DNA from: Patescibacteria group bacterium | GTDB taxonomy: Bacteria > Patescibacteriota > Patescibacteriia > Patescibacteriales > WJLG01 | NCBI GenBank assembly: GCA_028707065.1 | Contig: JAQTUZ010000001.1 | Coordinates: 65,551 to 98,736 of the forward strand | Reading direction: 5' to 3' | Length of the DNA stretch: 33,186 nucleotides | Part shown: positions 1-33,186 of the stretch, one piece after another | How the letters are laid out: each line of letters begins with the position of its first letter | How positions within the stretch are numbered: the first letter of the stretch is position 1 | Made by a program: the position numbers and the translations under genes | The notes under the pieces: model-generated | Databases searched by the model: none | Told to the model about the DNA's origin: nothing | Seen by the model: the letters and a program-made list of their open reading frames with translations, nothing else

Positions 1-552
1 AATGAATACCGAAGAATTACTGATAGCAAAGCCCGAGATATATGGGGCAGAAGAAGAGCAGGAAATTTGGCGCGGTGTGAGCAGGGTGGGAGAATTTATT
101 GGCGAGGGATTATTAGTTAAAATATTTTCCTTAATTTCCGCTGATTTTAAAGAAGACCTTTCTATGACTGATCGAACGATGGCTGACGCGGGCGCCGAGA
201 GTTGAAGGGTGCTTTGGTTTTGGGCCAGGGCCATTATTTCAAATGTTTGATTGGAATTAAGAGGGGAAGAGAGGTAGGTAAATTTTGCGACATCGCTATT
301 TATTTGGCTAATATTAGCTACTCCATTATATTTTCCATTGATATAGATTAAGATTCTATAGCCATTTGCCACCAAGCCGTTGATTTGAATTTGGCTACTA
401 GTAGACTCTTCAATTTGCGTGGTAGAGAGAATTGTGGGCAGAGGAATTTGCGGCAACAAATCGGCTTTGGCCGGTTTTATTGAACCGCAAAACGCGATCA
501 TCAGGAAAACCGCCAAAACAAGACAGAAAATATAAAAAATTTTTTTGATCAT
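1..552 (-). CDS. Secreted protein, C-terminus beyond window edge
   Basis: An open frame on the minus strand runs from ATG at 552 to the left edge with no stop, giving at least 184 residues. The first 31 residues form a clear Sec signal peptide: two lysines, a hydrophobic run (IFYIFCLVLAVFLMIAF), then a KPAKAD cleavage-like site. The mature part is rich in Ser, Asn, Thr and Ile. It contains a stretch that looks like a beta-sandwich (INGLVANGYRILIYINGKY), followed by a low-complexity Ser/Pro/Asn region. This suggests an exported surface protein with an Ig-like module, but I recognise no family. A 67-codon frame on the opposite strand at 2-205 is taken as its shadow. Confidence 0.72.
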   Translation of the reverse strand, partial: MIKKIFYIFCLVLAVFLMIAFCGSIKPAKADLLPQIPLPTILSTTQIEESTSSQIQINGLVANGYRILIYINGKYNGVANISQINSDVAKFTYLSSPLNSNQTFEIMALAQNQSTLQLSAPASAIVRSVIERSSLKSAEIKENILTNNPSPINSPTLLTPRQISCSSSAPYISGFAISNSSVFI

Positions 553-633
553 CGTTTTGATCTTATGATATGTTTTTACATTTTATTCTTCGCTTAATTT
601 TTAGTCAAATGGGCCAGATCGGCCGCGATCAAA

Positions 634-996
634 TTACTCGATGTCGCGATAATGTTTTATTTTGGCGCTTTTGGTGAACAGATTAATATTAATGGAAATG
701 AAATCCAGGCGAGTTTGGGCCGGATTGATTCTGTTACGCCAACAATAAAGCCGGATCGCTTTTTTTAAAATTTCGATTTGGCGGCGAGTCAATGCTTCTT
801 CGGCCGGAGCCATTCGATAACCCGACAGAGTTTTTACTTCCACGAAAACAGTCAGGTCGGTTATCCGGGTGATCAGATCGATTTCCCAGCGGCCGATTTT
901 TTTGTTGTGCTCGATAACCTGATAACCGCGGGCGGTTAAAAAATCGCGCGCCAGCAGTTCGCCGAAATTCCCGATTGATTTTTTTGCCGTGAGCAT
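634..996 (-). CDS. YraN family (UPF0102) putative endonuclease
   Basis: 120 residues, the usual length for the UPF0102/YraN family, which has a Holliday-junction-resolvase-like nuclease fold of unproven cellular role. Family marks in order: an N-terminal GNFGELLARDFLTARGYQVI segment carrying the conserved Glu, then WEIDLI with the catalytic-type Asp, then VFVEVKT with the Glu-X-Lys of PD-(D/E)XK nucleases at about residues 51-57. The C-terminal half (RRQIEILKKAIRLY, then TRLDFISI) also matches the family pattern. It lies downstream of the small membrane protein gene but is separated from it by an intrinsic terminator. Confidence 0.88.
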   Translation of the reverse strand: MLTAKKSIGNFGELLARDFLTARGYQVIEHNKKIGRWEIDLITRITDLTVFVEVKTLSGYRMAPAEEALTRRQIEILKKAIRLYCWRNRINPAQTRLDFISININLFTKSAKIKHYRDIE

Positions 997-1016
997 ATCT
1001 TAATTATAACGCACAA

Positions 1017-1047
1017 ACAAAAAACCGTCCCGACGGGCGGGACGGTT
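1017..1047 (-). terminator. Intrinsic terminator of the 1060-1443 gene
   Basis: A perfect 10-bp stem AACCGTCCCG (1023-1032) pairs with 1038-1047 around a 5-nt loop. Read on the minus strand it is followed by a T-rich run. It sits 12 bases beyond the stop codon of the membrane protein gene. Confidence 0.85.
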
Positions 1048-1059
1048 GAAAATAATTTA

Positions 1060-1443
1060 TTAAGGAAGATACTTTTTGAATATTTTTTCTTGATTGAGAA
1101 GTTTCTTTTTAGCCGGCAACTTTTTGGCATAAATAATAATGAGAATCATCCAGGCGGCCATGCCGATCGCCCAAAAGGCGAACCAGATCCTCGCGGAGAG
1201 AAAAGGGATCATCTGCTGGCTGAAGAAATAAAGGACGACGCCGATAATGGCGTTAGAAGCAAAAAAATTCATTGTTTTGTACCATAACGGCCGGTAAAAT
1301 CCCTTGCGTTGGCACAGAATAAAGGAGACGATAGCCGCCAGCAGAAAAAAAATTATTATCCCTAATAATAACAGGGCCATGGCCGGGATCAGCGCGCCGG
1401 GGGATTGATTAAACCAAAATTGTGCGATTAAAAGGTTGCTCAT
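1060..1443 (-). CDS. Small membrane protein, three or more TM helices
   Basis: 127 residues with hydrophobic segments at about residues 18-43 (ALIPAMALLLLGIIIFFLLAA region), 60-78 (NAIIGVVLYFF) and 84-105 (IWFAFWAIGMAAWMILIII). The C-terminus is strongly basic (KKLPAKKKLLNQEKIFKKYLP), consistent with a cytoplasmic tail. I recognise no family. It is followed by its own intrinsic terminator, and the methyltransferase gene lies 62 bases upstream on the same strand, so it may be the last gene of that transcript. It is probably real because of the long hydrophobic frame and the correctly placed terminator. Confidence 0.7.
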   Translation of the reverse strand: MSNLLIAQFWFNQSPGALIPAMALLLLGIIIFFLLAAIVSFILCQRKGFYRPLWYKTMNFFASNAIIGVVLYFFSQQMIPFLSARIWFAFWAIGMAAWMILIIIYAKKLPAKKKLLNQEKIFKKYLP

Positions 1444-1505
1444 AATATTGCTTCGGCAAATTAACTGATTTTTATAAATGTTTATTCAAGGGCTTGTTGG
1501 GCAAG

Positions 1506-2060
1506 TTACATTTTGGCGAAAAGAACGCCATAATGAAATTCGCCGGCGTCAAATTCCTCTTCGGCTTTAAGGCCGAGTTTTTCCGCGACCTTCTTTAGTT
1601 GGTCGATTTTCACTCTTTTTTCCGGCGGCGGGCCAAAGGGCGAAGAAGTGGTTTCCCAATCCACTACCAGCAATTTTCCTCCTCGTTTTAGGAGGCGGAT
1701 GGACTCGCGCAATATTTCGGCTCTTTTTTGGGAGTGGAACAAGGTGTTGATCAATAAGGCGACATCCAGGCTTTCCGTTTCGATCTTGGTGGCGCGGTAT
1801 ACTTCCAAATCGCTCCAGACAGTAGCGACGTTCTGAATATTTTCTTGGCGGGCGCGGCGGGCGATCGATTCCAGCGAAGGCTTGAGAATGTCCACGGCAT
1901 AAACCAAGCCGTGCGGCCCGACAATTTTTGCGGCCGGAAAAACAAAATGGCCGGATGTGCCGCAGCCCAAATCAGCCACCTTCATTCTTTCCTTAATGCG
2001 GGCTTTGGCCATGATAAAGTTGACATCAAGCAGCGAACTGCCGCCAGTTGGATTGTTCAT
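1506..2060 (-). CDS. Class I SAM-dependent methyltransferase
   Basis: 184 residues. The glycine-rich SAM-binding motif I is VADLGCGTSGHF at about residues 28-39, followed by VYAVDI (motif II, acidic end binding the ribose) and a motif IV-like DVALLINTLFH. The segment RLLKRGGKLLVVDW matches the late strand of ubiE-like methyltransferases. The N-terminal NNPTGGSSLLDVNFIMAKARIKERM resembles small CPR methyltransferases of the UbiE/Methyltransf_11 or _31 group. The substrate cannot be told. It starts 26 bases after the stop of the RodZ-like gene and is probably cotranscribed with it. Confidence 0.85.
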   Translation of the reverse strand: MNNPTGGSSLLDVNFIMAKARIKERMKVADLGCGTSGHFVFPAAKIVGPHGLVYAVDILKPSLESIARRARQENIQNVATVWSDLEVYRATKIETESLDVALLINTLFHSQKRAEILRESIRLLKRGGKLLVVDWETTSSPFGPPPEKRVKIDQLKKVAEKLGLKAEEEFDAGEFHYGVLFAKM

Positions 2061-2085
2061 AGTCCGTATATTTAAGCAAACTAAT

Positions 2086-2751
2086 TTATTTTACCAGAAT
2101 CTGTTTGTCAATAATTTTTTTTTGGCTGTATTTGTTTTGGGCGGAAATTATTATCGTGTTGATGCCCTTTTTCAGATTAATTCTTTCTTGAAAGTTGCCG
2201 GCACCGTCTTTGGCTATTTGTTTGTCGTTGATGGTGATTTGCGTCTTGGAGTCGGCTCTGCCGACAACATCGACAAAGCTGTTTTCCGTCACCAAGTTAT
2301 CGGCCGGTTGATAAATTTCCACTCCCGGCAGGGAAAATGCCCCCAGTAAATAATAACCAAGGTAGGAGAAAAAAATAACTACTATGACCAGCAGCAAAAC
2401 ATTCTTTAAAATTCGGGGAAAGATGATCAGCTCCAATTTATTGATTTTCTTTTTGGAAAAAACATCTTTTTTTTCGCCAGCTGCCTGGCCTTTCTCTTTT
2501 TGGTATTTATTGAGCAGATGGGCGGGATCCAAACCGAGAAAAGAGGAATATTCCCGCAAAAAGGTTTTGACATAAACGCCGCTGGGGAGGGCCGCGTAAT
2601 CGCCGTTTTCCAGCGCCAGCAAATATTCACGGTTGATCGCCAGGCTCTTGGCGGCCGCTTCCAGAGTAATTTTTTTTTCTTCTCTGGCGGCGCGCAATTT
2701 TTCCGCCACGGTTTCTTCGTCCTCTTTTATCTTATTGCTTTTGAACAACAT
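2086..2751 (-). CDS. RodZ-like HTH membrane protein
   Basis: 221 residues. Residues about 14-80 form an HTH_25-type helix-turn-helix (VAEKLRAAREEKKITLEAAA, then INREYLLALENGDYAALP and the GVYVKTFLREYSSFLGLDP motif) typical of RodZ. A basic KKKINKLE stretch precedes one transmembrane helix at about 113-135. An extracytoplasmic beta-rich domain follows (VEIYQPADNLVTENSFVDVVG onward), resembling the Ig/glucodextranase-like domain found at the C-terminus of RodZ-like proteins in CPR genomes. RodZ links MreB to the envelope; that role here is inferred from the architecture. It lies between the pilin-like and methyltransferase genes with short gaps of 21 and 25 bases. Confidence 0.82.
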   Translation of the reverse strand: MLFKSNKIKEDEETVAEKLRAAREEKKITLEAAAKSLAINREYLLALENGDYAALPSGVYVKTFLREYSSFLGLDPAHLLNKYQKEKGQAAGEKKDVFSKKKINKLELIIFPRILKNVLLLVIVVIFFSYLGYYLLGAFSLPGVEIYQPADNLVTENSFVDVVGRADSKTQITINDKQIAKDGAGNFQERINLKKGINTIIISAQNKYSQKKIIDKQILVK

Positions 2752-2772
2752 AAGGAAAGAATATCGCGGCTG

Positions 2773-3231
2773 CTACTTGGCGGGAACATTGATTTGCAAA
2801 CCGGTGGTAACGTCAGCGCCCAACAGTTGAGCGGCAAATCTAATGATGATATAACTGGTGAAAACGATAGCCAAACCGATAATCGAATTAATTAATATTT
2901 GTTTTCCTTCCTTGACCCGTTCTTCATTGCCGCCGGAAAGGATAAAAACAAAACCGCCGTAGACGAAGAATAATAGGGCGATCGCTCCGACCGAAGCGAG
3001 GATCCAGTTGGATACGGTTATGGCCAAAGAAAGAATATCGTTAAGCGAATAATTTCCGCAATTGCCTCCCGGATGCGTGGCTAGATATTCCCGGCAGGCT
3101 TTTGTCGCGCTGACATTTCCCGGATTGCCGGTCGCGGCAGGAAGAATGCCGGCCGCCCGAGCGGACAGCGGGAAAAAGGTTAGCCAGACCGAGGCGGTCA
3201 ATAATAATTTTTGTAATTTATTTTTAAACAT
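2773..3231 (-). CDS. VirB2/TrbC-like pilin family membrane protein
   Basis: 152 residues from the ATG at 3231. An upstream in-frame ATG at 3264 would put charged residues before the signal peptide, so I prefer 3231. It has an N-terminal signal peptide (KLLLTASVWLTFFPLSARAA), a periplasmic segment with two Cys (ACREYL and GGNCGNY), a first TM helix (ILASVGAIALLFFVYGGFVFI), a charged turn SGGNEERVKEGKQ, and a second TM helix (IIGLAIVFTSYIIIRFAAQLL). This is the same plan as the six tandem genes at 26627-29304, so it is a seventh, distant paralogue. The family is often annotated as pilin or TrbC/VirB2-like in CPR genomes; function is inferred. Confidence 0.8.
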   Translation of the reverse strand: MFKNKLQKLLLTASVWLTFFPLSARAAGILPAATGNPGNVSATKACREYLATHPGGNCGNYSLNDILSLAITVSNWILASVGAIALLFFVYGGFVFILSGGNEERVKEGKQILINSIIGLAIVFTSYIIIRFAAQLLGADVTTGLQINVPAK

Positions 3232-3242
3232 AAGATATTTTG

Positions 3243-3330
3243 AAGAGCAAAGAACATCGAGCAAAGAGCAAAAATAAAAATTTGTTTAATGATTAATAAT
3301 TTTTGTTCTATGTTCTATGTTCCGTGTTTT
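3243..3330. repeat. Inverted AAAGAGCAAAGAAC-type intergenic repeat
   Basis: The spacer between the pilin-like gene and the lipoprotein gene carries purine-rich words (AGAGCAAAGAACA, GAGCAAAGAGCAAA) followed by the complementary words (TTGTTCTATGTTCTATGTTCC). Together they can fold into a long imperfect hairpin. The same vocabulary recurs at 21986-22035, 22305-22365 and 29429-29499. Confidence 0.65.
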
Positions 3331-3341
3331 ATGATTTCTGT

Positions 3342-4712
3342 TTACTGGATCGTCTGCTGCACCGTGGCCGCGCCCTGATTGAGTATCTCGCTGATGTTTT
3401 TGGTATTTTTAACCGTCTGATCGATCATGGCTTGCAGGGCATTGTCCGCGGCCAGGGGATTGGCGCCGCGATACCAGCTTTTGGCCGTGAGGACTTGGCT
3501 GGCAAAGATGCCGATGTCCAGATCATTGAGCTGCGAGTTGATCAGGGCGCGCAAAGCCGTTGGTTTTTTGGCTACCTTTAGGTAATTTTGCACTTGATCC
3601 TGAGATGTTTCATATTGGACAAAATCCCAGGCTTCATTGATATTCTTGCTTTTGGCGGAAACAGTTTCCAGCCAATAATTGGCATAATTGACTTGATTGG
3701 TGTTGCCCGGGATCTGCGGAATTTTAGCCAGGGCGAAATGCAATTTCGGCGCGGCCGCTTTGATGGTCGGCAAATCGTAAGCATAGTCGAACATCATGGC
3801 CAAATTGCCTTGTTCGAACATGGTTAAAGAATTGGGCAAGTTGCTGTTCCAGCAGTAAACGTCTTTGCCCGGGTTGGAAAAATCCGTGTAAAAACTCAAA
3901 GCTCCCAAGCCGGGATTGTAACCTTGCTCGCTGCCGGGCGGGATTTCCTGAAAAAGCACCGAGCCGTTGTCCATCATCACGGCGCCGTTTTGCATCATCA
4001 AAAGCGATAAAATATCTTGCGGCCGCTGGACATTGGCGCTGCCGCCTAAGGCCACGCCGGACTGAATGATGTTGCCCTGGTTATTTTGTTTGGTCAATTT
4101 TTTTACGTCTTGCTGAAATTCAGTGTCCCAATAGGCCGGCGGCTGGGAAATGCCGGCATTGTTGAAAAGATCAGTATTATAATACATCGCTAAAGTATCC
4201 ACGTAAAGCGGCAGGCCATAGATCCGGTCGACGCCGCCTTTGTTCAGTAAAACGTCGCTGTACACAATGTCGACAAAATTGCTTTTCAAATCCTTTAAGG
4301 TCAGGCTCGGGGTGGTGCGCAATTCCGCGACTGTCGTTTTTTTAAGAGTCCCTTTGATTATCGGATAAACCAAAGTCAATTGCGCCGGCAAGGGGGTAAT
4401 TTTATTTTGGTATTCCGTGACCCAGTTCGAAGGGATGGAAAAAATATCCGGGCCGCGATCTTCGGCCAGAGCGTTGATCAATTCCTTTTCATATTCGTCG
4501 TAGCGGAATTTTTTATATTGGATAGTAACGTAAGGGTGGATTTTCTGATAATTGGCGATGATGGCGGCAAAGGCGTCTTCATCGTCAAAAACGCGCCAAT
4601 AGGTGAGAGTAACCGATTTGACGCTGGCTGGCGGGACGGTTGGCGTGCAGCCGGCGCCGGCAGTGAGTAAAAAACTTAAAAGGAGAAATAAGACAAAAAA
4701 CCTGTTTTTCAT
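3342..4712 (-). CDS. ABC-type sugar-binding lipoprotein (solute-binding protein)
   Basis: 456 residues from the ATG at 4712. This start puts MKNRFFVLFLLLSFLLTAGA directly before a lipobox Cys at residue 22; the longer frame to 4832 would bury the signal peptide. The mature protein matches family-1 extracellular solute-binding proteins (MalE/UgpB-like): VTLTYWRVFDDEDAFAAIIA, then ITIQYKK-type and EDRGPDIFSIPSNWV, YGLPLYVDTLAMYYNTDLF, MFEQGNLAMMFDYAYD and the NEAWDFVQYETS segment. These proteins capture oligosaccharides or glycerol-phosphate for an ABC permease. No permease or ATPase gene is adjacent, so it is an orphan here. Its ligand cannot be told. Confidence 0.9.
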   Translation of the reverse strand: MKNRFFVLFLLLSFLLTAGAGCTPTVPPASVKSVTLTYWRVFDDEDAFAAIIANYQKIHPYVTIQYKKFRYDEYEKELINALAEDRGPDIFSIPSNWVTEYQNKITPLPAQLTLVYPIIKGTLKKTTVAELRTTPSLTLKDLKSNFVDIVYSDVLLNKGGVDRIYGLPLYVDTLAMYYNTDLFNNAGISQPPAYWDTEFQQDVKKLTKQNNQGNIIQSGVALGGSANVQRPQDILSLLMMQNGAVMMDNGSVLFQEIPPGSEQGYNPGLGALSFYTDFSNPGKDVYCWNSNLPNSLTMFEQGNLAMMFDYAYDLPTIKAAAPKLHFALAKIPQIPGNTNQVNYANYWLETVSAKSKNINEAWDFVQYETSQDQVQNYLKVAKKPTALRALINSQLNDLDIGIFASQVLTAKSWYRGANPLAADNALQAMIDQTVKNTKNISEILNQGAATVQQTIQ

Positions 4713-4796
4713 AGACAAAATAACTTGGAAATTATTAAGATTTCCCAATTTCATTATAACATAAAATAAGGAATCGAGTAACAGGGAAATTGGTTG

Positions 4797-4888
4797 ATTA
4801 GTTGATTGGTTAATTAGTTGAATTATGAACAAAGTTTTTACTGTTAGAGAACGTCTTTCTGCTAAAACTAATTAACCAATCAACTAAT
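4797..4888. repeat. 23-bp inverted repeat, ATTAGTTGATTGGTTAATTA type
   Basis: Bases 4797-4819 and 4866-4888 are perfect reverse complements over 23 bp, separated by 46 bp. The arms consist of near-repeats of TAGTTGATTGGTTAAT. The element lies between the lipoprotein and comM genes, both on the minus strand, without a clear T-run. It may be a transcript-end hairpin or a decayed palindromic element. Confidence 0.75.
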
Positions 4889-4950
4889 TAACTACGGTAG
4901 TAAATATATGGTTTCGCCCTTATCTGTGGCAAAAAAATTAAAAAAATCGA

Positions 4951-6468
4951 TTAATTTTTTTCTCTATACTGCAGGGCTTCGGCCAGATGGGCGGTGGTGA
5001 TCGATGGTTCGCCGTCCAGATCGGCGATCGTCCGCGCCAATTTTAACAGGCGGAAGTATGAGCGCGCCGAAAGATTAAGAGTATCGACGGCCGAACTGAT
5101 CAATTTCTTAGCTTCGTCATCGAGGGCGCAGCATTGCCGGGTTTTTTCCGAGCTCATTTCGGCATTGGTAAAAATTTTTTCATTCTTGAATCTTTCGGCC
5201 TGGACTTCCCGGGCGCGGGTTACCCGGCTTTTGATCGCCGGAGAATTTTCGCCGGGCAAGCCGGCGTCTAATTTTTTAAACTCCACGCGCGGCACCTCCA
5301 GATGCATGTCGATGCGGTCAAGAATCGGGCCGGAAATTTTTTTGCGGTAATTTTGGATTTGTTGCGCCGAGCAGGAACAATTTTTGGTGCGATCGCCAAA
5401 ATAGCCGCAGGGGCAGGGATTCATCGAGGCGATCAAAATGAATTTGGCGGGAAATTCCAGGTGGCCGGCGGCGCGGCTCACCGTAATGATGCCGTCCTCG
5501 AGCGGCTGGCGCAGAGCTTCCAGAACCGGCCGGGGAAATTCGGCGAATTCGTCTAAAAATAAAACGCCGCGGTGAGCCAGCGAAATTTCTCCTGGCGCCG
5601 GTAAAATTCCGCCGCCGACCAAAGCGACACCGGAGGCGGTATGATGCGGGGCGCGGAACGGCCGGGATTTAACCAGGCCGTTTTTTTCTTTTAATTTTCC
5701 GGCCACGCTGTAAATCTTGGTGACCTCAAGGGCTTCGGCAAAAGCCAGGTCCGGCAGAATCGAAGGAAAAGTTTTGGCCAGCAAGGTTTTGCCCGAGCCG
5801 GGCGGGCCGAACATCAGCAGATTGTGTCCGCCGGCCGCGGCGATTTCCATGGCCCGCTTGACATGCTCCTGGCCCTTGACGTGGCTCATATCGAATTCGA
5901 TCGGCACATTGAAAAGTTCCGGGTCCTGATAGGGGAATTCCGGAATGTTGATCTCGCCGCGCAAATGCATCACCAGCTGATATAAATTTTTAAGCGGAAT
6001 TACCGTGATTTCGCGGGCTAATTTGGCTTCGGCGGCATTGGCTTCGGGAAGAAATAAAACTTTTTTGCCCAGCCGCTTGGCGCACAAGGCGATGGGCAAG
6101 GCGCCGCTGATCGGCCGCAAATCGCCGCTCAAAGCCAGCTCACCGGTAAAAATAAAATCATTTAGATTGATTTTTTCGGAAATGAAGCCGCTCTTGCGCA
6201 AAATGCTCACCGCGATCGGCAGATCGAATGAAGGTCCGTGCTTGGGCAGATAGGCCGGCGCCAGATTGACCGTCACCGAAACGTGAGGAAACTCAAAATT
6301 GGAATTTTTAATGGCGGACCTGACGCGTTCTTTGGCCTCGGTGACGGCTTTGTCCGGCAAGCCGACCAAAAAAATTTTGCCGAATTCTCCCCCGCCGGTA
6401 TCGGCTTCGGCCTCGACCAGTTCGGCATCCAGTCCGACCACGGCAGCGGAAAATATTTTAGAAGACAT
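4951..6468 (-). CDS. comM: Mg-chelatase-like AAA+ ATPase ComM/YifB
   Basis: 505 residues, the normal length for the family. The N-terminal lon-protease-like domain is recognisable (VGLPDKAVTEAKERVRSAIK, PAYLPKHGPSFDLPIAVSIL, FTGELALSGDLRPISGALPI). The AAA+ core has Walker A GPPGSGKT near residue 222 and Walker B VLFLDEFAEF. A Cys-rich insertion NPCPCGYFGD...CSCS and sensor/arginine region GPILDRIDMHLEVP follow, then the C-terminal helical domain (ARSYFRLLKLARTIADLDG). In competent bacteria ComM is a helicase promoting branch migration during integration of transformed DNA; that role is inferred here. On the minus strand an extended -10 (TGTTATAAT, 6526-6534) lies about 60 bases before the start. 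Confidence 0.95.
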   Translation of the reverse strand: MSSKIFSAAVVGLDAELVEAEADTGGGEFGKIFLVGLPDKAVTEAKERVRSAIKNSNFEFPHVSVTVNLAPAYLPKHGPSFDLPIAVSILRKSGFISEKINLNDFIFTGELALSGDLRPISGALPIALCAKRLGKKVLFLPEANAAEAKLAREITVIPLKNLYQLVMHLRGEINIPEFPYQDPELFNVPIEFDMSHVKGQEHVKRAMEIAAAGGHNLLMFGPPGSGKTLLAKTFPSILPDLAFAEALEVTKIYSVAGKLKEKNGLVKSRPFRAPHHTASGVALVGGGILPAPGEISLAHRGVLFLDEFAEFPRPVLEALRQPLEDGIITVSRAAGHLEFPAKFILIASMNPCPCGYFGDRTKNCSCSAQQIQNYRKKISGPILDRIDMHLEVPRVEFKKLDAGLPGENSPAIKSRVTRAREVQAERFKNEKIFTNAEMSSEKTRQCCALDDEAKKLISSAVDTLNLSARSYFRLLKLARTIADLDGEPSITTAHLAEALQYREKN

Positions 6469-6687
6469 AAAAATTAAGTAAAAAGTAGAAAGTAAAAAGT
6501 AAAAAATTTAAAGAGAGATGTTTTTATTATAACACGAACAATTGTTACATTGCTAAATTGTTAAATTGTTACGCAACGAGAACAATCAATTCCTTCGTAG
6601 TCCAAGACGAAACTACGGCAAGACTAAACAAACATTATTTATAGTTTGTCGTTCAAGAGTATTAATTATGTATTATTGGTTGGACGA

Positions 6688-6717
6688 TTGACAAAAGATT
6701 AATTACGGCGTTAAGAT
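6688..6717 (+). promoter_or_regulatory. Sigma70-type promoter of the 6788 gene
   Basis: A perfect -35 TTGACA (6688-6693), an 18-bp spacer and -10 TAAGAT (6712-6717), followed about 60 bases later by a strong Shine-Dalgarno (CGGAGG, 6777-6782) 5 bases before ATG 6788. Confidence 0.75.
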
Positions 6718-6787
6718 AAAGCTGCCGACATGGTGTTGGCAATTGAACATTTTCAGAGTCGGATGACTCAAAGAACGGAGGTTCAGA

Positions 6788-7213
6788 ATGTTTAGGGAAT
6801 CGGTAGAGGCTAGACGTTTGCGTAGAATTTTGACGGATTTTCCCTGGCTTTGGGCGATCAAAGACAGCTGGGTCGCCTCTCTGCATCGGGTCAAAGTGGT
6901 TCGTGATCCGGCCAAAATTGAGACGGCACTATGCCATTGTCTCCAGGAGAAGTACTTGCTTTGGCTGCACTACATTAGTCATTCCTTCATCGGACCCGTC
7001 GGATGCCCGGCTTTTGTCGAGGGGGCGGTTACGGGCTTGGTTGAAATCAGACCGGAAGAAACCATAGCTTGTGCCATAAAACGAAACCGGAAGGAATATC
7101 AGGAAGATTGCAGCCGTGTAATTGCGATGGCCATAGTTCATGAGCACGAAATCACGATTTATATTTCCAAAAATTGGAAAGATGCTATTGAATCAGTCTG
7201 TCCCTTTTCTTGA
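6788..7213 (+). CDS. Orphan protein of unknown function
   Basis: 141 residues; I recognise no family. It has no signal peptide or transmembrane helix. The protein is rich in aromatic residues, His and Cys: FPWLWAIKDSW near the start, CHCLQEKYLLWLHYISHSF at about 50-68, a glycine/proline turn GPVGCPAF, then a charged EIRPEETIACAIKRNRKEYQEDC and a short beta-type tail HEHEITIYISKN. Unlike most neighbours it has its own consensus promoter, a textbook Shine-Dalgarno and its own terminator. It stands alone on the plus strand between minus-strand genes, which suggests an independently acquired, self-contained unit. The gene is probably real because all expression signals agree with this frame. Confidence 0.72.
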   Translation: MFRESVEARRLRRILTDFPWLWAIKDSWVASLHRVKVVRDPAKIETALCHCLQEKYLLWLHYISHSFIGPVGCPAFVEGAVTGLVEIRPEETIACAIKRNRKEYQEDCSRVIAMAIVHEHEITIYISKNWKDAIESVCPFS

Positions 7214-7226
7214 TTACACAGTATTT

Positions 7227-7260
7227 TAGCCGCATGGTTCGCCCAGCGGCTATTTATTTT
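7227..7260 (+). terminator. Intrinsic terminator of the 6788-7213 gene
   Basis: TAGCCGC (7227-7233) pairs with GCGGCTA (7246-7252) around a 12-nt loop and is followed by TTTATTTT, 14 bases past the stop codon. Confidence 0.85.
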
Positions 7261-7309
7261 GGTTCCGCCGCGGGATCAGTTCGGATTGCGGCGGCGGGGC
7301 AAAAACAAA

Positions 7310-7357
7310 ACGGCCGCAGTCTGCTTCCGCCGGCCGGCGGAGCGAGACCGTGATTGC
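7310..7357. repeat. GC-rich palindromic element, copy 1
   Basis: The core TCTGCTTCCGCCGGCCGGCG and following bases GAGCGA are shared almost exactly with 8588-8635. The centre CCGCCGGCCGGCGG is a perfect palindrome, and flanking AGTCT/AGACC bases extend the hairpin. The rest of 7261-7402 is GC-rich (several CGGCGG-type words) and holds no gene I can support. Confidence 0.7.
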
Positions 7358-7402
7358 ACTAAAATGCCGCGGCCCAAGGCGGGGTCGCGGCGCAAGCAGA
7401 GC

Positions 7403-7732
7403 TTATTTTCTAAGAAATTTGAGGCTATTGGCCGATTCCAAAATTTCCAGGGTGATATTAACTGACGGATTGCTTGTCGCGTTTAAAAACATTTTTCCCG
7501 GGAACATTTTATCAAGCTGGGTCAAGAATTCATCGCCCCAGGACGGCGAAAAAATATCAACGCCGTCAAAATCAACTTCGATTATTTCGTTCTTCGGCAA
7601 AGTTTTTAAATTAGGCAGAAAGGCCGCGAAAGCTTCTTTGCCCAATTGCCGGGAGGTCAGGATGTTGCCGAATTTTTTTAATTCAATTTTCATATATTTG
7701 AGGCAATTTAAAATTTTATCAAAACCAAGCAT
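7403..7732 (-). CDS. STAS-like domain protein (DUF4325 type)
   Basis: 109 residues, or 96 if translation starts at the internal Met (MKIELKKF, 7693). It matches the small STAS-like DUF4325 domain: an early FGNILTSRQLGKEAFAAFLP helix region, a central strand EIIEVDFDGVDIFSPSWGDEFL with the typical Asp-Phe-X-Gly-Val-X-X-hydrophobic-Ser-Pro-Ser pattern, then ITLEILESANSLKF at the end. Its start overlaps the 3' end of the MerR-ATPase gene by 25 bases, so the two are translationally coupled. In sigma-factor partner-switch systems an ATPase/kinase and a STAS protein act as a pair; a similar relation is inferred here. Confidence 0.8.
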   Translation of the reverse strand: MLGFDKILNCLKYMKIELKKFGNILTSRQLGKEAFAAFLPNLKTLPKNEIIEVDFDGVDIFSPSWGDEFLTQLDKMFPGKMFLNATSNPSVNITLEILESANSLKFLRK

Positions 7733-8436
7733 CCCTGGTTTTTTTTGATAGCCCTTTTTATTTTCAAGTCCGAACTATAACCGGCTATGGCCAGCTCCGC
7801 CTCCCCGCTTTGAAAAAATAAATCGATCGGCGTCTGCTCCACTATTTTTCGCACGAATTTCAAGCCATTGCCGCGGCTTTCCGGCGATCTTCCGGAAATA
7901 ATTCTGGTAAAAGCCGCCTCCAGCGCCTCTTCATCCGTATTTAATTCCGGGGCGGCTCTTTTCAAAGTTTTCAGGACGCCCTGTCCGCGATCGGCCAATA
8001 TAATTTCCCTTTTCGCGGTGTTGAAGCAGAAAAATAATCCGGGGATGTCCGGCCAGTTGCCGATATTGTGGTCGAAAGAATTGTTGCCTATTTCGCCGGC
8101 CATCGCCACCAACAGGGAAAAAATCGGCTTGTCGCCGAATGTTTTTATCAGTTCATTCCTCATTTTAGACAAGCGCGCCTGAAACACCGAACTATTTTGG
8201 CAATAAATAAAATTAGGCGGGTTTTTCGGCTTCTTGTTTCGGGACCATTTTTTGGCAAAAATAAAAGCATTGGTTTTTATAAATTCTTCAACCTGGGTTA
8301 AAGAGTAAAAACGGTATTTATTGGCCGGGTCGACCGTGGGGATTAATTTTCCGTTTTCAGCCCATTTTCTAAGAGTTAGAGCTGAAACCCCCAAAATTTC
8401 CGCCGCCTCGCCGATTTTCAAATTATTGGTAGTCAT
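7708..8436 (-). CDS. MerR-type HTH fused to GHKL histidine-kinase-like ATPase
   Basis: 242 residues from the ATG at 8436. Residues about 1-60 are a MerR-like DNA-binding domain (LKIGEAAEILGVSALTLRKW, then YRFYSLTQVEEFI). Residues about 90-230 are a GHKL ATPase: N box EIGNNSFDHN, G1 box DRGQGV, G2 box RGNGLKFV. There is no phosphoacceptor His domain, as in anti-sigma-factor kinases of the RsbW/SpoIIAB type. The frame extends to 8472, but those bases hold the -35 box, so the start at 8436 is chosen. The predicted transcription start is at or next to this ATG, giving a leaderless mRNA. The overlapping STAS-like gene follows. Fusion of a MerR reader with a partner-switch ATPase is unusual and suggests a one-component autoregulated switch (inference). 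Confidence 0.84.
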   Translation of the reverse strand: MTTNNLKIGEAAEILGVSALTLRKWAENGKLIPTVDPANKYRFYSLTQVEEFIKTNAFIFAKKWSRNKKPKNPPNFIYCQNSSVFQARLSKMRNELIKTFGDKPIFSLLVAMAGEIGNNSFDHNIGNWPDIPGLFFCFNTAKREIILADRGQGVLKTLKRAAPELNTDEEALEAAFTRIISGRSPESRGNGLKFVRKIVEQTPIDLFFQSGEAELAIAGYSSDLKIKRAIKKNQGCLVLIKF

Positions 8437-8472
8437 ATAGTTTATAATATCATATAAATAAACTATAGTCAA
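8437..8472 (-). promoter_or_regulatory. Promoter and palindromic operator of the MerR-ATPase gene
   Basis: On the minus strand: -35 TTGACT (8472-8467), 17-bp spacer, -10 TATTAT (8449-8444). A perfect 9-bp inverted repeat ATAGTTTAT (8437-8445) / ATAAACTAT (8458-8466) overlaps the spacer and the start region. MerR regulators typically bind an inverted repeat between -35 and -10, so this is a good candidate autoregulatory operator. Confidence 0.72.
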
Positions 8473-8587
8473 TAGACATGTGAAACATTAATAGTTTTTT
8501 GTAAGTATTTTATTTAAAATTAGCCAATTTATATTTTTAACATTAATACTTTTTTTTACAATCATTACTGCAAAAATTTAAACTAAA

Positions 8588-8635
8588 ACGGCCACGGTCT
8601 GCTTCCGCCGGCCGGCGGAGCGAAACCATGGCCGT
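8588..8635. repeat. GC-rich palindromic element, copy 2
   Basis: Direct-orientation second copy of the 7310-7357 element. Here the outer arms are better kept: ACGGCCA (8588-8594) and TGGCCGT (8629-8635) pair, and the CCGCCGGCCGGCGG core forms the tip. The rest of 8473-8660 is AT-rich and shows no gene. Confidence 0.75.
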
Positions 8636-8660
8636 ATTAAACAATTTAACAGCATAACAT

Positions 8661-11282
8661 TTATTTTTTTATGTAATCTTCCAGCTTGATGCTCAGTAAT
8701 TTTGAGACGCCGTTTTCCTGCATGGTCACGCCGTAGAGGACGTTGGCGCGATGCATCGGGGCGCGGTTATGGGTAATGACGATGAATTGGGTTTTAGCAG
8801 AGAGATCTTCCAAAATTTTCGCCAGGCGTTCGGAATTTGATTCGTCGAGCGCGGCATCAACTTCGTCTAAGAAAACAAAAGGCGAAGGGTTGGCGGAAAT
8901 AATCGCGCAGATCAAAGCGATTGCGGTCAAGGCTTTTTCGCCGCCGGAGAGCATATTGATCGTATTGATCTTTTTTCCTGGCGGGCAAGCCTGGATTTCG
9001 ATGCCGGCCAAACCAGTCGCGTTATACTTGGAAAGCCGCTTGATCTTTTCCTGCAATTCTTTCTGCTCGTCTTTTTCCTGTTCGGGCGCGCCATCAGCTG
9101 CCGCGACTTCTTCCTCGTCTTCCAGTTTGATTATTTTGGCTGAGCCGCCGTTGAATAAAATTTTGAAATACTCTTCAAACTTATGGCAGATTTCTTTAAA
9201 TTCATGGTCGAATCTTTCTTTTATTTTTCCATCCAATTCGCGGATTACGCCTTCAAGCGTGCCGATGGCTGATTCCAGATCATTAACTTGCTCTTTGAGA
9301 AAATCGAATTTTGTTTTGGTTTCGGTATATTCTTTTTCCACTTCCGGATCAATGCCGCCGATCAGGCTTAATTGGTTTTCCAATTGGCGGATTTTTATTT
9401 CGGCCTCCAAGGTGTTTACTTCTTCGGCAGCGCGATTTTCTTTGATGTCCTTAAGATTATCAAGGCTTTTGCGGATCTCGGTTTCCAAGTCTTCCAGTCG
9501 GGTTTCGTATTTGGCTGAATCGATTTTTATCACATTAAGTTCGTTGGATAATCGGTTGATTTCCTGCTGTAAATTCTGCCCTTCGCGCTGGAGGCGGAAA
9601 AGTTTGGCATGCTTTTCTTCTCTTTCGCGGTTGAAAGTATTAAGTTTTTCTTTTATTTCCCCGACCCGATTATCAATCTCTTTAAGCTCAATTTCCAATT
9701 TGGCTTTTTTATCTTTGATTTCTTCATCGCCCTTTTTTTCGCCGCTGGATTTGATCTTTTCCGAAGTGGATTCAAGCTCGTTTTTCTGCCGGTGTAAATT
9801 ATCATTCAATAAATTTATTTTTTCCGCCAAAGTCTTGGCGGCTAATTCCGGCTCGATCGCTCGGCCGATCAATTCTTCCTTTTCGCGGGCCAATTTTAAT
9901 AATTCTTCCTGAATGGCATGCTGTTTGGCATAAAACGCTTCATTGTCGTCGCCGGCAGAGCTTAAATTTATCACTTCCGAAATAAGCGATTTTAATTTGC
10001 CCAGCGTTTCTTTGATCTTGCCGATCTCGTTCTCTTCTTCCAGTTTTTCCAACTCGATTTTTATTTCGCCCAAAAGAGAATTGATTTTTTTCTCATCGCG
10101 GGCAATCCCCTTTCCGCCGGCCGATAATTCGCGCAGAGTTTTGTTTAATTCTTCGATCTTGCCATTAAGAGAGTTTTTTTCTTCGTTAAAATTCTTGACC
10201 AGATTATTTTTATTTTCCAATTCATTTTTCAGATCCCCGAGCGCGGCTTCATTGCGATCAACTTCTTGTTTTAATTCGCTCTCTTTATTGACAAGCCAAG
10301 ACAGGTCGAAATTTCCCGAAGCTTCCAATTGCAGAGTCAATTGCGCGTCAACGGCGGCGATTTTCTGCAAGATTTCTTCGCGTTGTTTTTGTATTTCCGC
10401 GGCCTGAGCGGATAATTTGTCATATTCTTCAGTCTCGCGGCTTTCTTCCATTTTAGCCAATTCAGCATTAAGGCCGGCCAATTCCGAGGTTTTGGCGCGC
10501 AAAATTTCTTCCAGCGAAAGATACTTATTATTGTATTCGGAAAATTTATCGTTCAAATTGTGCCAGACGAATTTGAAATAGGAAGTGCGGATATTTTTCA
10601 GTTCAGTTTCAATCTCGCCCCGGGCATGGAGTTTGTTCACTTGCCGGGTCAAGCTTCTTAAGCGCGGTTCGATTTCTGACAAAAGCATATTGGCTTGGCC
10701 GGAATTTTCATAACTGGCGATCAATTTTGATAAAGATTGTTCGCGCTTGATCTGGAATTGGCGCACGCCGGTCGCTTCATCGAAAAATTCTTTGCGCTCG
10801 CTGGCGGTCGTGGCCAAAAATGATTCGACCATCCCCTGGCCGATCACGCTATAAGTTTTTTGGCCCACGCTTGATTTAGCCAAAAGGATCTGAATATCGG
10901 CCAATCGAACCTTGGCTTCATTTAATAAATAATCGCTTTCGCCGTTGCGGTATATTCGGCGGGTTATCACTAATTGTGAAAAATCAATCGGCGCTTGGCC
11001 ATCTTCATTATTTAAATATAAAGAGACTTCAGCCATGCCTAATTGTCCTTTGGAAGAAGAGCCGGAAAAGATCACGTCCTCGGAGGTTTTGGCGCGCAAG
11101 GTTTTCATGCTTTGCTCGCCCAAAACCCAGCGCACCGCGTCAGCGACGTTGGATTTGCCCGAGCCGTTCGGCCCGACAATGACGGTGATGCCCTTTTTGT
11201 CTTTGCTGCCAGCCGGAAAAACCAGCGTGTTTTTGCTGGCAAAAGACTTAAAACCCTGAATATCCAACTTTTCCAAAAACAT
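8661..11282 (-). CDS. smc: SMC-family chromosome segregation ATPase, short, no visible hinge
   Basis: 873 residues against about 1150-1200 for ordinary bacterial SMC. The N-terminal head has Walker A GPNGSGKSN (37-45) in the classical SMC setting (LDIQGFKSFA before it, DAVRWVLGEQSMKTLR after it), and the Q-loop region SVGQKTYSVIGQGMVESFL. The C-terminal head has signature LSGGEKALTAIAL, Walker B FVFLDEVDAALD and the switch region FIVITHNR. Between them lie two long Glu/Lys-rich coiled coils. Where the conserved hinge dimerisation domain should be, at about residues 400-460, I see only a short GKLKSLISEVINLSSAGDDN segment. No Gly-rich hinge motif and no CXXC hook is visible. It acts in chromosome compaction; how it dimerises is open. 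No scpA or scpB gene is nearby. Confidence 0.9.
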   Translation of the reverse strand: MFLEKLDIQGFKSFASKNTLVFPAGSKDKKGITVIVGPNGSGKSNVADAVRWVLGEQSMKTLRAKTSEDVIFSGSSSKGQLGMAEVSLYLNNEDGQAPIDFSQLVITRRIYRNGESDYLLNEAKVRLADIQILLAKSSVGQKTYSVIGQGMVESFLATTASERKEFFDEATGVRQFQIKREQSLSKLIASYENSGQANMLLSEIEPRLRSLTRQVNKLHARGEIETELKNIRTSYFKFVWHNLNDKFSEYNNKYLSLEEILRAKTSELAGLNAELAKMEESRETEEYDKLSAQAAEIQKQREEILQKIAAVDAQLTLQLEASGNFDLSWLVNKESELKQEVDRNEAALGDLKNELENKNNLVKNFNEEKNSLNGKIEELNKTLRELSAGGKGIARDEKKINSLLGEIKIELEKLEEENEIGKIKETLGKLKSLISEVINLSSAGDDNEAFYAKQHAIQEELLKLAREKEELIGRAIEPELAAKTLAEKINLLNDNLHRQKNELESTSEKIKSSGEKKGDEEIKDKKAKLEIELKEIDNRVGEIKEKLNTFNREREEKHAKLFRLQREGQNLQQEINRLSNELNVIKIDSAKYETRLEDLETEIRKSLDNLKDIKENRAAEEVNTLEAEIKIRQLENQLSLIGGIDPEVEKEYTETKTKFDFLKEQVNDLESAIGTLEGVIRELDGKIKERFDHEFKEICHKFEEYFKILFNGGSAKIIKLEDEEEVAAADGAPEQEKDEQKELQEKIKRLSKYNATGLAGIEIQACPPGKKINTINMLSGGEKALTAIALICAIISANPSPFVFLDEVDAALDESNSERLAKILEDLSAKTQFIVITHNRAPMHRANVLYGVTMQENGVSKLLSIKLEDYIKK

Positions 11283-11312
11283 ATCGTAAAATGTTTAGAT
11301 GTTTAGTTTATT

Positions 11313-11340
11313 ATTATACCGCAAAGTAGCACATTTACAA
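11313..11340 (-). promoter_or_regulatory. Promoter of smc
   Basis: On the minus strand: TTGTAA (11340-11335), 16-bp spacer, perfect -10 TATAAT (11318-11313), about 30 bases upstream of the smc ATG. Confidence 0.65.
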
Positions 11341-11401
11341 AAATCCAAAGATCAAAATCCAAAATCCAAAATAAATTCAAGACACAAAATTCTAAAAAAA
11401 T

Positions 11402-11581
11402 TATAACACACCCCGCCTAGAACCCACCCCGGCTGCGCGGCGCAGCCACCCCTCCCAAGAGGGGAAGCTCGGCACCCTTCTTGATAGAGGGGACTGGGAT
11501 CTTGCGGAAGTATTTATTTCGTTGCGAAGTCCCCTCTTGAGAGGGGTGGCAGGCCGCCTCGGCCTAACGGGGTGTGTTATA
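11402..11581. mobile_element. 180-bp MITE-like element with 14-bp terminal inverted repeats
   Basis: TATAACACACCCCG (11402-11415) is the exact reverse complement of CGGGGTGTGTTATA (11568-11581). Internal arms also pair: GCCACCCCTC near 11446 with GAGGGGTGGC near 11541, plus AGAGGGG/CCCCTCT words. The whole element can fold into one branched hairpin and encodes no credible protein. A shorter relative, beginning with the same ATAACACACCCCG, lies in the nuclease gene at 32414-32493. Such non-autonomous elements need a transposase in trans; none is in the window. Confidence 0.75.
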
Positions 11582-11600
11582 GTTAATAGCACACAAAATA

Positions 11601-11629
11601 TTGAGTTTATTTTTTCCCGGTGATAATAT
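11601..11629 (+). promoter_or_regulatory. Promoter of the CMP kinase gene, near-leaderless
   Basis: TTGAGT (11601-11606), 17-bp spacer, TAATAT (11624-11629). The ATG follows at 11639, so transcription would begin within a few bases of the start codon. No Shine-Dalgarno is present, in line with a leaderless message. Confidence 0.65.
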
Positions 11630-11638
11630 TAATTTTAT

Positions 11639-12211
11639 ATGATTATTTCTATCTCCGGCGCGGAAGGGTCGGGAAAATCAACTATCGCGAAGATGCTGGC
11701 GGCCAAATTGGGCTGGCCGCGTTATTATATTGGCGGAATTCGCCGCGAAAAAGCCAAAAAGCGCGGGCTGACCTTGGCTGAATATAATAAGCTGGGTGAG
11801 ACTGACCCGTCAACTGATCTGGAAGTTGATGAGTATCAAAAAAAACTCGGTGAAACGAGCGATAATTTTATTATGGAAGGTCGGACGTCGTGGCATTTTA
11901 TCCCCCAATCTTTTAAAATTTATTTGGATGTTTCTTTTGCCGAAGGCGCGAAAAGGATTTTCGGCGCGTTGCAAAAAAGCGGCGAGCGCAACGAAGGAAA
12001 AAATTTAAAAACTTACGATGACGTGCTGGCCAGCATCAGATCCCGCCGCGAGAGCGACAAATTGCGCTATGCTAAATATTTTGGCATCGACGTCTTTGAT
12101 TTGAAGAATTATGATTTTGTTTTGGACACGACGAATTTGAATATTGACCAGGTTTTTAAAGAGGTTTTGGGGGCGATTGAAAATAAGTTGAAAAACGAAA
12201 AAAATGTTTAA
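11639..12211 (+). CDS. cmk: Cytidylate kinase, short archaeal-like type
   Basis: 190 residues. The N-terminal P-loop is GAEGSGKST (8-16), followed by MLAAKLGWPRYYIGGIRREKAKKRGLTLAEYN, the arrangement of short AAA_17-type cytidylate kinases. The lid region carries the Arg-rich SIRSRRESDKLRYAKYFGID motif, and the end VLDTTNLNIDQVFKEVL is typical of the C-terminal strand. It would phosphorylate CMP/dCMP with ATP in the cytoplasm. It is shorter than classical Cmk (about 225 residues) and lacks the large NMP-binding insertion. It stands immediately downstream of the MITE-like element. Confidence 0.85.
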   Translation: MIISISGAEGSGKSTIAKMLAAKLGWPRYYIGGIRREKAKKRGLTLAEYNKLGETDPSTDLEVDEYQKKLGETSDNFIMEGRTSWHFIPQSFKIYLDVSFAEGAKRIFGALQKSGERNEGKNLKTYDDVLASIRSRRESDKLRYAKYFGIDVFDLKNYDFVLDTTNLNIDQVFKEVLGAIENKLKNEKNV

Positions 12212-12255
12212 TTTTAGCTAATTATACATTATACTTTATACGTAATACAAAAACA

Positions 12256-12284
12256 TTGACATTCCGCAATTTTTGTTCTAATAT
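12256..12284 (+). promoter_or_regulatory. Promoter of rplS
   Basis: Perfect -35 TTGACA (12256-12261), 17-bp spacer, -10 TAATAT (12279-12284). The leader to ATG 12433 is about 140 bases long and includes the double-hairpin element at 12360-12397. Confidence 0.75.
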
Positions 12285-12359
12285 TGAAAAAGATTTGAAT
12301 TAAAGGGATTATTTCAAATAGAATCACTGAATTCTATTTTTTATATCTCAAATAATTTA

Positions 12360-12397
12360 TCCCGAGGCAGGCTCGGGATGCCGACTTCACGTCGGCA
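12360..12397. repeat. Double-hairpin element (CCCGAG/TGCCGAC type), copy 1
   Basis: Two adjacent 19-nt hairpins with 7-bp stems and 5-nt loops: TCCCGAG/CTCGGGA, then TGCCGAC/GTCGGCA. It is the reverse complement of 24671-24708 with only two differences, both in the loops. It lies in the rplS leader and could affect that mRNA. Confidence 0.8.
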
Positions 12398-12432
12398 TAA
12401 TTCATAATTTATAATTTGTAATTGATAATAAT

Positions 12433-12858
12433 ATGGCTGAAGAAAAAAATACCTCCACCTCCGCTGAAGCTACGGTGGACAAGACTGCCGAGGCTGAAGT
12501 TAAGCCGGTGGCGGACACGAAAGACACCAAGGGCAAGGCGGCTAAGCCGGAAGAATTAAAATCAGGGATGACTGTCCGCGTCTATCAGAAGATCCGGGAA
12601 ACAAATGCCAAGGGCGAAGAAAAAGAGCGCTTGCAGTTTTTTGACGGCATGATCATCGCTAAGAAGCATGGCAATCAGGCCGGCGCTTCGATCACGGTCC
12701 GCAAGATTTCCGAAGGCGTGGGCGTGGAAAAGATTTTTCCCCTGCATGCTCCGACCGTTGACCGCATCGTCATCAAGAAACAGGCGAAAGTCCGGAAATC
12801 CAAACTGTATTATCTGCGCGGCGAGTATAAGAAACGTTTGAAAGAAAAAGCTTATTAG
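12433..12858 (+). CDS. rplS: Ribosomal protein bL19
   Basis: 141 residues. The bL19 core starts near residue 37 (ELKSGMTVRVYQKIRE) and has the family hallmarks RLQFFDGMIIAKKHG, SITVRKISEGVGVEKIFPLHAPTVDRI and the closing KVRKSKLYYLRGEYKKRLKEK. bL19 is a large-subunit protein at the 30S/50S interface. The extra 35 N-terminal residues are acidic and Ala/Thr-rich. Part of them (STSAEATVDK) is encoded by a hairpin-forming stretch at 12454-12479. It has its own promoter and terminator; the usual neighbours trmD and rimM are absent. Confidence 0.95.
   Translation: MAEEKNTSTSAEATVDKTAEAEVKPVADTKDTKGKAAKPEELKSGMTVRVYQKIRETNAKGEEKERLQFFDGMIIAKKHGNQAGASITVRKISEGVGVEKIFPLHAPTVDRIVIKKQAKVRKSKLYYLRGEYKKRLKEKAY
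12454..12479. repeat. In-frame hairpin inside rplS (SAEATVDK type)
   Basis: TCCACC (12454-12459) pairs with GGTGGA (12474-12479). The stretch encodes STSAEATVDK in the non-conserved N-terminal extension. It resembles the SAKASADK-encoding hairpin at 33005-33024 in both stem position and peptide, suggesting one coding-tolerant palindrome family. Confidence 0.55.
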
Positions 12859-12861
12859 GAT

Positions 12862-12893
12862 AAAATGACTGTGTGATTTACACGGTCATTTTT
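12862..12893 (+). terminator. Intrinsic terminator of rplS
   Basis: An imperfect stem AAAATGAC...GTGT / ACAC...GTCATTTTT with a 5-nt loop and a T run, just after the rplS stop codon. Confidence 0.85.
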
Positions 12894-12903
12894 GAATAAG
12901 ACC

Positions 12904-13557
12904 ATGAGCCGTCCAAGGAGGGATAAAATCAAATGGTCGCCGGATTTGGCGTACGTTGTCGGGCTGATAACCAGCGACGGCTGCCTTTCTAAAGATGGGA
13001 GGCACATAGAGTTTACCTCAAATGATATTGATTTGATTCTTACATTTAAGAGTATCTTGGGGCTTAAGGTAAAAATTGGACATAAAACATCCGGCTATAC
13101 TGGTAAAAAATATCCGCGTTTGCAATTTGGCGACATTGTTTTGTATAATTGGCTTAAATCGATCGGTTTGATGCCGAAAAAATCGAAGATAATTGGTGAT
13201 TTAAAAATTCCTAGAAAATATTTTTTTGATTTTTTAAGGGGATTATTCGATGGTGACGGCTGTTTTTATTCTTACTGGGATAAGCGTTGGAAAAGTAGTT
13301 TTATGTTTTATGTTGATTTTTGTTCTGCCAGTAAAAAGTTTTTGAAATGGTTGCGTAAATCATTATCTGCCCATTTAGAGATAAGAGGAAATTTAAAGAT
13401 AGGTACTAATGTTTGGAATTTAAGATTTGCTAAAGAGGAAGGATTAAAAATTATTAAAAAAATGTATTATTTGTCAGACGTTAAGTGCTTGGCGAGAAAG
13501 AAAAATAAAATTATCAGGGCGTTTAAAGAAGGGGAAGAAAAGTTTGTTTTAAGGTAA
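12904..13557 (+). CDS. Free-standing LAGLIDADG homing endonuclease
   Basis: 217 residues from ATG 12904; the frame can extend to a TTG at 12892, but that lies in the rplS terminator. Two LAGLIDADG helices are visible: LAYVVGLITSDGCL at about residues 15-28 and FLRGLFDGDGCF at about 110-121, each with the acidic catalytic residue (Asp in SDG and GDG). The conserved follow-on segments (IEFTSNDIDLILTFKSILGL and SASKKFLKWLRKSL) fit a two-repeat monomeric enzyme. It would cut a long target and copy itself into it. No intron or intein boundary is seen: it sits between the rplS terminator and tRNA-Leu. Codon use is AT-richer than in its neighbours, suggesting acquisition. Confidence 0.88.
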   Translation: MSRPRRDKIKWSPDLAYVVGLITSDGCLSKDGRHIEFTSNDIDLILTFKSILGLKVKIGHKTSGYTGKKYPRLQFGDIVLYNWLKSIGLMPKKSKIIGDLKIPRKYFFDFLRGLFDGDGCFYSYWDKRWKSSFMFYVDFCSASKKFLKWLRKSLSAHLEIRGNLKIGTNVWNLRFAKEEGLKIIKKMYYLSDVKCLARKKNKIIRAFKEGEEKFVLR

Positions 13558-13572
13558 AATTAGTTAAAAATT

Positions 13573-13654
13573 GGGGATGTGGTGAAACTGGTACACACGT
13601 ACGCTTGAGGTGCGTATGCCGCAAGGCTTGGAGGTTCAAGTCCTCTCATCCCCA
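13573..13654 (+). tRNA. tRNA-Leu(GAG)
   Basis: 82 nt. Acceptor GGGGATG pairs with CATCCCC; anticodon arm TACGC-TTGAGGT-GCGTA gives anticodon GAG. A class II long variable arm (GCC GCAA GGC) and T arm GGAGG-TTCAAGT-CCTCT are present. Discriminator A; the full CCA is not encoded. It lies 15 bases after the LAGLIDADG gene and directly before a palindromic cluster. Confidence 0.95.
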
Positions 13655-13657
13655 CCT

Positions 13658-13735
13658 GCGCTCGCCGTAGCCTTGGCGAAGGCGAGCTTCGCCATCGGCC
13701 ACGTCGAGCTTCGGTGGGCAAGGCCCACCAAGACT
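13658..13735. repeat. Palindromic cluster after tRNA-Leu
   Basis: Adjacent GC-rich hairpins: CTCGCC...GGCGAG with inner GCC/GGC pairing, then a second block ending in GGTGGGC AAG GCCCACC. They occupy the whole gap between tRNA-Leu and the methyltransferase gene and resemble the double-hairpin elements seen in other tRNA regions. Confidence 0.6.
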
Positions 13736-13781
13736 ATTGAAGACAGAATTCATCTGCCGAAGCAGACTGAAATTTAAATTT

Positions 13782-14288
13782 ATGATTTGGCTCTATATAA
13801 TTGTTTTTATTTTTGCGCTGACTTTTCTTTACGCTTCCTGGCGGGCGGCGCCTTGGCTGCCGATGTATCGGCGGGATGTGCAGCGGGCAATCGATTTGGC
13901 CAAACTTAAAGCCGGCGAGAAATTTTATGATTTGGGCGCGGGCGACGGCCGGACGCTTTTTGCCGCCGCGGCCGCCGGAGCCGTGTCCGAAGGTTTTGAA
14001 ATATCATTACTCCCCTATCTGATCACCAAGGTAAAAATTTTATTTTCTCAGGATAAGAATAAGCCGAAAATTTATTTCCGCGATTTTTGGAAAATTAATT
14101 TGGGCGAGGCCGATGTGATCTTTGTTTTTCTGATGCCGCGGATTATGGAAAAGCTGAAAGAAAAAATGGAGAAGGAACTAAAGCCGGGCGCCCGAATAAT
14201 TTGTTACACTTGGCCGATGCCGGGCTGGACGCCGACAATAACAGATGACATTCCCGGCCGCCCAAAGATTTATATTTATAACAGATAA
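13782..14288 (+). CDS. Membrane-anchored class I methyltransferase
   Basis: 168 residues from ATG 13782. An earlier in-frame ATG at 13737 lies in the palindromic cluster and would add a charged leader before the TM helix. One TM helix opens the protein (MIWLYIIVFIFALTFLYASW). Then come KLKAGEKFYDLGAGDGRTLFAAAA (SAM motif I), EGFEISLLPYLITKVKI (motif II), a DVIFVFLMPRIMEKLKEKM strand and a C-terminal beta region. The pattern fits small CPR/archaeal methyltransferases with a single N-terminal anchor, of unknown substrate. Confidence 0.82.
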   Translation: MIWLYIIVFIFALTFLYASWRAAPWLPMYRRDVQRAIDLAKLKAGEKFYDLGAGDGRTLFAAAAAGAVSEGFEISLLPYLITKVKILFSQDKNKPKIYFRDFWKINLGEADVIFVFLMPRIMEKLKEKMEKELKPGARIICYTWPMPGWTPTITDDIPGRPKIYIYNR

Positions 14289-14336
14289 CGATTTTTAGCT
14301 TCATAAATCGCCAATCGAATTGGGGTAATTAGCTCA

Positions 14337-14419
14337 TCCGCCAGTTGGCGGAGGTTATCCGCGACGTCGCCGTAGGCGCGCGCGGACCCGCTCACAGCCC
14401 AAAGGGCTGATGTAGCGGG
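14337..14419. repeat. Palindromes inserted in a tRNA D-loop
   Basis: Between the D-stem strands of the outer tRNA lie a 16-nt palindrome TCCGCCAGTTGGCGGA (14337-14352), five bases GGTTA, then a double hairpin: TCCGCG...CGCGGA (14358-14386) and CCCGCT...AGCGGG (14387-14419). The double hairpin is a diverged copy of the elements at 24480-24539 and 24605-24665 in the tRNA-Cys tail array. Confidence 0.8.
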
Positions 14420-14476
14420 GAGCGCCCGGTTTATTCACCCCGCCCCATTTGCCTAATTATCATAATCTAAAAAAGA

Positions 14477-14550
14477 GGATCTATAGCTCAGTTGGTTAGA
14501 GCGCCTCGTTTACACCGAGGAGGTCGTAGGTTCGAATCCTACTGGGTCCA
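14477..14550 (+). tRNA. tRNA-Val(TAC)
   Basis: 74 nt. Acceptor GGATCTA/TGGGTCC (with G-T pairs), D arm GCTC...GAGC, anticodon arm CCTCG-TTTACAC-CGAGG giving anticodon TAC, T arm GTAGG-TTCGAAT-CCTAC, discriminator A; CCA not encoded. It lies wholly inside the anticodon-arm interruption of another tRNA. Confidence 0.93.
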
Positions 14551-14640
14551 CGAAAAAAAACAAATGGGGCGGGGCAAGTCCGGAAGGTCGTAGGTTCAAG
14601 TCCTACATTACCCACCGAAATAATTTTTTGAAATTTTTTA

Positions 14641-14677
14641 AAAAATCGCCCGGTATTTTGTCCGGGTGATTTTTTTT
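14641..14677. terminator. Bidirectional intrinsic terminator
   Basis: ATCgCCCGG pairs with CCGGGtGAT around an 8-nt loop, with an A run before and a T run (14670-14677) after. It can end both the tRNA transcript (+) and aroA (-), which stops at 14743. Confidence 0.85.
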
Positions 14678-14742
14678 ATGTTTAATTATTTTTGCGAATT
14701 TTGCCGACGCTTTTTAAATCGATTAAAATTAGATGGCTCATG

Positions 14743-16041
14743 CTAATATTTTTTTATTGCCGCCCCCAAACTGTTCATTGTCTCGACAAAGGCGGGAAAT
14801 GTTTTTTTGATCGCTTCGGCCGTGGTGATCGTTGTTTCGCCGGCGGCTAAGAGGCCGGCCAAAGCCAGAGCCATGACCGTGCGATGGTCGTCACAACCAT
14901 TAACCTCTGTTCCGGCAAGCGAACTTTGTTTGATGGCCAATCCGTCGTCGATCTCTTCGATGTCAGCTCCCATTTTCCGCAAACCATTTTTCATACTGGC
15001 GATCCGGTCGGTTTCTTTGCTGCGAACTTTGGCATTTATCAGACGAGTCATTCCTTTTGCATAAGTACCGATAACGGCTAAAGTTGGCAATAAATCGGGG
15101 ATATCGGCGCAATCGATCGTGAAACCGGCCAATGGTCGTCCGCCGTTGATGACAAGCTGATTGTCTTGCCAAAAAATATCCGCTCCCATTTTAGTTAAAA
15201 TTGGAATCAGCTGTTTATCGCCCTGGACATCGTTCGCTTCAAGGCCTTTGATGATCGTCCGCCCCGGGAAAAGAGCGCCGGCGGCGATCAGATAGGAAGC
15301 GGAAGAAAAATCTCCGGGCACGGCTGCCGCAAAGGCGCGATATTTTTGCCGGCCGGGCAAATCAATGATGTCAATGTTTTTTTCTTGGCGCCAGCCATAT
15401 TTGATTCCCAATTTGTCCAGCCAGCAGGCGGTCAGTTTTGCATAAGGGCGTTCCCGCAAATTATTTATTGTCAAAATGGAATCTTCGCGAGCCAAGGGCA
15501 GGGCGATCATCAAGCCGGATAAAGTTTGGGAAATTTCGCCGTCGATTTCCGCCTTGCCGCCGATCAATTCGCCCGAAACTTTCAGAGGAAAATTTTCTCC
15601 GTTTTGGCCGCTGATCGCCATCCCTAATTTTCTTGCGGCGGCGATCATTGCCGTAATCGGCCGGCGGCGCATTTGTTCCCCGCAATCAAAAGTTATCTCT
15701 TTCGAACAGTCGGTTCGCAAACCCAGTAAGGGCAAAGAAAAATTAGTGGCGATTCCGGAGTTGGAAGTATAAATTAAAGAAGAGACATGCTTAAACGGAA
15801 CGTTCGCGCCCTTCATTTTAATGAGTGGTTGATTGCCGCCGGTTCGCGAATCAACTTGAGCCCCCAAAGCTTTGGCTACGGCAATCGCCGCCGCTGAATC
15901 TTCGGAATCAAGCGCGTTGGTTATGACCGAATCGCCTTCGGCTAAAGCGGCCAAAAGAATGGCCCGCACTGTTTGTGATTTCGAACCGGGGGCGACGACC
16001 TCGCCATTGATATTATTAATTGGTCGGACGCGAAGCTTCAT
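14743..16041 (-). CDS. aroA: 3-phosphoshikimate 1-carboxyvinyltransferase (EPSP synthase)
   Basis: 432 residues from ATG 16041, the normal family length; upstream in-frame Mets fall in the promoter. Family signatures: VVAPGSKSQTVRAILLAALA with the substrate-binding Lys-Ser pair near residues 20-22, YTSNSGIATNFSLPLLGL (variant of the LGNAGT-type motif), ETDRIASMKNGLRKMGADIEE (RxKExDR-type motif, here RSKETDR) and a DHRTVMALALAGL segment. It joins shikimate-3-phosphate to PEP, the sixth shikimate step. The LGNAGTA region is altered (SNSGIATNF), so glyphosate behaviour and PEP affinity may differ. It is transcribed divergently from the ilvE-like/tyrA-pheA operon. Confidence 0.92.
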   Translation of the reverse strand: MKLRVRPINNINGEVVAPGSKSQTVRAILLAALAEGDSVITNALDSEDSAAAIAVAKALGAQVDSRTGGNQPLIKMKGANVPFKHVSSLIYTSNSGIATNFSLPLLGLRTDCSKEITFDCGEQMRRRPITAMIAAARKLGMAISGQNGENFPLKVSGELIGGKAEIDGEISQTLSGLMIALPLAREDSILTINNLRERPYAKLTACWLDKLGIKYGWRQEKNIDIIDLPGRQKYRAFAAAVPGDFSSASYLIAAGALFPGRTIIKGLEANDVQGDKQLIPILTKMGADIFWQDNQLVINGGRPLAGFTIDCADIPDLLPTLAVIGTYAKGMTRLINAKVRSKETDRIASMKNGLRKMGADIEEIDDGLAIKQSSLAGTEVNGCDDHRTVMALALAGLLAAGETTITTAEAIKKTFPAFVETMNSLGAAIKKY

Positions 16042-16065
16042 AAAATATCCCATAATTGCTTTAAT

Positions 16066-16092
16066 ATTATAGCAGAAAAACAAGCTTGTCAA
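16066..16092 (-). promoter_or_regulatory. Promoter of aroA
   Basis: On the minus strand: perfect TTGACA (16092-16087) and perfect TATAAT (16071-16066) with a short 15-bp spacer. The short spacing may make it weak or regulated. It lies about 25 bases before the aroA ATG. Confidence 0.65.
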
Positions 16093-16115
16093 AGGATTTC
16101 ATTGCCTTTATGATT

Positions 16116-16144
16116 TTGACGATTGGGTAACGGCGAAGTATAAT
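16116..16144 (+). promoter_or_regulatory. Promoter of the ilvE-tyrA/pheA-tsaE operon
   Basis: TTGACG (16116-16121), 17-bp spacer, perfect TATAAT (16139-16144). A leader of about 110 bases follows, with GC-rich hairpins (CCCGG/CCGGG words at 16188-16216) and a 15-codon upstream ORF at 16238-16285 that overlaps the aminotransferase start in another frame. Confidence 0.75.
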
Positions 16145-16259
16145 GGAATTTGCTATCTTTCCCCATTTTGCGGTCAATCCGGCCGAAGCGCCCGGTTTTC
16201 CCGGGGCAAACCCGGCAAGCCAGGCAGGAATAGCCGGATGAAAATAATTAAAAAATTTT

Positions 16260-17153
16260 ATGAAAAAAAATTCAGTTTGGTTTGATGGAAAATTCATGCC
16301 GCTTAAATCCGTTCGCGTGCCGCTTTTAACGCACGGCTTGCATTATGGCAGCGGGGTTTTTGAAGGAGTCCGTTGCTATCAAACTCCGGCCGGGCCGGCG
16401 GTTTTCCGCATCAAAGAGCATATCGATCGGCTATTCAATTCGGCAGCGGCGATCGAGATGAAATTCCCTTATTCGCGCGCGGAAATCGTCCGGGCCGCCA
16501 AAGAATTGATCAGGAAAAATAATTTGCAGGAATGCTATATTCGCCCGCTGATTTTTTACGGAGAAAAAATGGGGCTTTCGCCGCTCGGGGCGCCGGTGCA
16601 TTTCGCCATTGCCGCCTGGCCGTGGGAAAAATATTTGAATCATGACCGGATCAGGGTGCATGTTTCCAAATTCATCCGCCTTCATCCGGATACGGCGGTG
16701 ATGACCGCCAAGATCACCGGCTATTATTTCAATTCGATCCTGGCCTCGCTGGATGCCCACGCGCACCGGGCCGACGAAGCTGTTTTGCTCGACGCCAACG
16801 GTTGCATCGCCGAAGGACCGGGAGAAAATATTTTTTTCGTGAAAGGTAAAACTTTGGTCACGCCGAAACCGGGAATGATTTTGGCGGGCATCACCCGCGA
16901 TTCGATTATTAAGATTGCCAAAGATTCGGGCCTAAAAGTAGTGGAAAGAAATATCAAGCCGGGTGAACTGGGCAGATTCGACGAAGCTTTTTTGACCGGT
17001 ACGGCGGCGGAAATTACTAATATCAGCCAGATTGACCGCGTTATTTATTCCCGAAAACCGAAGGTATCCCGGGAATTGGCCAAGGCATTTTCCGAGGCAA
17101 TCCACGGTAAAATTAAAAAATATCGCCCCTGGCTGGATTTTGTTAATAAATAA
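16260..17153 (+). CDS. ilvE: Class IV aminotransferase, branched-chain type (IlvE-like)
   Basis: 297 residues, usual for BCAT. The pattern is clear: WFDGKFMPLKSVRVPLLTHGLHYGSGVFEGVRCY at the start, FRIKEHIDRLFNSA, IRPLIFYG, the PLP-binding Lys at residue 151 in TAKITGYYFNS, then DEAVLLDANGCIAEGPGENIFFV and FLTGTAAEITNI. The enzyme transfers amino groups between glutamate and branched-chain keto acids. Because the next gene makes phenylpyruvate and hydroxyphenylpyruvate, it may serve as the final aromatic transaminase here (inference); no other branched-chain pathway gene is present. It is 6 bases from tyrA-pheA and in one operon with it. Confidence 0.92.
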   Translation: MKKNSVWFDGKFMPLKSVRVPLLTHGLHYGSGVFEGVRCYQTPAGPAVFRIKEHIDRLFNSAAAIEMKFPYSRAEIVRAAKELIRKNNLQECYIRPLIFYGEKMGLSPLGAPVHFAIAAWPWEKYLNHDRIRVHVSKFIRLHPDTAVMTAKITGYYFNSILASLDAHAHRADEAVLLDANGCIAEGPGENIFFVKGKTLVTPKPGMILAGITRDSIIKIAKDSGLKVVERNIKPGELGRFDEAFLTGTAAEITNISQIDRVIYSRKPKVSRELAKAFSEAIHGKIKKYRPWLDFVNK

Positions 17154-17159
17154 AAAGCG

Positions 17160-18860
17160 ATGAAAAAAACTGATAATAAAAAACCGGTGATCGGGATTAT
17201 CGGCGGCAATGGCCGATTTGGCGGCTGGTTCAAAAGTTTTTTTACGGGTGCCGGCTTGAAAGTTTTGGTGGCCGGCAGAAAAACCGAGTTGACGCCCAAA
17301 GAATTGGCAAGCGCTTGCGATATCGTCATTGTTTGCGTGCCGATTCCGGCCACCGCGGCAGTGATCCGGGAAGTCAGAGATGAGGTCAGGCCCGATGCTC
17401 TGCTTTGTGATTTTACTTCGCTCAAAGAATTGCCGCTGGCAGAAATGATGAAAACCAAATCAGCCTGCGGCGTGACCGGCATTCATCCCCTCTTCGGCCC
17501 GTTAGTGCCGAATATGGAAAAACAGGTGATTGTTTTTTGTTCCGGCCGCGATAACCATTGGACGAAATTTTTGGCAGAACTTTTTAAAGCTAACGGCGCC
17601 CAGGTCATCTACAGCCTGCCGGCCGATCACGACCGGCAAATGGCGGTGGCGCAAGCCTTCACCCATTTTATCAATATTGTTTTCGCGCGCACCATCCAAA
17701 AACAGAAATTCGAATTGCTCAATACTTTTTCCACGCCGGTTTTCCGCCTGCAGAGCGTCGTGGCCGGGCGTGTTTTGGGCGGCAGTCCCGAGCTTTACGC
17801 CGATTTGGAAATGGAAAATCCTTTTTTTGCCGCTCTGGCCGAAGAATTTTTAGGGGAAGCAAAAAAAATCATCAGCCGGTTGAAGGCTAAAGATCGCCAG
17901 GGTTTTGCGGCTGATTTTGCCGAAGCGGCCGCGGCTATGGATCGCTTCGTTCCGGTGGCGCAAGCCAAGGCGGTGGAACTTATCTCTTTATTGGACCGCC
18001 AGCCGGTGGAATTGAAAAAATTTTCCGGCGCGATCAAATTGGGTAATTTGAAAGGGCGGGTGGCTTATTTGGGGCCGGACGGGACTTTTTCCCATCAGGC
18101 GGCGCGCCAGGTTTTTCCCCGGTCGATGGAAGAAATGCCCTGTCCTGCCATTACCGGTATTTTTAGCGCGGTCATTAACGATGAAGCGATTCTCGGAATT
18201 GTGCCGGCGGAAAATTCCACCGAAGGGGTGATTCAGGAGACGATGGACAATCTGATCAAGCATCCGCTGCGCATTGTCGGCTCTTATAAACTGCCGGTGC
18301 ATTTGAATTTTTTGGCCCGCACTGCTGATGTTAAAAAAATAAAAGTGATTAAATCCCACGCCCAGCCGCTGGCCCAATCGAGAAATTGGCTTTATCAGCA
18401 TTTTCCCGGGGCAAAACTGGAAGTCGAGTCCAGCACGGTGCAGGCGATCCTTTCCAGCATGGATCCGAGCGTGGCTTTTATCGGTTCGCAAGCGGCGGCG
18501 GAAAAATATAACCTGCAAGTTTTATTTGAAAATATCGAAGACAAAAAAAACAACATCACCCAGTTTTATATCATTGCCAAGAAAGATTCGCCCGAGCTGG
18601 CCAAGAAATTGGGCGCGGATAAAACTTTGTTGCTTTTGGCGGTTTATGATCGGCCCGGAGTCTTGCGCGATATTCTTAATGAATTCGCCCGGCGGAATAT
18701 CAATCTGACCAAATTGCATTCCAAGGCGACGGAGGCGGAAGGCTGGGATTATTATTTTTTCGTCGAGCTCGCCGGATTGCCGGAAAATAAAAAAATTCAG
18801 GAAGCTTTAAAAGCGATAAAAAAATTCTGCTCGATTGTCAGGATTTTAGGTGAAACATAA
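17160..18860 (+). CDS. Prephenate dehydrogenase-prephenate dehydratase fusion (TyrA-PheA) with ACT domain
   Basis: 566 residues with three domains. Residues about 10-285 are an NAD-dependent prephenate dehydrogenase: Rossmann loop GIIGGNGRFG (12-21), VCVPIPAT, DFTSLKE and the catalytic-type His in GIHPLFGP. Residues about 300-480 are prephenate dehydratase: VAYLGPDGTFSHQAA, VPAENSTEGVIQETMD, FIGSQAAAEKY and NNITQF. The classical Thr-Arg-Phe active-site triplet reads Thr-Gln-Phe here. Residues about 490-566 form an ACT domain (VYDRPGVLRDILNEFARRNI, then NLTKLHSKA), in which the usual ESRP Phe-binding motif is not kept. No chorismate mutase domain is seen. The fusion makes both hydroxyphenylpyruvate and phenylpyruvate from prephenate. 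The tsaE start follows at once. Confidence 0.92.
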   Translation: MKKTDNKKPVIGIIGGNGRFGGWFKSFFTGAGLKVLVAGRKTELTPKELASACDIVIVCVPIPATAAVIREVRDEVRPDALLCDFTSLKELPLAEMMKTKSACGVTGIHPLFGPLVPNMEKQVIVFCSGRDNHWTKFLAELFKANGAQVIYSLPADHDRQMAVAQAFTHFINIVFARTIQKQKFELLNTFSTPVFRLQSVVAGRVLGGSPELYADLEMENPFFAALAEEFLGEAKKIISRLKAKDRQGFAADFAEAAAAMDRFVPVAQAKAVELISLLDRQPVELKKFSGAIKLGNLKGRVAYLGPDGTFSHQAARQVFPRSMEEMPCPAITGIFSAVINDEAILGIVPAENSTEGVIQETMDNLIKHPLRIVGSYKLPVHLNFLARTADVKKIKVIKSHAQPLAQSRNWLYQHFPGAKLEVESSTVQAILSSMDPSVAFIGSQAAAEKYNLQVLFENIEDKKNNITQFYIIAKKDSPELAKKLGADKTLLLLAVYDRPGVLRDILNEFARRNINLTKLHSKATEAEGWDYYFFVELAGLPENKKIQEALKAIKKFCSIVRILGET

Positions 18861-18861
18861 A

Positions 18862-19287
18862 ATGAAATTTATTACCCGTTCGGAAAAAGAAACGATTGCT
18901 TTGGCCAAAAAAATGGCCAAGCGCGCCCGCGGCGGCGAGGTTTACGCCTTGTCCGGCGATTTGGGCGCGGGAAAAACGGTTTTCGCCCGCGGCTTCGCGG
19001 CCGGTTTGGGCATCAAGCGCAATATCAATAGTCCGACTTTCGTCTTGATGAAAATTTATCCGGTCAAAAAAAATAAAATTATCAAGCATCTCTGCCATAT
19101 CGATGCCTATCGTTTAAAATCCGCCCGCGACTTGGTCGCGATCGGCGCCGGCGATTATCTTAACCATCAAGATTCGGTATGTCTGGTCGAGTGGCCGGAG
19201 AAGGTCAGAGGAGCGTTAAGGAAGAGAAAAACAATGATTAAAATTACGCACCGCGGAAAAGAAAGAAGAATAATCGAAATAAAATAG
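18862..19287 (+). CDS. tsaE: tRNA t6A modification ATPase TsaE
   Basis: 141 residues from ATG 18862, one base after the tyrA-pheA stop; a GTG at 18850 overlapping that stop is possible. Walker A is GDLGAGKT (about 32-39), with the family signatures TRSEKETIALAKKMA before it, FARGFAAGLGI and NSPTFVLMKIY after it, then HIDAYRL and VCLVEWPEKV. TsaE works with TsaB, TsaC and TsaD to make N6-threonylcarbamoyladenosine at position 37 of ANN-decoding tRNAs. Its partners are not in the window. The stop codon lies inside the terminator stem. Confidence 0.93.
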   Translation: MKFITRSEKETIALAKKMAKRARGGEVYALSGDLGAGKTVFARGFAAGLGIKRNINSPTFVLMKIYPVKKNKIIKHLCHIDAYRLKSARDLVAIGAGDYLNHQDSVCLVEWPEKVRGALRKRKTMIKITHRGKERRIIEIK

Positions 19288-19315
19288 ACCCTCTGCCTGT
19301 CAGAGGGTCTATTTT
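19281..19315. terminator. Bidirectional terminator between tsaE and the kinase gene
   Basis: A perfect 15-bp stem AAAATAGACCCTCTG (19281-19295) / 19301-19315 with a 5-nt loop, flanked by A and T runs. It serves convergent transcripts from tsaE (+) and the kinase-like gene (-). Confidence 0.92.
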
Positions 19316-19325
19316 GCTGAGCCTG

Positions 19326-20036
19326 TTAAGCAGCTGATTTTTTTTGTTGATGTAGCTCGCTTTGTTTTTTTAAATCCATTTTTTTACTTTTTAAAAAATT
19401 GGCAAAAAGGAGTTTGGTGCTCCGGAGATTATTTAAATCGCCCGCAAAGGTCATGTTTTCATTTAACTTTAAATCTTTAATCCATTTTGACTGCCCGAAA
19501 TCAATAATCCAGTGGTTGCCGTCCTTATCGATCAATATATTTTCCGGTTTGATATCGCGATGATAGATTGTTTCGTTCAATTTTTTCAAATCAGCTTCAA
19601 GCTTTTCGAAGAAATCAAAAAAATTAAAAGTGGTCGGGATTTTTTCCAGCGAATCAGATTCCATAATGTCCCGCAGACAAAGGCCATCGATAGTATCCAT
19701 AAAAGTGTAAATGTTTTTATTCTTTCCCTCGCCATCGATTACCAGTGCCCGCGGCGTCGGAACGTTAACGCCCATATCTTTGGCCACCTCCATAAAATCA
19801 AGCTCTTCGATAGGATCATTTTCGTCGCCCGAGTCAGCCTTATTTATTTTGACGCAATAGTTTGAAGAATCGGGCAACGTTAAAACCGAAGCGTAGTTCC
19901 CCTCGCCCAATTTTTTTCCCGACTTTTTTATTTTTTCGACGGTTTTTTCAATATGATCTTCATTGAAAATCGCCGTTTCCATTCGGCCGCCTTCTTGCTC
20001 GGTTTTATTTTCCGGATTTATGTAAAAAGTTTCCAT
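19326..20036 (-). CDS. Protein-kinase-like (Ser/Thr or RIO/Bud32-like) protein
   Basis: 236 residues from ATG 20036. Kinase motifs in order: Gly-rich loop LGEGNYASVLTL near 43-54, ATP-site Lys in YCVKI, a hinge-like YTFMDTIDGLCLRDIM, catalytic loop IYHRDIKPENILID and DFG in WIIDFGQSKW. All key catalytic residues (Lys, Asp of HRD, Asn, Asp of DFG) are present, so it is probably active. It is smaller than a full eukaryotic-type kinase and ends soon after the DFG region in a basic, Gln/Lys-rich tail. No transmembrane or sensor domain. The substrate is unknown. It is separated from the upstream small-protein gene by a terminator, so it needs its own promoter. Confidence 0.86.
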   Translation of the reverse strand: METFYINPENKTEQEGGRMETAIFNEDHIEKTVEKIKKSGKKLGEGNYASVLTLPDSSNYCVKINKADSGDENDPIEELDFMEVAKDMGVNVPTPRALVIDGEGKNKNIYTFMDTIDGLCLRDIMESDSLEKIPTTFNFFDFFEKLEADLKKLNETIYHRDIKPENILIDKDGNHWIIDFGQSKWIKDLKLNENMTFAGDLNNLRSTKLLFANFLKSKKMDLKKQSELHQQKKSAA

Positions 20037-20045
20037 ATTGCTTAT

Positions 20046-20078
20046 CAAAAAAAGGGGAAAAGCCTGGCTATCCCCTTT
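20046..20078 (-). terminator. Intrinsic terminator after the 20080-20310 gene
   Basis: On the minus strand AAAGGGGA (20078-20071) pairs with TCCCCTTT (20058-20051) and a T run follows. It closes the dksA-lspA-small protein transcript two bases past its last stop. Confidence 0.85.
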
Positions 20079-20079
20079 G

Positions 20080-20310
20080 TTATTTACCGATCATTTCCCT
20101 TTCCGACAAGGGGGTGTTACCGAGAATCTCGTCGCAGCGGACATAAACCGTTCCGCCGGCCAACTCGATTTTTTCTCCGCCATTATCGGTCGCTGAAAGT
20201 TCAATCCCGCTGTTACTAGACAGCGTGAGTTTAGCAAGCTCGCCGCTAAAAATCCTTTGCGCGGCTGTTTCCAATTCCTTTTTCATTTGATTTGAGATTT
20301 GGATTTTCAT
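20080..20310 (-). CDS. Small acidic protein of unknown function
   Basis: 76 residues. The first 30 residues look helical (ISNQMKKELETAAQRIFSGELAKLTL); the remainder is a short beta-type region (GIELSATDNGGEKIELAGGT then VYVRCDEILGN) with a charged tail. I recognise no family. Its ATG lies one base after the lspA stop, with a Shine-Dalgarno AGGAG at 20323-20319, and an intrinsic terminator follows, so it is the last gene of the dksA-like/lspA operon. No signal peptide or membrane segment. Confidence 0.65.
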   Translation of the reverse strand: MKIQISNQMKKELETAAQRIFSGELAKLTLSSNSGIELSATDNGGEKIELAGGTVYVRCDEILGNTPLSEREMIGK

Positions 20311-20311
20311 T

Positions 20312-20812
20312 TTATTTTCTCCTATTAGTAAAGATCATCCAGATAATCGAAAACACTATCATTATATCGGCTAAATTAAATACTGTAAAAAACTGCAGAG
20401 AAAAATAATCGATGACATAACCGTATAAGATACGATCGGTAAAATTAAGAATAGCACCCAATATTAATATTGTCAAGGGGAAGATGGCGCCAGAAATCGG
20501 AGCCAGGGCTGCTGAACGCTGAGCAGATAGTTTAAAAGAAAAAAATAATTTTAACCAATAAATCAATAAAATAAAAATTATTATGCCGATTATTGCCGTT
20601 AAAATCGGGCCGGAAAAAGGGATGGAGAAAGCGATGTAATAATTTTTGACGAAATTCAAAGTGAAGATATCGCCGAAGATCGGGATTGGCCGGTCAAAGA
20701 AGCCATTAAGACAAAGGGCTTTCAAAAACCGGTCGGCCAAAACAAAAAAGACGGCCAAAATGATAAATGCAACCGTCTTCTTTGATAAAATATTTGTAGA
20801 TTTGGATAACAT
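20312..20812 (-). CDS. lspA: Lipoprotein signal peptidase (signal peptidase II)
   Basis: 166 residues from ATG 20812. The open frame reaches 21130, but that part overlaps the DksA-like gene in another frame and reads as a shadow. Four hydrophobic segments and the family marks are present: VLADRFLKALCL near the start, TLNFVKNYYIAFSIPF (the NxGxAF-like motif, here changed), the first catalytic-type Asp in ILNFTDRILYGYVIDYF and the second in FNLADIMIVF. It cuts lipoprotein signal peptides before the lipidated Cys, matching the lipoproteins encoded at 3342-4712 and 26017-26538. The start codon sits inside a short direct repeat (ATCCAAATCTACAAAT twice). Confidence 0.9.
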   Translation of the reverse strand: MLSKSTNILSKKTVAFIILAVFFVLADRFLKALCLNGFFDRPIPIFGDIFTLNFVKNYYIAFSIPFSGPILTAIIGIIIFILLIYWLKLFFSFKLSAQRSAALAPISGAIFPLTILILGAILNFTDRILYGYVIDYFSLQFFTVFNLADIMIVFSIIWMIFTNRRK

Positions 20813-20852
20813 TTGTAGATTTGGATTATAAACCAAAGCGATCCAAAATCGT

Positions 20853-21248
20853 TTAACCATTCTGCAGTTTGGTTTTGCAATCGATGCAAGTTCCGGCGGT
20901 CGGCCGGGCGAGCAAGCGTTTGGGATTGATCGGCTGGCCGCAATATTTGCAAACTCCATAAGTTCCTTTGGCGATCCTGGCCAAGGCCGAGTCAATATCG
21001 CGCAGCGTGTGTTCGAGCATATCTTCTTCGGCCAAATTGGTGGTATATTCCGCGATCTCCTGGGCGTTCTCATCGGGCTTGTCGCCGTATTCGGGGAAAG
21101 CCGGCTTGTATTCATCATCGCCCGAATCATTTTCCTTTTTGGCGATCTCGCCTAAATCAGCCAGAATTTTCTTTTTCCGCTCTTCCAAATCTTTTTTTAT
21201 TTTATCCAGGGTTTTTTGATCGATTGCCCCGGAATTTTTAGGATTCAT
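20853..21248 (-). CDS. DksA/TraR-type C4 zinc-finger protein
   Basis: 131 residues from ATG 21248. A long N-terminal helical region (KTLDKIKKDLEERKKKILAD) and an acidic middle (DDEYKPAFPEYGDKPDENAQ) precede helix ALARIAKGTYGVC and the zinc finger CKYC (Gly-Gln-Pro-Ile) ... CIDC near the C-terminus. This is the DksA/TraR architecture; DksA binds the RNA polymerase secondary channel. It lacks the length of enterobacterial DksA but has all four Cys. It precedes lspA, a pairing that I recall as common in CPR genomes. A hairpin with a T run sits in its leader. Confidence 0.88.
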   Translation of the reverse strand: MNPKNSGAIDQKTLDKIKKDLEERKKKILADLGEIAKKENDSGDDEYKPAFPEYGDKPDENAQEIAEYTTNLAEEDMLEHTLRDIDSALARIAKGTYGVCKYCGQPINPKRLLARPTAGTCIDCKTKLQNG

Positions 21249-21279
21249 ATAGCTGGTAAAAATTAAAAAAAACAAAGCA

Positions 21280-21297
21280 GCAAGCTGCGTTTTTTTA
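21280..21297 (-). promoter_or_regulatory. Terminator-like hairpin in the leader of the DksA-like gene
   Basis: On the minus strand GCAGC-TT-GCTGC is followed by TTTGTTTTTTTT. It lies between the promoter at 21321-21349 and the ATG at 21248, so it could act as an attenuator. In the plus direction the same hairpin also has a T run. Confidence 0.6.
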
Positions 21298-21320
21298 GAA
21301 ATGATTAAATGTCAAATTAC

Positions 21321-21349
21321 AGTATATACCGAAAACGGCCTTTTGACAA
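21321..21349 (-). promoter_or_regulatory. Promoter of the dksA-like/lspA operon
   Basis: On the minus strand: TTGTCA (21349-21344), 17-bp spacer, TATACT (21326-21321). It is divergent from the rpmH promoter about 30 bases away. Confidence 0.7.
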
Positions 21350-21378
21350 GCCAGCTTGAATTTTGATCATTCGAGCCG

Positions 21379-21407
21379 TTGACTTATTGATTTTGCCGTG
21401 TTACAGT
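21379..21407 (+). promoter_or_regulatory. Promoter of rpmH
   Basis: TTGACT (21379-21384), 17-bp spacer, TACAGT (21402-21407), about 37 bases before the rpmH ATG. Confidence 0.65.
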
Positions 21408-21443
21408 GAGATTAAATTTAAAAATAACGATTGTTAATGATTT

Positions 21444-21584
21444 ATGTCCACCAAGCGAACGTTTCAGCCTAACGCCAGAAGGGCCAAGAAAAAACACGGT
21501 TTTCGCAAGAGAATGAGAACTAAAAATGGCCGCAATGTCCTCAAAAGACGCCGCGCCAAAGGCCGCAAGAGATTATCTAAATAA
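21444..21584 (+). CDS. rpmH: Ribosomal protein bL34
   Basis: 46 residues: [20 protein letters not shown] onward, with the conserved [23 protein letters not shown] and final Ser-Lys. This is the full bL34 pattern, a very basic large-subunit protein. It opens the classical rpmH-rnpA-yidD-yidC cluster, and a perfect 11-bp hairpin separates it from rnpA. Confidence 0.97.
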
Positions 21585-21588
21585 TTAG

Positions 21589-21615
21589 AATACTACGGCT
21601 CGAGGCCGTAGTATT
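21589..21615 (+). promoter_or_regulatory. Hairpin between rpmH and rnpA
   Basis: AATACTACGGC (21589-21599) pairs perfectly with GCCGTAGTATT (21605-21615). There is no long T run, so it is more likely a processing or mRNA-stabilising hairpin, or a weak terminator that lowers rnpA relative to rpmH. Confidence 0.65.
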
Positions 21616-21634
21616 TGATTTGCCTTGATTTGCG

Positions 21635-21979
21635 ATGATAAAAAAAGCTAATCGCCTAACTCGCAAAAAGGATTTTGACGCTGTTTGGCAAAAAGGACGG
21701 TCGAGTTTTGATAAGATTTTCGGAGTCAAGGTTTTAAGCTCCGGACTGCAGGCAAACAGATTCGGCATTATGGCTGGCTTAAAATTCAGCAAGAAAGCCG
21801 TGGAGCGGAATAAGATCAAACGCAGGATCAGGGAAATAATCGGCGCTGAAGAAAATAATTTTAAAAAAGGTTTTGATATTGCCATTACTGCGATGCCGGC
21901 GGCCCGGCAGAAGAAATTTTCCGAATTGCAAGAATCACTACTGAAAAATTTTAAAAGATTGGGAATTACGAATAATTAG
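21635..21979 (+). CDS. rnpA: Ribonuclease P protein component
   Basis: 114 residues. The family signature [12 protein letters not shown] lies near residues 57-68, preceded by [19 protein letters not shown] at the N-terminus and [11 protein letters not shown] just before it. RnpA helps the RNase P ribozyme mature tRNA 5' ends, which matters here because two tRNAs lie inside other tRNA-like sequences. It lies between rpmH and yidD in the usual order. Confidence 0.95.
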
Positions 21980-21985
21980 AGCATA

Positions 21986-22035
21986 GAACAAAGAGCAAAG
22001 AACATAAAATTCAAGCCGCTCTCTGCTCTTTGTTC
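21986..22035. repeat. Inverted repeat, GAACAAAGAGCA type
   Basis: GAACAAAGAGCA (21986-21997) and TGCTCTTTGTTC (22024-22035) form a perfect 12-bp stem, with further related words either side. It is located between rnpA and yidD. Confidence 0.7.
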
Positions 22036-22053
22036 TTTGCTTTATATATTTCT

Positions 22054-22302
22054 ATGCCGATAGATAAATTTTTTTCATTTATCGCCATTAAGATCATCAG
22101 ATTTTATCAGCACACCCTTTCCTTCGATCATGGTCCTCTGAAGGTTCTTGCTCCTTATGGACGTTGCCGTTTCCAGCCGACCTGCTCCGAATATGCGATC
22201 AACGCCATTGAAAAATACGGCCTGATCAAAGGCGGGCTAAAGGCCTGTTGGCGCATTTTGCGCTGTAATCCCTGGAATAAAGGCGGATTTGACCCGGCCT
22301 GA
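22054..22302 (+). CDS. yidD: Membrane protein insertion efficiency factor YidD
   Basis: 82 residues from ATG 22054 (an upstream in-frame ATG at 22030 falls in the repeat). The typical pattern is complete: [20 protein letters not shown], then [20 protein letters not shown], and [22 protein letters not shown]. The three Cys of the family (CRFQPTC and RCNPW) are present. It helps the YidC/Sec insertion of membrane proteins from the cytoplasmic face. Order rnpA-yidD-yidC is canonical. Confidence 0.95.
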
Positions 22303-22304
22303 AT

Positions 22305-22365
22305 CATAGAGCATAGAACATGGACCATGGAGCAAATTTAATTTCCACGTGTTCTTTGCTCTATG
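22305..22365. repeat. Inverted repeat, CATAGAGCATAGAACA type
   Basis: CATAGAGCATAGAACATG (from 22305) pairs with CGTGTTCTTTGCTCTATG (22348-22365) with one mismatch. It separates yidD and yidC and overlaps the first of three possible yidC start codons. Confidence 0.7.
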
Positions 22366-22386
22366 ATCTTTGTTCTTTTAGCTTCG

Positions 22387-23181
22387 ATGTTTAGACAATT
22401 ATTTTATTTTTACCCCTTTTTTATGACGCACTTGTTTACAATAATCTTCTATCAGCCGATATTAAACCTTTTGGTTTGGCTTTATAATATCATTCCCGGG
22501 CATGATATCGGCATTGCCATCATCCTTTTAACCATAATTATCAGGGTGATCTTGTTGCCCTTATCGAAGCAATCGATCATGTCGCAAAAAGCTTTGCAGG
22601 ATCTGCAGCCCAAGATCGAGGAGATTAAGAAGCAATTCCCCGGCAAAGAGGAACAAGGCAAGGCAATGATCAAGCTTTATCAGGAAAACAAGATCAATCC
22701 GCTCTCTTCCTGCCTGCCGCTCTTGATTCAGCTGCCGTTTCTTTTTGCCGTGTATCAGGTATTTATCGATGGCCTGAAGAGCAGTTCGCTAAACTTGGTT
22801 TATCCCTTCATTAGCCGGCCGGAAAGCATTAGTGTTATTTCTTTTAACTTTCTTGATTTATCCAAACCAAATTGGGTTTTGGCAATATTGGCCGGAGCAG
22901 CCCAGTTTTGGCAGGCCAAGATGATGATCACCAAAAAGCCGCCGGCCGCAGTGCAAGGCAGCAAGGGGGCGCTGGATGAGGGCATGGCCGCGATGATGAA
23001 TAAGCAAATGCTTTATTTTATGCCGATCTTTACGGTTTTCATCGGTCTTAGCTTGCCGGGCGGCCTTACTCTTTATTGGTTTGTCGTTACTCTATTAACC
23101 GTATTGCAGCAGCTATTTATCTTTAACCGCATTCTCAACCGAGATAAAAAAGAAGTGATTACCATTGAACCGGTAAAATAA
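22387..23181 (+). CDS. yidC: Membrane insertase YidC/Oxa1 family
   Basis: 264 residues from ATG 22387; ATG 22363 lies in a repeat, and 22423 is also possible. Typical YidC core: IFYQPILNLLVWLYNIIPGHDIGIAI, TIIIRVILLPLSKQSIMSQKAL with the conserved Arg in the hydrophilic groove, LQPKIEEIKKQFPG, then INPLSSCLPLLIQLPFLFAVYQVF, and final TM segments around MLYFMPIFTVFIGLSLPGGLTLYW. About five TM helices and no large periplasmic domain, as in Gram-positive and CPR YidC. It inserts membrane proteins, plausibly including the small pilins encoded here. The usual downstream jag gene is missing. Confidence 0.94.
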   Translation: MFRQLFYFYPFFMTHLFTIIFYQPILNLLVWLYNIIPGHDIGIAIILLTIIIRVILLPLSKQSIMSQKALQDLQPKIEEIKKQFPGKEEQGKAMIKLYQENKINPLSSCLPLLIQLPFLFAVYQVFIDGLKSSSLNLVYPFISRPESISVISFNFLDLSKPNWVLAILAGAAQFWQAKMMITKKPPAAVQGSKGALDEGMAAMMNKQMLYFMPIFTVFIGLSLPGGLTLYWFVVTLLTVLQQLFIFNRILNRDKKEVITIEPVK

Positions 23182-23193
23182 TAAAAAATAAAG

Positions 23194-23220
23194 ACGAGGC
23201 TGCAAGGCCTCGTTTTTTTA
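23194..23220 (+). terminator. Intrinsic terminator of the rpmH-yidC cluster
   Basis: ACGAGG (23194-23199) pairs with CCTCGT (23208-23213), followed by seven T, 12 bases after the yidC stop. Confidence 0.88.
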
Positions 23221-23309
23221 TTTGAAAAAAATATTGGTAATCGGCTTCCGGGGCTTGATTTTTCAAAGTAAGTATGCTAAAAAGACATGATGGATTGTAG
23301 CCTGTACTA

Positions 23310-23389
23310 TTGACAAAATTGATAAAGTATGATATGCTGAGACGATATTCGGTAACGATATCTCCTATCAATGATGATAGGATTTTTTG
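23310..23389 (+). promoter_or_regulatory. Promoter followed at once by a terminator hairpin
   Basis: Perfect -35 TTGACA (23310-23315), 17-bp spacer, TATGCT (23333-23338). The transcript would start near 23345, fold GATAT...ATATC, then meet TCCTATC/GATAGGA and a T6 run ending near 23388. The product would be an RNA of about 45 nt, or a conditional leader for the 3D-domain gene that begins 120 bases further on. Confidence 0.6.
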
Positions 23390-23508
23390 TTTCCAGGATG
23401 ATTTGCCCTGTTTTGCGCGGAAATAGCCAATTTAATTGATTTAAATATGATTAAATGCTTGTCTGCCTTGGCAGGACAAAGGCGAATGACTGGTAGCATA
23501 CAAAATAT

Positions 23509-24102
23509 ATGAATAATTTTAAACAATATGTAAAATTAGCTCAAAATAAGCTGATCGAAAGATTGCTTGTTTTGATTTCTTTGCTTACTTTAGCTAATTT
23601 AATATTTTTTCCAATCCCAACCCTGGCTGAGACGGAAAATTCGAGCATTAATTCAGGTATTATTACCGCGAATTTTCAATTAGTGCCGGAAAATAAGGGC
23701 TATAATTTGATTCAAATTCTTAATCCTGAGGTTATGTTCGATGGCAGCGCTCACCCCCAAAACGGCCATTTGCCCCAAAATAAAGGGCTGGAAGCCAAGT
23801 ATTCAGTTACCGCGGTGCTTACCGCCTATAATTCCGAAATTGGCCAGACCGATAATACCCCCTGTATCACGGCTAGCGGCTTTGATCTCTGCAAGCACGG
23901 CCAGGAAGACATTGTCGCAATTAATGGCGTTAAAATGGGAACCAAGGTCAGATTTCCTGATCTTTTCGGCGACCGAGTGTTTGTGGTCAGGGACAGGATG
24001 AACTCTCGGTATGATTCCAGCCGCGTTGATGTTTGGATGTTGAGCCGCGCTGATGCTAAAAATTTTGGGGTTAGAGTCGCGAAAATGGAATTTCTCGAAT
24101 AA
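23509..24102 (+). CDS. Secreted 3D-domain (MltA/RlpA-like barrel) protein
   Basis: 197 residues. A membrane/signal segment spans about 18-42 (RLLVLISLLTLANLIFFPIPTLA), followed by a Ser/Asn-rich linker. The 3D domain begins near residue 100: VTAVLTAYNSEIGQTDNTPC, CITASGFDLC, VAINGVKMGTKVRFPDLFGDRVFVV, and RDRMNSRYDSSRVDVWM, which carries the acidic active-site cluster that names the domain. Such domains occur in wall-lytic Stationary-phase/YabE-like proteins, often with LysM or G5 modules; here the domain stands alone. Probable cell-wall remodelling exoenzyme. A terminator follows. Confidence 0.86.
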   Translation: MNNFKQYVKLAQNKLIERLLVLISLLTLANLIFFPIPTLAETENSSINSGIITANFQLVPENKGYNLIQILNPEVMFDGSAHPQNGHLPQNKGLEAKYSVTAVLTAYNSEIGQTDNTPCITASGFDLCKHGQEDIVAINGVKMGTKVRFPDLFGDRVFVVRDRMNSRYDSSRVDVWMLSRADAKNFGVRVAKMEFLE

Positions 24103-24129
24103 ATAGTTATATTGAAAATTGTCATAACA

Positions 24130-24160
24130 AAAGCAAGGGCAATCCCCTTGTTTTTGTTTT
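24130..24160 (+). terminator. Intrinsic terminator of the 3D-domain gene
   Basis: CAAGGG (24134-24139) pairs with CCCTTG (24145-24150), followed by TTTTTGTTTT. Confidence 0.85.
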
Positions 24161-24184
24161 AACTGTTTGATATATTAAAACAAG

Positions 24185-24212
24185 TTGAGGGGAAATATAA
24201 TTTTTATATAAT
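24185..24212 (+). promoter_or_regulatory. Promoter of tRNA-Cys
   Basis: TTGAGG (24185-24190), 16-bp spacer, perfect TATAAT (24207-24212), about 54 bases upstream of the mature tRNA-Cys start. Confidence 0.65.
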
Positions 24213-24265
24213 TGATGTTTAGAGAAATAAGATTTGCCAAATTTCCATTTTCCAATTTTGTATAT

Positions 24266-24336
24266 GGTCTGGTCGCCAAGTGGTAAGGCATGGGTCTGCA
24301 AAACCCTTATCGTGAGTTCGATTCTCACCCAGACCT
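24266..24336 (+). tRNA. tRNA-Cys(GCA)
   Basis: 71 nt. Acceptor GGTCTGG/CCAGACC, anticodon arm TGGGT-CTGCAAA-ACCCT (anticodon GCA), T arm GTGAG-TTCGATT-CTCAC, and discriminator U73, which is the cysteine identity base. CCA is not encoded. Its 3' third is duplicated several times downstream. Confidence 0.95.
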
Positions 24337-24720
24337 CGTTTCTTTTGGCAGGTGGTGGTGCCTCTGCCATTTTTTTGTGAGTTCCCGCCCAGAGGGCGGT
24401 CCGCCTTTGGCGGAGATTCTCACCCAGACCTCGTTTCTTTTGGCAGGTGGTGGCGCCTCTGCCATTTTTTTGTGAGTTCTCCGCGACGTCGCCGTAGGCG
24501 CGCGCGGATCCGCTCACGGCCAGAGGCCGATGTAGCGGAGATTCTCACCCAGACCTCGTTTCTTTTGGCAGGTGGTGGCGCCTCTGCCATTTTTTTGTGA
24601 GTTCTCCGCGACGTCGCCTGATGGCGCGCGCGGATCCGCTCACGGCCAGAGGCCGATGTAGCGGAGATTCTGCCGACCTGAAGTCGGCATCCCGAGCTTG
24701 CCTCGGGATCACTCAGACCT
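24337..24720 (+). repeat. tRNA-Cys tail array with palindromes in the T-loop
   Basis: After tRNA-Cys comes a terminator-like hairpin (GGCAG...CTGCC plus seven T), then a repeated unit: 5' T-stem GTGAGTTC, a palindromic insert, then GATTCTCACCCAGACCTC and the same terminator. Inserts lie exactly between TTC and GATT of the T-loop: 24385-24414 (15+15-nt double hairpin), 24480-24539 (29+31) and 24605-24665 (30+31). In the last tail copy a fourth double hairpin (24671-24708) splits the 3' T-stem between GATTC and TCAC. No open frame across this region is credible. Each hairpin-plus-T-run copy could terminate the tRNA transcript. Confidence 0.88.
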
Positions 24721-24831
24721 CAATCCAAACCATTAGCGCGGACTCCGAAATAAAAGGACATGAAGCTCTCGCCATTAACCCTTGAGAAGGTAATAAGTAT
24801 CCTGACAAACAGGTCATCAATTAGGTGAAGT

Positions 24832-25060
24832 AAAAGTCCACGCTAGCGTGGACTTTTGAGTTAGATTAATCAGTAATTCCGTAAACGATATGTACACTTT
24901 AACGTGGACTTAAGTTGTGGAAAACTGTGGATAACCTGTGTTTTGAGTGGATAACTTAAGGACTTTAGTCCACAGTAGCGTGGACTTAAACGGTGCATAA
25001 GTAGATTATTGTATACAAATTTTATACAGCTTTTTTGCTAATTTTAGAGCATAAAATCAT
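24832..25060. other. Probable replication origin (oriC)
   Basis: A perfect DnaA box TGTGGATAA lies at 24926-24934, with near-boxes TGTGGAAAA (24916-24924) and AGTGGATAA (24946-24954), bracketed by CTTAAGTT (24909-24916) and AACTTAAG (24953-24960). Around them are five copies of an AAGTCCAC-type octamer: a 26-bp perfect palindrome at 24832-24857, then 24904-24911, 24966-24973 and 24980-24987. An AT-rich stretch follows (about 24990-25080), suitable as the unwinding element. The rpmH-rnpA-yidD-yidC cluster lies 1.7 kb upstream, the classical oriC neighbourhood. No dnaA or dnaN gene is in the window. Confidence 0.75.
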
Positions 25061-25086
25061 TTCAATTTCATGTTTTTGCCCTATTG

Positions 25087-25504
25087 TTGACGTGCTTTTT
25101 TAGATATGGTATTATATTAATAGATGATTATATAGTTCTTTTATCAAGTACATGGTTCTTTATTTGATCTTTGAAAACCGAGTCAAGAGAAATTTCCCTT
25201 AATAAAAAATTAGGAGCAATTTCTTTGCTTTCCATTCGTCTTCACATTGCCGATATCGACGCGGCGCTTAAAACAAAAATAAAAAAATAGCAGGATGCGA
25301 TGTACTCAAGTTTATTCGCGTTCTACAAAGGCAGATGGAAAGCCGCTTTCTCCAAGTCGATAGAGAAAGTATCCAACCTTGAAAAATAAATTGGAATAAG
25401 GTAGAGTAAAAAACAATTTATATTTTAAGGTCGGGGCTCAGTTCTAGGCCTATAAATTATTTTTTATAAAAAAATAGGGGCCCGTCTGGGCCCCTCTTTT
25501 TTTT
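25087..25504 (+). ncRNA. Apparently non-coding transcription unit with boxA-like leader
   Basis: A promoter TTGACG (25087-25092), 17-bp spacer, TATTAT (25110-25115) and a strong terminator GGGGCCC-GTCT-GGGCCCC with eight T (about 25478-25504) frame some 380 bases with no long ORF. The sequence TTTGATCTTTGAAAACCGAG near 25165-25185 resembles the boxA-containing leader or spacer of rRNA operons, but no rRNA follows. It does not fit tmRNA, RNase P RNA, SRP RNA or 6S RNA as far as I can judge. A 29-codon ORF is embedded at 25300. Confidence 0.5.
25300..25389 (+). CDS. Possible 29-residue peptide
   Basis: ATG at 25300 with a weak AGGA 8 bases upstream opens a frame ending at 25389. The peptide is basic and aromatic (MYSSLFAFYKGRWKAAFSKS, then IEKVSNLEK). 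It lies inside the promoter-to-terminator unit at 25087-25504. It may be the real product of that unit or a chance frame. Confidence 0.25.
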   Translation: MYSSLFAFYKGRWKAAFSKSIEKVSNLEK

Positions 25505-25570
25505 CCACAAATGCTACCTGCCTGCCGGCAGGCAAAATGAGACATCCGAATATACGGAGAATTTTTTTAA

Positions 25571-25741
25571 ATGCAAAAAAATTCAGATAATGCGAACCAT
25601 TTTTTATTACAAATGCCACAAAAAGAGATATCAGAGTTTGCTACGAATTTGAATAATGAGAATTTTTTTACAGATGTTATCTGTTTACTAACTGATGGAT
25701 GGACCCGGTATCGTCAGAATCTCTCGCCTCGAGGATTCTGA
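25571..25741 (+). CDS. Possible 56-residue protein, perhaps truncated
   Basis: ATG at 25571, preceded by CGGAGAA (from 25555), opens a 56-codon frame: MQKNSDNANHFLLQMPQKEI, then SEFATNLNNENFFTDVICLL and TDGWTRYRQNLSPRGF. The composition looks protein-like (amphipathic helix, DG turn, Trp/Tyr), but I know no family. The last 9 codons fall in a palindrome (CAGAATC ... GATTCTG, 25715-25740), so the original C-terminus may have been lost. Bases 25742-25930 show no further gene, only GC/AT-mixed unique sequence. Confidence 0.35.
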   Translation: MQKNSDNANHFLLQMPQKEISEFATNLNNENFFTDVICLLTDGWTRYRQNLSPRGF

Positions 25742-25932
25742 CACTAGTTGGTAAGTCGCGGCATAATCCGCTTGGCGAGATTTTGGCGAAGCTAATTTAT
25801 GAAAAGCGCGTGTTAAGGTGCTGGTAAGGATTGATTGCCGCTGGTAGGCTAATTAAGCGGTTTTGTTGGCGCCAGGGATTGATTGGAACGTCCTAATATT
25901 AGGTTTTTTCGGGTTAATTCAATATTATACGG

Positions 25933-25961
25933 TTGACAATTGGCAATATTTATGCTACGAT
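25933..25961 (+). promoter_or_regulatory. Sigma70-type promoter of the 26017 lipoprotein gene
   Basis: Perfect TTGACA (25933-25938), 17-bp spacer, TACGAT (25956-25961); a strong Shine-Dalgarno AAGGAGA (26006-26012) precedes ATG 26017. Confidence 0.75.
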
Positions 25962-26016
25962 TAGATGACTATTATTGTAAATAGTTTGTACATAACCCAA
26001 TTTCAAAGGAGATCGC

Positions 26017-26538
26017 ATGAACTCGATCGCAAGGTTTGTATTGCTGGCCGCGGTATTGGCGGTTGCGTATGGCTGCGCTTCATATTCCGCCTGTGAGTAT
26101 CGCCGTAACGTAAAAAATTCCGGAGCAGAAAGAATCGGATGGCAGCTGGATTCCAACGCAAATTACCTTGACCGTCACTCTGTCGAGCGGCACATCAGCA
26201 TGTATCGGCTCGGTAAATTGCCGGTTTACGGGGACAGCTCGGGTTATAAGGGATTCATTTTTAATGAATCAATTTCCGATGCGGTCACCTGGGTAATCTA
26301 TGACCAGGATGGCGTGGAAATGGGGTCGGGCCGTCTTTGCAGCGTTTGGTATAATCGGGAAATGACGGGTGAATACAATGCAAGTTATGTGTCTGATTCA
26401 TTAGTCATCCCGCCCGGGAAATATCGGGTAGAATTTCAGGACGAGCAAGGATATTGTTATCGTTATCCTTTCCACGTCCCGTCTCCGGTTGACAAACCTC
26501 ACGGGAAAAACGGGCACTGGCATGTGTTTTTCAAGTGA
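26017..26538 (+). CDS. Orphan lipoprotein of unknown function
   Basis: 173 residues. A short lipoprotein signal (MNSIARFVLLAAVLAVAYG) leads to a Cys at residue 20 in a lipobox-like VAYGC, followed by a second Cys (SACEYRR). The mature part looks like a beta-sandwich: VTWVIYDQDGVEMGSGRLCS, SLVIPPGKYRVEFQDEQGYC and YRYPFHVPSPVDK, ending in an unusual GKNGHWHVFF. The PPGKYRVEF pattern resembles Ig/carboxypeptidase-regulatory-like folds, but I assign no family. It has a consensus promoter, strong Shine-Dalgarno and terminator of its own, as does the orphan gene at 6788. Signal peptidase II (20312-20812) would process it. Confidence 0.75.
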   Translation: MNSIARFVLLAAVLAVAYGCASYSACEYRRNVKNSGAERIGWQLDSNANYLDRHSVERHISMYRLGKLPVYGDSSGYKGFIFNESISDAVTWVIYDQDGVEMGSGRLCSVWYNREMTGEYNASYVSDSLVIPPGKYRVEFQDEQGYCYRYPFHVPSPVDKPHGKNGHWHVFFK

Positions 26539-26563
26539 GTTAAGTCTCTATTGAAGCAATTTT

Positions 26564-26593
26564 AAAAGGGCCATCAAATTTGATGGCCCTTTT
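26564..26593. terminator. Bidirectional terminator between lipoprotein gene and pilin array
   Basis: A perfect 30-bp palindrome: AAAAGGGCCATCAAA and its complement. It serves the lipoprotein gene (+) and the pilin array (-), whose last gene stops at 26627. Confidence 0.92.
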
Positions 26594-26626
26594 CATATAC
26601 TTAAGCTGGTTGCTAATTTAATTGAT

Positions 26627-27073
26627 TTAACCGCTGCCGCCAACCGTGTGAATTCCTTGTCCTGCTCCGGTATTTAAAGCATTGAAGACAAAGTAGGTGA
26701 TGGAATAGGCGGCGATGACGATCACTAAGCCGATGATGGCGCGGGTGATGGTTTGCTTGGCTTTGTCGATCTTTTCTTCATTGCCTTCGGCGGTCATCCA
26801 TTGGAATCCGGCGTAGATCAATAACGCAATGAAGATTACGCCGAGCAGGCCGAGAACCGCCGTGATTATCGCGCCAGTTATGCCGGCGACACTGGTAACG
26901 GAGATTCCCGAGGCCGGTAAAAATGCTTTCATTTGCGGATTGGTAATGGAAAGGGGATTGCTGGCCGGCGCCGGAGTCGCGGCCGGCGGAGTCTGGGCCG
27001 CGGCCGGAAAAACAAGAAATAAAATCCCCCAGGCCAAAAGCGAAAAAAGCAAGCAAGATAATTTTTTTCTCAT
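26627..27073 (-). CDS. VirB2/TrbC-like pilin paralogue 6 of the tandem array
   Basis: 148 residues. Signal peptide KLSCLLFSLLAWGILFLVFP with AAAQ cleavage site; then a Pro/Ala-rich linker (TPPAATPAPASNPLS) longer than in its sisters. TM1 covers about 64-90 (ITGAIITAVLGLLGVIFIAL), followed by the family core YAGFQWMTAEGNEEKIDKAK and TM2 (AIIGLVIVIAAYSITYFVF). The C-terminus is Gly-rich (GAGQGIHTVGGSG). It is last in the array, before the terminator. Pilin/VirB2-like status is from the two-helix plan and the WMTAEGxEEKIEKAK loop; assembly into a fibre is inferred. Confidence 0.82.
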   Translation of the reverse strand: MRKKLSCLLFSLLAWGILFLVFPAAAQTPPAATPAPASNPLSITNPQMKAFLPASGISVTSVAGITGAIITAVLGLLGVIFIALLIYAGFQWMTAEGNEEKIDKAKQTITRAIIGLVIVIAAYSITYFVFNALNTGAGQGIHTVGGSG

Positions 27074-27102
27074 ATTATTTGGTTTAATTAATAACCAGTT
27101 TT

Positions 27103-27486
27103 CTAACCCGAGACAGCGAAAGATACGCTTCTGACTAAAGCGTAAATGCCATAAACGCCAACGGTGATTACCAGCCCGATTATCGCGTTCCGCAGAATTT
27201 TTTGAGCTTTCTCCACTTTAGCTTCGTCGCCTTCGGCCGTCATCCAGATAATGCCGGCGTAAACGATCAGGGCGATAAAAATTATGCCCAATAGGCTTAA
27301 AACCGTGCTGACGACCGCGCCGGCAATCACCGAGATGGTTGTTTGGTTGGTTGATTTATTGTAACCGCCGGCAACGCCCACGTTTTGCAAAGCGTTAAGC
27401 GGGGAATCGGCAAAAACAAAATAGGGGAGAATTAAAAATCCGAGCAGGCTTGCTAAAATGAAAATTCTTTTGATTATTTTTTTCAT
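27103..27486 (-). CDS. VirB2/TrbC-like pilin paralogue 5
   Basis: 127 residues. Signal peptide MKKIIKRIFILASLLGFLIL to about FVFADS; short mature N-terminus with Gly/Asn (NVGVAGGYNKSTNQTT); TM1 VSTVLSLLGIIFIALIVYAG; loop IWMTAEGDEAKVEKAQKIL; TM2 AIIGLVITVGVYGIYALV. It ends with VSFAVSG. It lies 3 bases downstream of paralogue 4, so the pair is translationally close. It diverges from the others in TM2, with Gly-Val-Tyr-Gly in place of the Ala-Ala-Tyr-Ala pattern. Confidence 0.82.
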   Translation of the reverse strand: MKKIIKRIFILASLLGFLILPYFVFADSPLNALQNVGVAGGYNKSTNQTTISVIAGAVVSTVLSLLGIIFIALIVYAGIIWMTAEGDEAKVEKAQKILRNAIIGLVITVGVYGIYALVRSVSFAVSG

Positions 27487-27489
27487 AAA

Positions 27490-27888
27490 TTATTGTTTAT
27501 TGCCAAAGACGCTTATATTTAAAGCGCTGATCACAAAGAAGCTGATGGCGTAAGCGGCAAGCACCACGACCAAGCCGATGATTGCCGAACGGAGGATGCT
27601 TTGCGCTTTTTCTATTTTGGTTTCTTCGCCTTCGGCGGTCATCCAGGTAATTCCGCCATAGATGATGAGCGAGATGAAGATTACGCCCAGCAAACTAAGC
27701 AGCGCTTGAATGACTGTTCCGATTATCTGGTAGACGGTGGTTTTGGTATCATAACCGGTCCCCGCGGCCGCGCCCAGGGAGCTGCTTGAAAAAGCATCGC
27801 CCAAGCCGGCGGCCTGGACCGGAGAGAGTAAAATAAAAGACAGACAAAAGATTAGCGGAATTATTTTTAACCAGAAAGTCTTTTTCAT
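27490..27888 (-). CDS. VirB2/TrbC-like pilin paralogue 4
   Basis: 132 residues. Signal peptide KTFWLKIIPLIFCLSFILLS with VQAAG; Ser/Ala/Gly-rich mature start (LGDAFSSSSLGAAAGTGYD); TM1 IQALLSLLGVIFISLIIYGG; loop TWMTAEGEETKIEKAQSIL; TM2 AIIGLVVVLAAYAISFFVIS. This is close to the array consensus. Glycine and serine near the mature N-terminus are typical of surface filament subunits. Confidence 0.83.
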   Translation of the reverse strand: MKKTFWLKIIPLIFCLSFILLSPVQAAGLGDAFSSSSLGAAAGTGYDTKTTVYQIIGTVIQALLSLLGVIFISLIIYGGITWMTAEGEETKIEKAQSILRSAIIGLVVVLAAYAISFFVISALNISVFGNKQ

Positions 27889-27921
27889 AAATTTATTCGC
27901 CCGTCTCGTGCTCGTGTTTTT

Positions 27922-28275
27922 TTAACCTTTGGTTAAAGCGCTGATGACGAAGAAACTGATGGCATAAGCGGCTAAAACAATAATCAATCCGATTACGCTT
28001 TCAATGATGATGTTTTTGGCTTTTTCGATCCGTTCTTCCTTGCCTTCGGCCGTCATCCACATTATGCCGCCGTAGATAGTTAAGCCTAAAAAGACCACGC
28101 CGATCACGGCCAAGATCACGCCGATCACCGTGCCGGCCATGGCGGTGACCCCGGCGGTTCCGGAATTTTCCGGAATGCCGGCATTTTTGGCGGTATCGCT
28201 CACGCCGCTATTTTTCAAAAAATCGTAAGCGATGAGTTTGTTATTAAGAGAAATAAGGGTAGAAAAGATAAACAT
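27922..28275 (-). CDS. VirB2/TrbC-like pilin paralogue 3, no ordinary signal peptide
   Basis: 117 residues. It differs from its sisters at the N-terminus: MFIFSTLISLNNKLIAYDFL lacks a basic n-region and a clear signal-peptidase site. TM1 TVIGVILAVIGVVFLGLTIY, loop IMWMTAEGKEERIEKAKNII and TM2 SVIGLIIVLAAYAISFFVIS are standard. Either it is inserted with its first helix as signal anchor or the true start lies elsewhere; bases upstream offer no better start in frame. TM2 is almost identical to that of paralogue 4, suggesting a recent duplication or conversion. Confidence 0.78.
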   Translation of the reverse strand: MFIFSTLISLNNKLIAYDFLKNSGVSDTAKNAGIPENSGTAGVTAMAGTVIGVILAVIGVVFLGLTIYGGIMWMTAEGKEERIEKAKNIIIESVIGLIIVLAAYAISFFVISALTKG

Positions 28276-28333
28276 CGCTAATTTTAATGATTATGTTTAA
28301 AATTTTTGGCGGCTAAAATCCGGTGGGGAGATT

Positions 28334-28726
28334 TTATTTGCCGCCGGTCAATTGAGTGCCGATAAAGGTGGTGATGGCATAGGCCGAGAGCACGATGACG
28401 AGGCCGATTACCGCGGCGATCAAGATTTCTTTGGCTTTTTCCACTTCTTGTTCGTTGCCTTGGGCCAGCATCCAGCGCAAACCGCCGTAGATAACCAATA
28501 AAAAGAAAATGACGCCCAATAAGGAAAGAACGGCGCCGACGACCGTGCCGGTTATTTGCTGCGGGGTTCTGTCGATCAGCGTCCCCTTGGATTCGGTCAG
28601 GCCGTAATTTCCGGGCGGCGTCGCTGGCGCCTCGGTCTGGGCGAAAACCGGCAAGGAAAAGAAAGGCAAGACGAAAAATACGAAAATTGCCGATAAGATA
28701 CCGATTTTTTTGGCGATCACAAACAT
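28334..28726 (-). CDS. VirB2/TrbC-like pilin paralogue 2
   Basis: 130 residues. Signal peptide KKIGILSAIFVFFVLPFFSL to VFAQ; Pro/Thr-rich linker EAPATPPGNYGLTESKG; TM1 GTVVGAVLSLLGVIFFLLVI; loop LRWMLAQGNEQEVEKAKEIL, in which the usual TAEG is LAQG; TM2 AVIGLVIVLSAYAITTFIGT. It ends LTGGK. The gap of nearly 200 bases upstream, before paralogue 1, holds palindromes. Confidence 0.82.
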   Translation of the reverse strand: MFVIAKKIGILSAIFVFFVLPFFSLPVFAQTEAPATPPGNYGLTESKGTLIDRTPQQITGTVVGAVLSLLGVIFFLLVIYGGLRWMLAQGNEQEVEKAKEILIAAVIGLVIVLSAYAITTFIGTQLTGGK

Positions 28727-28774
28727 ATTTTTGAAAGCTAATGGTTTTTTACTGCTCTGGACACAAAATCAGAA

Positions 28775-28917
28775 TCACCCCTTTAGAACCACCCCCAGAC
28801 CCCTTCTTGAAAAGGAGGGGAGATTTTTAAAAGGAGGGGAAATTCTGTCCAAGGCAGTGAGTCTTACTTTAGGAATAAGACCCACTAATTTTCCTAAAAC
28901 TAGTTTTGGAAAAATTA
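28775..28917. repeat. Palindromic spacer between pilin paralogues 1 and 2
   Basis: It contains CCCCTTCTTGAAAAGGAGGGG-like inverted words (28799-28820) akin to the internal arms of the MITE-like element, then GTCTTA/TAAGAC (28861-28890) and TTTTCC...GGAAAA (28890-28915) hairpins. No gene. It may terminate or stabilise the paralogue 1 transcript, letting that pilin be made in larger amounts. Confidence 0.55.
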
Positions 28918-29304
28918 CTAAGTCGTTGGTATGCCTGTCGCCGTAAGCAGACTATTAAGGACAAAGGTGGCGATTCCCCAGGAAGCTAAGATAATGATCA
29001 AACCGATGATGCCGGCCATCAAGACTTTCTTGGCATCTTCAATTTGCTCTTCATTGCCGGCCGCCGTCATCCACTTAAAACCGCCGATCAGAATGATAAC
29101 TACCGCCAAAACACCCAAGAAGCCCAAGGCGATCTGAATTATCAATCCCGCCATTTTTCGCGGGTCATTGGTGCCCAGACCGGTCACGCTGTTGTTGACG
29201 TAGTTAGTTCCCAAATCCAGAGCCAAAGCTGGCATGGCCAGAACCGGTACCGCGATGGTCAGAACCATGGCGACGATCATCAGACTTTTTAACATTTTGT
29301 TCAT
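28918..29304 (-). CDS. VirB2/TrbC-like pilin paralogue 1 (first and best-expressed looking)
   Basis: 128 residues. Signal peptide KMLKSLMIVAMVLTIAVPVL to ALALD; mature start DLGTNYVNNSVTGLGTNDPR; TM1 IIQIALGFLGVLAVVIILIG; loop FKWMTAAGNEEQIEDAKKVL; TM2 GIIGLIIILASWGIATFVLN. It is the most diverged member (Trp in TM2, AAG in the loop). A very strong Shine-Dalgarno GGAGG (29315-29311) precedes its ATG, and an imperfect hairpin AAAGRCAC/GTGYCTTT (29321-29342) lies in the leader. This suggests it is the major subunit; that is inference. Confidence 0.83.
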   Translation of the reverse strand: MNKMLKSLMIVAMVLTIAVPVLAMPALALDLGTNYVNNSVTGLGTNDPRKMAGLIIQIALGFLGVLAVVIILIGGFKWMTAAGNEEQIEDAKKVLMAGIIGLIIILASWGIATFVLNSLLTATGIPTT

Positions 29305-29428
29305 AATTCACCTCCCCTCTAAAGACACCCTGAAAGTGCCTTTAATTAGTTTATTAACATACCATAATTTTAGCACAAAGTTTTTTAAAGAACAATTGGC
29401 ATTTGCCAAAGAATGACGTTGAAAGTTT

Positions 29429-29499
29429 AGAACAAGGAGCAAAGAACAAAGAACAGTTTGAACAGCGTCTTGTTCCTTGCTCTTTGTTCTATGTTCTTG
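29429..29499. repeat. Inverted GAACAAGGAGCAAAGAAC-type repeat
   Basis: Left words AACAAGGAGCAAAGAACA and right words TGTTCCTTGCTCTTTGTT pair over about 18 bp with two mismatches. It lies between the divergent pilin array and M23 peptidase gene, so it is not simply a terminator of either. Confidence 0.65.
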
Positions 29500-29509
29500 C
29501 CAGGTAAGA

Positions 29510-29538
29510 TTGACTCGGCTCTTCCAAAATGTTAAGAT
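29510..29538 (+). promoter_or_regulatory. Promoter of the LysM/M23 peptidase gene
   Basis: TTGACT (29510-29515), 17-bp spacer, TAAGAT (29533-29538); an AGAGGTG Shine-Dalgarno lies at 29584-29590. Confidence 0.7.
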
Positions 29539-29610
29539 AAATCGTATAAATCGAATAAATTAATCAACAAATCTATCGCGAAAAGAGGTGAAATTTTCAA
29601 AAAAATAATC

Positions 29611-30960
29611 GTGGAAATTCTGCTGGTGATCATGAAGCTGCTGGCCTTGACCAAGACCGTTTTGGCAGCTTTTTTGTCATTTGTCTTTAAGCCGATATTT
29701 TTCCTGCTCAATTTCATTTTTTTGAAGCTGTTCGCCAAAATTTATTTGGCTTATTTTTCTTTTGCCAAAAAGATCGGTTGGAGCCGGGTGGGAGGAAATT
29801 TCTTTTCCTTTTTATTGAGTCGGAAAACCGCGCATATTTTATTGGCCATTTTAACGGTGATAGTTTGTTTTTCCGGAATCATGAGCCAGCGATCCGATGC
29901 CAAATCTCTTTTTGACAACGCCAATAAAACCATTATTTCCGGATTAATCGCCAGCGAATTTAGCAATACCGATGAGGGCGACCTGATTGAAGAAACCGCG
30001 AATACGGGCGTGGCCATGCCGGGCAGGGGGACGCAATATTTGGATAATAGCGAAGTGGCGACGAAGCAAATGTCTATCTCCACTTCCACTCCGGCCGAAG
30101 AGGAAACCACTTTGGCCGATCTGGGTTCGCAAAATGACGGGATGCTGGTCAAGCCGGAAGTGGCAACGACCGCTAAGAGCAAAAAGACCCGCAAGGCCTC
30201 GATTAATTACACGGTTTTGCCCGGCGATACCGTCAGTTCCATCGCCGTTAATTTCGATATCAGCGTCAATACGATCCTTTGGGAAAATAGTTTAAGCGCT
30301 ACCAGCCTGATCAGGCCGGGCGATGCTTTGGTCATTTTGCCCGCCTCGGGGGTTACTTATAAAGTCGCTAAGGGCGAAACGCTGGGGGCGATCGCCAATA
30401 AATTCGGCGTTGATGCCAATGATATTTTAACTGTCAATAATTTGCCCGAAGACAGCAAGCTGTCGCTGGGGCAAAAACTTTTCATTCCGGGAGGAAGACA
30501 AATTTATTACGCGCCGGCCCAGTCCAAGGTGGCTTCGGCCTATAATCCGCTGGAGGTGATCAAGGGCTTGTTAAGCCCGAGCAAGGCAGTCACTACGGCC
30601 GGCAAGATGCTCTGGCCGACGGTTGGGCACTATATTACCCAATACTTCACTTGGAGGCATAAAGGCGTGGATATTGCCAATAAATCAGGCACGCCGGTTT
30701 ACGCCGCGGAATCGGGAACCGTAATTGACGCGGGCTGGAGCAAGTCCGGCTATGGCAATAAGATTGACATTGATCATGGCGGGGGCATGTTCACCCGCTA
30801 TGGCCACGCCTCCAGATTGTTAGTTAAAAAAGGCGATGTGGTGAACAAGGGCGACGTGATCATGCTGATGGGTTCGACCGGCAAGTCAACCGGCCCGCAC
30901 CTTCACTTTGAAATACACATCAACGGCAAGACTTATAATCCGCTGGATTATTTGAGATAA
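29611..30960 (+). CDS. Membrane-anchored LysM/M23 peptidoglycan endopeptidase
   Basis: About 449 residues from GTG 29611. The start is uncertain: the Shine-Dalgarno at 29584-29590 fits a non-ATG start nearer 29600 better, and ATG 29632 is another option. The N-terminus has two hydrophobic stretches (about 8-50 and 72-92), then a Thr/Ser/Glu-rich linker. Two LysM domains follow: YTVLPGDTVSSIAVNFDISV near 200 and YKVAKGETLGAIANKFGVDA near 250. The M23 metallopeptidase domain fills about 335-449, with zinc ligands in WRHKGVDIANK (His, Asp) and GPHLHFEIH (His-X-His). It would cleave peptidoglycan cross-links at the cell surface, acting in division or envelope remodelling. Confidence 0.9.
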   Translation: MEILLVIMKLLALTKTVLAAFLSFVFKPIFFLLNFIFLKLFAKIYLAYFSFAKKIGWSRVGGNFFSFLLSRKTAHILLAILTVIVCFSGIMSQRSDAKSLFDNANKTIISGLIASEFSNTDEGDLIEETANTGVAMPGRGTQYLDNSEVATKQMSISTSTPAEEETTLADLGSQNDGMLVKPEVATTAKSKKTRKASINYTVLPGDTVSSIAVNFDISVNTILWENSLSATSLIRPGDALVILPASGVTYKVAKGETLGAIANKFGVDANDILTVNNLPEDSKLSLGQKLFIPGGRQIYYAPAQSKVASAYNPLEVIKGLLSPSKAVTTAGKMLWPTVGHYITQYFTWRHKGVDIANKSGTPVYAAESGTVIDAGWSKSGYGNKIDIDHGGGMFTRYGHASRLLVKKGDVVNKGDVIMLMGSTGKSTGPHLHFEIHINGKTYNPLDYLR

Positions 30961-30987
30961 AAAACATAATCCGAACCCACAAAATAT

Positions 30988-31071
30988 CCGAATACTACGA
31001 ACATTTTTGCGAATATTTTGTTCGGTTCGCGGAGTTCGTAGTATTCGGATATAATTCGTAGTATTCGGATT
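30988..31071. repeat. CGAATACTACGAA inverted and direct repeats
   Basis: ATCCGAATACTACGAAC (30988-31004) is the reverse complement of GTTCGTAGTATTCGGAT (31034-31050), and a further ATTCGTAGTATTCGGATT follows at 31053-31070. The hairpin can end the M23 transcript, though no clean T run follows. Confidence 0.7.
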
Positions 31072-31082
31072 ATAAATAAATT

Positions 31083-31334
31083 ATGAATATTCTTTTGGGA
31101 ATAATTATGGCCGTGGTCGGCGCGCTGATCACCATCAAATCCGAGGCCATGCTTAATATGTTCGGCCGCGTCGCTTTTTTTGAAAAATATCTGGGTACCG
31201 AAGGCGGCACCAGATTGGGCTACAAGCTTTTGGGGATTTTGGTTTTTTTAATCGGAGTGATGGTGATGACTAACGTGTTCGGGGAATTTATGCTCTGGCT
31301 GCTGTCGCCGTTAATTAATGCGGGGAGGGGATAA
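31083..31334 (+). CDS. Small membrane protein, two TM helices
   Basis: 83 residues. TM1 is MNILLGIIMAVVGALITIKS and TM2 is LLGILVFLIGVMVMTNVFGE; between them lies a conserved-looking soluble turn MLNMFGRVAFFEKYLGTEGG TRLGYK with Phe/Gly/Lys. I know no family name. The compact plan (short TM, amphipathic Glu/Lys loop, TM) recurs in small CPR membrane proteins. It stands between palindromic repeats and the tRNA cluster without obvious operon partners. Confidence 0.7.
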   Translation: MNILLGIIMAVVGALITIKSEAMLNMFGRVAFFEKYLGTEGGTRLGYKLLGILVFLIGVMVMTNVFGEFMLWLLSPLINAGRG

Positions 31335-31342
31335 TTAGATAA

Positions 31343-31453
31343 AATATCAAATATCAAATAACCAATATCAAAAAAATATTTTAATAGATAAATATTCAAA
31401 GATCCTTTAACTTGTATATTTATTGGATATTTGATATTAATTATTGGTTATTT
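31343..31453. repeat. AAATATCAAATAACCAATATC inverted words
   Basis: Left words (TATCAAATATCAAATAACCA) and right words (TTGGATATTTGATATTAATT, then ATTGGTTATTT) are largely complementary, framing an AT-rich middle. It lies after the small membrane protein gene and before the interrupted tRNA. Confidence 0.6.
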
Positions 31454-31464
31454 ACGATTAGTTC

Positions 31465-31659
31465 GGGCCAGTAGCTCAGTTGGTACCCCGTCATTCGACG
31501 GGGCAGGGAGCGCCGTCCCGCACCTTTTTTTGGGGATATAGCTCAGTGGTAGAGCATCGCGTTTGCAACGCGAGGGTCAGGAGTTCGAGTCTCCTTATCT
31601 CCACAAAAAGGTGCGGGACAACGCGGAGGCAAGGAGTTCTAACCCCCTCTGGTCCACCA
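31465..31659 (+). other. Interrupted tRNA gene enclosing tRNA-Ala
   Basis: The ends make a tRNA: acceptor GGGCCAG (31465-31471) pairs with CTGGTCC (31649-31655), discriminator A and an encoded CCA (31657-31659). T arm AGGAG-TTCTAAC-CCCCT (one mismatch); D-stem strands GCTC (31474-31477) and GAGC (31508-31511). The D-loop after AGTTGGTA carries a CCCCGTC/GACGGGG hairpin (31486-31503). The anticodon arm is opened by a 15-bp perfect inverted repeat, 31515-31529 with 31605-31619, and an intact tRNA-Ala lies between the arms. Outside it remain CC (31513-31514) and GG (31625-31626), with AACGC unpaired on the 3' side. The outer anticodon cannot be read. Confidence 0.6.
31532..31603 (+). tRNA. tRNA-Ala(TGC)
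   Basis: 72 nt. Acceptor GGGGATA/TATCTCC with the G3-U70 wobble pair that marks tRNA-Ala, D arm GCTC...GAGC, anticodon arm TCGCG-TTTGCAA-CGCGA (anticodon TGC), T arm AGGAG-TTCGAGT-CTCCT, discriminator A; CCA not encoded. It begins right after a run of seven T and is nested in another tRNA-like sequence. Confidence 0.95.
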
Positions 31660-31669
31660 AAAATTAATT

Positions 31670-32188
31670 ATGAAAGAAAAATTTATTTGTGGAACGAAAA
31701 AATATCTTTTGGAGTGGGGCAATATCACGTTACCGGTTTTGTTGAAAGAATTGCCGCGGGAAATTGAAGTTGAGGGGTACAGGTTGGCGCTGAAATCGTC
31801 GTTCCATGTCAGCTTGGTTTGCCCGGGGAAAATCATCGAGAAAAATAATATTTCAATTAAGAATTTTGCCGATCTGGTCATCAAAGACTTTTGTGAATTT
31901 ACCAAAGACCATGATGTTTCGCTAACCGGTTATCGCGACGAATTTCGATTTGTAGCGCAAAATGAAAGACGCACGGTAGTCATGATGGTGAAGGTATCTA
32001 ATTTGGACAGCTTCTTTGATTTGTTGAACCGGAAGTATGATTTAAAGCTAGAGGTGCCGCCGACTCATATCACTCTTTATACTCTTCAATCGGATATTGG
32101 CATTTATTTAACCGATCAAAAGGATTTAAAACAATTTACCAAAATAATTAAGAGCCCGATAAAATTGCCGGATTTGGGCGAAGTGTAA
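31670..32188 (+). CDS. 2H-phosphoesterase-like protein
   Basis: 172 residues. Two His-X-(Ser/Thr)-Leu motifs, the hallmark of the 2H phosphoesterase (LigT/2'-5' RNA ligase) superfamily, are present: FHVSLVC near residues 45-51 and THITLYTL near 132-139. Between them lies a beta/alpha region (FRFVAQNERRTVVMMVKVSN, DSFFDLLNRKYDLKLEVPP). The first motif has Ser in place of Thr. 2H enzymes cut cyclic phosphates or 2'-5' bonds and some act in tRNA end repair. Its position 11 bases after the interrupted tRNA is suggestive, but a link is only inference. Confidence 0.7.
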   Translation: MKEKFICGTKKYLLEWGNITLPVLLKELPREIEVEGYRLALKSSFHVSLVCPGKIIEKNNISIKNFADLVIKDFCEFTKDHDVSLTGYRDEFRFVAQNERRTVVMMVKVSNLDSFFDLLNRKYDLKLEVPPTHITLYTLQSDIGIYLTDQKDLKQFTKIIKSPIKLPDLGEV

Positions 32189-32218
32189 TCGAGTGATGAT
32201 CTCAATTTGATTAAATCT

Positions 32219-33163
32219 ATGCGGATAAAAAACAAAACCTTGTTTTTATTGCTGGCGGGTTTTGTTTTTTTAATTTTGGTGGCTAAGCTGCATTTCGGGG
32301 CGGATCAAAAATTAACGGCCGACGAGGCGGTTAGCGCAAATTTGGCGCAAGCGGAATTGAGCCAGCAAGAAATTTATGCCACGAGCTCTTCCGAGACAGA
32401 ACATCCTGTCTACATAACACACCCCGTCGCCGCGGCGGCGCCACCCCTCTCCCACGCATCGCTTCGCTTTGCGGGGCAGGCAAGAGGGGACTTAAATTAT
32501 GAATATTTTCAAGTGGTAAAAGTTGTTGACGGCGATACGATCGATATAATAATGAATGGCAAGACCGAGCGGTTGAGATTAATCGGCATCAATACGCCGG
32601 AAGTGGTTGATCCGCGGAAGCCGGTGGAATGTTTTGGCCGAGAGGCTTCTGACAATGCCAAAAAATTATTAGCCGGACAGGAAGTGAGAATTGCCGCCGA
32701 TCCGAGCCAGGATGATCGGGATAAATATGGCAGATTATTAAGATATGTCTGGCGGCAAGATGGATTATTTTATAATTTGGCGGCGATCAAAGACGGCTTT
32801 GCTTATGAATATACATATGACCTTCCTTATATATATCAAAAAGAATTCAAAGAAGCGCAAAAATACGCTCAAGAAAATAAATTGGGATTATGGGCCGATG
32901 GTGCTTGCGGCCTAAAAAACATTGGCAGCGGCAATGTTGCGGCAACAAGTTCGACCGGAGAAAAATGTCTGATCAAAGGGAATATCAGTTCGACCGGTCC
33001 CGCCTCCGCCAAGGCTTCGGCGGACAAGGAGAAGATTTATCATGTGCCTGGTTGTGATTATTATAATCAGACGGTTATCAGCGAAGATAAGGGTGAAAGA
33101 TGGTTTTGCAGCGAAGCGGAAGCAATCGCGGCTGGCTGGCGCAAGGCAAAAAATTGTCCGTAA
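32219..33163 (+). CDS. Membrane-anchored micrococcal nuclease-like protein with in-frame palindromic insertions
   Basis: 314 residues from ATG 32219. An N-terminal TM anchor (TLFLLLAGFVFLILVAKLHF) and linker precede an SNase domain at about 98-230: VVKVVDGDTIDIIMNGKTER, LRLIGINTPEVVDP with the catalytic-type Arg and Asp, ECFGREASDNAKKLL, then DRDKYGRLLRYVW and EYTYDLPY. The end carries an Ada-like zinc-type module (YHVPGCDYYNQ, RWFCSEAEAIAAGWRKAKNC). Two stretches look inserted: residues about 66-92 (HPVAAAAPPLSHASLRFAGQ), encoded by a copy of the MITE-like arm, and GPASAKASADKE, encoded by a hairpin. Both lie outside the conserved domains. Nuclease of exported or surface location, probably degrading DNA/RNA for uptake (inference). 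Confidence 0.88.
   Translation: MRIKNKTLFLLLAGFVFLILVAKLHFGADQKLTADEAVSANLAQAELSQQEIYATSSSETEHPVYITHPVAAAAPPLSHASLRFAGQARGDLNYEYFQVVKVVDGDTIDIIMNGKTERLRLIGINTPEVVDPRKPVECFGREASDNAKKLLAGQEVRIAADPSQDDRDKYGRLLRYVWRQDGLFYNLAAIKDGFAYEYTYDLPYIYQKEFKEAQKYAQENKLGLWADGACGLKNIGSGNVAATSSTGEKCLIKGNISSTGPASAKASADKEKIYHVPGCDYYNQTVISEDKGERWFCSEAEAIAAGWRKAKNCP
32414..32493. mobile_element. Partial MITE-like copy inside the nuclease gene
   Basis: Starts ATAACACACCCCG, as the terminus of 11402-11581, then has a CGCCGCGGCGGCG palindrome, CCACCCCTCTC and, after a CGC-rich hairpin, AAGAGGGGACTT. The reading frame of the nuclease stays open across about 80 bases. Confidence 0.7.
33005..33024. repeat. In-frame hairpin in the nuclease gene (SAKASADK type)
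   Basis: TCCGCC (33005-33010) pairs with GGCGGA (33019-33024) around an 8-nt loop. The stretch encodes SAKASADK between the SNase domain and the Cys-rich tail. Confidence 0.7.
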
Positions 33164-33186
33164 ATAGTCCTGTACAAATCATTAAA

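Follow-up and report, generated by a model that had tools for sequence, protein, structure and literature searches.

The paired hairpins at positions 14358-14419 of the window are one copy of an element, here called element A, whose sites in its own genome all lie inside remnants of tRNA genes; the element is probably the non-coding plug of a tRNA-targeted homing unit that regenerates the tRNA it enters. The hairpin-plugged remnants and the nucleases encoded near them suggest a mobile element that enters tRNA genes by homing yet leaves the cell viable. The window, that is the whole stretch of 33,186 nucleotides analyzed, corresponds to G000:C1:65551-98736 of a 1.51-Mb draft genome in 42 contigs (95.4% complete).

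The positions originally predicted for element A in the window, 14358-14419, 24480-24539 and 24605-24665, were all confirmed. The element is a pair of GC-rich hairpins, and each window copy folds into both, with a stability of about -26 to -27 kcal/mol as DNA (z -4.8 to -5.5) that was equalled by 0 of 200 shuffles. The prediction that stems stay paired while loops vary was borne out over 11 distinct copies (10 from the own genome and 1 from a relative), in which 272 of 272 stem cells held standard pairs and the loops differed; 7 of the 25 pairs showed more than one standard pair type, with both sides changed. On the 5' strand of hairpin 1 an A and a T are bulged out, at a distance of two base pairs. 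Hairpin 2 is the hairpin 1 type in reverse complement and carries the matching A/T bulges on its 3' strand. Due to this inverted order element A looks alike on both strands, and a covariance model also matched the opposite strand at 9 of the 10 own-genome sites, with lower scores. Strand symmetry of this kind fits recognition as DNA better than a function as RNA.

The first window copy (plus strand, as are all parts of this locus and of the tRNA-Cys locus below) is made up of hairpin 1 (14358-14386) and the inverted hairpin 2 (14387-14419) and lies between GGTTA and GAGC in the D loop of an outer tRNA remnant, alongside a simple hairpin, TCCGCCAGTTGGCGGA (14337-14352). The 5' half of this remnant (14323-14437) comprises the acceptor GGGTAAT, the D arm with both inserts and the anticodon-stem CCGG; the break is in the anticodon loop, and ARAGORN made no call. 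The 3' half, with the T arm and the acceptor ATTACCC, is found at 14575-14616. An intact tRNA-Val (TAC; 14477-14551) sits in the anticodon loop of the outer remnant, flanked by a 14-nt inverted repeat read by eye, with the left arm CCCCGCCCCATTTG at 14438-14451 and the right arm CAAATGGGGCGGGG at 14561-14574. The outer tRNA spans about 14323-14616 in total and scored best as tRNA-Val TAC (31) and tRNA-Ile GAT (30.5). A synteny comparison through the EPSP synthase gene gave matches in 3 of 5 genomes, at 26% identity or less, with no clear orthologue. The tRNA-Ile-TAT locus (L004) has a layout like that of the inner tRNA-Val, with a different inverted repeat, and the outer tRNAs of both loci are broken in the anticodon loop.

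The remaining two window copies belong to a tail array behind an intact tRNA-Cys (GCA; 24266-24337), whose units consist of the T arm and the 3' acceptor strand only. Unit 1 (24377-24430) carries the T-loop pair CCGCCC..GGGCGG + TCCGCC..GGCGGA at 24385-24414, and units 2 (24472-24555) and 3 (24597-24721) carry element A at 24480-24539 and 24605-24665, respectively, inserted between T-loop positions 54 and 55. The T arm of unit 3 holds an extra pair, TGCCGAC..GTCGGCA + TCCCGAG..CTCGGGA, at 24671-24708. An inverted second copy of this extra pair, matching 24667-24709, was observed in an intergenic stretch at 12359-12401, with no tRNA remnant seen around it by eye. The orthologous tRNA-Cys locus was traced in five relatives by the gene that precedes it (window 23509-24102). 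In G001 (85% identity), G002 and G004 a tRNA-Cys stands behind the tracer gene and has no tail array, in G006 it has no tail but is preceded by a 5' remnant and a hairpin, and in G003 no tRNA-Cys was found behind the tracer gene. Occupied and empty alleles are both present at this locus. The arrays thus differ between relatives, by either gain or loss, gain being the simpler reading.

The distribution of element A was determined with a covariance model built from six copies. In the own genome it matched 10 sites (19 matches if both strands are counted, at E up to 1), at distances of 19, 26, 51, 51, 52, 58, 86, 144, 263 and 269 bp from the nearest intact tRNA; the share of the genome lying as close to one of the 49 distinct tRNAs counted is 2%, an upper-bound estimate. 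All 10 sites are inside tRNA remnants, seven in D loops (Ile-TAT, Thr-CGT, Arg-GCG, the outer remnant around Val-TAC, Ser-CGA, Arg-TCG and Lys-TTT) and three in T loops (Cys twice and Pro-CGG). The Arg-GCG junction lies one base inside the D stem, and the right side of the Lys-TTT copy has decayed. Across 60 genomes, the own one and 59 relatives, searched at E up to 0.01, further sites were found in G002 (three), G042 (one) and G048 (one), and 56 of the 59 relatives gave no match, including G001 of the same genus. The G002 sites are in the anticodon loop. All five relative sites are at tRNAs, four of them less than 400 bp from an intact tRNA, while the fifth, where its contig ends, adjoins a fragment of tRNA-Ser. 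The outcome named as refuting the original prediction, with most copies elsewhere outside tRNA genes and no site preference, did not occur, since the tRNA-associated sites were 10 of 10 in the own genome and 5 of 5 in relatives. Simple TCCGCC/GGCGGA hairpins, in contrast, occur at 89 sites genome-wide and lie mostly away from tRNAs among the matches listed, and an origin of element A as chance palindromes was rejected on this difference.

None of the 49 distinct full tRNAs that ARAGORN found in the own genome carries an insert, although this program would miss a tRNA with a large one. Every insert-bearing copy read by eye was a tRNA half or tail beside an intact tRNA, and roughly 20 of the 49 tRNAs have partial copies of themselves in their flanks, either 5' halves upstream or T-arm/acceptor pieces downstream. 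Junctions were collected, without reference to loops, wherever an insert had tRNA sequence to its left (at least 8 matching bases) and to its right (at least 6) and half of the insert was paired. This yielded 17 own-genome junctions, at tRNA positions 12-14, 21-22, 35 and 54-57; the outer tRNA, Arg-GCG, the Ile-TAT D loop, Glu-CTC and the third Cys unit were read by eye in addition to these 17. All 17 fell within a loop (D, anticodon or T) or missed one by about a base (p 3e-8 against a uniform distribution), for a loop window (12-22, 31-38 and 53-60) that was chosen after the data had been seen and with two positions, Arg-TCG 22 and Pro 56, set by eye. With one junction per tRNA, 14 of 14 were at loops (p 6e-7 with the same post hoc window), and a stricter window held 13 of the 17 (p 3e-4). 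Several junction rows from relatives were left out as chance or wrong pairing (L082, the first of L085, the second of L088, L091, L102 and the second of L106).

Besides element A, the remnants contain single hairpins and the pairs CCGCCC+TCCGCC, TCCGCC+CCACCC, TCAGCC+CCACCC, CCACCC+TCCGCC, TCCGCC+CCCGCC and GCCACGTC+GCCCTGTC, and those of Glu-TTC, Lys-TTT and Thr-GGT are plugged at two places. The original prediction that the element targets tRNA loops thus held as regards the loop preference, seen in 17 of 17 junctions and in the location of 15 of 15 sites at tRNAs, but a working cloverleaf folded around the insert was not supported, the hosts being broken halves and tails next to intact tRNAs; a spliced outer tRNA is still conceivable. 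A nuclease that recognizes conserved tRNA-gene sequence would account for the sites just as well as targeting by an RNA or DNA fold.

The own genome has nine matches to the GIY-YIG domain PF01541: a 502-aa frame, presumably UvrC to judge from its size, a 209-aa frame and seven small ones. Five of the seven small genes lie less than 300 bp upstream of a same-strand tRNA (Thr-GGT, Glu-CTC, Glu-TTC, Ser-CGA and Ser-GGA), which has a chance probability of about 6e-11; the other two (C1:36547 and C5:165) are away from tRNAs. At Ser-CGA (L062) a 5' remnant with element A in its D loop is followed by the GIY-YIG gene and then by the intact tRNA-Ser, and the same order recurs at tRNA-Ser-TGA of G002, a relative of the same family (L066 and L080), there with element A in the anticodon loop; the G002 contig matches Candidatus Falkowbacteria Bin_529 (WJLG01000071.1). 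This Ser-CGA copy is the one of the ten own copies of element A that adjoins a GIY-YIG gene, the other nine having no nuclease. In some units a hairpin stands just before the GIY-YIG start codon. The three LAGLIDADG_3 proteins of the genome, members of a homing-endonuclease fold family, are also all encoded at tRNAs, one upstream of Leu-GAG, a second upstream of Gln-CTG and the third between Arg-TCT and His-GTG. The first of these genes is in the window (12892-13557, plus strand) and ends 15 nt before tRNA-Leu (GAG; 13573-13656), with no hairpin seen between the two. The Gln-CTG unit consists of a 5' remnant of about 21 nt, the nuclease gene and the intact tRNA, and has no hairpin.

Other candidates for the mover were considered and rejected. 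The Y1/RAYT transposase domain PF01797 had 0 matches in the own genome (95.4% complete). Integrase att arrays were dismissed on the grounds that the two matches to the integrase family PF00589 both lie near 24 kb of contig C3, away from tRNAs, the C3 tRNA being at 106.8 kb. A group I intron was discarded since Rfam found no intron family in the window, where four tRNAs were the sole matches at gathering score, or in six other own loci searched at E up to 0.1.

GIY-YIG genes beside tRNAs are also present in other phyla. A genome_contigs scan with two tRNA-Ser-linked GIY-YIG proteins as query recovered 21 GIY-YIG loci, most of them from Bacteroidota, and 16 of the 21 had a same-strand tRNA within 500 bp, a proportion obtained with a query built from tRNA-linked proteins. 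The loci beyond that distance were L087, L091, L096, L098 and L100; L096 is at a contig edge, and pieces of tRNA are found near L091. The tRNA in Flavobacterium, Sphingobacteriaceae, Fluviicola and others is in most cases Met-CAT, with the GIY-YIG gene after it. In the Bacteroidota tRNA copies beside the nuclease gene an insert of 14-17 nt with a TCCGCC/GGCGGA hairpin replaces positions 39-48, which lie past the anticodon loop and before the T stem (L084, L085, L088, L089, L092, L093 and L095; L083 and L090 are similar). In a less selected sample, consisting of the best-scoring GIY-YIG locus of every relative from which one had been retrieved, 8 of 29 were within 500 bp of a same-strand tRNA. 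Six of the eight were read, and plugged remnants were present at five of them (L106, L113, L118, L123 and L124), and none was marked at the sixth, L108. Among viral contigs, 47 pattern matches contained no close relative of the GIY-YIG proteins, and the tRNA-hairpin junction pattern occurred in 8 contigs, 0 of which had a tRNA. Taken broadly, the loci raise the tentative possibility that a class of mobile unit in at least Patescibacteria and Bacteroidota homes into tRNA loops and regenerates the tRNA, that the hairpin plug serves both as an immunity mark and as a non-autonomous element mobilized in trans, and that two unrelated nuclease families, GIY-YIG and LAGLIDADG, share this niche.

In the mechanism that we propose, a small GIY-YIG endonuclease, encoded in some of the units, would cut the tRNA gene in a loop or close to one. 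Repair from a copy that bears the element would insert the hairpins, with or without the nuclease gene, and would bring along a fresh copy of the tRNA part destroyed by the break, thereby restoring an intact tRNA; the succession of remnant, spacer or reading frame, and intact tRNA was directly seen. The old tRNA part would stay behind as a remnant with its loop plugged by the hairpins, and the original flank-plus-loop site would be uninterrupted in neither copy, which would protect the carrier. Since the intact tRNA should still bear the cut site, self-protection must be assumed. The copies of element A that have no nuclease gene, which are the majority, would be moved in trans by nucleases encoded elsewhere in the genome, as we infer from the tRNA-Ser units, in which the same hairpins adjoin a GIY-YIG gene. 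Mobility and cleavage are both inferred here from sequence.

If true, this mechanism would explain many of the small GIY-YIG genes and of the tRNA fragments found in these genomes. The hairpin-plugged tRNA remnant would be a ready marker for tracing homing events in uncultured bacteria, and the sparing of its own carrier by a homing nuclease would become directly testable. The tRNA genes are a classic safe harbour for mobile DNA, normally entered by means of integrases; loops occupied by hairpins and nuclease genes, next to which the tRNA has been rebuilt beside its dead copy, would be a different solution. Integrative elements at tRNA genes likewise regenerate the tRNA upon insertion and leave a tRNA piece, but here no integrase is found beside the tRNAs, the loops are the sites, and the unit is a nuclease gene or hairpins alone. 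Element A also shares features with several hairpin elements. The double-hairpin elements of fungal mitochondria have two adjacent GC-rich hairpins whose loops vary and whose stems are kept, a likeness to element A drawn from their general description; they belong to organelle genomes, and we know of no fixation of them on the loops of tRNA remnants. REP/BIME sequences, associated with RAYT transposases, form inverted pairs of bulged hairpins as element A does, although this genome has no Y1 transposase and element A is located in tRNA remnants. Rickettsia palindromic elements insert within working genes, RNA genes included, whereas the hosts here are remnants. Among GIY-YIG enzymes, the single-strand nuclease family Ssn has genomic repeats as targets.

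A free-standing homing endonuclease at tRNA genes is already known from phages. PMC13096335 describes SegB of phages T4/T6 as a GIY-YIG homing endonuclease that cuts inside tRNA genes, co-localizes with tRNAs, promotes tandem amplification of a tRNA segment and prefers the motif RAWTSGAAC, which we read as the reverse complement of a T loop. SegB is a working precedent for the cutting and repair steps, and in T4 a defunct element is homed in trans by a free-standing nuclease (PMC2988022). The present units resemble SegB in having a GIY-YIG nuclease beside tRNA genes, a likeness in domain and location. They share with a SegB-like unit the co-localization with tRNAs and the occurrence of occupied and empty alleles, and a nuclease gene accompanies 1 of the 10 copies of element A. 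They differ from SegB in belonging to bacterial chromosomes, in encoding proteins of about 80-90 aa, and in having hairpin-plugged tRNA remnants at loops, many of them without a nuclease. In the open-access literature we found no description of hairpin-plugged tRNA remnants, of this bulged inverted hairpin pair, or of a chromosomal version in Patescibacteria and Bacteroidota.

Element A could instead be an independent MITE- or REP-like hairpin element, moved by another enzyme, preferring hairpin-forming DNA such as tRNA loops and surviving only in dispensable remnants, its sharing of loops with homing nucleases being coincidental. The several unrelated hairpin pairs at identical loop positions, the hairpins at two places of one remnant (Glu-TTC, Lys-TTT and Thr-GGT) and the general resemblance of the inverted bulged pair to REP/BIME pairs would agree with such an element. 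We nevertheless consider it unlikely, given that PF01797 had no match in the genome and that tRNA remnants are the only holders of element A; moreover, the remnants themselves would be left to explain, and they coincide with nuclease genes.

The maintenance of the stems through compensatory changes might also reflect plugged remnants that function as RNAs, such as decoys against toxins that cut tRNAs, or hairpins that regulate the nuclease gene by hiding its start. Hairpins do stand directly before the GIY-YIG start codon in some units, and T4 homing endonuclease genes are under hairpin regulation (PMC2988022). Most copies of element A, however, have no nuclease reading frame after them, the extents of the remnants are very different (5' halves in some, T arms in others), and the mirroring of the bulges is a symmetry that belongs to DNA strands and not to an RNA, making a role as RNA or regulator quite improbable. 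The T-arm/acceptor repeats after tRNA-Cys and tRNA-Met resemble tandem att sites, and palindromes are common in this genome, so the remnants could in principle be old tyrosine-recombinase att sites at tRNA 3' ends that were later peppered with common palindromes. This is extremely improbable with both integrase-family genes on contig C3 away from tRNAs, many remnants being 5' halves, the hairpins sitting at loops and element A occurring nowhere else. A homing unit that leaves a plugged remnant beside a regenerated tRNA is the reading that we retain.

A second type of element was observed downstream of 9 of the 49 own tRNAs, namely Arg-CCG (L030), Lys-CTT (L006), Asp (L015), Ala-GGC (L028), Tyr (L033), Gly-TCC (L045), Gly-GCC (L046), Ser-GGA (L048) and Glu-TTC (L049). 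After the terminator there is a reverse complement of the T arm of the tRNA (..GATTCGAAC), followed by a GC-rich structured stretch of about 100-170 nt, which in several cases shares AGGCAGGAGCGAG..GCTGCCTCTGGACAAG, and often by a T-arm/acceptor copy. The flanking motif of this element matches the reported SegB motif, and similar structured stretches are present in L080 and L082. At six loci of this type Rfam gave only tRNA/tmRNA families at gathering score. Elsewhere in the window, long imperfect palindromes around TCCGCCGGCCGGCGGA occur at 7302-7363 and 8580-8641; they are 82% alike and belong to the common palindromes of the genome. At 26627-29304 the minus strand encodes a local tandem gene family, in which related small ORFs of about 117-148 aa follow one another and DNA repeats recur at intervals of about 400-600 bp.

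Follow-up and report, generated by a model that had tools for sequence, protein, structure and literature searches.

Intact tRNA genes nested inside broken genes of the same isoacceptor in a Patescibacteria genome and its relatives

The window analysed here is a stretch of 33,186 nt (G000:C1:65551-98736) from a patescibacterial draft genome, G000, of 1.51 Mb in 42 contigs and 95% complete. Its sister species, G001, is the only other genome of the genus with which we compared it. At two places in the window an intact tRNA gene lies between the separated halves of another: a tRNA-Ala(TGC) at locus A (31465-31659) and a tRNA-Val(TAC) at locus B (14323-14616, Table 1). An earlier, sequence-only reading had described locus A as a tRNA inside a tRNA. 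This is confirmed by the ARAGORN and Rfam calls of the inner gene, by the perfect 15-bp repeat that frames it and by the outer acceptor stem, in which GGGCCAG (31465-31471) pairs with CTGGTCC (31649-31655), G3-U70 included. The second locus that had been reported with the same layout is equally real and follows the plan of locus A, but with a 14-bp repeat and bigger hairpins in the outer D-loop; its inverted-repeat sequence is unlike that of locus A. The anticodon arm of outer tRNA A was said to be opened by the repeat. The repeat is indeed perfect, but the arm is not simply split, its 5' strand being lost after CCG. Between the outer halves and the inner tRNA, neither locus contains an ORF, and neither has a nuclease gene.

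Table 1. Features of loci A and B in window coordinates, and exact copies of the double-hairpin element in G000 in contig coordinates
Feature	Position	Strand	Basis or remark
Locus A, outer tRNA 5' part (acceptor GGGCCAG 31465-31471, D-stem 5' strand, D-loop up to GGTA)	31465..31485	+	Nearest Ala(TGC) genes, 90.5% over 21 nt
Locus A, GC palindrome in outer D-loop	31486..31503	.	7-bp stem, loop of 4
Locus A, outer D-stem 3' strand and anticodon-stem stump (GCC); remaining 5' anticodon strand absent	31504..31514	+	Direct reading
Locus A, left arm of perfect 15-bp inverted repeat, GTCCCGCACCTTTTT	31515..31529	.	Same end sequence in dispersed element
Locus A, inner intact tRNA-Ala(TGC)	31532..31604	+	ARAGORN; Rfam tRNA, 74.1 bits; sole Ala(TGC) gene found in G000
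Locus A, right arm of 15-bp inverted repeat	31605..31619	.	Inverted-repeat scan
Locus A, 3' part of the outer tRNA, beginning at C36 (position 36); includes T-arm (one A-C mismatch), 3' acceptor strand and encoded CCA	31619..31659	+	Reading and comparison with other tRNAs
Locus B, 5' part of the outer tRNA: acceptor sequence GGGTAAT and 5' strand of the D-stem	14323..14336	+	Reading and comparison with other tRNAs
Locus B, hairpins filling outer D-loop, the last a relative of the tRNA-associated double-hairpin element	14337..14419	.	Hairpin search
Locus B, 3' strand of the outer D-stem, then anticodon arm as far as position 35 (GAGCGCCCGGTTTA)	14420..14433	+	Identical to uninterrupted G001 Val(TAC) up to position 35
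Locus B, left arm of perfect 14-bp inverted repeat	14438..14451	.	Inverted-repeat scan
Locus B, inner intact tRNA-Val(TAC)	14477..14551	+	ARAGORN, Rfam; sole Val(TAC) gene found in G000
Locus B, right arm of 14-bp inverted repeat	14561..14574	.	Inverted-repeat scan
Locus B, 3' part of the outer tRNA, beginning at position 36 (T-arm and acceptor sequence ATTACCC)	14575..14616	+	Best matches Val(TAC) and Val(CAC), 90%
Double-hairpin element, exact G000 copies	C1:109388, C1:114002, C2:47813, C5:7287, C11:19251		Beside tRNA genes

Folded as one RNA of 195 nt, locus A forms the outer acceptor, the long stem and the inner cloverleaf together (z = -5.7 against shuffles), a score to which the inner tRNA and the inverted repeat contribute much. 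Perfect inverted repeats of at least 13 bp with spacers of 20-160 nt number nine in the window against five in 20 Markov shuffles taken together, so long inverted repeats are common in this stretch; two of the nine frame a tRNA within tRNA halves. The earlier argument against chance is upheld by the inverted repeats, the pairing acceptor stems, an ortholog of locus B and the recurrence of such nests elsewhere. In an Rfam search at E <= 5, neither outer tRNA was recognised as a tRNA, and promoter and terminator scans gave numbers near those of shuffles. Three kinds of known RNA feature were also considered for the insertions. A group I intron was rejected because Rfam gives no group I match at either locus, and another known RNA because the matches besides the inner tRNAs were all below threshold. 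An archaeal-type bulge-helix-bulge intron is not indicated either, the fold of locus A being, as judged by eye, a continuous long stem.

Of the 49 tRNAs of G000, Ala TGC, GGC and CGC and Val TAC, GAC and CAC are each represented by a single gene, although gaps in this draft might hide another Ala(TGC) or Val(TAC). The sequence-only reading had counted against itself any coverage of the outer identities by ordinary tRNA genes; such coverage exists solely through the inner tRNAs, no other gene for Ala(TGC) or Val(TAC) having been found. It had also taken the encoded CCA of outer tRNA A as a hint of a foreign or older gene, on the ground that the inner and other tRNAs lack it. The statement about the other tRNAs and the use of CCA as a foreign mark both fail, since 6 of the 49 tRNAs of G000 encode CCA. 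When the outer parts were compared against 179 distinct tRNA sequences from the loci examined, three Ala(TGC) genes came closest to the 5' end of outer A (90.5%), and for the 3' half of this tRNA the best hit was again an Ala(TGC) (80.6%, E 2e-6). In outer B, the middle part agrees with the G001 Val(TAC) over 12 bases, and Val(TAC) and Val(CAC) are the best matches of the 3' half. Judged by these closest matches, inner and outer tRNA share one isoacceptor.

The neighbours of locus B are alike in G000 and G001, with tRNA-Leu(GAG) before a gene that appears from its sequence to be methyltransferase-like. At the orthologous place in G001, one tRNA-Val(TAC) without any interruption comes after this gene, and its anticodon arm is that of the outer B halves; the outer tRNA is therefore the old resident, which bears out the earlier suggestion that it is the older of the two. 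Inner B, by comparison, is 95% identical over 59 nt to its nearest sequence, the Val(TAC) of G036, a genome from a different family; with the Val(TAC) of G001 the identity is 81% over 57 nt. Inner A shares 86% identity with Ala(TGC) of other families versus 73% with that of the sister species, so it is the inner tRNA, not the outer, that looks like the newcomer. The protein encoded next to locus A has no match in G001, hence no uninterrupted ortholog of this locus is shown. When locus A in full was used as a DNA query against 60 relatives, the matches outside G000 were all either tRNA-sized or short and stray. The loci bear the signature of a restored tRNA accompanied by a displaced fragment of the same tRNA, and replacement of the resident by the inner tRNA is well supported.

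Whether the outer tRNA still works deserves separate consideration, for the insert could in principle be removed from the RNA and the halves joined, one transcript then giving two tRNAs. The outer acceptor stems of both loci still pair, the long stem formed by the repeat would keep the two halves close to each other, and 23S rRNA and RNase P RNA genes, whose RNAs are presumably used, contain the same repeat ends (see below); but bases are missing from the 5' side of the anticodon arm of outer A, its T-stem has a mismatch, both outer tRNAs retain their D-loop hairpins, Rfam finds no group I intron or other known ribozyme at A or B, and the same isoacceptor is already supplied by the inner tRNA. 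We consider a functional outer tRNA highly improbable. The outer tRNA would instead be the dead remainder of a former resident, Ala-TGC at locus A and Val-TAC at locus B.

The sequence-only reading spoke of two cases. Both are real, but the number is an understatement: a larger series exists, and several of its members carry a GIY-YIG nuclease gene. Full or near-full nesting with the same isoacceptor inside is also found at Ile(TAT) of G000 and at Thr(TGT), Pro(CGG) and Glu(CTC) of G001, and the outer Ile of the G000 nest is the counterpart of the intact G001 Ile(TAT) gene. The flanks of 96 intact tRNAs of G000 and G001, scanned over distances of up to 800 and 600 bp and in some cases cut by contig ends, contain many tRNA remnants, 5' pieces upstream and 3' pieces downstream. 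They often have GC palindromes at fixed joints, in the D-loop after GGT(T)A and in the T-loop after GTTC, and many of them have no adjoining nuclease. Remnants that end at the D-loop or T-loop outnumber those that end in the anticodon loop. Within a hand-picked set of the latter, the 5' copies end at position 35 in six of seven cases and at 34 in one, while the 3' copies start at 36 in three of five; the other two start at 35 or 36, where one matching base may be chance.

Remnants of this kind could also arise by tandem duplication, with replication errors at hairpins duplicating tRNAs and the spare copies decaying and collecting repeats and nuclease ORFs as passengers, no step being driven by a nuclease. 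Several observations are what such a process would leave: around Met, Cys, Glu and Arg(GCG) tRNAs there are flanks in duplicate and incomplete tandem copies, inverted tRNA-end copies adjoin terminators, and GC palindromes occur outside tRNAs too. It does not predict a fixed 35|36 break across several isoacceptors, nor that nuclease ORFs always share the strand of the tRNA and stand between its broken and its intact copy, nor that the inner tRNA differs from the resident that it replaced, and we regard it as rather unlikely.

Several other copies were seen near tRNA genes. In the window, a second copy of the T-arm and 3' end of tRNA-Cys, with two GC hairpins in its T-loop, lies 3' of that gene (24338-24450); the downstream flank of the tRNA is repeated after this second T-arm, and one more copy follows. 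Inverted copies of tRNA 3' ends occur past terminator-like hairpins 3' of Arg, Gly and Lys tRNAs (L020, L035, L036, L015), as though copying had doubled back at the hairpin. In both genomes tRNA-Arg(GCG) has a partial second copy with a D-loop palindrome (L020, L092), and within each genome this copy is 98-100% identical to the intact one, which suggests gene conversion.

At Glu(CTC) of G001, both outer halves, the inner tRNA and a GIY-YIG ORF (Pfam) are found at one locus, in the order 5' half to position 35, palindrome, ORF, intact tRNA, palindrome and 3' half from position 36; the stop codon of the ORF falls within the intact tRNA. At Ser(GGA) of G000, a 5' half and a hairpin precede a GIY-YIG ORF and then the intact tRNA. 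HNH ORFs lie immediately 5' of Leu(TAA) in G000 and of His(GTG) in G001. Nine GIY-YIG matches occur in G000. One of them, in a long frame, is probably UvrC, and five of the other eight lie immediately 5' of an intact tRNA; another of these eight (L212) sits between tRNA-Gln 5' halves at a contig end.

We surveyed 65 distinct GIY-YIG domains at 65 loci, comprising all 17 of G000 and G001 and 48 from elsewhere in the order that were drawn from the best-scoring rows and are not a random sample. An intact tRNA lies within 250 bp of 23 of the 65, on the same strand in all 23 and on the opposite strand in none; the remaining 42 have no tRNA within this distance. A partial copy of that same tRNA is present beyond the ORF in 14 of these 23 (ten genomes, eight families), and it is the expected half in 13 of these, L260 being the exception. 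One unrelated gene family likewise adjoins tRNAs in some genomes. A GIY-YIG ORF was also seen within the span of a 16S rRNA gene, on the opposite strand (L198, G001:C10:52237-52440).

In the loci read besides A and B, the ORFs identified between broken and intact tRNA were GIY-YIG or HNH only, with no integrase among them, and the DNA between the two copies was short, under about 550 bp. These features bear on the possibility that we are looking at the remains of tyrosine-integrase islands, in which an element that had entered at the anticodon loop and rebuilt the tRNA was afterwards reduced to the spacer now seen. In the available part of the Islander account (PMC4383910), islands do split a tRNA gene, restore a working copy and leave a displaced fragment, and anticodon-centred sites are common, so that the combination seen here is standard for them. 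The islands described there are large and carry a tyrosine integrase, however, whereas ours have short spacers with GIY-YIG or HNH ORFs or none. They mostly leave 3' fragments (3760 vs 159), whereas the broken copies here are often upstream 5' pieces, and integration does not predict both halves kept around a whole tRNA between inverted repeats, as at A and B. An origin from shrunken islands seems to us improbable.

Isoacceptors that are nested or directly follow a nuclease ORF have a median identity of 82% between G000 and G001 (n = 12) versus 96% for the rest (n = 31; one-sided p 0.009), with groups that were defined after the loci had been seen. Nested genes alone give p 0.02, and nuclease-linked genes alone p 0.07, which is not significant. 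Exceptions are Pro(CGG), Thr(GGT) and Glu(TTC), at 96%, 97% and 100% identity.

The end of the locus A repeat, AAAAGGTGCGGGAY, is dispersed, with 33 copies in 6 of 111 genomes of the order against 9 copies in 7 genomes for the reversed control. It comes as inverted pairs, which the control does not, and both ends are exact at 15 of the 21 places listed. Pairs or ends of this element lie between genes and around the inner Thr(TGT) of G001. A miniature inverted-repeat element (MITE) would have such terminal repeats at many sites, with short target duplications; by eye, A/T-rich duplications of 3-4 bp accompany the present element at some places, and there is none at locus A. A copy in G008 (L151) surrounds a frame-broken GIY-YIG gene, and G036 has a shortened copy at what is apparently the same place (L158). 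Through this shared repeat end, locus A is tied, indirectly, to an element able to carry a GIY-YIG nuclease.

Three genomes have the element inside 23S rRNA genes as well (L136, L139, L141), and by eye its site in G001 is roughly that in G005; in G001 it is also present within the gene for RNase P RNA (L162). A separate double-hairpin element (ACCCGCTCRCGGCC..GGCCGAYGTAGCGG) adjoins tRNA genes at all five of its exact copies in G000. In a Falkowbacteria MAG (L104, L105), one copy lies in the anticodon region of a tRNA-Gly piece. A search of genome contigs for the pattern returned this one Falkowbacteria MAG only, and viral contigs gave no match.

As the best explanation, we think it probable, with some reserve, that insertions carrying a nuclease gene disrupt a tRNA gene and leave a functional copy of it behind, and that A and B are members of this class without a nuclease. 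The resident tRNA would be split in the anticodon loop between positions 35 and 36 by an inserted piece that carried, or soon gained, an intact tRNA of the same isoacceptor, which would now do the work. A homing-type endonuclease would cut the tRNA gene, the element would be copied into the cut, and the working copy within or beside it would keep the cell alive; at A and B the nuclease gene would be absent or lost. Only insertions that bring or keep a working tRNA would survive, which would explain why inner and outer isoacceptor agree. The two loci would then belong to a larger class in the order, with small GIY-YIG (sometimes HNH) genes between the broken and the intact copy of one tRNA.

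This explanation draws on the architecture, the shared isoacceptor, the break point, the uninterrupted ortholog of B and the linkage of GIY-YIG genes to pairs of broken and intact tRNAs; homing driven by the nuclease, cutting included, is what we infer from them. Several observations weigh against it. First, A and B have no nuclease gene, their repeats differ and no uninterrupted ortholog of A is shown. Second, many remnants lack a nuclease, and 42 of the 65 GIY-YIG domains lack a nearby tRNA. Lastly, the nuclease-linked divergence stands at p 0.07, with Pro(CGG), Thr(GGT) and Glu(TTC) nearly identical between the species.

A bolder form of this explanation, which we offer tentatively as possible but not probable, is a natural cleave-and-rescue. 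Tiny GIY-YIG elements would attack essential tRNA genes at the 35|36 joint irrespective of the anticodon; they would perhaps recognise the hairpin and not the sequence, and would bring a cut-resistant tRNA of the same isoacceptor. The tRNA genes of the order would have been repeatedly replaced in this way, with nested dead tRNAs left behind. The synthetic Cleave-and-Rescue elements (PMC7951863), in the part of the source at hand, similarly break an essential gene and supply a substitute, but they are engineered, whereas here both the cutting and the resistance of the substitute are putative.

Other known systems share some of these features, as far as the available portions of their accounts go. 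In fungal mitochondrial mORFs (PMC3630166), an endonuclease ORF in an essential gene is likewise coupled to foreign replacement of the displaced gene part; those are mitochondrial protein genes with a replaced C-terminus, whereas here bacterial tRNA genes receive a complete tRNA or half of one. SegB of T-even phages (PMC13096335) is a free-standing GIY-YIG homing endonuclease adjoining tRNA genes, and it has been implicated in breaks in tRNA sequences and in the copying of tRNA plus nuclease, but it belongs to phage, and the portion consulted describes no split tRNA or nested replacement. Group I introns in the anticodon loops of bacterial tRNAs (PMC3984707) are also anticodon-region insertions, sometimes with a homing endonuclease; unlike the present insertions, for which Rfam found no such intron at loci A and B, they are self-splicing, whereas here the inner tRNA replaces the outer, which is not repaired. 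Fragments of tRNA left by integrated elements are reported, in the section available, to confuse annotation (PMC9897764). Insertions that restore their target are known, and the arrangement described here would be a variant of them. Our literature search, with subscription papers and preprints mostly outside its coverage, found no account of one tRNA lying within another or of split tRNAs linked to a nuclease in these bacteria.

Genes for tRNAs are usually counted among the most stable parts of a genome. In these very small genomes, essential single-copy tRNA genes seem to have been broken and replaced in place, more than once, and the old gene stays as a legible fossil that surrounds the new one or lies next to it. 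Similar splits at other tRNA genes, several with a small nuclease gene, suggest selfish elements that break a tRNA and supply a substitute. The fossils would be clean test substrates, because each names both its target and the joint at which it was opened. If this account is true, it would explain odd tRNA fragments that confuse annotation, and it would provide a natural parallel to engineered cleave-and-rescue.
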